Shown here: piece after piece, positions 1 to 64,000 of the stretch
How positions within the stretch are numbered: position 1 is the stretch's first letter
Layout of the letters: each line of letters opens with the position of its first letter
NCBI GenBank assembly: GCA_018266055.1
Contig: JAFDYT010000001.1
Span: 1-64,000, forward strand
Length of the DNA: 64,000 nt
DNA from: Bacteroidota bacterium
GTDB lineage: Bacteria; Bacteroidota; Bacteroidia; Cytophagales; Cyclobacteriaceae
Reading direction: 5' to 3'
Notes under the pieces: generated by a model
What the model saw: only the letters and a program-made list of their open reading frames with translations
Told to the model about the DNA's origin: nothing
Database searches by the model: none
Made by a program: the position numbers and the translations under genes

Positions 1-501
1 AGGGAGCCAAGCCCCGCTGATCACGGCGTAGAAATGCATCTGGTGCGCGGTGAAAAACCCGCCCAAGCTGTAGGCCAGGCCGATCACCAGTGCGATGCGG
101 GCATCGGTTCCGCGCTGCCGCACCAAGCGCATGAAGCCCACGCCGCCTATGATCACATACCCCAGGAAAAGGGCCTGCAGCGTATAAAGCGTATGGCCCA
201 CCGTGCCCGCCAGCAGGATGGACGGAGGATACCAAGCGGGTCCTTGCAGGTCGGCATAGATGGGATAGCCCGATTGCGCGTAGGGGTCCCAGAGCGGGAA
301 GTGCCCGTCCTGCATGGCTTGGGCAATGAACCAGCGCCACGGCATCCAGCAGTCCAGCGTATCGCCCTGCACCAGGCCGTAAGTGAACGAACTGATCGGC
401 CAATACACCAGGGGCACGATGGCAGCAATCACGGCCCAGCCCCATCGCCGTGCCCAAAGATCCACAGGACCACGCCGCAGTTCCGGGCCTTGGGCGTTCA
501 T
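1..501 (-). CDS. YfhO-like multi-pass membrane protein, N-terminal part (cut by window edge)
   Basis: The frame is open from an ATG at 501 to the window edge (167 codons, no stop). It begins [12 protein letters not shown], followed by a hydrophobic segment at about residues 22-32 and then a periplasmic-looking loop with [32 protein letters not shown] and a YPPS turn. Loops of the form W.P....G..P.W.P....G.P...D are typical of the first periplasmic loop of YfhO-like bacterial membrane proteins, a group related to GT-C glycosyltransferases; this is recognition from memory. Further membrane segments follow. The ATG overlaps the mutS stop as ATGA, so the two are translationally coupled. GC is above 60 percent and codons nearly all end in G or C, unlike most of the window. 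The substrate is unknown. Confidence 0.75.
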
Positions 502-1140
502 GCCTTCTTCAGCTTGGCCTTGCCCGCCCCGGCCATGCGCTTGATCTCGCTCAATTTCATCAGCGCCTCAACAGGCGTGAGGTTGTTGATGTCCACTTCC
601 TGGAGTTCATCGCGGATGGCCTCCAAGGCGGGATCGTCCAGTTGGAAAAAGCTGAGCTGGGGCTCACGGCCCAGGCCGGCCATCGGGGCGGGCACCGTGA
701 TGGGGCCATTCGTTCCGGCTTCTTCGCCGAGATTGCCCGCATGGGCCTGTTCCAGGTGCTTCAGCACGCGCTCGGCGCGTTCCACCACGGCATGGGGCAT
801 GCCGGCCATGCGGGCCACGTGGATACCGAAACTGCGGTCGCTGCCGCCAGGCACCAGCTTGCGGAGGAAGAGCACCTTGCCGCCGGCTTCGCGCACGGCC
901 ACGTTGGCGTTGCGGATGCGCGGGAAGGTCTCCGCCATGTCGTTCAGCTCGTGGTAGTGCGTGGCGAAGAGCGTCTTGGGCCGCAGCGGATGCTCGTGCA
1001 GGTACTCGGCGATGGACCACGCGATGGAGATGCCGTCGTAGGTGCTGGTGCCGCGGCCGATCTCATCCATCAGCACCAGGCTGCGGTCGCTCAGGTTGTT
1101 GAGGATGCTCGCCGTTTCGGTCATCTCGACCATGAAGGTC
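1..1140. other. High-GC segment with a sharp edge inside mutS
   Basis: Hand counts on 60-base lines give 62 percent GC (241-300), 75 percent (661-720), 67 percent (721-780), 73 percent (841-900) and 65 percent (1021-1080). They fall to 48 percent at 1141-1200 and 43 percent at 3001-3060. Reading mutS on the minus strand, codons before the edge include TTA, CGA, AAA, ATT and TTT, while from the conserved [11 protein letters not shown] motif onward almost every codon ends in G or C. The switch lies at about 1090-1145. It is either a misjoin of two genomes at a conserved motif or a recombined mutS. Confidence 0.8.
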
Positions 1141-3146
1141 GATTCGCCTCGCGATAAATTGTCAGACGCGCCCACGCGCGTAAAAATTTTATCGACAATA
1201 CCGACTAAGGCATGCTCGGCCGGCACGTAACATCCGATCTGCGCCATCAACACAATCAAGGCCGTCTGCCGCAGCAACGCCGACTTACCTGCCATGTTCG
1301 GGCCGGTGATGATTAAGATTTGTTGTGTCTCGTTGTCGAGATAGATGTCGTTGGGCACATAGCTTTCGCCCACGGGCAATTGCTTTTCGATCACCGGATG
1401 GCGCCCAGCTTTTATTGCGAGGCGCGTAGAGTCGCTGATCTCGGGCCGAGTGTAGCGGTTGGCATGGGCGATGGCAGCAAAAGACAACAGACAGTCGAGG
1501 TCGGCGATGATGCGCGCGTTGTGCTGAATCTGAGAAATAAATTCAGCGGTGTGGCGCACCAGCTCCTGAAAAATCTGCTGCTCAATTACGGTGAGCTTTT
1601 CCTCGGCATGAAGAATCTTTTCTTCATACACTTTGAGTTCCTCGGTGATGAAGCGCTCGGCATTTACCAGTGTTTGCTTGCGAATCCAGTCGTTGGGAAC
1701 TTTGTCTTTGTTGGCGTTGCTCACTTCCAGGTAATAGCCGAACACTTTGTTGTAGGAAATCTTCAGCGAGTTGATGCCGGTTCGCTCTACCTCGCGTTTC
1801 TGAATTTGCAGCAGATAGTCTTTTCCCGAAAAGGCAATCGCACGAAGTTCGTCGAGTTCGGCATTTACTTTTTCTTTGATGATGCCGCCCTGATGCAACT
1901 GCATCGGTGCATCTTCCTTCAGTTCGCGGTCAATTTTTTCGAAGAGAAATTCGCAAGGGTCGATCTGGCTTCCGAATTTTATTAATTCCGGTGCGCCGGA
2001 ATTCATCAGCACTTGCTTTACTGGCGCGATGGCATGAAGCGCTCTCTTTAGTTGCAGTAACTCGCGCGGGTTAACGCGTCCCACTGCCACTTTTGAAATG
2101 AGTCGCTCGAGATCAGCAATGTGCCGAAAGTTCTCCGCGATTTTTTCGGAGAGTTCGGTGTGTTCAAAAAAGTGAGCGACAGTGTTGAGCCGCTCGTCAA
2201 TACGCTGGCGTTCTTTCAGCGGCAGCACCATCCACTTGCGCAGGTTGCGCGAGCCCATAGGCGTGATGGTCTGATCGAGCACCTGGATAAGTGGCACGCC
2301 GCCATCGTTGTGCGAGTGAACGATTTCAAGATTACGGATCGTGAATTTGTCGAGCCACACATAATGGTCTTCGTCCAGCCGCGCGATGCCTGCGATATGA
2401 TGCGTGTGGTTATGCTCGGTGGCTTCGAGGTAATGCAGGATGGCGCCCGCGGCAATAATTGCTTCGATCATGCCGTCGATACCAAAACCTTTGAGGGTTG
2501 AGGTTTTGAATTGCCGCACTAATTTTTCCTGCGCGAAGTCGAGCGAGTACACCCAATCGTCAAGCGCAAAGGTGGCATACTCATCGGCGAAAAGTGAATC
2601 CAGCTTTTCGCGATACACTTTGCTGTAGATAATCTCCGCTGGCGTAAAATTCTGGATGAGCTTTAGGACATAACTTTCGTTTCCCTGTGCGGCATAAAAC
2701 TCGCCCGTGCTGATGTCAAGAAAAGAAATACCCCAGGTGGTTTTGCCGATGCATACGGAAGCCAGAAAATTATTTTGCTTTTTCTCCAGCACGTTGTCGT
2801 TGAAGGAAACGCCGGGAGTTACCAGTTCGGTCACCCCGCGTTTTACAATTCCTTTCACAAACCGAGGATCTTCAAGCTGATCGCAGATGGCTACGCGGTG
2901 GCCAGCTCGCACTAGTTTCGGCAAGTAGGTATCGAGCGAATGATGAGGAAATCCCGCCAAGGCTGTCTCCGACACTGAGCCGTTGCCGCGTTTGGTTAAA
3001 ACAATGTCAAGGATTTTGCTGGCCGTGATCGCATCTTCACCAAACGTTTCGTAAAAATCGCCTACACGAAACAACAGCAAAGCGCCAGGGTATTTCGCCT
3101 TGATCGCGTTGTATTGTTTCATCAATGGTGTATCTGCTGCGGCCAT
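498..3146 (-). CDS. mutS: DNA mismatch repair protein MutS
   Basis: MutS recognises base mismatches and small loops and starts repair with MutL. The 882 residues match the normal length. The mismatch-contacting F-Y-E motif is at residues 31-33 (GDFYETF). The connector, lever and clamp domains follow, then the ATPase with Walker A GPNMAGKS near residues 611-618, the [15 protein letters not shown] signature near 664-678 and Walker [13 protein letters not shown] near 690-702. The C-terminal helix-turn-helix tail [16 protein letters not shown] is present. The ATG at 3146 is chosen; M9 is an alternative. It lies 5 bp after a TATCTTTG box, so the message may be leaderless. The reading frame is intact, but the last 220 or so residues are encoded in high-GC DNA with different codon use, so the gene may be a chimera. 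Confidence 0.95.
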
Positions 3147-3151
3147 GGCGG

Positions 3152-3159
3152 CAAAGATA
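3152..3159 (-). promoter_or_regulatory. -7 box (TATCTTTG) directly before mutS
   Basis: TATCTTTG matches the Bacteroidota -7 consensus TAnnTTTG exactly and ends 5 bp before the mutS ATG. No convincing TTG -33 element is seen. The expected transcription start falls at or next to the start codon. Confidence 0.5.
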
Positions 3160-3186
3160 ACCGAATGCTGAAATTGTAAAACGAAG

Positions 3187-3813
3187 TTATTTTTCTTTCA
3201 ACAGAATCCGGATGTCTTCAATCATCCGGTCGATTTCTAGCGAGAGCGTACCATTGTACAAACCACGCAGGTGCCCGCGCTTGTCTACCAGCAGGCAATG
3301 TTCGGTATGCACAAAGTTGGTGGAGTCGCGGGTATAGCCTGCTACCTCTTCTGCAAAGTACGACTGCCGCGCGAGGGTGTAGATTTCACTCTGGCGGCCC
3401 GTCACCAGGCGCCATTGCGGGTAACGGATATCGTGTAGCTGCGCAAACCCCTGAAGCTGTCGCACGGAGTCGGCCCACGGCATCACCGAATGCGAAATGA
3501 GCATTACATTATCATTCGAATTAAATGTCTCTTGCACCTTGGCCAGGTGGTTTGTCATTTTCGGACAAATGCTCGGGCACGCGGTGAAGAAAAAATTGGC
3601 GACATAGATTTTCCCTTCCACGGTTTTGTTAGTGACTGCGCTTCCTTCCTGATCGGTAAAATGAAATGGGGCAATACGATGGAGCGTGTCTTCCGAAAAA
3701 TTTTCCTCGCCAGGCCACAGTGGTGTAAACTCAGCGCTGTGATAGTAAGGCAGGTGTTGTTCACTGCAACTTAGCAACACAATAAAAATCAGAATGGAGA
3801 AAATGAATTTCAT
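3187..3813 (-). CDS. SCO1/SenC-family lipoprotein
   Basis: SCO proteins are thioredoxin-fold copper chaperones that help build the CuA site of cytochrome c oxidase outside the inner membrane. From the ATG at 3813 the product is 208 residues. It starts [16 protein letters not shown], a lipoprotein signal with an LLSC lipobox. The copper-binding C-x3-C is present in [12 protein letters not shown], and the third ligand His is in [12 protein letters not shown]. The frame can be extended upstream to a TTG at 3831, but the ATG overlaps the stop of the MORN gene as ATGA, which fits translational coupling. It is the last gene of a three-lipoprotein operon (YHYH, MORN, SCO). Family assignment is firm; its target oxidase is not in the window. 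Confidence 0.9.
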
Positions 3814-4355
3814 CTCGAAGCGGACAAACAATTTTTTGAACCGGTGAGGCCGTACTTCCGTCCATTGCGTACCTGGTAGTTGGCTTTCAGTCGACCGTCA
3901 GCTTCCCACATTTTTTGTGTGCCCGATTCGTATCCGTTTTCATAATTGAAGTCGCGATACAATTTTCCATTGGCCTGCCATTCGGTTACGTTGCCGTGAT
4001 AGACATCGTTTTTGTAGTGATACACTAAGCGTGGCGTGCCATCGGCGTACCATCCTTTGTGCTCGCCTTCTTTTTTTCCTTGATGATAAACCCGCACTTC
4101 CTTCAGTTGGCGATTGTCGTACCACAACTTTAAAATTCCTTCTTCTTTCCCGTCAAGGTATGGTGTGAGTGAAGTTGTATCGCCCGCCGCGTTAAGAGTA
4201 AAAGCCCATCCTGAAAAAATTTCATTGCTTCGATACGTTACTCCTTCGCGGGTAATTATTTTTTCCGCGGAAGCGTTTACAAAAACAGCAGGAACTTTAC
4301 TTTGCCGACAGCTCGCGAGCAGCGCGATAATTCCAAACGCGAGAACCCGATTCAT
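3810..4355 (-). CDS. MORN-repeat (YwqK-like) lipoprotein
   Basis: The protein has 181 residues from the ATG at 4355 and begins with a lipoprotein signal ending in LLASC. From about residue 70 there are four to five short repeats of the type G...W...G......Y..G (YLDGKEEGILKLWYDNRQLK, HKGWYADGTPRLVYHYKNDV, WQANGKLYRDFNYENG), the MORN_2 / YwqK-type pattern. Such repeats form open beta-hairpin stacks; no enzymatic role is known. The start overlaps the stop of the YHYH gene as TGATG, and its stop overlaps the SCO start, so all three are coupled. A TTG one codon upstream could also serve. Its function is unknown; context suggests a partner in copper or oxidase biogenesis (inference). Confidence 0.85.
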   Translation of the reverse strand: MNRVLAFGIIALLASCRQSKVPAVFVNASAEKIITREGVTYRSNEIFSGWAFTLNAAGDTTSLTPYLDGKEEGILKLWYDNRQLKEVRVYHQGKKEGEHKGWYADGTPRLVYHYKNDVYHGNVTEWQANGKLYRDFNYENGYESGTQKMWEADGRLKANYQVRNGRKYGLTGSKNCLSASR

Positions 4356-5077
4356 CAATTTGAAACGGTGCCGGGTGTTCCATAAAAACCGTCGCCATTG
4401 ATATAAGGTGCGTCGGCGGTGATGTGATAGTGATAAATACCAGAAGGGTAATCTGTTGTGATACCAGTGTGACCGTGCAACGCATCAAGGTCAGCGTCGG
4501 TAAGGGTCTTTCCATTTTCAAGTGGCCCATACACCGGAAAGCCGTCAAGTAAAAATCCGAGCAACGCATCTTTGCCTTTGTTGGTAGTGAGATAGAGAGG
4601 CTCTACGTGATAATGATATTGACCTGTCATTTGCGGATGGCCGTTGTATTGATCGAACGAGTTGATTTCGCTGGTAAGCGGCTGGTTTGGTCCCGCATAT
4701 TGATTATAAAAAGGTACGCCATTGAGCGAAATGCCAATCGAACCAAGCGGCGTTGAACTGCTGCTTGATGCCTTGACAGGATTGAGCGGAATGCGGAAGG
4801 TGAGGCTTTGAGTAGAAATAGAATTCGGATTCAATTGAAACTTGCTGTTGGTGCCGTTGTAGGCTTCGTATTTTGAACCGGAGTAGTACGGGCTTTTGTG
4901 ATCGGGCTGGTCTGATGACTTGATGACCAAGTAGTTTCCGTCCACATACATATCGGTGGCACCGTAAATTTTTTTGTACACCGCGGGCACGGAGGAAGTG
5001 GAAGGCGCGACGCTGCTTTTCTGACAGCTCATGGCCAGCAACGCCATTAGACAAAAAGTTAAAACCAATTTATTCAT
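4355..5077 (-). CDS. YHYH-domain lipoprotein
   Basis: This 240-residue protein starts with a lipoprotein signal (MNKLVLTFCLMALLAMSC) and is placed in the YHYH family because of the QYHYHVEPLYLT and IYHYHITADAPY motifs, which repeat the Y-H-Y-H signature. FLLDGFPVYGP between them is also characteristic of the family. The low-complexity stretch KSSVAPSTSSVPA after the lipid Cys is a likely linker. The biochemical role of YHYH proteins is not known; the clustered histidines could bind metal (inference). It is the first gene of the coupled operon with the MORN and SCO genes, and its ATG at 5077 is the only good start. Confidence 0.85.
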   Translation of the reverse strand: MNKLVLTFCLMALLAMSCQKSSVAPSTSSVPAVYKKIYGATDMYVDGNYLVIKSSDQPDHKSPYYSGSKYEAYNGTNSKFQLNPNSISTQSLTFRIPLNPVKASSSSSTPLGSIGISLNGVPFYNQYAGPNQPLTSEINSFDQYNGHPQMTGQYHYHVEPLYLTTNKGKDALLGFLLDGFPVYGPLENGKTLTDADLDALHGHTGITTDYPSGIYHYHITADAPYINGDGFYGTPGTVSN

Positions 5078-5191
5078 ACGTTGAATTTGAAATACAAACG
5101 GGGAATCCTGCTAAAAATTTTATGTGGAATTACGACTTCAACAAACATAGTCGTTTAAAGTTTAAAATTACCCGTTGCCTTTGAATCTTAT

Positions 5192-5199
5192 TATCTTTG
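5192..5199 (+). promoter_or_regulatory. -7 box (TATCTTTG) directly before cdaA
   Basis: TATCTTTG matches TAnnTTTG exactly and ends 4 bp before the cdaA ATG. A TTG at 5175-5177 is only 14 bp upstream, too close for a standard -33 box. A start of transcription on or beside the ATG would make the message leaderless. Confidence 0.5.
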
Positions 5200-5203
5200 A
5201 CTA

Positions 5204-6067
5204 ATGATTTTCCTTTTCCACGTCGGCTTTCTTGAGGTCAGTTGGATTGACATTATCGACATCGGGCTCGTGGGAGTTTTGCTGTATCAGGTTTACAAGT
5301 TGATTCACGGAAGTATAGCCGTAAATATTTTTTTAGGAATCTTGTCGCTCTATCTGGTGTACCTCGTGGTGCGCGCCGCGCAGATGGAGTTGCTCGCCAC
5401 CATCCTTGGCCAGTTTATGGGTGTGGGCGTGCTGGCGATGATCATTCTCTTTCAGCCGGAGATCAGAAAATTTTTGTTGGTGATTGGAAGAAGCGCAGAA
5501 TTTAACCGCGACAATATTTTTAAAACACTCAACAACTGGCGCTATGGCTATCAGGATGACTTCGATGTGCCGCAACTGATGGAAGCCGCCAAATCACTGA
5601 AGGCCACGCGTACCGGAGCGCTCATTGTTTTTTCGCGCGACAGCGAGTTAAAATTTTATTGTCAGACCGGCGACTGGATAGATGCTGACGTGAACAAGCG
5701 CCTGCTGCTTTCTATTTTTCATAAGAGCAGCCCGCTGCACGACGGCGCTATTGTGATTTACAAAGGAAGAATAAAAGCTGCTCGGGTAGTGCTGCCCGTG
5801 AGCGACAACGATCACCTGCCGCCGCATTTTGGTTTGCGTCACCGCTCGGCCATCGGCATGAGCGAAACTACAGATACACTGGTGATGGCGGTGTCAGAAG
5901 AATCGGGAAGATTAATTTTGGCTCGAAACGGAAAGTACATTCGCGGTCTCAAGCTCAAGCAGATCGAGCGAAAAATTTTGGAATACCTTCACAACACCGA
6001 ACCGCAAAACTGGGAGGAAGTTCCCGCCGAGCCCGAAGCTCCGGAACCTGAAGAGGTGAAAGCCTGA
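5204..6067 (+). CDS. cdaA: Diadenylate cyclase (c-di-AMP synthase, CdaA type)
   Basis: CdaA joins two ATP into the second messenger c-di-AMP, which controls potassium uptake and turgor in many bacteria. The 287 residues hold an N-terminal membrane part with about three segments (residues 10-30, 35-55 and 62-82), followed by a DisA_N catalytic domain. The catalytic DGA motif is at 180-182 (LHDGAIV) and RHR at 212-214 (GLRHRSAIG). The C-terminal tail is rich in Glu and Pro (PAEPEAPEPEE). No CdaR-like regulator is next to it. The WD40-caspase gene follows 35 bp downstream on the same strand but has its own promoter-like box. Confidence 0.95.
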   Translation: MIFLFHVGFLEVSWIDIIDIGLVGVLLYQVYKLIHGSIAVNIFLGILSLYLVYLVVRAAQMELLATILGQFMGVGVLAMIILFQPEIRKFLLVIGRSAEFNRDNIFKTLNNWRYGYQDDFDVPQLMEAAKSLKATRTGALIVFSRDSELKFYCQTGDWIDADVNKRLLLSIFHKSSPLHDGAIVIYKGRIKAARVVLPVSDNDHLPPHFGLRHRSAIGMSETTDTLVMAVSEESGRLILARNGKYIRGLKLKQIERKILEYLHNTEPQNWEEVPAEPEAPEPEEVKA

Positions 6068-6090
6068 CACCAAAATTCTCTCATATTGGC

Positions 6091-6098
6091 TACCTTTC
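6091..6098 (+). promoter_or_regulatory. -7-like box (TACCTTTC) before the WD40-caspase gene
   Basis: TACCTTTC differs from TAnnTTTG in the last base and ends 4 bp before the ATG at 6103. It suggests that the gene has its own promoter besides read-through from cdaA. No clear -33 element is seen. Confidence 0.35.
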
Positions 6099-6102
6099 GC
6101 CA

Positions 6103-9100
6103 ATGAAACGTTACGCTTTTTTACTTTTTGTCACTGGCCATTATTTCGCGCAATCGCAGACAATAGAAACTGTCATCCAGAAAGGTCACGAGCTGGCCGT
6201 GCTCACGGTAGCGGTTAGTCCCGACAGTAACTATGTCGCTACCGGCAGCCGCGATAAGTCGGCAAAACTTTGGGAGCTAAGTACGGGCCGCGAAGTGCGA
6301 AGTTTTCTGGGCCATCAGGCATCGGTAAACAGTCTAGATTTCAGTAGCGACGGAAAATTTATCATCACCGGAAACGGCGATCAGACCGCCAGAATCTGGG
6401 AAGTAGCGACTGGGAAGGAAGTTCTCTCGGTTCATCCGGATCAGGAGCGCATTACTGACGTGGTGTTCGATCCGAAGGGAAAATTTTTTGTGACTGTAGG
6501 ATATGGTCGCAAAGCGCGAGTGTGGGAATTTCCTTCCGGGAAAAAAATAGCTGAGACCGATGCCGACGGCTACGCCGGATCGAGCGGAGGCATCAAACTC
6601 GCGATCAGCAATAACGGCGAGTGGCTCGCCATCGGTGAAGACAACAAAGTGGCCACGGTTTACAAAACCGGATCATGGCAAAAAGCTTATGAATTTAATG
6701 TTCCTGAAGGATCATGTGGCGGCTGCTTTACGGATGTAGCATTCACGCCCGATAGCCGCTACCTCATCAAGGCATCGCACAACGGGCCGCTGAGAAAATA
6801 CAATTTGTCAAACGGCAAACTTGAATTTACGGCGAAGAAAGAAGTCGGCGATTTGAGCACCATAAACGTCAGCCGCGATGGAAAGCTAATGGTGCTTTGC
6901 ACAAAGAAAGAGTTTTCAATTTACACCGTTGACAAAGGCGATTCACTCAAAACAATCAATCCGGGAATTGAAGCAGAAATCAATGAAGCGACTTTCAGCG
7001 CCGACGCGAAAAAAGTTTTGCTTGCCTGTGACGACAATCGCGTGGTGATTTGGGATTTGGCTAAGAACAAAAAGGCGGGCGAACTCACCGGCTTTCTCAA
7101 TCAGCGCGACAAAGGCGGGTTGAATTACGATCCCAACTCGTATTGGGATTCGTACATTGCCAAATACGTGCGGTTCAAAAATGATTTGCTCCTAAGTCGT
7201 GATAACAAAACACTTCTCAAAGGAAAATTTGGAACAAAAGTAAAACGGTGGGATATCGCCACCGGCAAAACCGAGATGGAATACGCCGGACATAGTAAGG
7301 CCGTGCTTTGCTATCAATACAGCCGCGATGGCAAGAAGCTGATTACCGGTGGAGGCGAGGGAACGATCATTGTGTGGAATGCAGAAACCGGCGACACTCT
7401 GCGTGTGATCAAAGCCTACCGAGATCCGGTGTTTGATGTGAGCTTCAGCAACGACGAATCAAAAATTGTGAGCAGCAGTTGGGATGCGACGATGATGATT
7501 CACGACGCAGCCACCGGCGCGCAGCTGGAGTATTTTAAGTTGACAGGTTCTGCTTACAAAGCGCAATTCACACGCAACGATTTGTACCTCGTCACGGCCA
7601 ACTTGCCGACGGGCTTGCAACTCCTGGAGATCGATACACAAAAACCTATCCGTGAATTTGTAGGCCACACCGAGACCATCGCCGTCATTCAGCTTTCGCA
7701 GGATGGAAAAAAACTCATGAGCGCCAGTTGGGACGGATCGATTCGTTTGTGGGATATCGGCACCGGACTGATGGAGAAAAAATTGGTGGGTCACGCAGGA
7801 GCGGTATATGCGGCAATGTTCAATCCGTCGGAGAAATTTATTTTTAGCGCTGGCGCCGACAGGATAATCCGCCAGTGGGATGTATCCACAGGCAAAGTGA
7901 TAAAAACGTGGAAAGGGCATCAGGCCGAGATCACCAGCCTGCAATTAACCTCCGATGAAAAAATGCTGATTAGCCACAGTGTAGATGGCGCCACCAAATT
8001 CTGGGATTTGAATTCTGACAAAGAATTTTTTGAACACATTCACTTTGGTGAAAAAGAATGGATGGTGAAAAATCCCGAAGGTTATTTTAATGGAACCCAG
8101 GAAGCGCGCAAGTTCATTCACTTTGTGGATGGAATGAAAACGTACTCGGTCGATCAATTCTTTGATGAGTATTACCGTCCCGACTTGCTTCCGAAGATTT
8201 TTCAAAACCGCGGCGGCGACGATGGCTTTAAAAGTCTGCAAGGCAAATTGCAAAAGTCTCCACCACCTTCAGTGAAGGTGGCTACATTGCTTACCTCCGA
8301 TCCCGCCAAGGCCGAAGTATTTATAAAGATTACTGACAACGGTGCGGGTGCAGATAACCTGAAATTATTTCACAACGGAAAGTCGATCGTTATTGACAAA
8401 TCGGCGCTGAAACTTCCTTCCGGGAAAGATCAATCTACCGTGTATCGACATGTGGTTTCGCTGGTGGGTGGCACCAATACATTTTCCGCGACTGCGCGAA
8501 ACAAAGACAACATCGAATCGGATGCAGCTTCGGCCGAGCTGTTTTCTGAAATCACGGGAAAGACCAGCACGTGCTACATACTCGCGGTGGGCATCAATCA
8601 ATACAAAAACCCGCGTATGATACTTAACTACGCCAAACCTGACGCTGAGTCGTTTGAAAAGATTGTAGATGAGCGCGGCGCACAACTTTACAAGAACCTG
8701 GAAGTGCACACGCTCTTTGATGCCGAGGCATCGCGCGCGGCGATCTTGAGTAAACTCGACGAACTAGCCACGAAAATTCATCAGGAAGATGTGTTCATTT
8801 TTTACTACGCCGGTCACGGCAGTATGGTAGACGACCGATTCTTTTTTATTCCGAGCGAGAGCCTGCGGCTCTATGACTTAAGCTCGCTGCAACGAGAAGC
8901 GATTGAAGCCAATGTGTTGCAGGAGAAATTCAAAAACATTCATGCGCTCAAGCAACTCATTGTGATGGATGCGTGCCAGAGCGGTGGCTCCGTGGAGTTG
9001 CTGGCGTCGCGCGGAGCCGCAGAAGAGAAGGCCATCGCGCAATTGTCGCGCAGCGCAGGCATTCACGTGATGGCGTCGGCGGGAAGCGAGCAGTTTGCCA

Positions 9101-9327
9101 CGGAGTTTGCTGAGCTAGGCCATGGTTTGTTTACTTACCTGCTCGTAAAAGCGTTGCAGGGAGACGCTGACGGTGCACCGAAAGACGGCAAGGTGACCAT
9201 CTATGAATTGAAATCGTACCTCGATGATCAGGTGCCGGAACTCACACGCAAGTTGAAAGGCAAGCCGCAATATCCTTACACGTTTTCACGCGGTCAGGAT
9301 TTTCCAGTGGTGATTGAAAAGCCCTGA
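6103..9327 (+). CDS. WD40-repeat protein with C-terminal caspase-like (C14) protease domain
   Basis: The protein has 1074 residues. It begins with a likely signal peptide (MKRYAFLLFVTGHYFAQSQ). Residues 25-640 carry about twelve WD40 repeats, seen as KLWELSTG, RIWEVATG, RVWEFPSG, VIWDLAKN, KRWDIATG, IVWNAETG, RLWDIGTG, RQWDVSTG and KFWDLNSD, enough for two propellers. A linker and an Ig-like stretch follow (about 715-810). The caspase domain spans about 820-1070, with catalytic His905 in FYYAGHGS and Cys958 in VMDACQSGG. Such proteins cleave after basic or acidic residues in other systems; the substrate here is unknown. The signal peptide implies a location outside the cytoplasm, which argues against a cytoplasmic cell-death role. 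It follows cdaA. Confidence 0.9.
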   Translation: MKRYAFLLFVTGHYFAQSQTIETVIQKGHELAVLTVAVSPDSNYVATGSRDKSAKLWELSTGREVRSFLGHQASVNSLDFSSDGKFIITGNGDQTARIWEVATGKEVLSVHPDQERITDVVFDPKGKFFVTVGYGRKARVWEFPSGKKIAETDADGYAGSSGGIKLAISNNGEWLAIGEDNKVATVYKTGSWQKAYEFNVPEGSCGGCFTDVAFTPDSRYLIKASHNGPLRKYNLSNGKLEFTAKKEVGDLSTINVSRDGKLMVLCTKKEFSIYTVDKGDSLKTINPGIEAEINEATFSADAKKVLLACDDNRVVIWDLAKNKKAGELTGFLNQRDKGGLNYDPNSYWDSYIAKYVRFKNDLLLSRDNKTLLKGKFGTKVKRWDIATGKTEMEYAGHSKAVLCYQYSRDGKKLITGGGEGTIIVWNAETGDTLRVIKAYRDPVFDVSFSNDESKIVSSSWDATMMIHDAATGAQLEYFKLTGSAYKAQFTRNDLYLVTANLPTGLQLLEIDTQKPIREFVGHTETIAVIQLSQDGKKLMSASWDGSIRLWDIGTGLMEKKLVGHAGAVYAAMFNPSEKFIFSAGADRIIRQWDVSTGKVIKTWKGHQAEITSLQLTSDEKMLISHSVDGATKFWDLNSDKEFFEHIHFGEKEWMVKNPEGYFNGTQEARKFIHFVDGMKTYSVDQFFDEYYRPDLLPKIFQNRGGDDGFKSLQGKLQKSPPPSVKVATLLTSDPAKAEVFIKITDNGAGADNLKLFHNGKSIVIDKSALKLPSGKDQSTVYRHVVSLVGGTNTFSATARNKDNIESDAASAELFSEITGKTSTCYILAVGINQYKNPRMILNYAKPDAESFEKIVDERGAQLYKNLEVHTLFDAEASRAAILSKLDELATKIHQEDVFIFYYAGHGSMVDDRFFFIPSESLRLYDLSSLQREAIEANVLQEKFKNIHALKQLIVMDACQSGGSVELLASRGAAEEKAIAQLSRSAGIHVMASAGSEQFATEFAELGHGLFTYLLVKALQGDADGAPKDGKVTIYELKSYLDDQVPELTRKLKGKPQYPYTFSRGQDFPVVIEKP

Positions 9328-9339
9328 GTTGAAAAGATT

Positions 9340-9372
9340 TTTGTATTCCTGCTTTTTTCTTCTTTAATTTTG
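9340..9372 (+). promoter_or_regulatory. Promoter TTTG-N21-TAATTTTG
   Basis: TTTG at 9340-9343 and TAATTTTG at 9365-9372 are separated by 21 bp, a good Bacteroidota promoter. It would give a leader of about 30 nt for the membrane protein gene at 9410. Confidence 0.6.
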
Positions 9373-9409
9373 CACTGTCGTTCTTTACCAATTTTTTAAA
9401 CTTTGTAAA

Positions 9410-9835
9410 ATGAAAGAAGCCAATCTGGTTAAATTTTACTTCGTCAGGTATTTTTTCCTTGCGTTTGGTTTGTTGCAAGGCATGGCGGCCACTTCAATGC
9501 TGATGCAGTTTCAAGCCTCACCAAAAAACAGGTTTGCCTTTTTTGTGTTCTTCACGCTGGCGCTGATTTTGTTTTCTGCACACTTCTTTTTCTTCTCTAA
9601 ACTGAAGCGCGTGGCGCTCAGTAAAAAGAAAATTGCCATTATCTACGGGCACCGCACCAAGCAGTTCGACTGGAATCAGGTGAAGGAATTGAAGCTGATT
9701 CCTTATGTGAGCATGTATTCGCTGAAGCTGAAAGGAAAAAACAAAATCTATTTTCTGCCGGCGCACGACAGTTCGGCGATCTTCGGGATGTTTCACGCGG
9801 AGCCCGAATTTATTCCCAAGAAGGTGAAAGCCTGA
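9410..9835 (+). CDS. Small membrane protein with PH-like C-terminal domain, unknown function
   Basis: The protein has 141 residues with two hydrophobic segments at about 8-30 and 40-62, separated by a short loop (FQASPKNR). A soluble domain of about 75 residues follows: VALSKKKIAIIYG, KQFDWNQVKELKL, YSLKLKGKNKIYFLPA. This alternation of strands with a central W resembles the bacterial PH-like fold found after two membrane helices in many Bacteroidota proteins, but the match is by eye only. No catalytic residues are visible. It converges with the SnoaL-like gene, with 4 bp between the stops. Confidence 0.65.
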   Translation: MKEANLVKFYFVRYFFLAFGLLQGMAATSMLMQFQASPKNRFAFFVFFTLALILFSAHFFFFSKLKRVALSKKKIAIIYGHRTKQFDWNQVKELKLIPYVSMYSLKLKGKNKIYFLPAHDSSAIFGMFHAEPEFIPKKVKA

Positions 9836-9839
9836 CGGC

Positions 9840-10202
9840 TTATTGGTGAAACACCGATGATTTGACAATCAGGTTGTCGCGCACTTCAAGCATCTCGCCG
9901 ACCACTAAATCCTCTTCACCCTCCACGTGTCGCACATATTCCATGAACACACGGTTGTCGTACGGTGTTAGTCTCGTTACTTCGTACCGTAGCGAGGGTA
10001 AACGCTCAAAAGCATCTTGCCACCAGTCGCGAAGAGCGACTTTGCCTTTGATTAACCCGTTTGTTTCCGGTCGGCGCACTTTCAACTTCGGACTGAAATG
10101 TTCGGCCTGATCGTGGTAGAGCGCCAGCAAGGCATTCAGGTTTTTTTGGTTGAAGGCGGCAAACCATCGTGTCGCGATTTCATTCAGCTCAGCAGACGTC
10201 AT
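9840..10202 (-). CDS. SnoaL-like / NTF2-fold protein
   Basis: The protein has 120 residues from the ATG at 10202 or 126 from the ATG at 10220. The later ATG is preferred because it lies 4 bp after the stop of the upstream 47-residue gene, while the earlier one overlaps that gene. It has the NTF2-fold pattern: an N-terminal helix with RWFAAFNQKNLNALLALYHD, then HFSPKL, a KGKVALRDWW helix and strands ending in GEMLEVRDNLIVKSSVFHQ. Members are small hydrolases, isomerases or ligand-binding proteins; the substrate cannot be told from sequence. It is the last gene behind kbl. Confidence 0.75.
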   Translation of the reverse strand: MTSAELNEIATRWFAAFNQKNLNALLALYHDQAEHFSPKLKVRRPETNGLIKGKVALRDWWQDAFERLPSLRYEVTRLTPYDNRVFMEYVRHVEGEEDLVVGEMLEVRDNLIVKSSVFHQ

Positions 10203-10206
10203 GGCA

Positions 10207-10350
10207 TTAATCGAGAACATGAAGTGTCACCCAGTAGCGATACGCCACCAGCGCCTTGTCTAATTTCGACAACCGGTTAATGTCGCGTCTGCTGTATTTG
10301 GGCAAAACAATTTTGTTGACGCTGGCAAGAAAGCGGAAAATCAGTTTCAT
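10207..10350 (-). CDS. Conserved 47-residue basic small protein
   Basis: An ATG at 10350 opens a 47-residue frame starting MKLIFRFLASVNKIVLPKYS and ending AYRYWVTLHVLD, with stop TAA at 10209-10207. It lies 1 bp after the kbl stop and directly before the SnoaL-like gene. The pattern (a hydrophobic start, a V-x-K-I-V-L-P core, a basic middle and a final W-V-T-x-x-x-L-D) resembles a short family that I recall from other Bacteroidota, sometimes mislabelled as SsrA-binding protein. It is not SmpB. Its function is unknown. The tight fit between two genes and the amphipathic basic composition support a real gene. Confidence 0.7.
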   Translation of the reverse strand: MKLIFRFLASVNKIVLPKYSRRDINRLSKLDKALVAYRYWVTLHVLD

Positions 10351-10351
10351 G

Positions 10352-11548
10352 TTATTTCAATACGCCCAATTCTTTTCCCACTTCCGTGAATGCCTTAATG
10401 GCTTTGTCCAGATGATGGCGCTCGTGGCCTGCTGAAATTTGGACGCGGATGCGCGCTTTGCCTTTGGCCACTACCGGAAAGAAAAACCCGATCACGTAGA
10501 TTCCCTTTTCTAAAAGCAGTTCGGCAAACTTTTGCGCCAGCGGAGCTTCGTACAGCATGATGGGCACGATGGGATGCTCACCAGGTCTGATGTCAAAACC
10601 TGCTTTGGTCATCTCGGCGCGGAAATATTTTGTGTTTTGCTCCAGCTTGTCGCGAAGCGCTGTTGTTTCCGAAAGCATGTTGAACACTTCAATGGAAGCG
10701 CCAACAATGGAAGGTGCCAGTGTGTTGGAAAACAAATATGGACGTGAGCGCTGACGCAGCATTTCAATAATTTCTTTTTTACCTGAAGTAAATCCTCCTG
10801 AGGCACCGCCTAACGCTTTTCCCAAAGTGCCGGTAATAATATCCACACGATCCATCACCCCGCGATACTCAGGTACACCTCGACCAGTTTTCCCGATAAA
10901 GCCCATCGAGTGACACTCATCGGTCATCACCAATGCTTCGTAATGGTCGGCCAGATCACAGATTTTATCCATCTGTGCAATGGTGCCATCCATCGAGAAG
11001 GCGCCGTCGGTCACAATGATAATCTGGTTAGCGCCAGCTTTTTTTGCGTCTTCCAGTTGCTGCTTCAGGTCGTCCATGTCGTTGTGCTTGTAGCGGTAGC
11101 GCATGGCTTTGCACAAGCGAACTCCATCGATGATCGAGGCGTGGTTGAGTTCATCAGAAATGATAGCGTCCTTTTCGCCCAACAGCGGTTCGAATACACC
11201 TCCGTTGGCATCGAAGGCTGCGGCATAGAGTATGGTGTCTTCCGTGTGAAGGAATTCAGAAATCTTTTTTTCCAGTTCTTTATGAATGTCTTGCGTGCCG
11301 CAGATAAAGCGCACCGACGACATTCCAAAACCATGAGAGTCAATCGCCTTTTTGGCGGCTTCGATCACGCGCGGATGCGAGGAAAGCCCCAGATAATTGT
11401 TGGCGCAAAAGTTGATCACTTCTTTGCCGTCGGCAGTTTTTATATCAGCGGCTTGCGGCGTAGTGATTATTCTTTCTCTTTTGTAAAGTCCGGCTTCGCG
11501 GATAGATTGGAGCTCTTTTTCTAAAACGGGTTGAAGTTTTTTATACAT
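10352..11548 (-). CDS. kbl: Glycine C-acetyltransferase (2-amino-3-ketobutyrate CoA ligase)
   Basis: This PLP enzyme splits 2-amino-3-ketobutyrate with CoA into glycine and acetyl-CoA, the second step of threonine breakdown. Its 398 residues equal the E. coli enzyme in length. The PLP-binding lysine is Lys244 in [16 protein letters not shown]. Other family marks are [26 protein letters not shown] and TDECHSMGF. It is divergently placed next to the threonine dehydrogenase gene (98 bp apart), so both steps are adjacent. The 47-residue small gene follows after 1 bp. A TAGTTTTG box lies upstream. Confidence 0.97.
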
Positions 11549-11574
11549 GGCTATTCAGGGTTCAAAAGAAGGCA

Positions 11575-11582
11575 CAAAACTA
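11575..11582 (-). promoter_or_regulatory. -7 box (TAGTTTTG) upstream of kbl
   Basis: TAGTTTTG matches TAnnTTTG in the 98 bp divergent region between kbl and the threonine dehydrogenase gene. It ends 26 bp before the kbl ATG. No TTG is found at the normal -33 distance, so it is only a candidate. Confidence 0.35.
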
Positions 11583-11646
11583 CAAATCCAAACGTAATTC
11601 GTACATCTTAATTTTTAATAACTTCGCCCCCGCATTCGTTTGAACA

Positions 11647-12594
11647 ATGAAAAAAACTAAGGTATTACTGATTGGAGCCGGAGGGCAACTAGGCGCTGAA
11701 CTCACGCAGGGATTGTGGAAGTTGTATGGCCAGGAAAATGTGATTGCGTCAGACATAAAAGACGCGCAAGGTGTGCTCAAGGAAGGGCCTTATGAAAAGT
11801 TTGACGTAATGCAGCGCGACAAACTTTTTGAGCTTCTGAAGAAAAATGAAATCACGCAGGTCTATCACCTAGCTGCCCTGTTGTCGGCTACTGGCGAGAA
11901 AGATCCCCGCTGGGCGTGGAAGCTGAACATGGAGAGTCTGCTGTTTGTATTGGAGGCCGCGCAGGAACTGAAGCTTCATAAGGTTTACTGGCCAAGTTCT
12001 ATCGCCGCTTTTGGGCCTACCACGCCGAAACAAAATACGCCGCAAGACACGATCATGGATCCATCGACAGTGTATGGAATCACCAAACTTGCCGGAGAAC
12101 TGTGGTGCCAGTATTATTTTCGACGATATGGTGTAGATGTACGCAGCCTGCGCTACCCCGGACTGATCGGGTGGAAGACACCGCCAGGAGGAGGCACTAC
12201 GGATTATGCTGTGGATATTTATTTCAAGGCATTGAAAGAAAAAAAATACGAATGCTTCCTGTCGCCCGATACATACCTGCCGATGATGTACATGGACGAT
12301 GCTGTGAAAGCGACCATCGACCTGATGGAGGCTCCGGCCGAAAAAGTGAAAGTGCGCACCAGCTACAACATTTCGGCGATGAGTTTTTGTCCGGCACAGA
12401 TTGCGGCCACCATTAAGAAGCACATTCCTGATTTTACTATCACCTATCAGCCCGACTTCCGACAGGCGATTGCTGACTCCTGGCCCAAATCCATCGACGA
12501 CAGCGACGCCCGCAAAGATTGGGGCTGGCAACATCAGTTTGGACTGGAAGAAATGACGAGCGATATTTTAAAAAACCTGAAGGAGGTTATCTAA
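11647..12594 (+). CDS. SDR-type L-threonine 3-dehydrogenase
   Basis: The enzyme probably oxidises L-threonine to 2-amino-3-ketobutyrate with NAD+, feeding Kbl. The 315-residue extended SDR protein has the nucleotide motif GAGGQLG at 10-16, the catalytic Tyr143 and Lys147 in VYGITK, the YPGLIGWKTPPGGGTTDYA loop and YLPMMYMDDAV. These features fit the short-chain (UDP-glucose 4-epimerase-like) threonine dehydrogenases rather than the zinc enzyme. Assignment rests on motif recall and on its position opposite kbl. Its last 8 bases overlap the end of the convergent transglutaminase-like gene. Confidence 0.88.
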   Translation: MKKTKVLLIGAGGQLGAELTQGLWKLYGQENVIASDIKDAQGVLKEGPYEKFDVMQRDKLFELLKKNEITQVYHLAALLSATGEKDPRWAWKLNMESLLFVLEAAQELKLHKVYWPSSIAAFGPTTPKQNTPQDTIMDPSTVYGITKLAGELWCQYYFRRYGVDVRSLRYPGLIGWKTPPGGGTTDYAVDIYFKALKEKKYECFLSPDTYLPMMYMDDAVKATIDLMEAPAEKVKVRTSYNISAMSFCPAQIAATIKKHIPDFTITYQPDFRQAIADSWPKSIDDSDARKDWGWQHQFGLEEMTSDILKNLKEVI

Positions 12595-13609
12595 CAGTCA
12601 CTTCATACATGAAAATGAGCCTACGGTTGAGATAAATGTGAATTCTAAAAACCCCAACCTCTTTAAACCGATAAAAGATAAAGTAATTGCCTTCCTTGTC
12701 CATACCCAGCTCGCGTGATTCCTTTTCCTGATCGACAAACTCTTTGTTGACTTTCTTTGACAGATAAACCGACACGGTTTCAACTTTTTCTGGAGGTAGG
12801 TTGGAGGTAAACGAAAACCGAACCGATGAATCGCGCTTTACGGAAAACCGACCTTCCAAAGGGAAATAGTGATTCAGTTTGTTAGCAATGAATCCTGAAG
12901 ATTTTACAGGAGCATTCAAAAAATCCTTTAAGAGTGGTTTGTCGTGAGTTAACAACCAGAAATTATTTACTGGAAAGTGATTGGCGCTAAATAGTTCTGG
13001 TGGAGTTAAGAAATAGTATTTATTAAAAGAAGGAATAAATCTGTCTTTGTTTTTGGTTACATAGCCGCTGGCCCAGGTTGGGTCACACAAAAACCAGTTG
13101 TCGTTAAGGCGCACAGCATTCCAGGCATGGTCAATGCGTCCCGAGCCAATTGGGGTTTCAGTCGTTCTGCCATAGCCTTCTATAATTTCGCATTGAAGGT
13201 TGGCCTGAGCACAGAGCGATTGTAGCAGCATAGAGTATCCAGAACAAATAGAACTCTTGTGCTGTACAAGTGTCTTTAAAATTTTTTTGTTAAAATGTTT
13301 TCGCCAACGATCAAGTTTATTCTTGCGGAATTTGAGTTGTGATTCATTGCGGTTGCTCTCACTTAATAAGTCCAGATCGTACGAAATATTAAGCGTGATC
13401 CATTTAAAAATGGCTCTGAATTTCTCCACGTCTGTGGATAAATCTTTCGTTAAAAATTCAGCTAATTTTTTTTGATCACGAAGGTCATAGCCAATATAAA
13501 TTTCGGCGATGCTATCTGCTTTGGAAAAATCAACAGCTTCAAACTCTGAGTATTGAGAGAACGAGGGATATGAAATCAGCAGGGAGATACAAATCAGAGA
13601 AGCCCTCAT
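12587..13609 (-). CDS. Secreted transglutaminase-like protein
   Basis: This 340-residue protein has a signal peptide (MRASLICISLLISYPSFSQ) and a transglutaminase/KY-like domain at about 55-190. The triad is visible: Cys122 in KSSICSGYSML, His161 in RIDHAWNAV and Asp176 in FLCDPTWASG. The C-terminal 150 residues are beta-rich (VRFSFTSN, YFIFYRFKEVGVF, IHIYLNRR), perhaps an Ig-like domain. Such proteins act as peptidases or crosslinkers, or have lost activity; here the triad is intact. The export signal places it outside the cytoplasm. It converges with the threonine dehydrogenase gene and overlaps it by 8 bp. Confidence 0.85.
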   Translation of the reverse strand: MRASLICISLLISYPSFSQYSEFEAVDFSKADSIAEIYIGYDLRDQKKLAEFLTKDLSTDVEKFRAIFKWITLNISYDLDLLSESNRNESQLKFRKNKLDRWRKHFNKKILKTLVQHKSSICSGYSMLLQSLCAQANLQCEIIEGYGRTTETPIGSGRIDHAWNAVRLNDNWFLCDPTWASGYVTKNKDRFIPSFNKYYFLTPPELFSANHFPVNNFWLLTHDKPLLKDFLNAPVKSSGFIANKLNHYFPLEGRFSVKRDSSVRFSFTSNLPPEKVETVSVYLSKKVNKEFVDQEKESRELGMDKEGNYFIFYRFKEVGVFRIHIYLNRRLIFMYEVTVR

Positions 13610-13639
13610 GCGATAAAGTCAAGATAAAAGCACAAAGTA

Positions 13640-16270
13640 CTAATTATCCGAAAACTGGACGGAAAGATTGGTTGATATGCCTAGTCGGAATCCACTGCCG
13701 ACATACGTTCCGTTTTCAAATGCAGTGGCAAACTCTATTCTGAATAATCGAAGAATCCCGTTAAGGCCATAACCCAGCTCAGTATAATTTCCAGAAGATG
13801 GTGTAGCCAGATAATTCACAAAGAAACTTTCTGTAAGACCGAACAGTCTCGCTTTCGGAATCCTTGAGATCAAGAATTTTCTGAAATGATAATGCACGTT
13901 GGCCGTGAAATATTCGTCGCGGGTGCTGAATTTATAATAGTCCAACACGCGGAAACTTCCTACCGGGTCGGTTGTCATGAACGGCGTCATATTGCCCGTG
14001 AAATGCTTGTAGTCCATGAAGAACATGGATTGCGTGTTCAAGAACTTGCCGGCGCGCAGATTCATGTCCAGCATTCCGCGCACGCCCATCCGCACGCCCT
14101 GACGAATGCCCACTTCCACCAGATCGTAGTTTACGTCACTGCCAAAAATATTTTGAAATCCTTTTCGGTAATCGAAACTGAAAATGGGAGTTGAGCGGTC
14201 CTCGCGAAACTTGTTCCCATTGCGAATGCGGTATTTCTGCCATGGTCTTGCTTCAAAACCGATAGAACCAGTAAATGCTGTGTTGTCTTGAAAACCGGTG
14301 TTGGGCAATTCTACGTTGACGGGCGCATTGTCAGTGAAATGATTTTTGCTATCGTCGCGGAACGAATAAAGTTTATTATTGAAAAGCTCATGCCTGCGGG
14401 CCAGCGACCATTGAGTACGAATGGAATACTTGTCGTTTATTCGCTGACGGAAATTGAAGTCAACAAACTCGCGCTCATAAAGCTTCATCCAGTTTTGTCC
14501 TTGAAAAAGTGTGGTGAAGGTGTTAATCACCGGATGGATAGGTTCCTGATTGTTGAGTTGCTGAATGTACCGGCCGCCGCTTAGCGTTACGCGTGTAGTT
14601 CGCGTGCGGTAATCAACTCGCAGAAATCCAGTAAGCTTTTCTCTGGCGAATGAATAACGAAACAGAGGACTGATCTCTAACCGTTTGGTGTCAGGCCACT
14701 TTTGTTTGTTGATGGTGTCGCGCTTTACCCAGCGTTTAAAATAGCTGAGACGATAATACACATTGGCGCCTTCTACGGTATTGAAACCGCCAAACGGAGT
14801 ATGTATTTGAAAGTTGGAGGATTTGCCCAACGAATAGCTGTTACCTGTAATAACATCCCAAGGCTTGAAGCCGGCGTGTTTTCGTTTTGATTTGAGCGTA
14901 TCACCTTCGTCGCGCTTGCGTTGCACCTGGCTAATGCTGTCCGATTTTTTGTAGCCACGTACTTCTTCTTTGTCGAGCGGAGCCGGCCGGATGTCAGCCC
15001 AAAAGGTGGAATCTTTTTTGTAAGCCGTTGTGTCCACAGAAAATTTTGATTCCGAGAGTACGTCGGGCTCCTTCTCTTTTTCGCGCTCGGCCTTTTCGTA
15101 TTCTTTAGCCAGTTGCTTCAACTCTTTGTTGGTGATTTCTTTTCCGCTTTCCAGGCGTTGTTTAAGCTGCTGGTTTTTCTGGCTGAATTGTTTTTTAATT
15201 TTTTTAGCTTCTTCTTTTTCGATCTTCTCGTCGATGATATCCATCTCTACGGGCAATGCCGGATTCAGTTTGATCTGATAATTTTTTACCGTGGCATTGT
15301 ACGATCCGGCGAAATCGAAACCAAAAACTTTACCACTCACAATCGCTTGCATCGATACCGGCATCCATGCCTTGTCTTCTATCGGGTTGTAAATCTGTTT
15401 TACTTTAAAGTGAATGCCCAACTTGGAAGAAACAAGCTCCAGGCTGTGGATGCTCCACCAGTTTTCAACAATAAAAATTTCACCTTCAAAAACATTGTCG
15501 CCTTTTGAGCGTGGGATTACCTTGATTTTGCTGATCTCGTATTTGCCGTCTTTGAAAGTGCCGAGGTATTCAAACCTGTAATAGGAAAAAGCCTTAGGCG
15601 AAAGTGGTGAAACCGTCTCAGCAATTTCAGGTTGATAAAAACTTCCGAAAAAATAATTGTTGGGCGAACCGTTGCGGTCTTTGCCTTGCGTGTAAATGGC
15701 GATTACCTTTTCTTCAAACTTGTTTGGCCGTGTATATTTAATTTCACTCACCGACTCGGTGATGAACAAGCGATCTTTGGTAATGCCTTCTTTCTCCAGC
15801 ATTTTTTTAGCGATCCATGGATAGTCGTTGAGTTTTCCTTTGCCTTTGATGTACACCTTAGCCGAATAGCTGTCTAACTGTTGCACATGATACTTCGCTT
15901 TGGCGATGGCTTTGCGCATGATGGTATAAGCCGGGTCTTCCTTACCGGCTTTGATGGTCACGGCCTGAAGCATGATGGTTTGTGGTTTAAGCTCCACGTT
16001 GAGTTCAACCATGTCTTTGCCAACTTCGATGACGCGGCTTTCCGATTCGTAGCCGATAAATTTAAATACCAGATCGTATGCACCCGGAGTGAGCCCTATT
16101 TCATAGTACCCATTGAGATCGGTAGCAGCGCCGGAGCCTGTTTGTTTGATGTAGATAGAGGCAAACGGAAGAGGTGTGCCGTCACTCGCTTTTACAACAC
16201 CCTTGATGCCGCCGCCGAGTGCCGAAATATAAACACCGAAAAAGAGAAATGGAAGTAAAATTTTTTTCAT
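13640..16270 (-). CDS. DUF5686-type outer-membrane protein with carboxypeptidase-like regulatory domain
   Basis: The 876-residue protein begins with a signal peptide (MKKILLPFLFFGVYISALG). Residues 22-95 form a CarboxypepD_reg-like beta-sandwich (GVVKASDGTPLPFASIYIKQ, DLNGYYEIGL), as in SusC-like proteins. A long soluble part follows, with a charged helix at about 345-400 (KKIKKQFSQKNQQLKQRLES). The last 400 residues are barrel-like, with alternating aromatic strands and a terminal SVQFSDN. This is the DUF5686 architecture, known in the phylum but of unknown function; there is no TonB plug, so it is not a TonB receptor. It lies 30 bp downstream of the transglutaminase-like gene's stop on its far side and 50 bp after nadD. 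Confidence 0.85.
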   Translation of the reverse strand: MKKILLPFLFFGVYISALGGGIKGVVKASDGTPLPFASIYIKQTGSGAATDLNGYYEIGLTPGAYDLVFKFIGYESESRVIEVGKDMVELNVELKPQTIMLQAVTIKAGKEDPAYTIMRKAIAKAKYHVQQLDSYSAKVYIKGKGKLNDYPWIAKKMLEKEGITKDRLFITESVSEIKYTRPNKFEEKVIAIYTQGKDRNGSPNNYFFGSFYQPEIAETVSPLSPKAFSYYRFEYLGTFKDGKYEISKIKVIPRSKGDNVFEGEIFIVENWWSIHSLELVSSKLGIHFKVKQIYNPIEDKAWMPVSMQAIVSGKVFGFDFAGSYNATVKNYQIKLNPALPVEMDIIDEKIEKEEAKKIKKQFSQKNQQLKQRLESGKEITNKELKQLAKEYEKAEREKEKEPDVLSESKFSVDTTAYKKDSTFWADIRPAPLDKEEVRGYKKSDSISQVQRKRDEGDTLKSKRKHAGFKPWDVITGNSYSLGKSSNFQIHTPFGGFNTVEGANVYYRLSYFKRWVKRDTINKQKWPDTKRLEISPLFRYSFAREKLTGFLRVDYRTRTTRVTLSGGRYIQQLNNQEPIHPVINTFTTLFQGQNWMKLYEREFVDFNFRQRINDKYSIRTQWSLARRHELFNNKLYSFRDDSKNHFTDNAPVNVELPNTGFQDNTAFTGSIGFEARPWQKYRIRNGNKFREDRSTPIFSFDYRKGFQNIFGSDVNYDLVEVGIRQGVRMGVRGMLDMNLRAGKFLNTQSMFFMDYKHFTGNMTPFMTTDPVGSFRVLDYYKFSTRDEYFTANVHYHFRKFLISRIPKARLFGLTESFFVNYLATPSSGNYTELGYGLNGILRLFRIEFATAFENGTYVGSGFRLGISTNLSVQFSDN

Positions 16271-16320
16271 CAGCTTTCGGGCTTAGACGGAATTTTGCGG
16301 TGAAAAGTTGTATCGCCGTA

Positions 16321-16893
16321 CTACCGGTAGAAACCTTTTGTACGAATCATCTGCTCGACCACTTCCGGAACGAGGTAACGTATCGATTTATTGCTTTTGA
16401 TACATTGCCGAATGTACGTGGCCGATATATCAAACAAAGGCGCATCAATCATTTTCACGTGTGGATGACTCTTCAGCGGTGAATTTGTTACGCGTGGTCG
16501 CGGATAAACATAAAGTCCGAACTGTTTGAGGATTTCCTCATGATTTTTCCACTGGGTAAAATTTTCCAGGTTGTCTTCGCCAAGAATCAAAACAAACTCC
16601 TTACCGGGATGTTTCTCGCGGAGGTTTGCCAAGGTATAAATGGTGTAGCTGGGTTTGGGCAAATGAAACTCAACATCGCTTACTTCAAACTTGTAATTGT
16701 CGGCAATGGCGGCTTTCACCATATCGTAGCGATCGAATTCATGCAGCAAGCCTTTGCTTGGCTTTAGTGGATTTTGAGGTGACACTACAAACCACACTTT
16801 GCTGAGGTCGGTATTTTCGGCCATGATGTTGGCAATGGCCAGATGCCCTACGTGGATGGGATTAAACGAGCCGAAAAATAATCCGACTTTCAT
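16321..16893 (-). CDS. nadD: Nicotinate-nucleotide adenylyltransferase
   Basis: NadD adenylates nicotinate mononucleotide to deamido-NAD in NAD synthesis. The 190 residues carry the nucleotidyltransferase signature [10 protein letters not shown] at 8-17 and the C-terminal ISATYIRQ (the S-x-T-x-I-R motif). [11 protein letters not shown] is the substrate-site loop. The ATG overlaps the gmk stop as ATGA. It is the last gene of the sigma, anti-sigma, gmk, nadD string, and nadC lies a little upstream on the same strand, so two NAD genes share this stretch. Confidence 0.95.
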
Positions 16894-17462
16894 TTACCAT
16901 TTTTAAAATCGTTGTAAAGCTTTTGTGCTTCGGCCAGCGACTTGTCGAGGGTTTCGTTGAGCAGCACCACGTCAAATTTATCCTGAAACGACATCTCAAA
17001 GTTAGCCTTGAAAATCCGGCGCGAAAGGCTCTCTTCACTTTCTGTCCCGCGGTCTTTGAGTCGTTCTTTCAAGGTTTCCATGGATGGCACTTTCACAAAA
17101 ATAGCCAGTGCTTTATCGCCGAAATATTTCTTCAGGTTGATTCCGCCTTTTACGTCCACATCGAAGATTACGTTTTTCCCTTCTTGCCAGATGCGCTCAA
17201 CTTCTGATTTCAGCGTGCCGTAAAAATTTCCTGCATACACTTCTTCCCACTCTACAAATTCGTCGCGGTCGATTTTCGCTTTGAACTCTTCCGGTGTGAG
17301 AAAATAATAGTCTTTGCCGTGCTCTTCTTTACGCCCGCGTTTGTCGCGCGTGGCTGCAGAGATCGAAAAGCCCAAATCGGAATTGTTTTCCAAAAGATGT
17401 TGTACGATCGTCGTTTTTCCAGAGCCAGAGGGAGCTGAGAAAATGATGGCTTTTCCCGGCAT
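16890..17462 (-). CDS. gmk: Guanylate kinase
   Basis: Gmk phosphorylates GMP to GDP. From the ATG at 17462 the product has 190 residues, normal for the family. It begins [20 protein letters not shown] with the P-loop GSGKT, followed by the GMP-binding stretch [21 protein letters not shown] and YAGNFYGT. The frame extends to an upstream start at 17531, but the ATG at 17462 overlaps the anti-sigma stop as TGATG and starts at the conserved N-terminus, so it is chosen. It overlaps nadD downstream. Confidence 0.95.
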
Positions 17463-17725
17463 CAGGCAGTGGTGTTTATCTTGGCTTTGATTTGTGCAAC
17501 AAGATCTTCCGGTGCAGCACCGCCACAGCACTTTGTTTTCAATAACTCTTTGAGGGTCATGTCCACATTATACGATTTGTAACACGGCATGCAGTGGTCC
17601 ATGTGTTTTTTGAAATACTCTTTTTGCTCGGGTGTAGCTTCACCATCCAGAATGGATTGGAGCATTTCCATACACGATGGTTTTTTGCCATCGGCCAGGA
17701 TAAATGGATTGGAGGAGGTTGCCAT
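17462..17725 (-). CDS. Zinc-binding (ZAS) anti-sigma factor, RsrA-like
   Basis: The 87-residue soluble protein carries the anti-sigma zinc motif H41-x3-C45-x2-C48 (KHMDHCMPC), with Cys18 as a likely fourth ligand and a Cys66-Cys67 pair (KTKCCGG). There is no membrane segment. It lies 10 bp after the ECF sigma gene and overlaps gmk as TGATG. The cysteine layout closely follows RsrA, the redox-sensing anti-sigma of Streptomyces (His37, Cys41, Cys44 plus Cys11 and Cys61-Cys62), so a thiol-switch control of the sigma factor is plausible. That is inference; similar Bacteroidota pairs are mostly uncharacterised. Confidence 0.85.
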
Positions 17726-17735
17726 AACGTAAGCT

Positions 17736-18320
17736 TTATTTATAACCCATGGATTGTGCGTATGACTTTAATTTTTCTTTGAGCAAATTCCTGGCGCGGT
17801 GCAAGCGACTGCGTACTGTGCCAATGGGTATGTCAAGAATTTTAGCCATCTCTTCGTATTTAAATCCTTCCAGGTCGCACAGGATAATCACGGTGCGAAA
17901 ATCTACGTCCAAGGAGTTCAGTGCATTGCTGATCTCGTCTCCAATCATATCCTTCAATGACTCAACCCGCAGGTCAGGAGTGATCTGCCGGTCTACTTCA
18001 TCGGAGTTGTAATACGTTTCTACTTCCTGATAATCTACCTTCGAAGGTTCTTTGCTCTTCTTACGGTAATCGTTTATAAAACTGTTTTTCAAGATGCGGA
18101 ACAGCCATGCTTTGGCATTAGTTCCTTTCTGGAATGATTCTATAAAGCGGTAGGCTTTCAGGTAGGTATCCTGCACCAGGTCTTTGGCGTCGTCGCGCTC
18201 CAGCGTAAGACGGTAGCCAAAATTATACATTGAGTTTATGTGTGGCATAAACTCGTTGTTGAAAATCTCCTGCTTTTCCTTTTCTGTATAGTGTTGGCGT
18301 GGCGCGTCTTCGAATTCCAT
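17736..18320 (-). CDS. ECF RNA polymerase sigma factor
   Basis: From the ATG at 18320 the protein has 194 residues. Region 2 is seen in LVQDTYLKAYRFIESFQKG and KAWLFRILKNSFINDYRKK. Region 4 is seen in LNSLDVDFRTVIILCDLEG and YEEMAKILDIPIGTVRSR, which is the DNA-binding helix-turn-helix. The frame can be extended to a TTG at 18329, but that lies inside the -7 box. The anti-sigma gene follows after 10 bp. A TACTTTTG box ends 6 bp before the ATG, so the message may be leaderless. It resembles SigR/RpoE-type factors. Confidence 0.93.
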   Translation of the reverse strand: MEFEDAPRQHYTEKEKQEIFNNEFMPHINSMYNFGYRLTLERDDAKDLVQDTYLKAYRFIESFQKGTNAKAWLFRILKNSFINDYRKKSKEPSKVDYQEVETYYNSDEVDRQITPDLRVESLKDMIGDEISNALNSLDVDFRTVIILCDLEGFKYEEMAKILDIPIGTVRSRLHRARNLLKEKLKSYAQSMGYK

Positions 18321-18326
18321 GAAGGG

Positions 18327-18334
18327 CAAAAGTA
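18327..18334 (-). promoter_or_regulatory. -7 box (TACTTTTG) directly before the sigma gene
   Basis: TACTTTTG matches TAnnTTTG and ends 6 bp before the ATG at 18320. No TTG is seen at the -33 distance. The sigma, anti-sigma, gmk, nadD string likely starts here. Confidence 0.45.
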
Positions 18335-18382
18335 AGATTTAATTTGAAAATGGAACGACAGGAAATTTGAAAAAGCGGCGGA

Positions 18383-19243
18383 TTAAAAAACCTTTAGACT
18401 GAGGTCGAGGCTTTTCACAGAATGTGTGAGCGCACCGATAGAAATATAATCTACACCACATTCGGCTACTTCTGTCAAATTGCTTTCGGTAATTCCTCCG
18501 CTGGCTTCCGTTTTGCATTGATGGTTTACCATAGCTACCGCTTCTTTCATCATGATGGTGCTCATGTTATCGAGCATGATCACGTCCACCGCATGCGTAG
18601 CGAGGGCTTCTTTTACTTCGTTCAGGTTGCGCGTTTCTACTTCGATGAGCAAATCTTTTTGATGATCTTTCAAATAATTCACGGTCAGGCCGACGGCTTT
18701 TGCAATGCCTCCCGAAACATCGAGGTGATTATCTTTCAGCATGATCATGTCATAAAGCGCAAAGCGATGATTGCGCCCACCGCCAATCGCTACCGCCCAT
18801 TTTTCAAGTAAGCGAAAGTTAGGTGTCGTCTTTCGTGTGTCGAGGAGTTGCGTGCGCGTATTTTTTATCAGCTCGCCAAGGTGATGTGTTTTGGTGGCGA
18901 TGCCGCTCATGCGTTGCATGCAATTGAGCACAAGTCGTTCGGCCGAAAGAATGGCTCTCGCATTACCCGAAACCTCAAAAGCTACTTCGCCTTTAAGCAC
19001 GGAGTCGCCGTCTTTTTTATAAACTGAAAGTAAAAGCGTTGGGTCGATGGCGTGAAAGATTTTTTCGGCCAACTCAATTCCCGCAATAATGCCGTCGTCT
19101 TTTACGAGTAGTTTTGCTTTGGTAATTTTTTCTTGTGGAATGGTGGCCAGCGACGAATGATCGCCTTCGCCAATGTCTTCGTCAAGGGCAGTGTGTATGA
19201 ATTGGGCTATGGCAGCTTCCGTCAGGTAAGCGGGTCGGTTCAT
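18383..19243 (-). CDS. nadC: Nicotinate-nucleotide diphosphorylase (quinolinate phosphoribosyltransferase)
   Basis: NadC turns quinolinate and PRPP into nicotinate mononucleotide, the step before NadD. The 286 residues include the family marks NCMQRMSGIATKT, LDTRKTTPNFR and GGGRNHRFALYDMIMLKDNH, and the barrel end SGGITESNLTEVAECGVDYIS. The ATG overlaps the stop of the DUF4783 gene as ATGA. nadA and nadB are not in the window. Confidence 0.96.
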   Translation of the reverse strand: MNRPAYLTEAAIAQFIHTALDEDIGEGDHSSLATIPQEKITKAKLLVKDDGIIAGIELAEKIFHAIDPTLLLSVYKKDGDSVLKGEVAFEVSGNARAILSAERLVLNCMQRMSGIATKTHHLGELIKNTRTQLLDTRKTTPNFRLLEKWAVAIGGGRNHRFALYDMIMLKDNHLDVSGGIAKAVGLTVNYLKDHQKDLLIEVETRNLNEVKEALATHAVDVIMLDNMSTIMMKEAVAMVNHQCKTEASGGITESNLTEVAECGVDYISIGALTHSVKSLDLSLKVF

Positions 19244-19626
19244 TCTTTGGTGAAGCTCATTTCATGAATGAGGTAAGCGCCTTCCACTTCGCGCATGCGC
19301 ATAAGCACGTTGAAGCTGTCAGCACCACTTTGAAATTTGCCAATGGCAAATTGCAACCCGCCTTTTGAAGCACCGCTGTGAACGATGGAGAAATCAGTAG
19401 GTGCGTGCTTTTTGAAAAAATCACGCAACACAAATTCAGCCTGCGCTTTGCTGTAAGTGGCCACTTCGCCTTCCAGATTCAATACAATGCTCGTGTTAAA
19501 ATATTTTACGAGCTCTTTGGCGTTGCCCGCTTTCACTGCATCTTTCATCGGGTTGAAGATCGTGGATTGTGCACGTCCTTCGCCAAAAGCAACGATCAGA
19601 CAGACAATAAGGAATACTTTTTTCAT
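19240..19626 (-). CDS. DUF4783 family secreted protein
   Basis: The 128-residue protein has a signal peptide (MKKVFLIVCLIVAFGEGRAQ) and a domain with the pattern of DUF4783: FNPMKDAVKAGNAKELVKYF, LEGEVATYSKAQAEFVLRDF, HSGASKGGLQFAIGKF and YLIHEMSFTKE. The fold looks NTF2-like. The function is unknown. Its overlap with nadC (ATGA) is a position often seen in Bacteroidota from memory. It lies 47 bp after the PrsW gene. Confidence 0.8.
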   Translation of the reverse strand: MKKVFLIVCLIVAFGEGRAQSTIFNPMKDAVKAGNAKELVKYFNTSIVLNLEGEVATYSKAQAEFVLRDFFKKHAPTDFSIVHSGASKGGLQFAIGKFQSGADSFNVLMRMREVEGAYLIHEMSFTKE

Positions 19627-19673
19627 TGTATTAATTCACACCAAAATTATGCCATTGTTGGCGAAGGAAAAAA

Positions 19674-20390
19674 TCATTCATTTTTGGCCATTTCACCGGT
19701 TTTTTCCTCTATTATAAATGGCGAATTGCGTTGATGCCGCTGGATCGCCTTTCTCGACAACCAGATGCCAATGGCTAATGCGCCGGCCGCTCCTACCCAA
19801 AGTCCGGGAACAAAAGAAATAAACCAGAAGTAATCGTACGCCCCGTGGAAAAGTGTGGCGATCATCAGCCCGTACCACGCGTAATGTTCTTTTCCTTTAT
19901 TGAATTTGGCGATGCCGAGAAAATAGCCCATCAATACTGCAAACGAAGCATGGCCGGGCACCGCGGTAAACATACGCATCAGTCCGGTGGCTAAACCGTT
20001 ATCGCTTTGCATCACATAAATGATGTTTTCGAAACTGGCAAAACCAAGGCTTACACTTACGGCATAGACAATTCCATCGAAAGGTTCATTGAAATTTTTG
20101 TTTGGATAAAGCACCCAACGAACAAATATGAATTTGCTGAATTCCTCAATCAGGGCAACAAGGATAAAAGCATGAATCGCCTGATCCGTTAAACTTTTTT
20201 GATTGATAGGAACAATCTTATCCACCGGATAGCTGATCAAGTATGTGATCAATGTACTCACAATACCCATGAGGAAACTTGCGATGAGCCAACGGATGGG
20301 CTCGCGCTCGTACTTATCTTTTACGTAGATGTACCACCCTATGGCTGCACCCGGAGCCAATGCGAGTGCAAGCAGAAAAAGGGAGTTCAT
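19674..20390 (-). CDS. PrsW-family intramembrane metalloprotease
   Basis: The 238-residue protein has about seven to eight hydrophobic segments. The family motifs are present: EEFSK at 82-86 (E-E-x-x-K), Glu121 in FASFENIIY, His147 in VPGHASFAV and the H-x3-D of FHGAYDY near 182. In Bacillus, PrsW cuts the membrane anti-sigma RsiW. Here an ECF sigma and anti-sigma lie 2 kb away, but that anti-sigma has no membrane segment, so it is unlikely to be the target. It starts 10 bp after the thioredoxin-fold gene. Confidence 0.9.
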   Translation of the reverse strand: MNSLFLLALALAPGAAIGWYIYVKDKYEREPIRWLIASFLMGIVSTLITYLISYPVDKIVPINQKSLTDQAIHAFILVALIEEFSKFIFVRWVLYPNKNFNEPFDGIVYAVSVSLGFASFENIIYVMQSDNGLATGLMRMFTAVPGHASFAVLMGYFLGIAKFNKGKEHYAWYGLMIATLFHGAYDYFWFISFVPGLWVGAAGALAIGIWLSRKAIQRHQRNSPFIIEEKTGEMAKNE

Positions 20391-20400
20391 CTTTTTAAAA

Positions 20401-20949
20401 TTAGTTTTCGATTACGGCCTCAATGGATTCCATTTTGGCGTCGCTGAATCGCCCTTCGGTGGCAAACACTATTTTACCGTCAGGGTCTAACACAAAGAAA
20501 TAGGGGATGTCGCGTCGTTCAAAGTCGAGCTCGTCTTTGTATTTTCTCAATTCACCTTTGTAAAACAAAATATACGGCAACAATTTCGGGTCAACATTTT
20601 TCATAGCCTTTCTTTTGGCCGTGCCTGTCGCTGCTGCATTTACTCCTGTGAACATGGGCACAAAATAAACATTCACATCATAGCTGATGCTTTGCATCAT
20701 GCCGGTTTGCTTTTCGATAAAGGTAGAATACACCGGACCGAACCATGAGTTAAGTTCGTCTTCCGATTTCTTTGAATAGGCGAGGCCAATCAGCGTGTAT
20801 TTGCCTTTCACATCCAGGGGTAGATTTACCTTCTTATCTTCTACGGTTTCGGCAGTCATGTCGGGAAATTGTTTGCCAATGACTTGCCCCATAAGTTTAT
20901 GGCCGCACCAACTTAGACACAAAAGGACAGCGAATGCTTTTCGGATCAT
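20401..20949 (-). CDS. Secreted thioredoxin-fold protein without redox cysteines
   Basis: The 182-residue protein has a signal peptide (MIRKAFAVLLCLSWCGHKLMG, cut near residue 21). The mature part has a thioredoxin-like order: PDMTAETVEDKKVNLPLDVK, then KYTLIGLAYSKKSEDELNSW where TlpA-like proteins have a C-x2-C, then YFFVLDPDGKIVFATEG. No cysteine remains in the mature protein, so it cannot act as a thiol oxidoreductase. The pattern also recalls ATP10-like proteins, but that is only a guess. It heads the PrsW operon. Confidence 0.7.
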   Translation of the reverse strand: MIRKAFAVLLCLSWCGHKLMGQVIGKQFPDMTAETVEDKKVNLPLDVKGKYTLIGLAYSKKSEDELNSWFGPVYSTFIEKQTGMMQSISYDVNVYFVPMFTGVNAAATGTAKRKAMKNVDPKLLPYILFYKGELRKYKDELDFERRDIPYFFVLDPDGKIVFATEGRFSDAKMESIEAVIEN

Positions 20950-21071
20950 AGACCGAAGGTAGTAAATCCTGAGCTTAATTTATTTAAACGGCCAGAGTTT
21001 TAAGCACGATAACTTGTAGTCTAGAAACCTGCAATTGAGTAGCCTGAGCACAGTCTTTTTGAAATCAAACT

Positions 21072-22259
21072 CTACTCCACGCGCTCAATAATCTTTCCTG
21101 ACTTCTTGTTTTTCAGGATTACTTTTTTGGCGCCGTAGTGTGTCACTTCTTCTTTTACGAGATAATGATCGTCGTCGTACGATTGCAGGTGGCTGTCTTT
21201 GCCTACGCCGGTACGCCCACGCCACACGCTGAGTTGCACAGGCTCCCATAATTTTGTTTTTGCAGACTTGTACGCGGCATCCAAAACCGAATTCACCACA
21301 TAGCCATCGTAAAATGTTTCTTTCGGTTGTGTTCCTTTTTCCATGGCGTCAAACATATCCATGAACATGTGGTTGTAACCAAGTTCATTCAACTCATCAC
21401 CCACGGGAAATAACCAGCCCGAGTTGCTTTCGGCTTTTTCAGAAAGATAACCTTCGCTTTTACCGGTTGTAAACATTTCGAAGCCGGTGCGCAGAAAACT
21501 GTTTACCCAAATTGTTCCTTCGGTGCCCATCACCTCGTCCCGAAGGTCAAGGCCGCCGCGGAATGTCCAGCTCACTTCAAATTGTGCAATGGCTCCGTTT
21601 TCATATTTGATCAACCCGATGGCGTGATCTTCTGCATCGATTGGCTTCACTTGGGTGTCGGCCCAGCACATCACCTCAATGGGTTTAATGTCTTTGCCAA
21701 TATAGCTTCGCGTGATCTCCACGCAATGGCAGCCGAGATCAAGAATGCAACCACCTCCAGCTTGCTCTATATCCCAGAACCAATCGCTGTGCGGGCCGGG
21801 GTGAGTCTCGCGCGATTTGGCCCAGAGTATTCTTCCCAGCGCTCCCTTCTTCACGCTGTCGTGCGCTTTGATAAACTTGGGTGTGTACACAAGGTCTTCC
21901 AGGTAGCCATTGAAGATGCCCGCTTTCTCTACGGCCAGCAACATACGTTCCGCTTCGGCGGCATTGCGGCCAAGCGGTTTAGTGGTGATTACCGCCTTTT
22001 TGTGTTTGCAACACAGGTTCACGGCCTCTTCGTGCAGGTGGTTGGGCAACGCAATACACACCACCTGTACGTCGGGGCGTGCGATGGCTTCTTCCATAGA
22101 GGTGGCCACAAAACCAACCTTGTAGTCGGAGGCAAATTTTCTGGCGCTTTCTTCCTTACGGGAATAGATGCTTACGATTTTGTCTTTGCTGCGGTATCCT
22201 TGAATAGAGTCGGCATAGAAGCGGCCGATAAAGCCGGAGCCTAACATGGCAATGTTCAT
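21072..22259 (-). CDS. Gfo/Idh/MocA-family oxidoreductase
   Basis: The 395-residue enzyme starts with a Rossmann motif, MNIAMLGSGFIGRFYADSI, followed by CIALPNHLHEEAV and the conserved TTKPLGRNAAEAERM (EKP-like) motif. The C-terminal domain includes GGGCILDLGCHCVEITRSYI with the catalytic-site D and H. Such enzymes oxidise sugars or inositols with NAD(P); the substrate cannot be inferred. Its ATG is 5 bp after the stop of the 200-residue hypothetical gene, so it is the third gene of that operon. Confidence 0.9.
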   Translation of the reverse strand: MNIAMLGSGFIGRFYADSIQGYRSKDKIVSIYSRKEESARKFASDYKVGFVATSMEEAIARPDVQVVCIALPNHLHEEAVNLCCKHKKAVITTKPLGRNAAEAERMLLAVEKAGIFNGYLEDLVYTPKFIKAHDSVKKGALGRILWAKSRETHPGPHSDWFWDIEQAGGGCILDLGCHCVEITRSYIGKDIKPIEVMCWADTQVKPIDAEDHAIGLIKYENGAIAQFEVSWTFRGGLDLRDEVMGTEGTIWVNSFLRTGFEMFTTGKSEGYLSEKAESNSGWLFPVGDELNELGYNHMFMDMFDAMEKGTQPKETFYDGYVVNSVLDAAYKSAKTKLWEPVQLSVWRGRTGVGKDSHLQSYDDDHYLVKEEVTHYGAKKVILKNKKSGKIIERVE

Positions 22260-22264
22260 AGTGG

Positions 22265-22867
22265 TTATTCCTTTATTTTAAGTTCAACAATTTCTTTGAG
22301 GCTGAGGTACCCTTTGGCCTTGGCCACGTAATACTCAACGTTTCGGTATTTTAATGACACATTCTTTCCAATCAATTTTTTAGGATCGCTGACAAAACTG
22401 TCAGACCCGCTGAAGTTCGACAGCCAGATTACCCGACGATCTTGTCCTTCTTCATCGTGCACAATCACGTAAACAAAGTCTTCAATTTCTACCGATTTTA
22501 TTTTACCGGTAACGGTGATCCCTTTCTCATCGTCGTCGGTATCCATAAACACTTTGAAGACCGAAGGACAAATGGGCGCCATCAGCATTCCTACCTTTTT
22601 GCCAAACTCAGTCATCGCCGCCTGATCAGAGATGTCTATTTCAACTTTGTTTTTGTTGATGGCATCAAGCATGCAGATGCCCAGTTCGCCTTCAATCTCT
22701 CCTTTCGATTTGTTGGCGAGATTTTGCTTACTGATGCAGTCGCAGGTTTCCTGCGCTATCTTTTTATTGACATCATCTTGAGCCAGAAGTATTCCACACG
22801 ACAATAGGGCCAGGGAAAAAGCAATCACGAATCGGGCGGACCGACTTCTGATGATAAAGTGATTCAT
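22265..22867 (-). CDS. Exported hypothetical protein with CxC motif and OB-like C-terminal part
   Basis: The 200-residue protein has an N-terminal signal or anchor (residues 13-30, FVIAFSLALLSCGILLAQ). After it, CDCISKQN, GICMLDAINKNK and APICPSVF bear four cysteines spaced over 80 residues, so disulfides or metal binding are possible. The last 85 residues are a strand-rich unit (VTGKIKSVEIEDFVYVIV, RRVIWLSNF, LIGKNVSLKYRNVEYYV) that looks like an OB barrel. I do not recognise a named family. Its ATG overlaps the upstream barrel gene's stop as ATGA, and the oxidoreductase gene follows after 5 bp. Confidence 0.65.
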   Translation of the reverse strand: MNHFIIRSRSARFVIAFSLALLSCGILLAQDDVNKKIAQETCDCISKQNLANKSKGEIEGELGICMLDAINKNKVEIDISDQAAMTEFGKKVGMLMAPICPSVFKVFMDTDDDEKGITVTGKIKSVEIEDFVYVIVHDEEGQDRRVIWLSNFSGSDSFVSDPKKLIGKNVSLKYRNVEYYVAKAKGYLSLKEIVELKIKE

Positions 22868-23505
22868 TCGTTGGTGGGTTTCTTGAATTTATAAATCAGA
22901 GCAACCTGAAGTGCGCGGTTAGTGATTTTGGTAGAGTACGTAATTCCGAAAACAGGATTTGAGTTGCTGTCATTAAGCCAGATATTTTTTATGCCGATGC
23001 AATAGCTCGCGTTAAGCGCAAAATTTTTGAAAATCGTGTGTTCGGCTCCAACAATAAATCCCCAGTCGTTTTTGTGGTAGGTCTTGGTGATATCCTGATT
23101 AAATAATTTTGTGTTGTTCAAAGTGAAGCTCACATACGATCCGGCTTGAACGAAAAGATTTTTATAGACCTGATAAGAGGCCGTCAACGGAATAGTAAAA
23201 TAATTGATGTCGACATCAGAGCCCATCGAGCCGACCTTTTTGTAGCCAAGCGAGTTGTAGCGGGCATAAATGCGAATAGACAACGGGTCAGAAATCTTTT
23301 GATTGTAGAAAATGGAAATCGTAGGCTTCACCGCGTTCGACAAAAATGAAACTCCACCCGAAGTGCCATTACTATAAGTGGTTATGGAGTATATCCGTTG
23401 GTTCGACACATTAATTCCGGCATCCACACCGAAAAATGACTTCTGGCAAATTGCCGCCGCCGAAACAACAAGCAACAGAAGAAATAGGCTCAGAGATTTT
23501 GACAT
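22864..23505 (-). CDS. Small outer-membrane beta-barrel protein
   Basis: From the ATG at 23505 the protein has 213 residues with signal peptide MSKSLSLFLLLLVVSAAAICQ. The rest alternates hydrophobic and polar residues as in 8-10-strand barrels: FFGVDAGINVSNQ, LSIRIYARYNSLGYKK, YFTIPLTASYQVYKNLFVQA and a final ALQVALIYKFKKPTNE. It fits the OMP_b-brl group. A GTG at 23550 would add 15 residues, less likely. It is the first gene of the operon with the CxC protein and the oxidoreductase. Its upstream region of 167 bp is shared with gltB. Confidence 0.8.
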   Translation of the reverse strand: MSKSLSLFLLLLVVSAAAICQKSFFGVDAGINVSNQRIYSITTYSNGTSGGVSFLSNAVKPTISIFYNQKISDPLSIRIYARYNSLGYKKVGSMGSDVDINYFTIPLTASYQVYKNLFVQAGSYVSFTLNNTKLFNQDITKTYHKNDWGFIVGAEHTIFKNFALNASYCIGIKNIWLNDSNSNPVFGITYSTKITNRALQVALIYKFKKPTNE

Positions 23506-23672
23506 GGATTTCAAAGTTAGATTTTTTTTCCTTCCTACAACCGATTTCACTACTGACTGTTAGTTTGTTTTTAAAATTATTTTAAAAAATCCCAGTCGCA
23601 TTTTCGCATCCTATTTTTCATTGCCGTAAATTTAGAGGCTCCACGAGTGTGTAATTTAAATTTTGTAAAGAA

Positions 23673-26600
23673 TTGAAAGACGTGAACAACATTGGATTGT
23701 ACGATCCCTCCTTCGAAAAAGACTCTTGCGGTGTAGGCTTTGTGGCAAACATCAAAGGAAGAAAATCGCATCAGATTGTTTCCGACGCGCTGACTATGCT
23801 TGAACGCATGGAGCACCGTGGCGCATGCGGTTGTGAACCTAACACTGGCGATGGTGCCGGTATTTTGATTCAGGTACCTCACGAATTTTTTACCAGCGAG
23901 TGCAGCAAACTCGGCATGAAACTTCCGGCCTTCGGCCAATACGGCGTGGGCCTTGTATTTTTTCCGCGTGATCCTAAAGTGCGCGAAGAATGCCGGACGG
24001 TGCTCAACCGTCAAATCAAAAAAATGAAAATGTCGCTTCTTGGCTATCGCGTGTTGCCCACCAACCACGGCGACTTGGGCGATACGGCGCTTGCGTCTGA
24101 ACCCGTGATGGAGCAGGTGTTCATCAAGCGCATTGACAGCGGCACTGACCCCGAAGATTTTGAGCGCAAACTTTTTATCCTTCGAAAGTATTCAACGCAC
24201 ATCATCACCGAGTCGGTGAAAGGAGTTGACAACCAATTTTATTTTTCGTCTCTTTCGTATAAGACTATTGCCTACAAAGGCATGCTCACCTCTGGGCAAC
24301 TACGGTACTATTTTGCAGACCTTGAAAACGAAGAAGTAGTTTCGGCCCTGGCAGTTATTCATTCACGTTTCTCCACCAATACTTTCCCGTCGTGGAGGTT
24401 GGCGCAGCCGTTCCGCTACATAGCGCACAACGGGGAGATCAACACCGTGCAGGGAAACATCAACTGGCTGAAATCAAAAGAAGCGTTTTTTGCTTCGCCT
24501 TATTTTACGCCGGAAGAAATCAACATGATTCTTCCGATCTGTAACCCTAAGCAATCCGACTCGTCTAATCTGGATAACACCATCGAGTTGCTGGTGCATG
24601 CTGGCCGCTCGCTTCCTCATGTGATGATGATGCTTATTCCCGAAGCATGGGATGGCAACGAAAACATGAGTCAGGAGAAAAAAGATTTTTACGAATACCA
24701 CGCCAACCTGATGGAGCCGTGGGATGGCCCGGCGTCGATCACCTTCACCGATGGGAAAATTGTAGGCGCTACGTTGGATCGGAACGGACTTCGTCCGTCG
24801 CGCTTTGTAGTTACTGACGACGACACCGTAATCATGGCCAGCGAAGTAGGCGTGCTCGATGTCGATCAATCAAAAGTGGTACTGAAAGGTCGCTTGCAGC
24901 CCGGCAAAATGTTTGTGGTCGATCTCGAACAAGGCCGCATCATCAGCGACGATGAATTGAAAAAGAATATTTGTTCGCGCAAGCCATACGGCAAATGGGT
25001 GAAAGAAAATAAAGTGAAACTGAGCGACCTGCCCGAGCCAGGCGGTAGTTTCCACAAGTACGATCCCGTTACTTTTTTGAAACGTCAGATTTCGTTTGGC
25101 TACACCTCCGAAGATTTGCGCGTGATCCTCGCACAGATGTGCGAAACCGGCAAAGAAGCGCTCGGCTCTATGGGCAACGATACGCCGCTGGCGGTGCTGT
25201 CGCAGCAGGCACAACACCTGTCTAGCTACTTCAAGCAACTCTTCGCGCAAGTAACCAACCCGCCGATTGACTCTATTCGCGAGCGATTGGTAATGTCATT
25301 GTCAACGCACGTGGGCGGCTCATTGAATTTGTTGGAAGAATCTCCCGAGCATTGCATCACGCTGGAGTTGCCAACACCCGTGCTCACGAACAACGAAGTA
25401 GAAAAAATTCGCTACATCGATCACAGGCATTTACAAACGAAAACAATCTACACGTACTTCAAGGCCGACGGCGAACCGGGCTCCCTTGAAAAAGGATTGA
25501 GCCGCGTTTGTCAATACGTGACCGACGCTATTGAAGACGGATTCACCATCATCATCTTATCCGACAGAAGCTTTGACAGCGGGCACGCGCAGATCCCGTC
25601 GTTGCTAGCTGTGGCAGCGGTGCATCACGACCTGATCCGCAAAGGTCTTCGCGGAAAAGTAGGGTTGCTGGTGGAAGCCGGCGACGTGTGGGAAACCCAT
25701 CATTTTGCTACGCTCATTGGCTACGGCGCTTCCGGCGTGAATCCCTATCTGGTGTATCAGACCATTCACGACATGAAGAAGAAAAATCTTCTCAGCGAAG
25801 GTCTTACCGAAGAGAAAGCGATTTACAATTATAAGAAAGCCGTTGGCGGCGAGTTGCTCAAGATTATGAGCAAGATGGGCATCAGCACGCTGCAATCGTA
25901 TCACGGCGCTCAGATTTTTGAAGCGCTTGGCATTAGCAAAGAAGTAGTCGATCAATATTTCACCGGAACGGTTTCGCGCATCGGCGGTCTTCGTCTGGAT
26001 GACATTGCCATGGAAGCGCTGGCCAAGCACAAACTTGCATTTCCTAAAACCAGCAACACCACTCAGCGTCTGGCGGTGGGCGGCGTGTATCAGTGGAAGC
26101 AGCGCGGCGAATCGCACTTGTTCAATCCGCAGACTATCCATTTGTTGCAGCAGTCGACCAAGACCAACGATTATTCGCTCTTCAAAAAATATTCGCAACT
26201 CATCAACGAGCAGAGCAGCAAGTCAATCACACTTCGCAGCATTCTCAAATTCAAAAAAGGAAAATCCATTCCGATTGAAGAAGTAGAGCCGAAGGAAAGT
26301 ATTTTCAAACGCTTTGCTACCGGCGCGATGTCGTTCGGATCTATCTCGCACGAGGCACACAGCACACTTGCCATTGCCATGAACCGTATTGGCGGGAAAA
26401 GCAACTGCGGTGAAGGTGGCGAAGATGAAATTCGCTTCAAGCGCAAAGAAAATGGCGATTGGGAAAACTCCGCGATCAAGCAAGTAGCTTCCGGCCGCTT
26501 CGGTGTGACGAGTTATTACCTCACCAATGCTAAAGAACTTCAGATCAAAATGGCGCAAGGCGCAAAGCCTGGCGAAGGAGGACAATTGCCCGGCCACAAA

Positions 26601-28190
26601 GTGGACGATTGGATCGGCCGAGTGCGCCACTCTACTCCCGGTGTCGGATTGATTTCGCCGCCACCGCACCATGATATTTACTCCATCGAAGATCTGGCAC
26701 AGCTTATTTTCGATTTAAAAAATGCTAACCGCGAAGCGCGCATTAGCGTGAAGCTGGTTTCCGAAGCAGGCGTAGGCACCATTGCTTCTGGCGTTGCCAA
26801 AGCGCATGCCGACGTGATCTTAATTGCAGGCCACGATGGAGGAACAGGCGCGTCACCGCTTAGTTCTATTCGTCATGCAGGCTTGCCATGGGAGTTGGGC
26901 CTTGCGGAAGCGCATCAAACGCTGGTAAGAAATAAATTGCGCGGTCGCGTAGTGTTGCAAACCGACGGACAAATTCGTACCGGTCGGGATCTGGCTATCG
27001 CTGCGTTGCTTGGCGCAGAAGAGTGGGGTGTAGCAACGGCTGCATTGGTGACTACGGGCTGCATCATGATGCGCAAATGTCATTTGAATACCTGCCCGGT
27101 TGGAGTAGCTACACAGAATAAAGAGTTGCGTGCGCTGTTTACCGGCAAGCCGGAATACGTGGTGAACATGTTCACCTTCCTGGCCGAAGAACTTCGCGAG
27201 ATCATGGCTGAACTTGGCTTCCGCACCGTGAATGAAATGGTAGGACAGGTCGATCGTCTGGAAATGACGGAAGACCGCGAGCATTGGAAAGTAGGTAACA
27301 TCGACCTTTCGGGATTGTTGTTTAAAGAAGCGATGAGCCTCGATACCGCATTGTTCAAGCAAGAAGAGCAGGATCACGGAATCGAAAATGTACTCGACAA
27401 AAAACTGATTCAGCTTGCCCAGCCTGCATTAAAAAATGTGGAGCCTGTGAAAGGCGAGTTCCGAATTTCTAATCAAGACCGCAGCGTGGGCGCGATGCTC
27501 TCCAACGAGATTTCAAAAATCTATCTCGGTCCAGGGTTGCCTAAGGATTCAGTGCACGTGAAGTTTACGGGCACCGCCGGACAAAGCTTCGGAGCATTCA
27601 CTACCGGTGGAGTTACTTTCGAACTCGAAGGCGACGCGAATGATTATTTCGGAAAAGGCCTGTCAGGCGGAAAATTGATTCTGTATCCCGAAAAGAAAAT
27701 CACCTTCAATCCTTCCAAGAATATAATTGTAGGTAACGTGGCGTTCTTCGGTGCTACTTCCGGTGAGGCGTACATTCGCGGTATGGCCGGCGAGCGTTTT
27801 GCTGTGCGCAACAGTGGTGTGAAAGTAGTGGTGGAAGGTGTAGGAGATCATGGCTGCGAATACATGACCGGCGGAACCGTGGTAATCCTTGGCGATACCG
27901 GCCGAAATTTTGCGGCAGGCATGAGCGGTGGCGTAGCGTACGTGTGGGACGTGAACAAAACCTTTGCGAAAAACTGCAACATGGAAATGGTTTCGTTTGA
28001 CACGCTTGACGCCGAAGACGAAGAATTTTTGCGCGATATCATCAAGAACCATCAGCAATACACCGGCAGCGAGCTGGCATTGCACGTGCTGGGATACTGG
28101 CCGCATTCATTTAAACAGTTTGTGAAAGTGATGCCAACCGACTACAAGGCCGTACTCGAAAAGAGAAAAGCAGCGCAGTTGGTGAGTTAA
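23673..28190 (+). CDS. gltB: Glutamate synthase large subunit
   Basis: GltB makes glutamate from glutamine and 2-oxoglutarate. The 1505 residues have the class-II glutaminase domain with N-nucleophile Cys19 after a short propeptide (KDSCGVGFVANIKG), the central domain, the FMN domain (about 830-1200) and the GxGxG domain to the end. The [3Fe-4S] cysteines are Cys1130, Cys1136 and Cys1141 (TGCIMMRKCHLNTCPVG). No ATG lies near the conserved start; TTG at 23673 gives a propeptide of the usual short length, and GTG at 23682 is the alternative. The small subunit gene gltD, often next to gltB, is not in this window; rimP follows instead. Confidence 0.96.
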   Translation: MKDVNNIGLYDPSFEKDSCGVGFVANIKGRKSHQIVSDALTMLERMEHRGACGCEPNTGDGAGILIQVPHEFFTSECSKLGMKLPAFGQYGVGLVFFPRDPKVREECRTVLNRQIKKMKMSLLGYRVLPTNHGDLGDTALASEPVMEQVFIKRIDSGTDPEDFERKLFILRKYSTHIITESVKGVDNQFYFSSLSYKTIAYKGMLTSGQLRYYFADLENEEVVSALAVIHSRFSTNTFPSWRLAQPFRYIAHNGEINTVQGNINWLKSKEAFFASPYFTPEEINMILPICNPKQSDSSNLDNTIELLVHAGRSLPHVMMMLIPEAWDGNENMSQEKKDFYEYHANLMEPWDGPASITFTDGKIVGATLDRNGLRPSRFVVTDDDTVIMASEVGVLDVDQSKVVLKGRLQPGKMFVVDLEQGRIISDDELKKNICSRKPYGKWVKENKVKLSDLPEPGGSFHKYDPVTFLKRQISFGYTSEDLRVILAQMCETGKEALGSMGNDTPLAVLSQQAQHLSSYFKQLFAQVTNPPIDSIRERLVMSLSTHVGGSLNLLEESPEHCITLELPTPVLTNNEVEKIRYIDHRHLQTKTIYTYFKADGEPGSLEKGLSRVCQYVTDAIEDGFTIIILSDRSFDSGHAQIPSLLAVAAVHHDLIRKGLRGKVGLLVEAGDVWETHHFATLIGYGASGVNPYLVYQTIHDMKKKNLLSEGLTEEKAIYNYKKAVGGELLKIMSKMGISTLQSYHGAQIFEALGISKEVVDQYFTGTVSRIGGLRLDDIAMEALAKHKLAFPKTSNTTQRLAVGGVYQWKQRGESHLFNPQTIHLLQQSTKTNDYSLFKKYSQLINEQSSKSITLRSILKFKKGKSIPIEEVEPKESIFKRFATGAMSFGSISHEAHSTLAIAMNRIGGKSNCGEGGEDEIRFKRKENGDWENSAIKQVASGRFGVTSYYLTNAKELQIKMAQGAKPGEGGQLPGHKVDDWIGRVRHSTPGVGLISPPPHHDIYSIEDLAQLIFDLKNANREARISVKLVSEAGVGTIASGVAKAHADVILIAGHDGGTGASPLSSIRHAGLPWELGLAEAHQTLVRNKLRGRVVLQTDGQIRTGRDLAIAALLGAEEWGVATAALVTTGCIMMRKCHLNTCPVGVATQNKELRALFTGKPEYVVNMFTFLAEELREIMAELGFRTVNEMVGQVDRLEMTEDREHWKVGNIDLSGLLFKEAMSLDTALFKQEEQDHGIENVLDKKLIQLAQPALKNVEPVKGEFRISNQDRSVGAMLSNEISKIYLGPGLPKDSVHVKFTGTAGQSFGAFTTGGVTFELEGDANDYFGKGLSGGKLILYPEKKITFNPSKNIIVGNVAFFGATSGEAYIRGMAGERFAVRNSGVKVVVEGVGDHGCEYMTGGTVVILGDTGRNFAAGMSGGVAYVWDVNKTFAKNCNMEMVSFDTLDAEDEEFLRDIIKNHQQYTGSELALHVLGYWPHSFKQFVKVMPTDYKAVLEKRKAAQLVS

Positions 28191-28215
28191 GCTATTCACT
28201 TGCAGGATCTGATTT

Positions 28216-28246
28216 TTTGCACATCTCAAAAAATCATTTACCTTTG
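28216..28246 (+). promoter_or_regulatory. Promoter TTTG-N19-TACCTTTG for rimP-nusA-infB
   Basis: TTTG at 28216-28219 and TACCTTTG at 28239-28246 are 19 bp apart, an exact fit to the Bacteroidota consensus. The start of transcription would be near 28251, giving a leader of about 50 nt that contains the hairpin at 28271-28293. Confidence 0.8.
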
Positions 28247-28270
28247 CATCACTTCTTAAAGAAAATGTTT

Positions 28271-28293
28271 AGAGGGGACCGCAAGTCCCCTCT
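28271..28293 (+). promoter_or_regulatory. Perfect 9-bp hairpin in the rimP leader
   Basis: AGAGGGGAC (28271-28279) and GTCCCCTCT (28285-28293) pair fully around a 5-base loop CGCAA, followed by TTGTTTCT and the rimP ATG at 28302. It looks like a terminator or attenuator placed between promoter and first gene, or a protein-binding leader element. Since NusA acts on hairpin-dependent pausing and termination, feedback by NusA is a natural idea but not shown. Confidence 0.65.
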
Positions 28294-28301
28294 TTGTTTC
28301 T

Positions 28302-28760
28302 ATGGATTTGAAAGAAAAAATAAAGGATTTGGCTGAAAAAAGCCTTGGCAGCCCTGCCCACTTTCTGGTGGATGTAGTGGTGTCGAAGCATAAGCCAATG
28401 AAAATTACCGTGATCGTAGACGGCGATCAGGGCATTACCATCGACGATTGTGCGGCAGTGAGCCGCGCCCTGAACGACTCCACTGAAACACTGATCGATG
28501 AGCAATATTCATTGGAAGTATCCACACCTGGCCTCGATCATCCTTTGAAAATGAAACGCCAGTATGTGAAAAATAAAGGCCGCGGACTAAAGGCAGTACT
28601 CAAAAATAAAAGCATTGTGACCGGCGTATTGAAAGAAGTAGTGGAAGAAAAAATTGTCGTTGAAACAGAATCTGGAAAAGGCAAGAAAATAGAATTGAAA
28701 ACTGTAGAAATCCCATTCTCTGAAATTGAAAAAGCATTTGTAACCGTATCTTTTAAATAG
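28302..28760 (+). CDS. rimP: Ribosome maturation factor RimP
   Basis: RimP binds the 30S subunit and helps assembly of the ribosomal head. The 152 residues show the N-terminal domain with ITIDDCAAVSRALNDS and YSLEVSTPGLDHPLK and the C-terminal SH3-like domain ending EIPFSEIEKAFVTVSFK. The gene is first of rimP-nusA-infB, the order found across bacteria, with nusA 8 bp downstream. The promoter and leader hairpin lie directly upstream. Confidence 0.95.
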   Translation: MDLKEKIKDLAEKSLGSPAHFLVDVVVSKHKPMKITVIVDGDQGITIDDCAAVSRALNDSTETLIDEQYSLEVSTPGLDHPLKMKRQYVKNKGRGLKAVLKNKSIVTGVLKEVVEEKIVVETESGKGKKIELKTVEIPFSEIEKAFVTVSFK

Positions 28761-28768
28761 ACCGAACT

Positions 28769-30019
28769 ATGGACGCATCAACTTTAATTGAATCGTTTGC
28801 TGACTTTGCGAAGCAGAAAAACATCGACCGGCCCACTATGATCCGGATTCTCGAAGATGTATTCCGCAACATGATCCGCAAAAAGTATGTGCAAGACGAC
28901 AATTTTGACATCATTGTCAATGCCGATAAAGGCGACTTGGAAATCTGGCGTTTCCGCGAAATCGTTGATGACGATTCTGAAGATATCTGGGATCACGACA
29001 AGATCAGTCTTTCTGAGGCACAGAAAATTGAGCCCGATTTTGAAGTAGGTGAAGAAGTAGCTGAAGAAATTCACCTCGAAGACTTCGGTCGTCGCGCCGT
29101 AACCACCGCGCGCCAGGCGTTGATGCAAAAGGTGAAAGACCTTGAAAAAGATATTCTCTTCCAGAAATACAAAGACATCGTTGGTGAAATCATCAGCGGC
29201 GAAGTGTATCAGGTGTTGAGCCGTGAAGTATTGCTGACCGATGCAGAAGGAAACGAAATTTCAATTCCTCGCGGAGAGCAGATTCCTAAAGACCGCTACC
29301 GCAAAGGTGAAACCGTACGTGCCATCGTTCACAAAGTAGACATGGTAAATGGTAGCCCTAAAATCATTTTGTCGCGCACGTCGCCGGTTTTCCTGGAGCG
29401 CTTATTCGAACAGGAAGTACCCGAGGTCTATGACGGTCTGATCACCATTAAGAAAGTAGTGCGTGAGCCAGGCGAGCGCGCCAAGGTAGCGGTAGAGTCG
29501 TACGACGACCGCATCGATCCGGTAGGCGCTTGCGTCGGTATGAAAGGTTCGCGCATTCACGCAGTAGTGCGCGAATTGCAAAACGAAAACATCGACGTAA
29601 TCAACTTTACTGAAAACCCTGAGCTTTACATTCAGCGTGCTCTCAGCCCTGCCAAAATTGTAAGCATCAAAATCGATAAAGACAGCGGTCGTGTAGCCGT
29701 GTTCTTAAAACCCGATCAGGTTTCCCTGGCCATTGGAAAAGGCGGCTTGAATATCAAGCTGGCGAGCCGGTTGGTAGGTATGGAAATAGACGTGTTCCGT
29801 GAAACCGACGGCACCGCTCAGGAGGAAGACGTCGATCTTGATGAGTTTAGCGACGAACTGGAAAGCTGGGTGATCGACGAACTCAAACGCATTGGACTTG
29901 ATACAGCCAAGAGTGTTCTCGCGCTGAACCGCGAAGAACTGGTGCGCCGCACCGATCTCGAAGAAGAGACAGTAGACCAGATTCTCGGCGTGTTGAAAAA
30001 AGAATTTGAACAAGGATAA
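28769..30019 (+). CDS. nusA: Transcription termination/antitermination protein NusA
   Basis: NusA binds RNA polymerase and nascent RNA and tunes pausing, termination and antitermination. The 416 residues have the N-terminal polymerase-binding domain (1-125), an S1 domain (about 130-200, GEIISGEVYQVLSREVLL), and two KH domains, with GACVGMKGSRIHAVVRELQN and LAIGKGGLNIKLASRLVG as the GxxG loops. A C-terminal acidic stretch and a helix-hairpin part (AKSVLALNREELVRRTDLEE) end the protein. It starts 8 bp after rimP and precedes infB by 66 bp. Confidence 0.96.
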   Translation: MDASTLIESFADFAKQKNIDRPTMIRILEDVFRNMIRKKYVQDDNFDIIVNADKGDLEIWRFREIVDDDSEDIWDHDKISLSEAQKIEPDFEVGEEVAEEIHLEDFGRRAVTTARQALMQKVKDLEKDILFQKYKDIVGEIISGEVYQVLSREVLLTDAEGNEISIPRGEQIPKDRYRKGETVRAIVHKVDMVNGSPKIILSRTSPVFLERLFEQEVPEVYDGLITIKKVVREPGERAKVAVESYDDRIDPVGACVGMKGSRIHAVVRELQNENIDVINFTENPELYIQRALSPAKIVSIKIDKDSGRVAVFLKPDQVSLAIGKGGLNIKLASRLVGMEIDVFRETDGTAQEEDVDLDEFSDELESWVIDELKRIGLDTAKSVLALNREELVRRTDLEEETVDQILGVLKKEFEQG

Positions 30020-30085
30020 ACGGCAAAAAAGTAGTTTTACAATAGGATAAACTCGCAAATCGATAAAAATAGCAGATATTTGAGC

Positions 30086-32761
30086 ATGGCTGAAGAAAAG
30101 GGTATACGATTAGGACAAGCATCGCGCAAACTCAACGTGGGCCACAACACTATTTTGGATTTTTTAGCCAAAAAAGGGTTTTCCGTTGAAAATAATCCAA
30201 ACGCCAAACTGACTGCCGATCAGTTTGCCATGCTTGCCAAAGAATACGCCTCATCAGCTTCTGAAAAACTGGAAGCTTCTGGCCTCACCATCGGCGGCAA
30301 GCATATCGAAAGCACTCCTGCGAAAGTAGAGCCCGAAGTGCACCGCAAGAAAACGGAAGATGAGGAGAGCATGCTCATCAAAAACCTTGGATCAAAAGAC
30401 ATTGTCAAGCACAAGGAGGAAGTAAAGCAGCCCGACAAGGTTGAAATTGAAAAACCGAAGTTGGAAGGCATTAAAGTACTTGGCAAGCTCGACCTCGAGA
30501 AAAAGAAAACCAAGGAACCGGAGCCCGAAGTGGAAGTACCCGCCGTACCACAAGTTGTAGTTGAAAAACCGGCGGAAGTGGTAGTACCTAAAGTGGTTGA
30601 ACCCGAAAAGCCGGTTGAGCCAGAATTAGAGTTAATCAAAGCAAAAGCCGGCAAACTGCAAGGCTTGAAAGTGGTGGATAAGATTGAGTTGCCCGTGGCA
30701 TCGTCGGATCCCAACAAAAGCAATGCAGCCCAGCAGCAAAAGCGGCCCCGCAAAAGAATTCCGAATTTTAATGATAACAAGGGCCCACGCCCAGCTACTG
30801 GCCATCCCGGAGCTAACAAGGGCAAACCGGCACCACGTGTGCAGAAGGTGGAGCCCACTGACAAAGAAATTCAGGATCAGATCAGAGCAACGCTTGCAAA
30901 ACTAAGTGGCGGTCAGAAGAAATTCACCGGCGCCAAATACCGCAAAGAAAAACGCCAGGCTATTTCAGATGCCGAAGAAGAGCGTTTGCAACAAGAGCAA
31001 GAGCAATCGAAGACACTAAAAGTAACCGAGTTTATCTCGGCCAACGATTTGGCCTCATTGATGAATGTATCGGTAAACGATGTGATCTCTACCTGTATGG
31101 GGTTGGGAATGTTCGTTTCCATCAACCAACGGTTGGATGCTGAGGCGATCACTGTGATTGCTGATGAATTTGGTTACGAAGTTCAGTTTACAACCTCTAC
31201 TGAAGAAGAAGTTGAAGCGGAGGAGGAAGAAGAAAGCGACGAAGTACTGAAGCCACGTGCGCCGATCGTTACCATCATGGGTCACGTCGATCATGGAAAG
31301 ACCTCGCTGCTCGATTACATCCGTAAAGCCAAAGTGGTGGCTACCGAAGCCGGAGGAATTACCCAGCACATCGGTGCCTATGATGTGACTACCCAAAGCG
31401 GACAAAAAATTGCGTTCCTTGATACGCCAGGTCACGAAGCATTTACGGCCATGCGTGCACGCGGTGCCAAACTTACTGACATCGCTATCATTGTGGTCGC
31501 TGCCGACGACGATGTGATGCCGCAAACCAAAGAGGCGATCAACCACGCGCAGGTGGCGGGTGTGCCGCTGGTTTTCGCGATTAACAAAATTGATAAGCCA
31601 GGAGCCAATCCCGAGAAGGTGAAAGAATCACTTTCTAAAATAAATATTCTGGTGGAAGACTGGGGTGGTAAATACCAAAGCCAGGCTATCTCTGCCAAAA
31701 CCGGACAAGGTGTGGAGCAGTTGCTTGAAAAAGTATTGCTCGAAGCCGAGTTATTGAATTTAAGGGCCAACCCTGACAAACCTGCCGTAGGTTCTATCAT
31801 CGAAGCTGAGCTCGACAAAGGTCGCGGTTATGTAAGCACCCTGATGGTGCAGGCCGGTACGTTGAAGGTGGGAGATGTAATGGTGGCCGGATCGAACTAT
31901 GGCCGCGTAAAAGCGATGTTCGACGACACGGGTAAGCGCGTAAACGAAGCAGGTCCGTCAACGCCGGTACAAGTATTAGGTTTGGATGGCGCGCCACAAG
32001 CGGGTGAGAAATTCCAGGTGATGGAAACTGACCGCGAAGCGCGTGAAGTAGCCAACAAGCGTAGTCAGATTTTGCGTGAGCAAAGCATTCGGACGAAGAA
32101 ACATATTACGCTGGATGAAATTGGACGTCGTTTGGCTATTGGTTCATTCAAGCAATTGAACGTGATTGTAAAAGGTGACGTGGACGGATCGATCGAAGCA
32201 CTTTCCGATTCGTTGTTGAAACTCTCTACCGAGAAAGTGGCTGTAAGTATTATCCATAAGGCGGTAGGTCAGATTTCAGAATCCGACGTGTTGCTCGCAT
32301 CTGCGTCAGACGCGATCATCGTAGGATTCCAGGTACGGCCATCAGCCGCGGCACGCCGCTTGGCCGATGCCGAAGAAATCGAAATCCGTTTGTATTCGAT
32401 CATCTACGACGCGATCAATGAAGTGAAGGCTGCGATGGAAGGTATGCTCGAGAAGGAGTTGGAGGAAGTAATCGTAGGAAATGCCGAAGTACGCGACGTG
32501 TTCAAGATATCGAAAGTGGGAACCGTGGCCGGAACCATGGTGACCGACGGATACATCAAACGCAGCAACCCGATACGCCTCATCCGCGATGGTATCGTGG
32601 TGTATGCCGGAAAACTCAATTCCCTGAAGCGTTTCAAAGACGACGCCAGCGAAGTGAAGTCAGGCTTTGATTGCGGTATGGGCATCGAAGGCTTCAACAA
32701 CATTGAAGTAGGCGATGTGATTGAAAGCTACGAGATGAAAGAAGTGAAGAAATCGCTGTAA
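30086..32761 (+). CDS. infB: Translation initiation factor IF-2
   Basis: IF-2 is the GTPase that brings initiator tRNA to the ribosome. From the ATG at 30086 the protein has 891 residues (a TTG 6 bp upstream is unlikely). It has an IF2_N segment ([20 protein letters not shown]), a long Lys/Glu/Pro/Val-rich linker to about residue 300, a second IF2_N unit, then the G domain with P-loop GHVDHGKT at 399-406, [12 protein letters not shown], and domains II, III and IV. It closes the rimP-nusA-infB operon, and a terminator hairpin follows. Confidence 0.96.
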
Positions 32762-32780
32762 GCGAGAAGAATCATAAATA

Positions 32781-32812
32781 AAAAAAGCCGGTCATTACTG
32801 ATCGGCTTTTTT
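32781..32812. terminator. Bidirectional terminator after infB
   Basis: AAAAAAGCCG, a GTCA/TGAT upper stem with one G-T pair and loop TTAC, and CGGCTTTTTT form a hairpin flanked by A and T runs. It ends infB on the plus strand and the RDD gene on the minus strand. Confidence 0.8.
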
Positions 32813-32830
32813 GTTTGTCTCAAGAAAAAC

Positions 32831-33331
32831 CTATGCTGCTGGTGTTTTGGGTTTCATCACCACCAAAGTTCCCGCAATGATATCATGCAAGGCTTGTTTC
32901 TTTTCAGTGAAACCGGCCATGATGTAACCAATTAATAAAATGGCTGAGCTTATGAATTTACAAACATTGCGTACGAGTGCTTTTGTAAAATCAAGTTTGT
33001 TTCCATTGGTATCAGTTACAATTATCCCTAAAGCAACTTTTCCAAAACTGCCTTGAAATTTTGAGGACTCAAGGAGTGAATGATAAAGCAGATCCACAAT
33101 TTTTTGAACGAGCCAGGCAACGCCGAACATCGCTGTTAGGGAGGCTACCAGTGCTGCTACATCTAGTTGATCGGGATTTGTAAGACCTGAAAAAGGGAAT
33201 CCTCCTGCGGCCGAGAATCCAATGGCGGCAAGTATCGGAGCCAAAATGACCCAATTCACAACACCAAGAATTAGCCCATCAATTATGGCTGCCACGAATC
33301 GTAGCCAAAAACCTGTGTAATTTGTGTTCAT
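32831..33331 (-). CDS. RDD-family membrane protein
   Basis: The 166-residue protein has the RDD signature near its start (FWLRFVAAIIDGLILGVVNW) with the Arg and Asp of the motif, and hydrophobic segments at about 15-45, 70-90 and 125-145. FQGSFGKVALGIIVTDTNGN is the conserved loop between helices. RDD proteins are found in many membranes, and some work as sodium/proton antiporters or transporter partners; the role here is unknown. It converges with infB across the shared terminator. Confidence 0.85.
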   Translation of the reverse strand: MNTNYTGFWLRFVAAIIDGLILGVVNWVILAPILAAIGFSAAGGFPFSGLTNPDQLDVAALVASLTAMFGVAWLVQKIVDLLYHSLLESSKFQGSFGKVALGIIVTDTNGNKLDFTKALVRNVCKFISSAILLIGYIMAGFTEKKQALHDIIAGTLVVMKPKTPAA

Positions 33332-33442
33332 AATTTTAATTTAGGTTGGTAAAAAGGTTGAGGTAATATTCTAAAATTATCAAAAGTTTTACGTAAACCA
33401 AACCCTTACCTTCTCCAAATTGCAGAACCAAAGCCAGATCTC

Positions 33443-33970
33443 TTGAATAATACACTTGAAAAACTCTTTCAATCCCTGGAGCATCAGCGCAGGGAATTGC
33501 TCCATTCGCTGCACAACGTTGCGCCCCAAAAACTCAATCGTTGCGAGAACGATAAATGGTCGGTGAATCAGATTCTGGCCCATTTGATCGCCGCCGAGCG
33601 GCTGTCGGTCAGCTATCTTAAAAAGAAGATTCAAGGTATTGAAACGGCTTCTGATACGGGCTTTGTGGAAGAATTGAAAATGCTCGTCTTAAAGATTTCG
33701 CAGCGACTTCCCCTCAAATTCAAAGCCCCCAAAGTGGTGGTGGAAAACACAACGACTGAAACTGATTTTGAAAAACTGCAGGAAGAATGGACCACGGTGC
33801 GCCTTGAGTTGAAACTCGTGCTGGAGCGCGTAGAAGACCGACACATCAAACGCAAAATTTACCGTCACGTGCGCGCAGGCATGCTCAACGTGCAACATGC
33901 GCTACAATTTTTGAAAGAACACGTGGGCCATCATACGCCTCAGATAACAAACCAGTTGAAGCAGAACTAA
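33443..33970 (+). CDS. DinB-family protein
   Basis: The 175-residue protein has the DinB four-helix metal-site pattern: His in NQILAHLIAAERL and the H-x3-H of KEHVGHHTPQI near the end. DinB-like enzymes include thiol transferases that use bacillithiol or similar thiols. No ATG is near the start; the frame begins with TTG at 33443 (NNTLEKLFQSLEHQRRELLH), 28 bp after a TACCTTCT -7-like box. It has no clear operon partner. A second DinB protein lies at 60302. Confidence 0.8.
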   Translation: MNNTLEKLFQSLEHQRRELLHSLHNVAPQKLNRCENDKWSVNQILAHLIAAERLSVSYLKKKIQGIETASDTGFVEELKMLVLKISQRLPLKFKAPKVVVENTTTETDFEKLQEEWTTVRLELKLVLERVEDRHIKRKIYRHVRAGMLNVQHALQFLKEHVGHHTPQITNQLKQN

Positions 33971-34009
33971 TTTTTACTCATCTTCCCAATTCGAATTATT
34001 TTATTTCCA

Positions 34010-36544
34010 ATGAAAAAATTTTTATTCTTTATCGTTGCGCTCGTCGCAGCCTCCATTGCTTTTGCGCAACCTAAGCTTCAATCCCCTTCTGAATTTTTGG
34101 GCTATGAATTGGGCGATCGGTTTACCCGTCATCATCGTGTAGTAGAGTATTTCAAACACGTAGCTGAAGCAGCGCCAGCCAGTGTCCGCACTCAGCAATA
34201 CGGAGAAACGTACGAACATCGCCCGCTCATTTATTCAATCATTGCATCAGCGGAAAATTTTAAGAACATCGAGCAGATTCGTCAGGATAATTTGCGCAGG
34301 GCAGGTTTGCTCGACGGAACACCGTCTACCAAAGTAGCCATCGTGTGGCTGAGTTATAACGTGCACGGCAACGAGGCCAACTCTATGGAGGCGGCCATGA
34401 AAACGATTTATGAATTAGTGAATCCGGCTAACGCGAAATCAAAAGAGTGGCTGAAGAACACGGTGGTTATTATCGATCCGTGTATCAACCCTGACGGTCG
34501 CGACCGCTATGCGAATTACTACAACCAATACGGTAACAATCCGGCCAACAGCGATCCGCAGGCACGCGAGCACCGCGAGCCATGGCCTGGTGGAAGAGCC
34601 AATCACTATTTGTTTGATTTGAACCGCGACTGGGCGTGGGAAACTCAAACTGAATCGCAGGCACGCATAAAAATTTACAATCAGTGGATGCCGCATGTGC
34701 ACGTTGATTTTCACGAACAGGGATACAACACGCCGTACTATTTCGCTCCGGCCGCAGAGCCATTTCACGAAGTGATCAGCACCTGGCAGCGCGAATTCCA
34801 AACGACGATCGGAAAAAACAACGCAAAATATTTTGATGAGCAGGGATGGCTGTACTTCACCCGCGAGCGCTATGATTTGTATTATCCAAGCTACGGCGAC
34901 ACGTATCCGGTGTACAGTGGGGCGATTGGTATGACTTATGAGCAAGGCGGCATCGGAGGCGGGCTTTCAGTAACGACGAACGAAGGCGATCCACTCACGC
35001 TCAAAGACAGGTTGACTCACCACTTCACCAATGGAATGAGCACCATTGAAATTTCTTCGATGAATGCGGCGAGGTTAAACGATGAGTTCGAAAAATTCTT
35101 TAAAGAGAATGCCACGGCACCTTCCGTGCCGTACAAAACCTACGTAATCAAAGCGGAAAACAATCCTGACAAGCTGAAAAAGATTACCGACTGGATGAGT
35201 ACGCATAGCATTCAGTTTGGTCATGCAGCAGCCGGTAGACCTGCGCGGGGCTTTGACTACACCACGCAAACGCAAAACAACTTCACACTTACCACTGACG
35301 ATATTGTGCTGAATATCTATCAGCCGAAAGGCCGCTTTGTCACAACCTTGTTTGAACCGCAAAGCAAACTCAACGACTCGCTCACGTACGATATCACTGC
35401 GTGGAATTTATTTTATAGTTATGGACTAAAGGCATTTGCCCTTACGGAAAAAATAGCCGTTGCAAAAAATTATCAGCCGAAAGTCGCTGCTTCTGAAGCT
35501 ATCCCGGTCAAGCCGTATGCTTATATTTTTAAATACCAAAGCCTGAACGATGTAGAGTTGCTGGCAGCGCTGATAAAAAAAGGAATTAAAGTAAGAGCAA
35601 GCGGCAAATCATTCGCCTCTGGTGGACAGACCTTTGAGCCAGGCACTTTGCTGGTCACGAGGCGCAACAACGAAGGCATTGCCGACTTTGATAACGTTGT
35701 TCAATCCATTGCCAAAAGCCTTGATCGAAAAATTTATGCAACGCAATCGGGGTTTGTAGATAAAGGTTTTGATTTTGGATCACGTGAAGTAAACCATTTG
35801 AAAGCACCGAAGGTGGCGCTGCTGGGCGGAGATCAAACTTCGTCGTTGGGCCATGGTGAGCTGTGGCATTTCTTTGAGCAGCAGATTCATTATCCGGTAA
35901 CAGTTATCGGCACAGATTATTTCAAAACAATCGACCTGTGGAAATATACTGTGTTGGTTGTGCCCGATGGCAACTATAAATTATTTGATGAAGGAATGCT
36001 GTCGATGATTGAGCGCTGGGTAAGTGACGGAGGCAAGTTGATTCTCATTGCCAACGGGGCTGGCACCTTTGCCGACAAAAAAGGATTTGCCTTGAAGGAA
36101 TTTGCCGATGACGACGCAAAGAAAAAAACCGAGAAGGAAGACAAAGAATTGAAGGAAAAAGAGGGCCCGGTGAAATTTGCAGAAGCAGAACGCAAAGAAT
36201 TAAGCAACAATATTTTTGGTGCGATCTACAAAGTCACGCTCGACAAAACTCATCCGCTGGCCTTTGGCCTTGACGATTACTACTACTCACTGCGCACCAA
36301 TGAACTTCATTTTTCGTACCTCGAGCAGGGCTGGAACGTGGGCATTCTCAAAGGAAAACAAAAACCACTGATTGGCTTTGCCGGTAAGAACATCAACAAG
36401 AAGCTCGAAAACACGCTTGTGTTTGGTGTGGAAGACAAAGGAAAAGGTCAGGTGGTGTACATGACCGACAATCCGATGTTTCGTTGCTTTTGGGAAAATG
36501 GCAAGATGATTTTCGCGAATGCGGTATTTATGGTAGGCCAATAG
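34010..36544 (+). CDS. Secreted M14-family zinc carboxypeptidase
   Basis: The 844-residue protein has a signal peptide (MKKFLFFIVALVAASIAFAQ). The M14 domain (about 25-360) shows the zinc ligands His119 and Glu122 in NVHGNEANSME and His235 in VDFHEQGYNTPY, with NPDGRDRYANYYNQYGNNP between. The C-terminal half carries a glutamine-amidotransferase-like fold (VALLGGDQTSSLGHGELW, LVVPDGNYKLFDEGML, GGKLILIANGAG) with a charged insert (DDDAKKKTEKEDKELKEKEG near residue 702). This architecture occurs in several Bacteroidota peptidases. It probably degrades peptides outside the cell. Confidence 0.92.
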   Translation: MKKFLFFIVALVAASIAFAQPKLQSPSEFLGYELGDRFTRHHRVVEYFKHVAEAAPASVRTQQYGETYEHRPLIYSIIASAENFKNIEQIRQDNLRRAGLLDGTPSTKVAIVWLSYNVHGNEANSMEAAMKTIYELVNPANAKSKEWLKNTVVIIDPCINPDGRDRYANYYNQYGNNPANSDPQAREHREPWPGGRANHYLFDLNRDWAWETQTESQARIKIYNQWMPHVHVDFHEQGYNTPYYFAPAAEPFHEVISTWQREFQTTIGKNNAKYFDEQGWLYFTRERYDLYYPSYGDTYPVYSGAIGMTYEQGGIGGGLSVTTNEGDPLTLKDRLTHHFTNGMSTIEISSMNAARLNDEFEKFFKENATAPSVPYKTYVIKAENNPDKLKKITDWMSTHSIQFGHAAAGRPARGFDYTTQTQNNFTLTTDDIVLNIYQPKGRFVTTLFEPQSKLNDSLTYDITAWNLFYSYGLKAFALTEKIAVAKNYQPKVAASEAIPVKPYAYIFKYQSLNDVELLAALIKKGIKVRASGKSFASGGQTFEPGTLLVTRRNNEGIADFDNVVQSIAKSLDRKIYATQSGFVDKGFDFGSREVNHLKAPKVALLGGDQTSSLGHGELWHFFEQQIHYPVTVIGTDYFKTIDLWKYTVLVVPDGNYKLFDEGMLSMIERWVSDGGKLILIANGAGTFADKKGFALKEFADDDAKKKTEKEDKELKEKEGPVKFAEAERKELSNNIFGAIYKVTLDKTHPLAFGLDDYYYSLRTNELHFSYLEQGWNVGILKGKQKPLIGFAGKNINKKLENTLVFGVEDKGKGQVVYMTDNPMFRCFWENGKMIFANAVFMVGQ

Positions 36545-36546
36545 GC

Positions 36547-37173
36547 TTACCCGAAAAGACTGTTCAATTCAAGATCTACTTTGCTAACGATCGAAGAAAA
36601 ATCTTCGATGTTGTTGACAAAATCGAGGTGGTTCATGTCGATCACCAAAAGTTTGCCTTTGTATTCGCTGATCCATTTTTCGTAATGTTCATTCAGCGTT
36701 TTTAAATATTCAAGCTTAATGTTGAATTCGAAGTCGCGGTTGCGCCGCTGAATTTGAGAAACCAGTTTAGGAATGTCGGCCTTCAGGTAGATGAGCAAAT
36801 CGGGTGGCTGCACAAAGTTGATCATCGAGTGAAAAATGTCGAGGTAGCTTTGGTAATCGCGGTCGTTGATGTGCCCGCTCTTGTGCAGATTTTTGGCAAA
36901 GATGTAGGCGTCTTCATAAATAGTCCGGTCCTGAATAATGGTTTTTTCGCTTTCGCGGATAACGCGCACTTGCGTGAAACGGCTGTTGAGAAAATAGATT
37001 TGCAGATGAAACGCCCAGCGCGTCATGTCTTCGTAAAAATCGCGGAGGTAGGGATTTGTATCAACCGATTCATACAGCGGAGTCCAGCCGTAGTGTTTGG
37101 CTAATTTTTCAGCAAGAGTAGTTTTTCCGGAGCCAATGTTTCCCGAGACGGCAATGTGTTTGATCGGTTTCAA
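36547..37173 (-). CDS. Deoxynucleoside kinase
   Basis: The 208-residue protein has a P-loop at the start (SGNIGSGKTTLAEKL, Lys17) and the dNK/TK2-like motifs NPYLRDFYEDMTRWAFHLQI, IQDRTIYEDAYIFAKNL and QRRNRDFEFNIKLEYL. It phosphorylates deoxynucleosides for salvage; the exact base is not clear. There is no ATG at the start: TTG at 37173 opens the frame, and no in-frame ATG is seen upstream near it. It converges with the M14 gene with 2 bp between the stops. Confidence 0.9.
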   Translation of the reverse strand: MKPIKHIAVSGNIGSGKTTLAEKLAKHYGWTPLYESVDTNPYLRDFYEDMTRWAFHLQIYFLNSRFTQVRVIRESEKTIIQDRTIYEDAYIFAKNLHKSGHINDRDYQSYLDIFHSMINFVQPPDLLIYLKADIPKLVSQIQRRNRDFEFNIKLEYLKTLNEHYEKWISEYKGKLLVIDMNHLDFVNNIEDFSSIVSKVDLELNSLFG

Positions 37174-37220
37174 GCAATGAAGTTTGTGGGCTCAAAGTTG
37201 ACACAATTCTTTTACTCTTG

Positions 37221-37245
37221 AAACCAGAAAATTCAATACTGGTTT
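37221..37245. repeat. Inverted repeat AAACCAG/CTGGTTT between dNK and mqo
   Basis: AAACCAG (37221-37227) and CTGGTTT (37239-37245) form a perfect 7-bp inverted repeat with an 11-bp spacer, in the 139-bp divergent region upstream of mqo. It could be an operator or chance. Confidence 0.3.
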
Positions 37246-37256
37246 GAAACAATGAA

Positions 37257-37288
37257 TTTGGAAGCATACCAATGTTGCCCTAACTTGG
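37257..37288 (+). promoter_or_regulatory. Promoter-like TTTG-N20-TAACTTGG for mqo
   Basis: TTTG at 37257-37260 and TAACTTGG at 37281-37288 are 20 bp apart; the -7 box has one mismatch to TAnnTTTG. The expected leader is about 20 nt. Confidence 0.5.
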
Positions 37289-37312
37289 TCGGTTTAATTT
37301 TAATCTGAAAAC

Positions 37313-38818
37313 ATGTCAACAGGAATCAGGCCGTTGGTAAAAGAAACTGACGTAGTGTTAATGGGTGCGGGTATCATGAGCGCCACGCTGGGCATTCTGC
37401 TTAAAGAATTGAATCCGGATATCACCATTCAGATTTTTGAACGCCTTGATGCGGCAGGAATGGAAAGCTCGGACGCCTGGAACAATGCCGGAACGGGTCA
37501 CTCCGCGTTTTGTGAGTTAAACTACACACCACAAAAGCCCGACGGCTCGATTGATATTTCCAAGGCTGTGAAAATTGCTGAATCGTTTGAGGCGTCGCGC
37601 GAATTCTGGTCGTACTTGGTTCAAAAAAATTACTTGCCTAACCCTTCCGAGTTTATTTCCCCAATCCCGCACATGAGTTTGGTGTGGGGTGATGACAACG
37701 TTAATTATTTGCGGAAGCGCTATGCGGCCATGCAGGCTAGTCCACTTTTCAAAGACATGATCTACACGGAAGACCGCGAGCTCATTACACAGTGGGCGCC
37801 CATCGTAATGAAGGGCCGCGATGCCAACCAGCCCGTTGCGGCCACACGCATGGACATAGGCACTGACGTAAACTTCGGTGCACTCACACGCAGTCTGTTC
37901 AATCAATTGAATAAAATGCAGGGCGTGACATTGCATTATAACATTGAGGCACTCGACCTCGACCCCGACGGCAAAGGAGGATGGGACGTATTTGTGAAGA
38001 GCTTGCTCACCGGCGAGAAGAGCAAAGTGAACACAAAATTTGTTTTCATCGGAGCGGGTGGCGCCACCTTGCACTTGCTGAAGCGTGCGGAAATAGAGGA
38101 GCGTAAAGGATACGGGGGGTTTCCTGTCAGCGGCCTGTGGCTGAAATGTTTGAACGAAGAGTTGATCAAACAGCACCACGCCAAAGTGTATGGCAAGGCC
38201 ACGGTAGGCTCACCACCCATGTCTGTGCCGCATGTTGACACACGCATTATAGATGGGAAAAAGGAATTGCTGTTTGGTCCCTTCGCGGGATTCTCAACTA
38301 AGTTTTTGAAAAACGGATCGCTGATGGATTTACCAAAATCTATCCGGCTGGACAATGCCATCCCGATGATTTTTGCGGGGATGAAAAACATGCCGCTCAC
38401 CAAGTACCTTATCGAGCAGGTAAGGCAAACTCCAGAGCAACGGCTTGCTGCTCTTGAAGAATATGTGCCCGTCACCAAACTGGAAGACTGGGAATTGAAA
38501 GAAGCGGGCCAGCGCGTGCAGGTGATCAAGAAAGACAAAAAGGAAGGTGGAATCCTTGAGTTTGGAACGGAGGTTGTCGTTTCGCAAGACGGCACCGTAG
38601 CAGCCTTGCTCGGCGCTTCGCCAGGCGCATCCACAGCCGCCGCCGTAATGCTCGGTATTCTGCCGAAGTGTTTTAAGAAACTAAGCCAGGCGCAGTCGTG
38701 GCAGGATAAATTAAAAGAGATGGTTCCGTCCTTCGGGCAATCGCTTTCACAAAATGAAAAATTGCTGAAGGAATCGCGCCAGCGCACAGCGTCAATACTT
38801 GGTCTTGCTAAGAAATAG
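37313..38818 (+). CDS. mqo: Malate:quinone oxidoreductase
   Basis: Mqo oxidises malate to oxaloacetate and passes electrons to quinone at the membrane. The 501 residues start with the FAD motif VLMGAGIMSATLGILLKELN and continue with SSDAWNNAGTGHSAFCELNY, TRMDIGTDVNFGALTR and LFGPFAGFSTKFLKNGS. The C-terminal LLGASPGASTAAAVMLGIL is the second FAD contact. It is monocistronic by appearance, with gldB 110 bp downstream. Confidence 0.96.
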   Translation: MSTGIRPLVKETDVVLMGAGIMSATLGILLKELNPDITIQIFERLDAAGMESSDAWNNAGTGHSAFCELNYTPQKPDGSIDISKAVKIAESFEASREFWSYLVQKNYLPNPSEFISPIPHMSLVWGDDNVNYLRKRYAAMQASPLFKDMIYTEDRELITQWAPIVMKGRDANQPVAATRMDIGTDVNFGALTRSLFNQLNKMQGVTLHYNIEALDLDPDGKGGWDVFVKSLLTGEKSKVNTKFVFIGAGGATLHLLKRAEIEERKGYGGFPVSGLWLKCLNEELIKQHHAKVYGKATVGSPPMSVPHVDTRIIDGKKELLFGPFAGFSTKFLKNGSLMDLPKSIRLDNAIPMIFAGMKNMPLTKYLIEQVRQTPEQRLAALEEYVPVTKLEDWELKEAGQRVQVIKKDKKEGGILEFGTEVVVSQDGTVAALLGASPGASTAAAVMLGILPKCFKKLSQAQSWQDKLKEMVPSFGQSLSQNEKLLKESRQRTASILGLAKK

Positions 38819-38928
38819 TACTTCGGCCTGAAGTTTTCCTCATGTTTATAAACAATTTCTGCAGGATACGAAGTAGCCTTCGTTTCCGTTTATATTGCAC
38901 TTTAATTTTATCCCCGGTTTTTATTGCT

Positions 38929-39936
38929 ATGAATCGTCTAATCTGCTTCGTTTCTTTTTTCGCCATTTTAATCTCTTGCCAGCCCGACGAAGAGAAATGC
39001 GTACTCAATCCGGAAATAAAAATCGACCTGAAGGTTTCTTCACTCGAAGATTCGATCCCCCAACTTCATACCAAAAAACAACTGGTTAGTTTTTTCTCGC
39101 GGCATGCGGCTTTGCGTGATATTTTTTTCGGGCGGACAAATTATCCTGACGATTCTGTGTTTATCAACAAACTTTTCAGGCGTTTCAATCATCCTTCGTT
39201 CGACACGTTGCTAACGCAGACGAAGCAATTGTTTGGCAGCGGACAAAAGCTTAAAGAGGAATTTCAGCGAGCTTTTGCCAATATGAAGTATTACTATCCG
39301 GATTTTCAACCGCCGCGGATTGAAACGGTGATCACAGGCATGGAAAGCGATTTGTACGTTAGCGATTCGCTGATCATCGTAGGTCTGGATTATTACTTAG
39401 GCAGGCGGTCGAGCTACAAACCCGACATGTACGCGTACATGCTGAGGAGATATGAAGAAAACTTTATTGTGCCCTCAGCCCTTTTGCTTTATGGAATTGA
39501 TTCGAAGTACAACAAAACAAATTTGAATGACAGGACGATGATGGCGGAGATGATCACTTACGGCAAAGCCTACTATTTTGCCAAGCACATGCTGCCTTGC
39601 GTTCACGACAGCGTGTTCATTGGCTATACAGGCAAAGAGATTGAAGGGGCAAAAGCCAATCAGGATATGATCTGGAAAAGGTTTGTGCAAGACGAAGCGC
39701 TGTTTTCCACAAGCCAACGAATGAAAGAGCGTTACATTGGTGAGCGCCCCAAAACTTATGAAGTGGGTAATGAGTGCCCCGGGCGCATAGGCACTTGGGT
39801 GGGCTGGCAGATTGTTAATGAATTCATAAAAGTAAAACCTGACGTATCATTGCCTGCCTTAATGAATCTTAAGGACCCGCAGAAGATTTTCAAAGAGTCG
39901 AAGTATAGGCCGCCTATGGGCGATGACGCGAAATAG
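38929..39936 (+). CDS. gldB: Gliding motility lipoprotein GldB-like
   Basis: From the ATG at 38929 the protein has 335 residues and starts with a lipoprotein signal (MNRLICFVSFFAILISC). GldB-like landmarks are LIIVGLDYYLGRRSSYKPDM, EMITYGKAYYFAKHMLP, IGYTGKEIEGAKANQDMIWK, NECPGRIGTWVGWQIV and the end KIFKESKYRPPMGD. GldB is needed for gliding and type IX secretion function in Flavobacterium and relatives; its exact role is unclear. An upstream ATG at 38842 would give a signal 29 residues longer, which is unlikely. No gldC is seen next to it. Confidence 0.82.
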   Translation: MNRLICFVSFFAILISCQPDEEKCVLNPEIKIDLKVSSLEDSIPQLHTKKQLVSFFSRHAALRDIFFGRTNYPDDSVFINKLFRRFNHPSFDTLLTQTKQLFGSGQKLKEEFQRAFANMKYYYPDFQPPRIETVITGMESDLYVSDSLIIVGLDYYLGRRSSYKPDMYAYMLRRYEENFIVPSALLLYGIDSKYNKTNLNDRTMMAEMITYGKAYYFAKHMLPCVHDSVFIGYTGKEIEGAKANQDMIWKRFVQDEALFSTSQRMKERYIGERPKTYEVGNECPGRIGTWVGWQIVNEFIKVKPDVSLPALMNLKDPQKIFKESKYRPPMGDDAK

Positions 39937-40037
39937 TTTTGACCGCACAAAGAAATTCTCTCTGGAAGTGAAACTATAAGTGATTTTATCAGTATATGAT
40001 GTTTTACTGTTTCTAGTTTTTACCAAAACCTAAGCAC

Positions 40038-41402
40038 ATGACCAAACGAACGTACATCATTGCGGCAGGCGTTGTACTTGCGCTGCTCGTTCTTTATTTT
40101 TTTCTACGAGGAGGCACCAATGGTCAGACGGCGGATATAATGGCCGTGGCTAAGAAAGGCGAGTTTAAAGTAGAAGTAGAAACGTCGGGAGAACTCGAAG
40201 CAAAAAACTCAGTGAAGATCTTAGGGCCACAAGCGCTTCGCAACTTTCAAATCTGGCAAGTCACTATTCAGAATATCGTCAACGAAGGCACGGTTGTAAA
40301 AAAAGGAGATTGGGTAGCTACGCTCGATCGCTCGGAGTTTCAAAAAAAATATACCGACAAGCAAATCGAGCTTGAAAAAGCAAATTCAAAGTTTGTACAA
40401 ACACAATTAGATACGACACTCATCATGCGGCAGTCGCGCGATGAACTCATCAATCTAAAATACGCCGCCGAAGAAAAGAAAATCATTTTAGACCAGTCGC
40501 AATTCGAGCCGCCGGCCACAATCAAGCAAGCCGAGATTGCGCTCGACAAAGCCAACCGTGCCTATGAGCAGGCAATTGAAAATTATAAAATCAAAAAAAA
40601 TCAGAACGTAGAGAAGATGCGCGAAGTCTCCGCCGAACTCCGTAAGGTGCAAGGTGACCTCAATAACATGACTTCGGTGCTGCAGTCGTTTGAAGTAAAA
40701 GCGCCAGAAGACGGAATGGTGATTTATGAAAAGGGATGGGATGGCCGCCCGATCAAAGCAGGTTCACAAATTCAGATGTGGGACCCAAAAGTGGCCTCGC
40801 TCCCTGACCTTACGAGGATGGTTTCTAAAACGTATGTCAACGAAGTAGATGTGCGCAAAGTAAAGAAAGGTCAACACGTAGAGATTGGATTGGATGCATA
40901 TCCGGAAAAGAAATTGAAAGGGTCAGTAGTGAGTGTGGCTAACGTGGGCGAGCAGCGCCCCAACTCTGATGCCAAAGTTTTTGAAGTCATGGTGGATATC
41001 GAAGGAACCGACGCAACCCTTCGCCCATCAATGACTACCAGTAATAAAATTATTGCCAGTGTAAAAGACAAAGTAGTGTTCATTCCACTGGAGTGCTTGC
41101 AGACCGAATACGACTCGATCACTTATGTCTTTAAGAAAGATGGAGCAAGCATTGAGAAACAAGAAGTGATTGTAGGCGAAACCAACTCCAACGATGCCAC
41201 AATTTTAGGAGGAATTACCGAAGGCGATAAAATCTTTTTGTCGGTACCTCCGGGCCAGGAGGGAAAGGCCAGTAAGCTTTTGCCCGAACTGAATGGAAAA
41301 AGGAAGAAGAAAGATGAACAAGGAAAACCCGCTGAGCCTACGGCTATGTTGAAATCAAAAAATACTACGGCTGAACTGAACACCAAAAAGCCGGGCCAGT
41401 GA
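40038..41402 (+). CDS. HlyD-type efflux adaptor (membrane fusion protein)
   Basis: The 454-residue protein has one N-terminal membrane helix (KRTYIIAAGVVLALLVLYFF), a lipoyl-like part with KKGEFKVEVETSGELEAKNS, a long coiled-coil hairpin (about 110-220) and an adaptor barrel with KAPEDGMVIYEKGWDG and VASLPDLTRMVSKTYVNEVD. It bridges an inner-membrane permease and an outer-membrane TolC. The stop overlaps the permease start as GTGA, and TolC follows, so the three form one machine. The C-terminal tail is Lys-rich and poorly conserved. Confidence 0.92.
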   Translation: MTKRTYIIAAGVVLALLVLYFFLRGGTNGQTADIMAVAKKGEFKVEVETSGELEAKNSVKILGPQALRNFQIWQVTIQNIVNEGTVVKKGDWVATLDRSEFQKKYTDKQIELEKANSKFVQTQLDTTLIMRQSRDELINLKYAAEEKKIILDQSQFEPPATIKQAEIALDKANRAYEQAIENYKIKKNQNVEKMREVSAELRKVQGDLNNMTSVLQSFEVKAPEDGMVIYEKGWDGRPIKAGSQIQMWDPKVASLPDLTRMVSKTYVNEVDVRKVKKGQHVEIGLDAYPEKKLKGSVVSVANVGEQRPNSDAKVFEVMVDIEGTDATLRPSMTTSNKIIASVKDKVVFIPLECLQTEYDSITYVFKKDGASIEKQEVIVGETNSNDATILGGITEGDKIFLSVPPGQEGKASKLLPELNGKRKKKDEQGKPAEPTAMLKSKNTTAELNTKKPGQ

Positions 41403-42757
41403 TTTCAAAAAGAATATTGGCCAACTTCTACATTGCAGTCAGTGCGGTGTTGGTAAACAAAATCAGGTCGTTACTTACGGGCCTGGGAATAATCTTTGGT
41501 GTGGCGGCCGTGATAGCCATGCTCGCCATAGGCAATGGCGCCCAAAAGGAACTCCTTGAGCAAATCAAATTGGTGGGCGTGAACAACATTGTGGTGAAGC
41601 CCATTGTTCAGCAAAAGGAAGAAAAGGTAGAAGAGGAGGTCGGCAAAAAAGAAAAGAAAAAATTTTCTCCCGGCCTGACCTTACGCGATGTAGCCGGAAT
41701 TCAAAAGGTAATTCCTGGCATTTCTCAAGTGAGTCCTGAAGTCCTGATCGAAACCACGGTGATCCGTCAAGGGCATCGGCGGTCTGCCAAACTCATTGGC
41801 GTGCAACCTTCCTATTTCGATATTTTTAATTTCACCCTAAGCGCAGGTCAGCATTTCAACGAAGAACAAATGCGGTTGGGATCGCCGGTGTGTATCATTG
41901 GAAGCGGTATCAAGAGCAAGTTTTTTCCCACAGAAAACCCTGTCGGCAAAAGCATTAAAGTGGGACCGCACTGGCTGCTAATTGTTGGCATACTCAAAGA
42001 GCGTGTCATTTCGCAAACCAGTCTTGGGAAGCTTGGGATTCGGGATTACAACATGGACATCTACGCGCCGTTGCACACGATCTTAATTCGGTATAAAAAC
42101 AGAGAACTCATTACGCAGGAAGATTTGCGCCTTGCTTCCATGCGCAGCCAGGGAATGATCATCGATACTTCAACGGATCCAAAAGAAGAAGAGCAGAACA
42201 AAAATTATCATCAGCTCGACAAACTGGTGATTCAGGTAAAAGAAACCAGTTCGCTCCAGCCTACGGCAGAAGTACTACAGCGCATGTTGAAGCGCAAACA
42301 CTTTGACGTGGTCGATTATGAAATTGAAATCCCTGAGTTGCTGTTGAAGCAGCAGCAGCGCACCAACGATATTTTCAACTATGTACTTGGCGCAATCGCG
42401 GGTATTTCATTACTCGTGGGCGGTATCGGTATTATGAACATCATGCTGGCGTCTGTGTTGGAGCGTATTAAAGAGATTGGCTTGCGCCTGGCTATCGGCG
42501 CGCAGAAGAGTGATATCGTGCAGCAGTTTTTATTTGAGTCGGTAATGATCAGCGTGAGCGGCGGGCTGATCGGCGTGGCGTTGGGCGGTGCGATGGCGTA
42601 TGTGATATCTACCTTTGCCGGCATCCCAACCATCATTACGTTAGCATCAATTATTTTGTCATTCGGGGTGGCTGCTTCCGTGGGCCTCGCCTTTGGTATT
42701 GCACCGGCACGTCGTGCGGCACAACAAGATCCTATTGCTTCCTTACGCTATGAATAA
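41399..42757 (+). CDS. MacB-like ABC transporter permease
   Basis: The 452-residue protein has an N-terminal membrane helix (residues 13-45, VNKIRSLLTGLGIIFGVAAV), a large MacB periplasmic domain (about 55-310) and the FtsX-like three-helix core (SLLVGGIGIMNIMLASVLER, KEIGLRLAIGAQ, QDPIASLRYE). Start is GTG, overlapping the adaptor stop as GTGA. The permease lacks the fused N-terminal ATPase of E. coli MacB, and no separate ATP-binding gene is next to it, so the ATPase must be encoded elsewhere. It overlaps the TolC gene by 8 bp. Confidence 0.9.
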   Translation: MISKRILANFYIAVSAVLVNKIRSLLTGLGIIFGVAAVIAMLAIGNGAQKELLEQIKLVGVNNIVVKPIVQQKEEKVEEEVGKKEKKKFSPGLTLRDVAGIQKVIPGISQVSPEVLIETTVIRQGHRRSAKLIGVQPSYFDIFNFTLSAGQHFNEEQMRLGSPVCIIGSGIKSKFFPTENPVGKSIKVGPHWLLIVGILKERVISQTSLGKLGIRDYNMDIYAPLHTILIRYKNRELITQEDLRLASMRSQGMIIDTSTDPKEEEQNKNYHQLDKLVIQVKETSSLQPTAEVLQRMLKRKHFDVVDYEIEIPELLLKQQQRTNDIFNYVLGAIAGISLLVGGIGIMNIMLASVLERIKEIGLRLAIGAQKSDIVQQFLFESVMISVSGGLIGVALGGAMAYVISTFAGIPTIITLASIILSFGVAASVGLAFGIAPARRAAQQDPIASLRYE

Positions 42758-44216
42758 GAAACTATTTTTTTTCCTTGGCTTGTCGATCGTAGCCTTGAGT
42801 TCGTTCGCGCAAAATGTGTTCACGTTGGAAGATGTGATCCATCGTGCGCAAAGCCAGTCACCGGCATTCCGTCAGGTGGAAACAAAACGAGAGACCAAAT
42901 ACTGGAGTTACCGACTGTACCGATCAAATTATAATCCACAGATTCGTCTTAATAATTTTACCGCGGGTTCTCTTTACACCAACAGCATCTCGCCCATTCG
43001 TCAGCCTGACGGTACGCTGAGTTACATTCCCATCAACCAGTTTAACCCAGGCGCCAACTTCGCGCTACAGCAACCAATCCAATGGACGAACGGACAGATT
43101 TCGGTGAACTCGTTTTACAATTATTTCAACAACATCAGTAACAGCTCTACGCAATGGAGCGGTACGCCAGTAAACATTCAGCTGAATCAACCGCTTTTTT
43201 CTTTTAATCAATACAAATGGGATCGCCGGATAGAACCGATCAAATTCGAAGAATCGAAACGCGAGTATGCCGAAAGCATGGAGCAGATTGCGCGCGATGC
43301 GGCTACCTATTTTTTTAATGTGTTGCAAGCGCAGGTTAATCTTCAGATTGCCAAATTCAATCTTGCCAACAATGACACGATTTATAAAATCGAAAAAGGG
43401 AGGTACAATATCGGAAGCACTTCGGAGGATAAACTCTTGCAGGTAGAACTTCAGTTGTTGCGTTCGCGGCAGGATGTAGCGCAGGCCAACCTTGATCTGC
43501 AAACCTCAAGTCTCCAGTTGAGAACATTTATTGGCTTACGCAACGGCGAATCCTTTCAGTTGATCATGCCTGAAAATATTCCATTGTTTGAAGTAAACGA
43601 AGATGAAGCGCTTGACCATGCCAAGAAAACGCGTTCCGCATACATCGCATTCGAGCGACGACGAACTGAAGCGGAGCGAGACGTGGCCATCGCGCGCGGC
43701 TCGTTGTATCAGGTGGGCATTACGGCTTCTTACGGATTGAACAACGTGGGTGCGCAGCTGGGCGACATCTACCAAAACCCATCAAAACAGCAAGTGGCTA
43801 ATATTACGTTCAATGTGCCTGTGGTAGATTGGGGCCGGCGTAAAGCGACGATGAAGACGGCTTACGCCAACAAGAAATTGCAAGACTATGTGATCGCGCA
43901 GGATGAAGTAACCTTCGAGCAGGAGATCCTCACGCAGGTGCGCAAGTTTGAGATGCTGCGCCTTCAGATAGAGATTACTCAAAAATCAGATCAAGTGGCG
44001 CTTGAGCGTTATAAAGTTTCACAAAATAGATACCTCATCGGCAAGATCGATATCACCAACCTGAATATTGCACTTAATGAAAAGGACAACGCCAAGCGTA
44101 GCTACATCCAGGCGTTGAATACTTTCTGGACAGCCTACTATGATTTGCGCAGGTTCACGCTCTACGATTTTTCTGAGCGCAAATATCTCTACGACCCGTT
44201 TGCTGCAGAAAAATAG
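42750..44216 (+). CDS. TolC-family outer-membrane efflux protein
   Basis: From the ATG at 42750 (overlapping the permease stop) the protein has 488 residues with signal peptide MNKKLFFFLGLSIVALSSFAQ. The usual two tandem OEP repeats are visible, one with ARDAATYFFNVLQAQVNLQI and NDTIYKIEKGRYNIGSTSED, the second with VRKFEMLRLQIEITQKSDQV and LERYKVSQNRYLIGKIDITN. It provides the outer-membrane channel for the adaptor and permease upstream. A longer frame from 42693 lies inside the permease gene and is rejected. Confidence 0.92.
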   Translation: MNKKLFFFLGLSIVALSSFAQNVFTLEDVIHRAQSQSPAFRQVETKRETKYWSYRLYRSNYNPQIRLNNFTAGSLYTNSISPIRQPDGTLSYIPINQFNPGANFALQQPIQWTNGQISVNSFYNYFNNISNSSTQWSGTPVNIQLNQPLFSFNQYKWDRRIEPIKFEESKREYAESMEQIARDAATYFFNVLQAQVNLQIAKFNLANNDTIYKIEKGRYNIGSTSEDKLLQVELQLLRSRQDVAQANLDLQTSSLQLRTFIGLRNGESFQLIMPENIPLFEVNEDEALDHAKKTRSAYIAFERRRTEAERDVAIARGSLYQVGITASYGLNNVGAQLGDIYQNPSKQQVANITFNVPVVDWGRRKATMKTAYANKKLQDYVIAQDEVTFEQEILTQVRKFEMLRLQIEITQKSDQVALERYKVSQNRYLIGKIDITNLNIALNEKDNAKRSYIQALNTFWTAYYDLRRFTLYDFSERKYLYDPFAAEK

Positions 44217-44344
44217 AAGCTGATTCTTTTCGCTTCCGCTAAACAACGTTGTATTGGTGGTTTGCCATTTATTCTTTACGTTCATGGAAAATTTTGCCAA
44301 AAAGCGAATTTTTCCTTCGAGAATGTAATCCCTAAACCCAAACC

Positions 44345-45526
44345 ATGAAGCCAGTTGTTTTTAGCAAACTTTCGTTGATGATGTTGCTCCAGTATTTTAT
44401 CTGGGGCGCCTGGTATGTGACCATGGGCACATACATGTCAGTATTTCTTAAATCCAGCGGCGTGCAGATCGGTGCAGCGTATAGTGCGCTGGCTATTGCT
44501 ACCATGATTTCTCCTTTTTTTATTGGTATGGTAGCCGACCGCTACTTCGCGGCGCAACGGATCATGGGCGTGCTGCATATTCTGGGCGGTGCGTTGCTGT
44601 ATTTCGCCACGCAAATTACCGACAACACTTTCTTTTATTGGATAATCGTATTCTATTCGCTGCTCTATATGCCAACGATCGCGCTCAGCAACAGTGTTGC
44701 CTTTCAGCAGATGACCGATCCAGGTAAGCAATTCCCATGGATCAGAGTATTCGGCACGATCGGATGGATTATCTCAGGGCTGATGATCGGAGCATTGGCG
44801 ATTGAGAAAACGCCCTCTACCTTTTACATGGCTGCTATCGCTTCACTTGCATTAGGAGTGATTTCATTTACTTTACCCAACACGCCGCCTAAGGGAAAAT
44901 CAACTGACAGCGCGATCGGCGCGGAAGCTTTCGTTCTTTTCAAAGACAAATCGTACCTCATCTTTTTTGTAGCGGCTATTCTGGTGTGCATTCCTCTTTC
45001 GTTCTATTATGGCTTTGCTAATTTGTTTCTTAACGAAATTGGAATGGAGAACGCGGCCAGCAAAATGATCATGGGCCAGATATCTGAAGCAATATTCATC
45101 CTTGCCATCCCCTTCTTATTCAACAGCATAGGCGTGAAAAAAATATTGATGATCGGTATCCTCGCATGGATTCTACGCTACGTTTGTTTTGCTTTCGGCA
45201 ATGTAGACGCCAACCTGTGGATGCTGTATGCAGGGATTGTCCTTCACGGCGTTTGTTATGATTTCTTTTTCGTGACGGGCTACATGTACACGGAAAAGAA
45301 AGCGGGAGAGAAAATTAAAAACGCAGCGCAAGGGTTATTCACTTTTGCGACCTATGGATTGGGCATGTTTATCGGCACGTGGTTTTCAGGATTTACTACC
45401 GATCACTACACGCTGGACGGCAAACACCTCTGGGATAACATCTGGCTTGTGCCTGCCTACATCGCCATCGCGGTGTTGTTTTATTTCATCATCTTCTTCA
45501 AAGAAAAGACAGAGTTGAGCAAGTGA
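44345..45526 (+). CDS. MFS nucleoside permease (NupG/XapB-like)
   Basis: The 393-residue protein has about twelve hydrophobic segments. The N-terminus LMMLLQYFIWGAWYVTMGTY is characteristic of the nucleoside:proton symporter group, with SPFFIGMVADRYFAAQRIMG as the MFS loop and FPWIRVFGTIGWIISGLMIG. Uptake of nucleosides fits the deoxynucleoside kinase gene in the same window, though they are not adjacent. The end overlaps a GTG that could start the M20 gene, but the ATG 42 bp further is preferred for that gene. Confidence 0.9.
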   Translation: MKPVVFSKLSLMMLLQYFIWGAWYVTMGTYMSVFLKSSGVQIGAAYSALAIATMISPFFIGMVADRYFAAQRIMGVLHILGGALLYFATQITDNTFFYWIIVFYSLLYMPTIALSNSVAFQQMTDPGKQFPWIRVFGTIGWIISGLMIGALAIEKTPSTFYMAAIASLALGVISFTLPNTPPKGKSTDSAIGAEAFVLFKDKSYLIFFVAAILVCIPLSFYYGFANLFLNEIGMENAASKMIMGQISEAIFILAIPFLFNSIGVKKILMIGILAWILRYVCFAFGNVDANLWMLYAGIVLHGVCYDFFFVTGYMYTEKKAGEKIKNAAQGLFTFATYGLGMFIGTWFSGFTTDHYTLDGKHLWDNIWLVPAYIAIAVLFYFIIFFKEKTELSK

Positions 45527-45564
45527 GCAATTACCTTCAGAAAAAAGATATTTATAATTTAGTC

Positions 45565-46923
45565 ATGATCAAAGAATACATTCAATCCAACCAGCAGCGC
45601 TTTCTCGATGAGTTGTTCGATCTGCTGCGTATCCCATCGGTCAGCGCCGATAGCCGCCACAAAGCCGACGTTCGCAAAGCGGCCGAGTACATTGTTCAAA
45701 AATTAAAAGACGCGGGGGCGGAAGCCGTGCAGCTCTGTGAAACTAAGGGTCACCCCATTGTGTACGGCGAAAAAATAATTAACCCATCGCTGCCTACAGT
45801 GCTGGTGTATGGTCACTACGACGTGCAGCCACCTGATCCGCTTAACTTGTGGACGTCCCCTCCTTTTGAACCGGTGATCAAGGAAGGGAAAATTTTTGCG
45901 CGTGGCTCGTGCGATGATAAAGGCCAGGTGTACATGCACCTCAAAGCGTTTGAGGCGATGATGAAATTGAATCAGCTTTCGTGCAATGTAAAATTCATGA
46001 TCGAAGGTGAGGAAGAAGTCGGCTCTGACAACCTGGGCATCTTTGTAAAAGAAAACAAAGCAAAACTCAAGGCTGACGTAATTTTGATTTCTGATACATC
46101 GATGATTTCGCTTGAGCATCCTTCGATTACGGTTGGCTTGCGCGGATTGAGTTACATGGAAGTGGAGGTCACCGGCCCTAACCGCGATCTTCATTCAGGA
46201 GTATATGGTGGCGCCGTGGCCAACCCGATCAATGTGTTGAGTAAGATGATTGGTTCTCTACACGATGAGAATGGCCGCGTGACGATTCCAGGATTTTATG
46301 ATAAAGTGGCCGAGCTGTCGCCCGATGATCGTAAGAAATTAAATGAAGCGCCATTCGACTTGGCTGAGTATAAGAAAGATCTCGCTATCGATGACATACA
46401 AGGCGAGAAAGGATTTACCACGCTTGAGCGCACGGGCATTCGCCCTACGCTTGATGCGAACGGAATTTGGGGAGGATATACCGGCGAAGGAGCAAAGACG
46501 GTGTTGCCTTCAAAAGCTTCAGCAAAAATTTCCATGCGGCTCGTTCCCAATCAGGATAGTCAGGAGATCAGCGAGTTGTTTACTAAACATTTTTTATCAA
46601 TCGCGCCTAAGTCTGTAAAGGTGAAAGTTACGGTGCATCACGGAGGCCAGCCCGCTGTGACGCCAACGGATTCAAAAGCCTTTAAGGCTGCCAGCGATGC
46701 GTTTGTCGAAGTCTGGGGAAAAGCTCCCATCCCCACGCGCGATGGAGGAAGTATTCCGATTGTATCGCTGTTCAAAAAAGAACTTGGCCTTGACACGGTG
46801 CTCATGGGCTTCGGCCTTGACAGCGATGCCATTCACTCACCCAACGAACATTACGGGGTGAAGAATTTTCTAATCGGCATCGAAACGATTTTCACGTTCT
46901 ATAAACATTTCAGCAAAAAATAA
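45565..46923 (+). CDS. M20-family dipeptidase
   Basis: From the ATG at 45565 the protein has 452 residues, starting MIKEYIQSNQQRFLDELFDL. The metal-site motifs are His84-x-Asp86 in YGHYDVQPPDPLNLW, RGSCDDKGQV, EGEEEVGSDN and the dimer-site DLHSGVYGG, ending with DAIHSPNEHYG. The group includes carnosinase-like dipeptidases and related amidases. A GTG at 45523 overlapping the MFS stop is an alternative start. The DUF885 gene follows after 5 bp, suggesting a peptide-use operon. Confidence 0.92.
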   Translation: MIKEYIQSNQQRFLDELFDLLRIPSVSADSRHKADVRKAAEYIVQKLKDAGAEAVQLCETKGHPIVYGEKIINPSLPTVLVYGHYDVQPPDPLNLWTSPPFEPVIKEGKIFARGSCDDKGQVYMHLKAFEAMMKLNQLSCNVKFMIEGEEEVGSDNLGIFVKENKAKLKADVILISDTSMISLEHPSITVGLRGLSYMEVEVTGPNRDLHSGVYGGAVANPINVLSKMIGSLHDENGRVTIPGFYDKVAELSPDDRKKLNEAPFDLAEYKKDLAIDDIQGEKGFTTLERTGIRPTLDANGIWGGYTGEGAKTVLPSKASAKISMRLVPNQDSQEISELFTKHFLSIAPKSVKVKVTVHHGGQPAVTPTDSKAFKAASDAFVEVWGKAPIPTRDGGSIPIVSLFKKELGLDTVLMGFGLDSDAIHSPNEHYGVKNFLIGIETIFTFYKHFSKK

Positions 46924-46928
46924 TTTTC

Positions 46929-48629
46929 ATGAAAAAGACTTGTATTTTCTTTCTGTGGTTGGCGGCAGGTGTAGTACAGGCGCAAGAAAAGAATTCGGGG
47001 TTAAGCGAAATGCGCGACCCGATCATGCAATACCAGGCTGATGTGGCAAGTCTTGAACGCACGTATTCGGTGCGAGAGTCAGACGAATTCTACGCTCGCT
47101 TCGCGAGATTTTATTCTGAGTGGCTTACGAAAATGAAGGCTCTACCTTTCGATAAATTCAGCCAGGATGGCAAAGTCGATTACGTTTTATTGAGGAATGA
47201 AATAGAGAAAGATGCATATTTTCTTCAGCAGAAAAAGGCGGACTACGATCAGATTAAAAACACCATTCCATTTGCTGACAAAATAATGTCATTAGTGCAA
47301 CAGCGCCGTGTGGGCAAACACTTAGATGGAGAGCAAACAGCCAAAGCCCTGAATGATTTGAAAAAAAACGTGCAGTCTGTTCAGAAAGAATTGGAGAAAC
47401 TTCCGAAACCGTCTGAGCGACTTTCAAAGAAAGCCTTTTCTGCGACGCATGAATATCGCAAAGCCATCAATGAATTTTATTCCTTCTATCACGAATACGA
47501 TCCTCTGTTTGGTTGGTGGACACAAGCGCCGCACACTGAGTTGGATTCCGCGTTCAGCAGTTACGAACGGTTTTTGAAAACGTGGAAGGCATCCGATGCT
47601 TCGAAAGACGATGGCAGTGGAATTATTGGCAATCCGATTGGTCGGGAGCAAATCATCAAAAGTCTGGAGATGGAATTTATTTCTTATACACCGGAAGAAT
47701 TGATTGCCATTGCCAACAAAGAATTCGCGTGGTGTGAAAAAGAAATGCTGAAGGCTTCGCAAGAGATGGGCTTTGGCGATAAGTGGAAAGACGCCTTGGA
47801 AAAAGTGAAGAACGATCATGTAGAACCTGGGCAACAACCCGAGTTTGTTGCGTTTCTTGCCAACGAGGCCATCAATTACTTACAGAAAAATGACCTCGTC
47901 ACTGTACCAGACCTGGCAAAAGAAGATTGGGGCATGCGCATGCTGAGCGCACAAGACCAGCGGTTCAGTCCATTTTTTCTGGGCGGTGAAAATATTCTTA
48001 TCGCCTACCCAACGCCTGCGATGCCGCATGAGGATAAGCTCATGAGTATGCGCGGCAACAACAAGCACTTTGCGCGCGCAACCGTTTTTCACGAATTAAT
48101 TCCTGGTCATCATCTGCAAGGCTTCATGGTGGATCGCTACAATCCGCATCGTCAACTTTTTTATACTCCGTTTTGGATTGAGGGATGGGCACTGTATTGG
48201 GAGATGATTCTGTGGGAAAAGAATTTTCAAAAGTCTCCGGAAAACAGGGTCGGCATGTTGTTTTGGCGCATGCATCGCTGTGCGCGAATAATCTTTTCGC
48301 TGAATTATCACTTAGGCAATTGGACGCCTCAACAGTGTATCGATTTTCTGGTGGACAAAGTGGGGCATGAGCGCGCCAACGCGACAGCTGAAGTGCGACG
48401 TTCTTTTACCGGAGGATATGGACCGTTGTATCAACTGGCGTACATGATTGGAGCCAAAGAATTTTATGCGTTGCGTGGAGAACTGGTGAACTCAGGCAAG
48501 ATGAAGGAAAAAGAATTTCATGATAACATTTTGCAAAGCGGCCCTATATCCGTTGAACTTTTGAGAGCCTTACTGACCCAACAGCCACTTGCCCGAGACT
48601 TTAAAACGAAGTGGAAATTCGGATACTAA
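46929..48629 (+). CDS. Secreted DUF885-family metallopeptidase-like protein
   Basis: The 566-residue protein has a signal peptide (MKKTCIFFLWLAAGVVQAQ). The DUF885 zinc-site pattern H-E-x4-H-H is seen at 388-395 (FHELIPGHHLQG), with the later Glu in PFWIEGWALYWE. These proteins look like thermolysin-like peptidases; few have tested substrates. It follows the M20 dipeptidase gene after 5 bp, so both probably act on peptides in different compartments. Confidence 0.88.
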   Translation: MKKTCIFFLWLAAGVVQAQEKNSGLSEMRDPIMQYQADVASLERTYSVRESDEFYARFARFYSEWLTKMKALPFDKFSQDGKVDYVLLRNEIEKDAYFLQQKKADYDQIKNTIPFADKIMSLVQQRRVGKHLDGEQTAKALNDLKKNVQSVQKELEKLPKPSERLSKKAFSATHEYRKAINEFYSFYHEYDPLFGWWTQAPHTELDSAFSSYERFLKTWKASDASKDDGSGIIGNPIGREQIIKSLEMEFISYTPEELIAIANKEFAWCEKEMLKASQEMGFGDKWKDALEKVKNDHVEPGQQPEFVAFLANEAINYLQKNDLVTVPDLAKEDWGMRMLSAQDQRFSPFFLGGENILIAYPTPAMPHEDKLMSMRGNNKHFARATVFHELIPGHHLQGFMVDRYNPHRQLFYTPFWIEGWALYWEMILWEKNFQKSPENRVGMLFWRMHRCARIIFSLNYHLGNWTPQQCIDFLVDKVGHERANATAEVRRSFTGGYGPLYQLAYMIGAKEFYALRGELVNSGKMKEKEFHDNILQSGPISVELLRALLTQQPLARDFKTKWKFGY

Positions 48630-48698
48630 AAAAATAAATTTCCGGCGCTGTATCTTTTCACCAATTCTTCATTATGACTGAAAACAAACTCAGTCGAA

Positions 48699-49853
48699 AT
48701 GAAAAATTATCAATTAGGAACCCTCTTTTTTGCAGGCGTTCTTTCCTTAGCACAATCGTGCACAAAAGAAACAGTCAATCCTTCAACGAAGACTTTGGGG
48801 TCTGGGAGTATTCAGACGATCGCTGGCCTTGGCCCAAACAAAGGTGGATATTCAGGCGATGGAGGTTTGGCTAATTTAGCTGCAATTTCCTGGGTAACAG
48901 GGATTGCTACCGACGCATTTAACAATGTGTACTTTACCGACGGTGCAAGCAACACGGTTCGGAAAATCAATGCATCGACGAAAATAATTTCTACTGTAGC
49001 TGGCGCTCCATATCCTTCCAATCAAAATCCGTATCAAGGAGACGGTGGCCTGGCCACGGCCGCACGTTTGAATATTCCACTGGCGGTAGCTGTGGATGGC
49101 AACGGGAATCTCGCCATAGCTGACGCGGGCAACAACGTTGTTCGCTTTGTGAATGCAGCCGACGGTAAGATCTCCACAGCAGCAGGAATAAATTTTAGTT
49201 TGGTTACATACTCAGGCGATGGTGGGCCAGCCACACAGGCTTCCCTGTGGAATCCATACAGCGTGGCAATGGATGCGGCGGGCAACCTGTACATCGCCGA
49301 TAGTGAAAACAACGCCATTCGTAAAGTAACAAAGGCAACAGGAATAATTTCTACCATAGCAGGTCTTGGCCCTGATCAGCCAGGTTATTCAGGTGATGGG
49401 GGCTCAGCCACCTCAGCGAAATTAAATTCACCTAATGGTATTGCCGTAGATGCCAATGGCAACATCTATTTTTCTGACAATGGAAACCATCTCCTCCGTA
49501 AGATCTCTAACGGAATAATCACTACCATCGCGGGCACAGGCGCTACTGGCTACGAAGGCGATGGAGGCAAAGCGGTTCAGGCGAAGCTTAGCAGCTCTAT
49601 TGTGGGTGTGACAACAGATTTGTCGGGGAATGTTTACTTCGCCGACTCAGGCAACAATGTCATTCGAAAAATTGATGTCTCAACAGGAATCATCACCACC
49701 GTGGCAGGAAGTGGAAAGGCAGGATATTCAGGCGATGGTGGTAACGCATTGATTGCATCGTTGTCTGCTCCGCTGGGCGTAGCCGTGGATAGCAAAGGCA
49801 ATATCTATATAGCAGATTCGCAAAATAGTGCAATCCGTATGGTGACACCTTAG
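48699..49853 (+). CDS. NHL-repeat beta-propeller lipoprotein
   Basis: The 384-residue protein has a lipoprotein signal ending LAQSC. Six blades of about 60 residues follow, each with a Gly-rich GYSGDGG-type turn and a strand such as GIAVDANGNIYFSDNGNHLL, YIADSENNAIRKV and ADSGNNVIRKI. The repeats are near 48846, 49032, 49210, 49388, 49552 and 49728 in the DNA. Six NHL blades make one closed propeller. Such proteins bind sugars, peptides or peptidyl substrates; here the ligand is unknown. It converges with the UDP-glucuronate decarboxylase gene. Confidence 0.88.
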   Translation: MKNYQLGTLFFAGVLSLAQSCTKETVNPSTKTLGSGSIQTIAGLGPNKGGYSGDGGLANLAAISWVTGIATDAFNNVYFTDGASNTVRKINASTKIISTVAGAPYPSNQNPYQGDGGLATAARLNIPLAVAVDGNGNLAIADAGNNVVRFVNAADGKISTAAGINFSLVTYSGDGGPATQASLWNPYSVAMDAAGNLYIADSENNAIRKVTKATGIISTIAGLGPDQPGYSGDGGSATSAKLNSPNGIAVDANGNIYFSDNGNHLLRKISNGIITTIAGTGATGYEGDGGKAVQAKLSSSIVGVTTDLSGNVYFADSGNNVIRKIDVSTGIITTVAGSGKAGYSGDGGNALIASLSAPLGVAVDSKGNIYIADSQNSAIRMVTP

Positions 49854-49928
49854 AGACCTCATTTGGAAACAAAAGCAAACCCCTTGAAGAGGCTGCATTC
49901 TGAGTAATGAATTACCTGCGGATAGAAT

Positions 49929-50915
49929 TTATCGGATATACCCTTCGAAATTCTTGTGGTCGCGGTGATACAACACATCTTTCGGCAACGACTTGAAATA
50001 TTCGTAGGTGATTTTCAATCCTTCAGCACGCGACACTTTTGGCTCCCAGTTTAAAATCTGGCGAGCCTTGGTGATATCGGGCTGACGCTGCTTCGGATCG
50101 TCTTTGGGCAGGGGTTGATAGATAATCTTTTGTGTCGTGCTGGTAAGTTTGATAATCTCTTCGGCAAATTCTTTGATCGTAATTTCGCTAGGATTGCCAA
50201 TGTTCATGGGCAGCACATAGCTGCTCATAAGTAAGCGATAAATTCCTTCCACCAGGTCATCCACAAAACAGAACGAGCGGGTTTGCGAGCCATCGCCAAA
50301 GATGGTAAGGTCTTCTCCACGCAATGCCTGACCGATAAAAGCGGGTAACACACGTCCGTCGTTGAGGCGCATCCGCGGCCCGTAGGTATTGAAGATCCGG
50401 ATGATGCGTGTATCCACTTTGTGATAGGTGTGATAGGCCATAGTCATCGCTTCCTGGAAGCGCTTCGCTTCGTCGTACACGCCGCGCGGGCCCACCGGAT
50501 TTACGTTACCGTAATATTCTTCGGGTTGGGGATGAACGTTGGGATCGCCATACACCTCAGATGTGGAGGCGATCATGATGCGCGCCTTCTTCACACGCGC
50601 AAGCCCTAACAAATTGTGTATACCTAGCGAGCCAACCTTTAGCGTCTGGATAGGAATTTTCAAATAATCAATCGGGCTGGCAGGTGAAGCAAAGTGAAGA
50701 ATGTATTGCAAGTCGCCTGGAACGTGTACAAATTTTGAAACATCGTGATTGTAGAATTCAAACTCTTTCAGCTTGAATAGATGCTCAATATTCCGAAGAT
50801 CACCCGTGATAAGATTGTCCATGGCGACAACCTCAAACCCTTCTTTGATAAAGCGATCGCAAAGATGTGACCCAAGAAAACCTGCCGCGCCGGTGATTAA
50901 TATTCGTTGTTTCAT
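49929..50915 (-). CDS. UDP-glucuronate decarboxylase (UDP-xylose synthase-like SDR)
   Basis: From the ATG at 50915 the protein has 328 residues, starting [20 protein letters not shown] with the nucleotide motif GAAGFLG at 9-15 and the catalytic Tyr147 and Lys151 ([12 protein letters not shown]). [20 protein letters not shown] and [15 protein letters not shown] are characteristic of UXS. It converts UDP-glucuronate to UDP-xylose. The neighbour upstream is ugd, which makes UDP-glucuronate, so the pair gives UDP-xylose from UDP-glucose. A longer frame from a TTG at 50978 overlaps ugd and is rejected. Direction of use in polysaccharide synthesis is inferred. Confidence 0.93.
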
Positions 50916-50955
50916 TCGGGTTATTTTTTTGAAAAGATGAGCTTTACGAATTGTT

Positions 50956-52266
50956 TTAAATAATAGCTTGACGACCAATGCTGAAATAAGTGTACCCCAA
51001 TTCTTTCATTTGCTGGAGGTCATAAAGATTTCGTCCATCAAAAATCACTTTGCCCTTTAGGCATGAAGCTAATTTATCAAAGTCAGGTGTGCGGAATTCG
51101 GGCCACTCGGTAGCGATGAAGATGGCGTCGGCATTGGTTGCCGCTTCGTAAGGATTTTCGCAGTACGTGATGCGTTCACCAAGAATTCGTTTCACATTAT
51201 TCATGGCTTCCGGATCATGTGTTTTGACTACCGCTCCGGCGTCTAACAGCTCATGGATATTTTCTAAAGCTGGCGCTTCACGAATATCGTCAGTATGCGG
51301 CTTGAACGATAACCCCCAAACAGCAATGGTTTTTCCTTTCAGGTTGTTGTTGAAAAATTCTTTTACACGGGCCATCAGTTTAGTCTTCTGCGATTCATTC
51401 ACTTCCATTACCGCATCAAGGATTTTGAAATCGTATTTTACTTCGTCCGACGATTTTACCAATGCCTGCACGTCTTTTGGAAAGCAGCTTCCTCCATAAC
51501 CAATTCCTGGGAATAGAAAGCGCTTGCCGATGCGACTGTCGGTACCAATTCCCTTGCGCACCGAGTCCACATCGGCACCCAGCAATTCGCATAGGTTGGC
51601 AATCTCATTCATGAAAGTGATTTTGGTGGCCAGAAATGAATTGGCGGCGTACTTGGTCAGTTCCGCGGAGCGCTCGTCCATAAACACAAGAGGATTGCCT
51701 TGACGCACAAATGGAGCGTAGAGTGTTTCCATTATTTTTCTGGCTTTTGCCGAATTCGTGCCAATCACCACGCGCTCAGGCTTCATGAAATCTTCTACGG
51801 CCACGCCTTCTCTCAAAAACTCGGGGTTGGAAACGACGTCAAATTCAACCTTGGCATTAGGCGCGATGCGGCTCCTTACTTTTTCGGAAGTGCCTACAGG
51901 CACTGTACTTTTATCGACAATGACAGTGTAATCTTTCAAAATAGGACCCAGGGCTTCGGCCACGCCAAGAACATATTTCAGGTCGGCTGAGCCATCTTCA
52001 CCGGGAGGTGTAGGCAAAGCGAGGAAAATGATTTTTGCTCCTTCAATCCCTTGCTCAAGATTGGTAGTGAATTGCAATCTCCCCTGATGAATGTTGCGCT
52101 GAAATAGCGTTTCAAGTCCAGGCTCGTAAATGGTGATTTCACCGCGGCTGAGCTTAGCTACTTTTTCCTTATCAATGTCAACACACGTTACATTGTTTCC
52201 TGTTTCGGCGAAGCAAGTTCCCGTAACCAAACCTACATACCCAGTTCCAACAACAGCTATTTTCAT
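50956..52266 (-). CDS. ugd: UDP-glucose 6-dehydrogenase
   Basis: Ugd oxidises UDP-glucose twice to UDP-glucuronate with NAD+. The 436 residues begin with [20 protein letters not shown] (Rossmann) and contain the catalytic Cys261 in [16 protein letters not shown] and the C-terminal [20 protein letters not shown]. It precedes the UDP-glucuronate decarboxylase gene by 40 bp. A TATTTTTG box lies 21 bp before its ATG. Confidence 0.96.
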
Positions 52267-52287
52267 ATTCTTTTATCACTTAGGCGG

Positions 52288-52295
52288 CAAAAATA
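52288..52295 (-). promoter_or_regulatory. -7 box (TATTTTTG) upstream of ugd
   Basis: TATTTTTG followed by CCGCC matches the -7 consensus and the extended TTTGCCGC seen before mutS and metK. It ends 21 bp before the ATG. The -33 region has only CTGA, no clear TTG. Confidence 0.45.
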
Positions 52296-52334
52296 CCCAT
52301 TTGTAAAATAAAAATCAGTACGAACTAACACTCG

Positions 52335-52366
52335 TTTGGTTGTAAAGATATTTGTCGATACTTTTA
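52335..52366 (+). promoter_or_regulatory. Promoter-like TTTG-N20-TACTTTTA for acyl-CoA dehydrogenase
   Basis: TTTG at 52335-52338 and TACTTTTA at 52359-52366 are 20 bp apart; the -7 box ends in A instead of G. It would give a leader of about 20 nt. Confidence 0.45.
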
Positions 52367-52392
52367 CGATTCACCAAACAGAAATCAGGATC

Positions 52393-53562
52393 ATGAACGC
52401 GACGTTAGAGGACTCATCAGGAATCAGTTTTGAGCAATCAGAGCATGAAAAAATGATTGTGCAGATGGTGCGCGACTTTGGCGCCGCTGAAATCAAGCCA
52501 AAGATGATGGAGTGGGACGAAAATCAGCATTTCCCTGCAGATGTTTTCAGAAAGATGGGCCACCTTGGTTTGATGGGCGTGTTGGTACCTCATGAATACG
52601 GAGGTTCAGGTTTCGGATATCACGAATATACCACGGCCATCGCCGAGTTGTCGAAGATTGATGGCTCCATCGGATTGTCGATGGCTGCCCACAACTCTCT
52701 TTGCACAGGCCATATTTTGCAGTTTGCCAACGAATCGCAAAAGCAAAAGTATTTGCCAAAACTGGCTTCAGGCGAATGGATTGGCGCCTGGGGACTTACC
52801 GAGCCTAACACCGGCTCTGACGCCGGAAATATGCGCACCGTGGCCAAGCGCGACGGCGATTATTTTGTAATCAATGGAGCAAAGAATTTTATTACCCACG
52901 GAAAATCCGGTAATGTAGCCGTGGTGATAGCCCGTACAGGCGAAATCGGTGACTCGCATGGAATGACGGCCTTCATAATTGAGCGCGAAACGGCAGGCTT
53001 GCATGCCGGGAAAAAGGAAAATAAACTTGGGATGCGCGCTAGCGAAACAGCAGAAATGATCTTTACCGATTGTCGAGTACATAAAGATCAGGTGATTGGC
53101 AGCGAAGGCGAAGGCTTTGTCCAATCGCTTAAAGTGCTTGACGGAGGACGAATCTCAATTGCTTCTCTCGCTTTGGGCATCGCGCAAGGCGCCTATGAAG
53201 CCGCCCTTCAATATTCAAAAGAACGCCATCAGTTCAACAAACCCATTTCCACTTTTCAGGGAATCTCCTTTAAACTGGCCGAAATGGCAACGAAAATAGA
53301 GGCAGCGCGACTGTTGATCCACCAGGCAGCAGATTTAAAAAATCGCCACCAGCCCGTGAGCAAAGAATCGGCCATGGCTAAACTTTATGCCTCAGAAATC
53401 GCCGTGGAGGTAGCTAACGACGCCGTACAGATCTTTGGGGGCTATGGATATACCAAGGATTTTCCGGTTGAAAAATTTTACCGCGACGCCAAACTATGTA
53501 CCATTGGCGAAGGAACCTCCGAAATTCAGAAATTAGTGATTTCTCGCTCAATTTTGAAGTAG
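52393..53562 (+). CDS. Acyl-CoA dehydrogenase
   Basis: From the ATG at 52393 the protein has 389 residues, typical for short/medium-chain acyl-CoA dehydrogenases. It oxidises acyl-CoA to enoyl-CoA with FAD. Seen are AWGLTEPNTGSDAGNMRTVA (FAD loop), NGAKNFITHGKSGNVAV, LDGGRISIASLALGIAQGAY with the Glu-bearing YEAAL stretch, and QIFGGYGYTKDFPVEKFYRD. The longer frame from a TTG at 52336 covers the promoter and is rejected. rpsU follows 54 bp downstream with its own promoter. Confidence 0.95.
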   Translation: MNATLEDSSGISFEQSEHEKMIVQMVRDFGAAEIKPKMMEWDENQHFPADVFRKMGHLGLMGVLVPHEYGGSGFGYHEYTTAIAELSKIDGSIGLSMAAHNSLCTGHILQFANESQKQKYLPKLASGEWIGAWGLTEPNTGSDAGNMRTVAKRDGDYFVINGAKNFITHGKSGNVAVVIARTGEIGDSHGMTAFIIERETAGLHAGKKENKLGMRASETAEMIFTDCRVHKDQVIGSEGEGFVQSLKVLDGGRISIASLALGIAQGAYEAALQYSKERHQFNKPISTFQGISFKLAEMATKIEAARLLIHQAADLKNRHQPVSKESAMAKLYASEIAVEVANDAVQIFGGYGYTKDFPVEKFYRDAKLCTIGEGTSEIQKLVISRSILK

Positions 53563-53564
53563 CA

Positions 53565-53597
53565 TTTGCAAAGTTCAACGCATTAAACCTATATTTG
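53565..53597 (+). promoter_or_regulatory. Promoter TTTG-N21-TATATTTG for rpsU
   Basis: TTTG at 53565-53568 and TATATTTG at 53590-53597 are 21 bp apart; the -7 box fits TAnnTTTG exactly. The start codon is 19 bp further. Confidence 0.7.
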
Positions 53598-53616
53598 CAG
53601 CCCAAATAGCTAAAAC

Positions 53617-53811
53617 ATGCTGATTATCAACATTAAGGAAAACGAATCGATCGATAAAGCTTTGAAGCGCTTTAAGAAGAAATTTGAGAAGACTGGCGTA
53701 TTGAAAGAATTGCGCGAAAGAACTTCATTCACCAAACCTTCGGTGAGAAGAAGAAGCGAGATCATTCACGCTACGTACATCCAAAAGAAGTTCGCCAACG
53801 AGAACAACTAA
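53617..53811 (+). CDS. rpsU: 30S ribosomal protein S21
   Basis: S21 is a small basic protein of the 30S platform. The 64 residues ([20 protein letters not shown] at the start, PSVRRRSEI in the middle) match the family in full. In Bacteroidota S21 is of interest because it sits near the anti-Shine-Dalgarno region, which is sequestered in this phylum (published structural work from memory). A strong terminator follows 25 bp downstream. Confidence 0.97.
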
Positions 53812-53834
53812 CATTCTATAGACATTTTGTCAAC

Positions 53835-53872
53835 AATCCCCTGCTGATTTTCATCAGCGGGGGATTTTTTTT
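53835..53872 (+). terminator. Intrinsic terminator after rpsU
   Basis: AATCCCCTGCTGAT and ATCAGCGGGGGATT pair over 14 bases with one T-G pair around loop TTTC, followed by a run of T. It separates rpsU from the recombinase gene. Confidence 0.9.
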
Positions 53873-53899
53873 ACATTTAGTAGAAAGCACGGCATAGTG

Positions 53900-54775
53900 A
53901 TGTCCGATTCCTTTCTCAAATATCTTAAGTTCGAAAAGCGGTATAGTCCCAAAACCGTTATTTCCTACCAGACCGATCTCCATCAGTTTCAGGAATTTTT
54001 AAACAAAGAATTTGATAACACCCCAAGCGATCAAGCCAATCATGGGCTCATTCGCTCCTGGATTGTGAGCCTTGTTGAGAACAAGCTGGATGCCGTTTCG
54101 ATTAATCGAAAAATAGCCTGCCTCCGGTCTTACTTTAAATTTCTGATTAAACAGGGGGTAATAGCCAAAGACCCTACCGCAAAAATCAAGATCCTGAAAA
54201 CCAAGAAGAAGCTTCCGCACTTTGTGCAAGAAGGTGACATGGTAAACGTGCTTGATCACACTGTATTTCAAACTGATTTTGACGGCACCCGCGACCAGCT
54301 TATTCTTGAGCTCCTTTACGGAACAGGAATGCGCCTTTCCGAACTTATCGGTTTAAAAGATTCCAGCTTTAATATCCGTACCCGTACGCTTAAAGTTTTA
54401 GGGAAAAGAAATAAGGAGCGCGTGATCCCTTTCACCGAAAACCTCGTTAAATTGATAGAAGGATATCTGGCGATGAGGAACAAGGAAGTTGAAAAAAAGA
54501 ATGATTCTTTCCTGGTGGTGAAAAGTGGAGCCCCGCTCTATCCGGTTTTGGTAAACCGCATTGTGAAAAAGTACCTGCAAGACTCAAACGTAGAAAAGAA
54601 AAGCCCGCACGTCATGCGCCATACCTACGCTACACACTTGCTAAACAAAGGCGCCGAAATTAATGCAGTAAAAGATTTGCTTGGACATACTAGCCTGGCC
54701 GCAACCCAGGTGTATACCCACAACTCTATGGAAAAATTGAAGAAAGTTTTTGATCAAGCCCACCCGAAAGCGTGA
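53900..54775 (+). CDS. Tyrosine recombinase of the XerC/XerD type
   Basis: The 291-residue recombinase has the N-terminal SAM-like domain (MSDSFLKYLKFEKRYSPKTV) and a full catalytic set: Arg145 in GTGMRLSEL, Lys169 in LGKRNKER, His237 and Arg240 in PHVMRHTYA, His263 in GHTSLAATQ and Tyr272 in QVYTH. Xer proteins resolve chromosome dimers at dif. Size and lack of extra domains fit a housekeeping Xer rather than a phage integrase, and the rpsU, xer, hpf order is common in Bacteroidota (from memory). GTG at 53897 is an alternative start one codon earlier. Confidence 0.9.
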   Translation: MSDSFLKYLKFEKRYSPKTVISYQTDLHQFQEFLNKEFDNTPSDQANHGLIRSWIVSLVENKLDAVSINRKIACLRSYFKFLIKQGVIAKDPTAKIKILKTKKKLPHFVQEGDMVNVLDHTVFQTDFDGTRDQLILELLYGTGMRLSELIGLKDSSFNIRTRTLKVLGKRNKERVIPFTENLVKLIEGYLAMRNKEVEKKNDSFLVVKSGAPLYPVLVNRIVKKYLQDSNVEKKSPHVMRHTYATHLLNKGAEINAVKDLLGHTSLAATQVYTHNSMEKLKKVFDQAHPKA

Positions 54776-54815
54776 GCAAAGTATTTTATATGTTTCACTT
54801 AAATTTTTTATTCTT

Positions 54816-55118
54816 ATGAAACTGCAAGTTCACTCCATCCATTTTGATGCCGATGAAAAATTGATCGACTTCATCCAAAAGAAAGTTGACAAACTAGAAA
54901 CATTTTATGACCGATTAGTGGATGGTGAAGTCTTTCTGCGCCTTAACAACGAAGGCGTCGAAAACAAAACGGTGGAAATAAAAGTAAAAGTGCCCGGAAG
55001 CCAGCTTTTCGCCAAAGAACAAGCCAAATCGTTTGAAGAAGCAACCGACCTGGCTACCGAAGCGCTACGCTCTCAGTTGAAGAAATTCAAAACAAAAATG
55101 AAAGAAGGAAGGGCATAA
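54816..55118 (+). CDS. hpf: Short-type ribosome hibernation promoting factor
   Basis: From the ATG at 54816 the protein has 100 residues, a short HPF/YfiA-type protein that binds the 30S subunit and stabilises idle ribosomes. It has the beta-alpha-beta-beta-beta-alpha order: KLQVHSIHFDADEKLIDFIQ, FYDRLVDGEVFLRLN, KTVEIKVKVPGSQLFAKEQA and FEEATDLATEALRSQLKKFK. It lacks the long-form C-terminal dimerisation tail. A longer frame starting at 54750 overlaps the recombinase gene and is rejected. Confidence 0.93.
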   Translation: MKLQVHSIHFDADEKLIDFIQKKVDKLETFYDRLVDGEVFLRLNNEGVENKTVEIKVKVPGSQLFAKEQAKSFEEATDLATEALRSQLKKFKTKMKEGRA

Positions 55119-55142
55119 CCCTTTGGAATAATTTAACCTAAT

Positions 55143-55175
55143 AAAAAAAGCCCCGATTTTGTCGGGGCTTTTTCT
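55143..55175. terminator. Bidirectional terminator between hpf and metK
   Basis: AAAAAGCCCCGA and TCGGGGCTTTTT pair over 12 bases with loop TTTTG. It serves hpf on the plus strand and metK on the minus strand. Confidence 0.9.
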
Positions 55176-56429
55176 TTATACTTTGAAGACCTTTTTTAGT
55201 TGGTCTACATAATCAAGTTTTTCCCAAGGGAAGAGCTCAACTTTTACTTTCTTTTCATTTTTCTGCCCTTTGTTGAAGACTTTCTCCACGATTTTTGTCT
55301 CACGACCCATGTGGCCATAGGCGGCGGTTTCAGAGTAAATCGGGGTTCTCAGGTTGAAGCGCTCTTCAATGAAATAAGGACGCATGTCAAATACCTTTTC
55401 AATCTTTTTGGCGATCTCGCCATCGGTCATTTTTACTTTGGCTGTGCCGTAGGTGTTTACATACAAGCCAACTGGTTTTGCCACGCCGATGGCATAGGCT
55501 ACCTGCACCAATACTTCGTCGCAGATTCCTGCGGCTACCATGTTCTTGGCGATGTGGCGAGTGGCATACGCTGCAGAGCGGTCAACCTTCGAAGGGTCTT
55601 TGCCAGAAAATGCGCCACCACCGTGAGCACCTTTACCACCATAGGTATCTACAATAATTTTGCGACCGGTTAATCCTGTATCGCCGTGAGGTCCACCAAT
55701 TACAAACTTGCCGGTAGGGTTCACGTGGTACTTGATGTCGTTGCCGAAAAGATTCTGGACACGCTTAGGCAATTTTTTCTTGATGCGAGGAACAAGAACG
55801 TTGATTACATCATCTTTAATTTTTTTCAGCATCACCGTATCGTTGGCAAAATCGTCGTGCTGTGTAGAGATTACGATTGCATCAATGCGCTGAGGTTTGT
55901 TATCGTCGCTGTACTCAATAGTCACCTGCGATTTCGCATCCGGACGAAGATAAGTCATCACTTTTCCTTCGCGGCGAATCACTGACAATTCACGCAGCAG
56001 CATGTGGGCCAAATCCAACGGCAGCGGCATGAAGTTGTCGGTCTCGTTGGTGGCGTAGCCAAACATCATCCCTTGGTCACCAGCGCCCTGGTCTTCTTTT
56101 TTCTTGCGCTCAACTCCCTGGTTGATATCTGAAGATTGTTCGTGAATAGCCGAGAAAATTCCACAGCTATTGGCTTCAAACATGTATTCGCTTTTGGTAT
56201 AACCGATTTTCTTGATCACCTCACGGGCGATGTCTTGCACATCAAGGTAGGCTTCAGATTTAACTTCACCCGCCAATACCACCTGGCCAGTAGTTACCAG
56301 TGTTTCGCAGGCAACCTTTGAATTGGGGTCGTATGCTAAAAAGTAATCGATGAGGGCATCAGAAATCTGATCAGCAACCTTATCGGGATGGCCTTCAGAA
56401 ACGGATTCGGAAGTGAATAAATACGGCAT
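55176..56429 (-). CDS. metK: S-adenosylmethionine synthetase
   Basis: MetK makes SAM from methionine and ATP. The 417 residues include the start [40 protein letters not shown] and [20 protein letters not shown], the ATP and phosphate loops. A TTG-N19-TATTTTTG promoter lies upstream, with a leader of about 48 nt. No SAM riboswitch fold was recognised in the 100 bp upstream. Confidence 0.97.
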
Positions 56430-56481
56430 GTCTTTGTTTTATTTTACGATGAATGGATAATTGATTTACTATTTGAAGCGG

Positions 56482-56512
56482 CAAAAATACGGTAATAAGT
56501 TAATTAGTCAAT
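56482..56512 (-). promoter_or_regulatory. Promoter TTG-N19-TATTTTTG for metK
   Basis: On the minus strand, TTG at 56511-56509 and TATTTTTG at 56489-56482 are separated by 19 bp. The box is followed by CCGC as in ugd and mutS. Confidence 0.7.
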
Positions 56513-56530
56513 GAGCGCTAGACCCAATTC

Positions 56531-57250
56531 TCACGGGGCTAAAAACAAGAAAACTGCAGGCTCTTTGTCCAGGTTTGGTGTGTTTCTTTTCCATGCCGAA
56601 ACCGTCAACGTTTGAATGAGCTCATTTTTCCCGGTTAAGTTAAAAGCCACACACAAAAGCGTATTCCCCGAAAGGCTGTTCAGCAGATTTTTCAAAACCT
56701 GATTGTTACGAAAAGGTGTTTCAATAAAAATCTGCGTCTGGCGTTTTGCGGCAGATTCCTTTTCAAGAGACTTGATTTTTTGTGCGCATTCTTTGGCGTC
56801 GATAGGCAGATAGCCATGAAAGGCAAACTGTTGGCCATTGAGCCCGGAACCCATTAAGGCTAATAAAATTGACGACGGACCGACTAATGGCTTTACAGTA
56901 ATGTTTTTCTGATGCGCTAAGTTGACAGCCATCGCTCCCGGATCGGCAATGCCAGGGCATCCTGACTCTGAGAGTATGCCCATGTTGTGCCCCGCTGCAA
57001 GTGGAGTCAGCATCACTTCGAGCTCATTTTCTTTAGTGTCTTTATTCAGTACAGAAAAGGATAGCGCTTCGATGCTGTCATAGATTTTAAGACTGCTTAA
57101 ATACCGCCGGGCAGTGCGAACATCTTCGGCAAGAAAATGCTGAATGGTTTTGAGCGATTCAATCACCTGCGCAGGGATTACCTCACGGCCAGTGTCTGCT
57201 GCAATCACGGTGGGTACAAGAAATAGCGTTCCTCGAACTGGCTTATCCAT
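56531..57250 (-). CDS. SAM-dependent methyltransferase of the tetrapyrrole-methylase (RsmI-like) fold
   Basis: The 239-residue protein has the RsmI-type layout: KPVRGTLFLVPTVIAAD at the start, AEDVRTARRYL, GILSESGCPGIADPGAMAV (the GxPx(I/L)xDPG-type SAM loop), and PLVGPSSILLALMGSGLNGQ. RsmI methylates C1402 of 16S rRNA; this gene may be a paralog, since it is shorter than RsmI and its target is not certain. It overlaps the alpha/beta hydrolase gene by 8 bp. Confidence 0.85.
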   Translation of the reverse strand: MDKPVRGTLFLVPTVIAADTGREVIPAQVIESLKTIQHFLAEDVRTARRYLSSLKIYDSIEALSFSVLNKDTKENELEVMLTPLAAGHNMGILSESGCPGIADPGAMAVNLAHQKNITVKPLVGPSSILLALMGSGLNGQQFAFHGYLPIDAKECAQKIKSLEKESAAKRQTQIFIETPFRNNQVLKNLLNSLSGNTLLCVAFNLTGKNELIQTLTVSAWKRNTPNLDKEPAVFLFLAP

Positions 57251-58004
57251 TCAAAAATTCCATCACAAGTTTGGCGAACTCCATGGGCTTTTCGGCTTGA
57301 ATCCAATGGCCGGTATCCAGTGAGGCAAACTCGGCTTTGGGAAATATTTTTTTAATCAACACTTCATCCGAAGGCTCAAAATAATTCGAACGATCGCCGG
57401 TGATGAATAAGGTGGTACCGTCAAACGTACCAGGATAGACCATGGCTTCGCCGATTTCCTGAAGGTGCTCGTCAATCACAGGCAGGTTTACCTTCCAAAT
57501 GAATTGGCCTTCGCTGTTGCGTGTTAGGTTTTTAAGGAGAAACTGGCGAACAGCCAGATCCGGTTCATATCCCGACAAGGCAATTTCGGCTTCCGACCGT
57601 GTTGTAATTTCATCCAAAGGAATTGCCTTCATTCCTTCAATCAGCCGGTCATGTCGCACTACATAATACTTGGGCACAATGTCTGCTACGATAAGCTTGT
57701 CTACCTGGCTCGGGTTTTTCACAGCAAAGTTCATCGCCGTTTTCCCACCCATAGAGTGGCCGATGATATGTGGCTTTTCGATCTTGTTTTCAAGAATGAA
57801 TTTTTCAAGATCTTCGGTCAAAACTTTATAGTTAAACTCGTCGCTGTGCGGCGACTGGCCGTGGTTGCGCTGGTCAACAATATACACAGAGTACTTTTCG
57901 GCAAATACTTTGCCCAAAGAATGCCAATTGTCGGATGAGCCTAGCAATCCATGCAGGATAATCAACGGTTTGCCCTGACCTTGCTGTCGAAAAAAGAGTT
58001 TCAT
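57243..58004 (-). CDS. Alpha/beta hydrolase (YbfF-like esterase)
   Basis: The 253-residue protein has the hydrolase fold with PLIILHGLLGSSDNWHSLGK (oxyanion loop), DQRNHGQSPHSDEFNY, the nucleophile elbow GHSMGG with Ser84, and the C-terminal His in LDTGHWIQAEKP. The DxRNHGxS and HGLLGS motifs are those of the YbfF esterase group. The substrate is unknown. A TACTTTTG box lies 25 bp before the ATG. Confidence 0.88.
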   Translation of the reverse strand: MKLFFRQQGQGKPLIILHGLLGSSDNWHSLGKVFAEKYSVYIVDQRNHGQSPHSDEFNYKVLTEDLEKFILENKIEKPHIIGHSMGGKTAMNFAVKNPSQVDKLIVADIVPKYYVVRHDRLIEGMKAIPLDEITTRSEAEIALSGYEPDLAVRQFLLKNLTRNSEGQFIWKVNLPVIDEHLQEIGEAMVYPGTFDGTTLFITGDRSNYFEPSDEVLIKKIFPKAEFASLDTGHWIQAEKPMEFAKLVMEFLNG

Positions 58005-58029
58005 AAGCTCATACGTGGAGGTGTGAATA

Positions 58030-58037
58030 CAAAAGTA
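58030..58037 (-). promoter_or_regulatory. -7 box (TACTTTTG) upstream of the esterase gene
   Basis: TACTTTTG fits TAnnTTTG and ends 25 bp before the ATG at 58004. No TTG at the -33 distance. Confidence 0.35.
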
Positions 58038-58122
58038 AGATATAATTAAGGGAAATTGCCCGGCGCGGTTTCGGACGATTGATGATTTCTTTTCATCTTT
58101 GACCCTTCGTTTTAATCTAATT

Positions 58123-59358
58123 ATGGAATTGAAAGAAGGAATTTATCAGGTTCAGGATTTGCCGCTGACAGAAGTAGCGCAAGAATTTGGAACGCCGCTG
58201 TATGTGTACGATGGAAAGAAAATTGTAGCGCAGTTGCAAAATCTGAAAAACGCTTTTTCTGAAAATCAGGTAAAGGTAAAATTCGCCGCCAAGGCATTGA
58301 CCAATATTTCAATTTTAAAACTGCTAAAGAAACATGGCGCCGGCCTTGAAGCCGTGTCGATCAACGAAGCACAGATTGCGCTCGGTGCGGGCTTTACAAA
58401 AGAGGAGATATTATATACTCCCAACTGCGTTGACTTCAGCGAAATTGTAGCTGGTGTGGACCTTGGCCTTAACATCAATCTCGACAACTTGTCGGTGCTT
58501 GAAAAATTTGGAAAGAAATACGGAAGCACTTATCCGATCGGCATTCGCCTCAATCCGCACATCATGGCCGGAGGCAACTATAAAATTTCTACCGGGCACG
58601 GCAACTCAAAATTTGGGATATCGATCTATCAGCTTCCGCAGATCATGCAACTTGTGGAGCAATATAAAATTGTAATCAACGGCCTTCATATTCACACGGG
58701 CTCTGAAATCACAGAGACGGATGTGTTTTTGAAAATGGCCGAGATACTTTTTGGTATCGCGCGCGACTTTCCTTCGCTGAAGTTCATCGATTTTGGAAGC
58801 GGCTTTAAAGTGGCATACAAAGAAGGTGATCACGTCACCAACATTTATGACCTTGGATTAAAACTAGGACGGGCATTCAAAGAATTTTATCACAGTTACG
58901 GCAAGCAACTTGAGCTGTGGATTGAGCCGGGCAAATATCTGGTGAGCGAATCGGGCTACTTGCTGGTAAATGCCAACGTAGTGAAGGCTACTCCTTCCGT
59001 AACATTTGTTGGAGTAAACAGCGGCCTTAATCATTTGATTCGCCCGATGATGTATGATGCGTACCACGAAATTGTGAACATCTCAAACCCTACCGGTTCG
59101 CAGAAGATTTATACCGTGGTGGGAAATATTTGTGAGACGGATACACTCGGCGCCGACAGAAAGCTGAATGAAGTACGCGAAGGGGATATCCTGGCGATCA
59201 AAAATGCCGGCGCCTACGGCTATTCGATGGCATCGAATTACAACTCAAGGTTTCGGCCGGCGGAAGTATTGATCTGGAATGGTAAAGCGCAATTGATTCG
59301 CAAACGAGACACGATGGATGACTTGCTGCGAAATCAAGTGGTGGTAGATCTGGAATAA
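58123..59358 (+). CDS. lysA: Diaminopimelate decarboxylase
   Basis: LysA removes CO2 from meso-diaminopimelate to give lysine. From the ATG at 58123 the protein has 411 residues. Marks are the PLP Lys57 in VKFAAKALTN, the phosphate loop GSGFKVAYKEGD, the substrate Arg region IGIRLNPHIMAGGNYKISTG, and the active-site Cys in VGNICETDTLGADR. A frame starting at a TTG (58099) adds 8 residues and is not favoured. A terminator follows. Confidence 0.96.
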   Translation: MELKEGIYQVQDLPLTEVAQEFGTPLYVYDGKKIVAQLQNLKNAFSENQVKVKFAAKALTNISILKLLKKHGAGLEAVSINEAQIALGAGFTKEEILYTPNCVDFSEIVAGVDLGLNINLDNLSVLEKFGKKYGSTYPIGIRLNPHIMAGGNYKISTGHGNSKFGISIYQLPQIMQLVEQYKIVINGLHIHTGSEITETDVFLKMAEILFGIARDFPSLKFIDFGSGFKVAYKEGDHVTNIYDLGLKLGRAFKEFYHSYGKQLELWIEPGKYLVSESGYLLVNANVVKATPSVTFVGVNSGLNHLIRPMMYDAYHEIVNISNPTGSQKIYTVVGNICETDTLGADRKLNEVREGDILAIKNAGAYGYSMASNYNSRFRPAEVLIWNGKAQLIRKRDTMDDLLRNQVVVDLE

Positions 59359-59360
59359 AA

Positions 59361-59390
59361 AAAGGCGCTGAACTCAGCGCCTTTACTTTT
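59361..59390 (+). terminator. Terminator after lysA
   Basis: AAAGGCGCTG and CAGCGCCTTT pair over 10 bases with loop AACT, followed by ACTTTT and preceded by an A run. It may serve both lysA and the convergent dienelactone hydrolase gene. Confidence 0.8.
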
Positions 59391-59406
59391 TGAAACTAGA
59401 TACAAA

Positions 59407-60243
59407 TTATTTCAACCGTGCTTTAAAGAAATCAAGAGTGTTTTTGTAGGCATCTGCCGTGAACTCTTTGCTGTGCTTGGGATTGCTTGGGTTCGCGAAA
59501 GCGTGATCGGCATCGTATGATTTAACAGTAAGCTTCTTTCCTGCTGCTGCCATATTCTTTTGAAATTTTTCAGTCACGTCTTTGTTGATCCACTGATCTT
59601 GTGTTGGCCAGATGTCAAGTACATCGCAATTCAAATTTTTCAATCTGTCTACACTTTCTTCTGGCATGCCATAATAAATCACACACGCCACAGCCTGACC
59701 GCCTGCCGTGAGTGATGCTTGCATCGACTGGCCGCCGCCGAAGCACCAGCCAATGGTACCTACTTTGGCATTTTTGCCGACATAAGCCAGCGCGCCTTTC
59801 ACAATAGCGTTGCCGCGATCTTGCTTAAACTCTTGCATGTACTTTCCGGCTTCTTCGCGGGTGGTGCCTACTTTGCCGTCATACATGTCGAGCGCGAGGA
59901 CGTTTACGTTGCCCAAATCATTGTAGAGATTTTCAGCTTCGCGTTTGATATGATCATTAAGACCCCACCATTCCTGAAATACAAAAATCCAGTTGTCGGT
60001 TTTTGTTTTTGCTTCAATCACATAGGCGTTGGCGTCGGCACCGTCGGTTTTAATCTTGATCATCTTGCCGCCGGCAGCGCTCACGTGTACATACACGTCA
60101 GGAAGCGGGTGCTTTTTGTTAAAACTTTTGTTGGAGGCAAACATGGCAAACTTTTCCGTGGCGGGAGTATGGCATACCGTTTCGGTTTGCGCAAACCCGG
60201 CGAAGCCAGCCAGTAAAGCGAAAAGGGTGGTTAGTTTTTTCAT
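59407..60243 (-). CDS. Secreted dienelactone hydrolase family protein
   Basis: The 278-residue protein has a signal peptide (MKKLTTLFALLAGFAGFAQ). The catalytic Cys167 (GTIGWCFGGGQS), Asp216 (WPTQDQWI) and His247 (DADHAFANPSN) form the DLH triad. Family members cut lactones or other esters; the periplasmic location and lack of a pathway nearby leave the substrate open. It converges with lysA. Confidence 0.9.
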   Translation of the reverse strand: MKKLTTLFALLAGFAGFAQTETVCHTPATEKFAMFASNKSFNKKHPLPDVYVHVSAAGGKMIKIKTDGADANAYVIEAKTKTDNWIFVFQEWWGLNDHIKREAENLYNDLGNVNVLALDMYDGKVGTTREEAGKYMQEFKQDRGNAIVKGALAYVGKNAKVGTIGWCFGGGQSMQASLTAGGQAVACVIYYGMPEESVDRLKNLNCDVLDIWPTQDQWINKDVTEKFQKNMAAAGKKLTVKSYDADHAFANPSNPKHSKEFTADAYKNTLDFFKARLK

Positions 60244-60301
60244 AGATTTTTGTTTTGTTGGTGATTAACCGTTTTTAACAGAGAATAGTTTGAATTGTTT
60301 T

Positions 60302-60772
60302 CTAGTTTTTAAGTTGTCCACGCACTACTCTATCGTACGTAATAAAATCAGTGTTGACCGGTTCAAATCCCGTTTGGCGAAGAAGTAAGGCTACCTGCGC
60401 ACGGTGATAGCTGGCGTGATTCACCGTATGAATCATGATCGACTCGACATTGTTTGTAAAAGGATCGCCGGTGTAGTTGGTATAATTTAATTCACGATCA
60501 AAATTTTCTGTCGACTGAACATACGCTACCCAGTTTGCATCAGCTTTTTCAAGCATGGTAGCCAACTCAGGTAACGAATAACTCGACCATAACTTTACAT
60601 CGGGCTTCGGAAGGCCTTTAATACGATGAAGCCACAGCATTTCGGCAGCAGCAATGTGACCCATTAGCGAGATCGCTTTTTCATTTTTCACTTGCTGGTC
60701 GATGAGGCACTTCATTACTTTTTGGTTGGCCCAGGCATTGAATTGATACAGTTGTAGAAAATATTTCTTCAT
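60302..60772 (-). CDS. DinB-family protein
   Basis: The 156-residue protein has the DinB helices: the first metal His in SLMGHIAAAEMLWLHRIKG and the H-x3-H of HTVNHASYHRAQVALLL. It begins MKKYFLQLYQFNAWANQKVM, a characteristic start with NxWANxK. The substrate is unknown. It lies between the dienelactone hydrolase and glycosyltransferase genes on the same strand, with 58 and 31 bp gaps. Confidence 0.88.
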   Translation of the reverse strand: MKKYFLQLYQFNAWANQKVMKCLIDQQVKNEKAISLMGHIAAAEMLWLHRIKGLPKPDVKLWSSYSLPELATMLEKADANWVAYVQSTENFDRELNYTNYTGDPFTNNVESIMIHTVNHASYHRAQVALLLRQTGFEPVNTDFITYDRVVRGQLKN

Positions 60773-60803
60773 GATGATAAGAGTGGTTCAAACAGATTTA
60801 AAC

Positions 60804-61979
60804 TCAAGAACTAAAAATTCCGGCAAAGATGGAAGATAAATTCTTCCGGCTGTATTTTGATTCGGCGAGGGTTCGGGCCGCATGTTGAAATTGTTGCAGC
60901 GTTTCACCACCTGAAATGAAAGGCTTTATTTTATTTACAAAGTCTGTCGGATTTTTTGGATCGCAGGCAACGCCGCATCCTTCGCGCTCTATTTCTTCTT
61001 TGATCCATCCTCCAAAATTGGTGACAATCATTTTGCCGGACGCAAGCCCATCGAAGTATTTATTAGGAGATCCCGTTTCAAGCACGGGAAGGTTCTTATA
61101 ACAGACGAAGACTGCATCGGTCACATTCATCACTTCCTTCACGCCGGCGCGGTCAACAAACCCAGTGAAGGTTATGTTATTCAAATTCAATTTCTCGGCA
61201 GAAGACTTTAGCCAACCTAGCATTGCACCATCACCGCACAAAATAAAATGTACGGGTAGTTCAGCCTTTCGGCAACTGTTGGCACATTCTATCAAATAAT
61301 CAAGGCCGTTGGCGGCGCCCATGGTGCCAATGTAGGAGACAACAAACTTTCCGACAGCGCTGTACTTTTCCTGAAGCGTCGGATTTTTTACTTCAGGCAA
61401 ATAGTAATCACAATCCGCCATGTTGGGAATCACGTCGATTTTTTTGTGACTCACTTTTTTTTCGATGGCTTCCCTAATAGGAATGGATAAGGCTACGATC
61501 GATTGAGCTTCGCGATAAATATATTTTTCGAGGTTATAGAGCGCCGACTTCAAAAAATAATTATTCACAAAGCGCATCTGAATGGGCGCTTCGGGCCAGA
61601 GATCGCCAACTTCAAAAATGAAAGGAATTTTTTTCTGTCGCTTGAGCCATATTGCCGGAAGCCCAATGGTGAGAGGAACCGATATGGCATAACAAATAGT
61701 GACGTCTTGAATTTTTTTTCCGACCTGAAAACTTTTCCAGGCATAATTTAAAAATGAAAAACTTCGCGCGATAAACCCAAATGCGTTTTCATACATCACC
61801 GGAAGTGAATGCACTTCGATCCCATCCACATGTTCGACTGAATATTTCTTTTTATTGCTGCCTGTGATCACCACGGTTTCTATTCCATGATCAGCCAGCG
61901 CTTTCGCCAGGTAATAGGAACGAACGGCGCCACCTTGTGTAGGTGTGTTGAAATGCTGATGAAGAATCAAGACTTTCAC
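60804..61979 (-). CDS. GT4-family glycosyltransferase
   Basis: From the GTG at 61979 the protein has 391 residues and begins VKVLILHQHFNTPTQGGAVR, the usual start of a GT-B glycosyltransferase. Further marks are VEVHSLPV-like EVHSLPVMYEN, VGDLWPEAPIQMRF, VGKFVVSYIGTMGAANGLDY and ETGSPNKYFDGLASGKMIVT, which holds the E-x7-E-like nucleotide-sugar site. The open frame reaches back to 62249, but that part overlaps the divergent hydrolase gene and lacks family sequence, so the GTG is chosen. It likely adds a sugar during envelope polysaccharide synthesis. Confidence 0.88.
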   Translation of the reverse strand: MKVLILHQHFNTPTQGGAVRSYYLAKALADHGIETVVITGSNKKKYSVEHVDGIEVHSLPVMYENAFGFIARSFSFLNYAWKSFQVGKKIQDVTICYAISVPLTIGLPAIWLKRQKKIPFIFEVGDLWPEAPIQMRFVNNYFLKSALYNLEKYIYREAQSIVALSIPIREAIEKKVSHKKIDVIPNMADCDYYLPEVKNPTLQEKYSAVGKFVVSYIGTMGAANGLDYLIECANSCRKAELPVHFILCGDGAMLGWLKSSAEKLNLNNITFTGFVDRAGVKEVMNVTDAVFVCYKNLPVLETGSPNKYFDGLASGKMIVTNFGGWIKEEIEREGCGVACDPKNPTDFVNKIKPFISGGETLQQFQHAARTLAESKYSRKNLSSIFAGIFSS

Positions 61980-62054
61980 GGCGCAAAAGAAAAAAGGAAA
62001 CGGATGGAAACCAAAAAATGTCCTTCTTTGTAGTGGGATAAACCTGATTCGCTG

Positions 62055-62885
62055 ATGAAAAAGAAGTTGTTGATATTTTTTTATGGCTCGTACCTGAATT
62101 TTTTGGCGCTCATCGCTCCGCGAAAGGCAGGTAAAATCGGGTTTATGCTTTTTTGTCATCCGCGTAGGCGCGAAGTAAAACCGCATCATCTCGAATTTCT
62201 GAATACAGCCGAAAGATTCACTGTGGAGTTTGAAGGAAAGAAAGTGCAATGCTATCGCTGGGGTAATGGCGACCGGAAAATTTTATTGTGTCATGGATGG
62301 GAAAGTCACAGCTACTGGTGGAAGAGTGTAGTGAGTGGCTTGTCAAAAGAAAAATTTACAATCTATTCGATTGATGCACCCGGCCACGGATTGTCGGAAG
62401 GTCATTACATTAATGCGCCGCACTATAGCCGTCTTATCGAAAAGTTGGTAAATGATTGGGGCGGAGTGTATGCTATACTCGGGCATTCGCTCGGCGCACT
62501 CTCAGCAGTATTTACATTGTACCGCGTGCCCACTTTGCCCGTGCAAAAAATAGTAGTGATGGCAGCGCCTGGAGAAGTGAAGCACTTTTTTGAATATTAT
62601 AAAAATACCCTCGGCTTATCCGCCGCAAGTATGAAAGCCATCCTGGAGTATTTTGTGGAAACGCTTGGACACGGACCGGAATATTTTTCGTTGCAGCGAT
62701 TCACTGCTCCGCTTACTCTTACAGGTTTAATTATTCACGACAAAGACGACCGCGACGCACCGTATAAGTATGCACTAGCTGCGCATCAGAATTGGAAAAA
62801 CTCTCAAATGATTTCCACTTCAGGATTAGGTCACAACCTGAAATCGTTGGAGTTGATCGAAAACGTGAAAGAATTTTTAGGATGA
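62055..62885 (+). CDS. Alpha/beta hydrolase
   Basis: The 276-residue protein has an N-terminal hydrophobic part (LLIFFYGSYLNFLALIAP), then LLCHGWESHSYWWKSVVSGL, YSIDAPGHGLSEGHYINAPH, the nucleophile elbow GHSLGA with Ser145 and a final His in TSGLGHNLKSLE. The family is broad and no substrate can be named. It is divergent from the glycosyltransferase, 75 bp apart, and its end almost touches the TonB receptor gene (1 bp). Confidence 0.85.
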   Translation: MKKKLLIFFYGSYLNFLALIAPRKAGKIGFMLFCHPRRREVKPHHLEFLNTAERFTVEFEGKKVQCYRWGNGDRKILLCHGWESHSYWWKSVVSGLSKEKFTIYSIDAPGHGLSEGHYINAPHYSRLIEKLVNDWGGVYAILGHSLGALSAVFTLYRVPTLPVQKIVVMAAPGEVKHFFEYYKNTLGLSAASMKAILEYFVETLGHGPEYFSLQRFTAPLTLTGLIIHDKDDRDAPYKYALAAHQNWKNSQMISTSGLGHNLKSLELIENVKEFLG

Positions 62886-62886
62886 C

Positions 62887-64000
62887 CTATTTGATTGGAT
62901 TAAGAATCGGGGTGATTTTTATTCCAAGGTAGAAATTTCTCGGAGCGGCGGCGTTAAAGTATCGGGCCCCAGCCGCATTCAAGTCGTTTCCCAAACTGTA
63001 GCGTTGGTCAAGTGCGTTGTCAACGCCAGAGAAAATCTCAAAGGAAGTATTTTTGGAAATCAGATTTCTGTAACCTACTCGTGATCCGACGAGTAAATAA
63101 TCTGAGGCATACGCTGAGTTGGCGTCGTTGAGTGGAATCTTATCGACAAAGCTGGAGGTTGCGTTACAATAAAAATGTGTAAGAAAATTCACATCCACAC
63201 CCGTTACAACGGTGTGAGTTGGCGTACCTGTCCATTGATTACCCGCATAGGAAACACCGCCTGGAGCGTAGTTTACAAAGCGATAATTGGTAAGTGTAAA
63301 AGAAGTCCAAAGATTTAGGCTCGAAATACTTCCCGAAAATATTCTTCGCCAGGCAGCATACACTTCGAGTCCTTTTTGTGAGGTATTTCCGGCATTGGTA
63401 AATGAAGCGCCTACATTTTGACTGACAATGGCTTGAGACATCTCGAAATCGTAGGCCGCGACATCAAACGAAATAATTTTAGCCAGCGATCCTCGCATTC
63501 CGATTTCATAGTTGATCCCCTGCTCGGGTGCTAATGCATTGCTATATACCCCCGACGACGGTCTTACTTCGGCGAGCGATGGCGCGGAAAACCCTTTGCT
63601 CACCGATGCAAATGCCGAAAACTGTTCGCTGAATTTTTTGAGCAAAGCAATGCGCGGCGACAACACCGGATCAAAATGACGCTGCTGAGGCCCAGGCGAT
63701 GCCCCAACGATTCGATTGAATTTGTAATTCAGGAAATTCCCACTCGTGCCAAGTGTTAAATAAAAATTTCGAGGCAGCTCGATTTCCGCCTGAACAAACG
63801 ACAGAAAGATTGTGGACGTTAGTCGGTCGTCGGTTTGCACAGTGTCTTTCACACCTGCCTTGTTTCCATAATCTGTAAGCGGTGAATAAAAATATTGGAA
63901 CTCAGCCCCGCCGGTAAACTTTCCGCGCCAGTTCTTTTTTTCTATGTCAACTTGAGTATCGGTACGCCCACCAAAGTTGGACTCCGTTCTTCTTTCAAAA
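62887..64000 (-). CDS. TonB-dependent receptor, C-terminal part (cut by window edge)
   Basis: The frame is open from the stop at 62889 to the right edge with no stop, so only the C-terminal 370 or so residues are seen. They are barrel-like: FERRTESNFGGRTDTQVDIE near the edge, AFASVSKGFSAPSLAEVRPS, YEIGMRGSLAKIISFDVAAY, GLEVYAAWRRIFSGS and the terminal RNFYLGIKITPILNPIK. The phrase SKGFSAPSLAEVRP is a hallmark of TonB-dependent receptors for siderophores and vitamins. The plug domain and signal peptide lie beyond the window, so the ligand is unknown. Confidence 0.9.
   Translation of the reverse strand, partial: FERRTESNFGGRTDTQVDIEKKNWRGKFTGGAEFQYFYSPLTDYGNKAGVKDTVQTDDRLTSTIFLSFVQAEIELPRNFYLTLGTSGNFLNYKFNRIVGASPGPQQRHFDPVLSPRIALLKKFSEQFSAFASVSKGFSAPSLAEVRPSSGVYSNALAPEQGINYEIGMRGSLAKIISFDVAAYDFEMSQAIVSQNVGASFTNAGNTSQKGLEVYAAWRRIFSGSISSLNLWTSFTLTNYRFVNYAPGGVSYAGNQWTGTPTHTVVTGVDVNFLTHFYCNATSSFVDKIPLNDANSAYASDYLLVGSRVGYRNLISKNTSFEIFSGVDNALDQRYSLGNDLNAAGARYFNAAAPRNFYLGIKITPILNPIK

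What the first reader, a model, noticed from the sequence alone, without database searches (positions are those of the whole stretch)
1000..1200. Sharp composition break inside an intact mutS frame
GC falls from 65-75 percent to about 45-50 percent within roughly 50 bp, at the highly conserved [11 protein letters not shown] motif. On the high-GC side nearly all codons end in G or C; on the other side TTA, CGA, AAA, ATT and TTT are common. The adjacent YfhO-like gene has the same high GC. The reading frame is unbroken and the motif order is right. This is either a chimeric assembly joined at a conserved stretch or a real homologous recombination that replaced the MutS C-terminus and its downstream gene.
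Basis: seen in the sequence. Interest (0 to 1): 0.8.

Follow-up and report, generated by a model that had tools for sequence, protein, structure and literature searches.

The report
Assembly chimera inside mutS gene
The end of this DNA contig is most likely a stray piece of another bacterium's genome wrongly glued on by the assembly inside a conserved repair gene; the gene's true other half sits at the end of another contig of the same genome, so this is an artefact and not biology.

Summary
The composition break is real, but it is best explained as an assembly error, not recombination. The window begins at base 1 of contig C11 of its genome, so the high-GC stretch is a contig end. The genome's own MutS C-terminus exists: the last ~500 bases of contig C18 encode 166 residues of MutS, and the contig stops in mid-gene in the matching orientation. 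The last 22 bases of C18 are identical to window 1032-1053. Joining C18 to C11 there gives one open 864-aa MutS, 79-85% identical to nine host-genus genomes; the window's own version is 72-77%. In relative G001, mutS is followed by the same genes as on C18. Window 1-1072 resembles an organism of another order: 98% DNA identity to G461 over 26-1130, with 645 bases exact at 428-1072 and identity breaking at 1073. Residues 699-882 are 100% identical to G461's MutS. The junction is therefore at 1032-1072, not at the [11 protein letters not shown] motif (1110-1142), which is on the host side. Reads could not be examined; a mixed population carrying a real recombinant is the main rival left, at about 2%.

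The parts
1..1031 (.). Foreign high-GC contig tail resembling another order (genus g36, near G461): 3' part of its mutS and the start of the neighbouring gene
   Evidence: 98% DNA identity to G461 over 26-1130; exact over 428-1072; contig starts at base 1
1..501 (-).
   Evidence: ORF; the same gene lies next to mutS in G461 (98% aa) and G363 (80% aa), 2 of 2 foreign loci compared. Pfam gave no match to this partial protein, so the name YfhO is not confirmed here
498..1053 (-). Foreign C-terminal part of the chimeric mutS (residues 699-882 and stop)
   Evidence: 184 of 184 residues identical to G461; 49-53% to nine host-genus genomes
1032..1072 (.). Junction interval: 1032-1053 is identical in C18's end, the window and G461; at 1073 the window stops matching G461
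   Evidence: 22-base exact match to the last 22 bases of C18, present once in the window; mismatch list and exact runs against G461
1073..3146 (-). Host's own mutS, N-terminal ~690 residues
   Evidence: residues 1-698 are 78-84% identical to nine host-genus genomes, 53-54% to two foreign-genus genomes
1110..1142 (-).
   Evidence: position read; in 1073-1142 5 of 8 diagnostic sites show the host-genus state and 3 the foreign one
3187..3831 (-). SCO1/SenC gene next to mutS, used as host synteny marker
   Evidence: Pfam PF02630; next to mutS in G031, 1 of 11 host-genus loci compared

Best explanation
An inter-organism chimera made by the assembly. Two bacteria of different orders in the same sample share a conserved stretch of mutS (at the GTSTYDG codons, 22 to 41 identical bases). 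At that stretch the assembler continued the host contig (C11) along the other organism's sequence for about 1.05 kb and then stopped, leaving the host's true continuation as the end of contig C18. The true host locus is most likely C18 joined directly to C11 from about 1054. Shown: the foreign resemblance of the tail, the native-type second half at C18's end, the overlap, and that the two ends fit into one open gene of the host-genus kind. Inferred: that the joining took place in the assembly of mixed reads, that both organisms were in one sample, and that C18 and C11 are neighbours in the real genome.
For: C11 starts at window base 1. C18 (416,690 bp) ends at 416,690 inside mutS, with 166 residues of a C-terminus on the same strand. 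The last 22 bases of C18 equal window 1032-1053; among 42 contig ends (terminal 1500 bases), C18's end is the only one that shares 21-mers with C11's start. The joined gene is open, 864 aa, 79-85% identical to 9 of 9 host-genus genomes compared, versus 72-77% for the window version, and has no comparable composition step (LLR 2.6). A tenth and eleventh host-genus genome, G010 and G034, agree: their C-termini are 82% (166 residues) and 87% (98 residues) to C18's part but 51% and 62% to the window's. In G001 mutS is followed by the same Gfo/Idh oxidoreductase, sigma-factor-like and desaturase-like genes as on C18; in G031 too, with SCO1 on the other side of mutS. The tail is 98% identical in DNA to G461 with 645 exact bases ending at 1072. 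At sites fixed in 8 foreign-genus sequences and differing from the base of at least 7 of 10 host-genus sequences, the window has the foreign state at 38 sites and the host state at none in 781-1072, and the host state at 38 and the foreign state at 1 in 1143-1489; sites with a third base are not counted. Only 1 of 42 contig ends of this genome, C11's start, has more than 60% GC in each of its first four 250-base pieces.
Against: No reads were available, so spanning pairs and depth are untested. In 1073-1142 the diagnostic sites are mixed, 5 host to 3 foreign; this stretch is conserved. Synteny support comes from few relatives: of 11 host-genus loci compared, the C18 oxidoreductase lies next to mutS only in G001, follows after a ~640-base gap holding an ORF in G031, lies further off in G011 and G007 and was not found in the stretch in the other 7, some of which are cut by contig ends; SCO1 lies by mutS only in G031. 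No genome of the same species was found among those searched; the best full-length MutS match is 78% in amino acids. The 1073-2122 stretch is itself slightly outside the tetranucleotide range of the window (0.389, control maximum 0.364).
Confidence: 0.97

Rival explanations
1. A real, very recent homologous recombination replaced the mutS 3' end and its neighbour in part of the host population; the assembly kept the recombinant on C11 and the unreplaced form on C18.
For: The frame is unbroken and the join is at a conserved stretch; mosaic mutS genes are known in some bacteria (recalled; papers with these terms were seen only as a search listing). A mixed population would also leave two arms.
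Against: The native-type arm is present in the right orientation at C18's end with a 22-base overlap. The tail is foreign-type from 1072 down to the contig end, with no return to host sequence (for 26-1072). The two MutS types are only about 53% identical in the N-terminal part and 49% in the C-terminal part and come from different orders, with at most 41 identical bases at the junction if 1054-1072 is host sequence. None of this excludes a mixed population outright; only reads can.
Confidence: 0.02
2. Old horizontal acquisition of a mutS C-terminus fixed in the host lineage.
For: Only the composition break.
Against: 645 bases identical to G461 speak against an old event; the nine host-genus genomes compared by halves and G010 and G034 all have the C18 type of C-terminus, which is still present in this genome.
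Confidence: 0.005
3. Ordinary variation of codon use within a native gene.
For: The plain GC decline is gradual.
Against: The LLR of the GC3 change point is far above shuffles and above the other 22 long ORFs; the C-terminus is 100% identical to another order's protein.
Confidence: 0.002

Closest known systems
Inter-species chimeric contigs of metagenome assemblies
   Same: Sequence of two organisms joined at a shared conserved stretch, with the true continuation left as another contig end. [quoted passage not shown]
   Different: Nothing essential; here the chimera is only ~1.05 kb long, keeps the reading frame and sits in a genome scored 100% complete and 0.49% contaminated, so quality scores do not show it. 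That this genome is a metagenome assembly is inferred; no record name was seen.
Mosaic mutS genes from homologous recombination (recalled)
   Same: A mutS gene with two ancestries in one open frame.
   Different: The unreplaced native-type half is present at another contig's end, and the two sources belong to different orders.

Membership tests
Assembly chimera (inter-organism) | The two sides have different nearest relatives, switching at one point | tested here: met
   Residues 1-698 nearest the host genus, 699-882 100% to G461
Assembly chimera (inter-organism) | The switch lies in sequence shared by both sources | tested here: met
   22 bases identical in C18's end, window and G461 at 1032-1053
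Assembly chimera (inter-organism) | The true continuation exists elsewhere in the assembly as a contig end | tested here: met
   C18 ends at base 416,690 in mutS, matching orientation
Assembly chimera (inter-organism) | No spanning reads, or depth change at the join | not testable with these tools
   no reads available
Real recombination in mutS | Host sequence on both sides of the foreign stretch | tested here: inconclusive
   no return to host sequence is seen, but the contig ends at base 1, so what would follow is unknown
Real recombination in mutS | The replaced native segment is gone from the genome | tested here: not met
   native-type C-terminus present at C18's end
MutS (MutS1 type) | Domains I to V in order | tested here: met
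   PF01624, PF05188, PF05192, PF05190, PF00488 in the window protein; this holds for the chimera as for any MutS

The most novel reading that the evidence does not exclude
Part of the host population carries a real, very recent inter-order replacement of the mutS 3' end from a co-resident bacterium of genus g36, giving a hybrid MutS that might raise mutation rate.
Probability: 0.02. Interest if true: 0.6.

Novelty: not a real feature. Interest (0 to 1): 0.06.

Why it matters
It does not bear on biology. It is a clean example of a short, frame-preserving chimera that completeness and contamination scores do not show: left alone it can enter databases as a hybrid MutS and as evidence for inter-order transfer. 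It also suggests that contigs C18 and C11 are neighbours in the real genome.

Tried and rejected
Old or fixed transfer was rejected (645 exact bases; native-type half still present). Normal codon-use variation was rejected. A break at the [11 protein letters not shown] motif was rejected in favour of 1032-1072. A Pfam name for the neighbour gene gave nothing for the partial protein, nor for a stretch of the G363 locus. Rfam at gathering scores on the odd contig C5 gave nothing. The paper search on mutS mosaics was seen only as a listing with starts of abstracts and no paper from it was read; of the paper search one paper was looked into (passages).

Full report
Observation. The window holds an 882-aa mutS frame on the minus strand, 498-3146, with the five MutS domains in order. 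Its codon composition changes sharply: GC3 0.61 before and 0.87 after residue 668, LLR 28.7 against at most 11.5 in 2000 codon shuffles; in a scan of 23 ORFs of at least 350 codons it scores 29.7 and the next 5.0. The tetranucleotide profile of 1-1050 is far from the rest of the window (0.69, against a maximum of 0.364 in 113 control pieces) and nearer to G461 (0.32), while 1073-2122 is the reverse (0.389 to the window, slightly above the control maximum, and 0.639 to G461).

Position in the genome. The window is G000:C11:1-64000, so base 1 is a contig end; C11 is 413,838 bases long. The genome has 21 contigs and is scored 100% complete and 0.49% contaminated.

The missing native half. A search of the same genome for MutS domain V finds four places: the window, two other MutS-family frames on C8 and C14, and a fragment on C18. 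C18 is 416,690 bases long and the fragment reaches its last bases, so C18 ends inside that gene. The fragment encodes 166 residues beginning GTSTYDG and running to the stop codon, in the orientation needed to complete the window's gene. The last 22 bases of C18 are identical to window 1032-1053, a stretch present once in the window.

Joining test. C18 joined to the window from 1054 on gives one open frame of 864 aa. Against nine host-genus genomes it is 79-85% identical over 860-865 aligned residues; the window's own protein is 72-77%. In parts: the N-terminal 698 residues are 78-84% to the nine host-genus genomes and 53-54% to two foreign-genus genomes. The C18 part is 79-89% to the nine and 49% to the two foreign ones. 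The window's residues 699-882 are 49-53% to the nine, 88% to G363 and 100% over 184 residues to G461. G010 and G034, checked later, have C-termini 82% (166 residues) and 87% (98 residues, cut by the contig end) identical to C18's part and 51% and 62% to the window's. The joined gene has no comparable composition step (LLR 2.6; GC3 of the native C part 57.5%).

Gene order. C11 plus C18 would give SCO1, mutS, a Gfo/Idh oxidoreductase, a sigma-factor-like and a desaturase-like gene. In host-genus genome G001, mutS, the oxidoreductase, the sigma-like and the desaturase-like gene follow one another, with no SCO1 found in the stretch; in G031 all five are in this order, with a ~640-base gap between mutS and the oxidoreductase that holds an ORF of up to about 170 codons. 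In the other nine of 11 host-genus loci compared, the oxidoreductase lies further off (G011, G007) or was not found in the stretch (7; in G003 the sigma-like and desaturase-like genes follow mutS without it), and some stretches are cut by contig ends. So the order is conserved in part of the genus only. 'Sigma-like' and 'desaturase-like' are my labels from the sequences and were not scanned.

Source of the tail. A search of 395 genomes of the class found a foreign genus (g36 in family f29; listed as same class, not same order) with mutS and the same neighbour gene matching the window's start as one piece, for example 7-1130 in G363 and 2-1130 in G240. Of 45 genomes of that genus searched, 44 match, and G461 is the best at 98% over 26-1130. 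Against G461 the window has 10 mismatches in 26-427, none in 428-1072 and then 10 in 1073-1140. The named-genome search puts the group in Flavobacteriales (best record 90% in amino acids, 'Flavobacteriales bacterium isolate SJ6'; capped list).

Where the join is. Sites fixed in eight foreign-genus sequences and different from the base of at least seven of ten host-genus sequences show the foreign state at 38 and the host state at 0 sites in 781-1072, mixed states in 1073-1142 (5 host, 3 foreign), and the host state at 38 and the foreign state at 1 in 1143-1489; sites where the window has a third base are not counted. With the mismatch pattern to G461 this puts the join at 1032-1072. The [11 protein letters not shown] codons (1110-1142) are then host sequence that happens to be GC-rich, which is why the composition step looks later than the true join.

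Reading. A real recombination fixed in the genome would have taken the native half away; instead the foreign piece runs to the contig end and the native-type half waits at the end of another contig with an exact overlap. This is what two organisms' reads joined at a conserved stretch would give. [quoted passage not shown] Reads were not available, so a mixed population with a real recombinant is left at about 2%.

Other contig ends. Of 42 contig ends, only C11's start stays above 60% GC in each of its first four 250-base pieces. The 4.6-kb contig C5 begins with a 103-residue core histone (Pfam PF00125, E 1.2e-45), so it is probably a eukaryotic contaminant in the same genome bin.

Three statements were changed: the synteny claim was narrowed (G031 has an extra ORF between mutS and the oxidoreductase), the claim that other host-genus genomes lack the foreign C-terminus was limited to the 11 compared by halves, and the test 'host sequence on both sides' was set to inconclusive because the contig ends at base 1.

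Noticed in passing
L159 (G000:C5, 4564 bp), 1-312 +: Contig C5 of the same genome starts with a core histone (Pfam PF00125) and carries a lysine-proline-alanine-rich ORF; it looks like a eukaryotic contaminant contig in this genome bin.
   Followed up: partly
G461:C266 end (L122) and window 1-26: The contig of the foreign relative G461 ends at the place that matches window base 26, within 25 bases of where C11 ends; both assemblies break at nearly the same point of the neighbour gene.
   Followed up: no
Contig ends of G000: Several contig ends share many 21-mers (C15 head with C21 head, C2 head with C7 tail, C10 tail with C2 tail), as expected of repeats breaking the assembly; C11 head and C18 tail share only the 22-base stretch.
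   Followed up: no
window 6103-9327 +: A 1074-aa ORF with WD40-like repeats followed by a caspase-like C-terminal part (my reading of the translation; not scanned).
   Followed up: no
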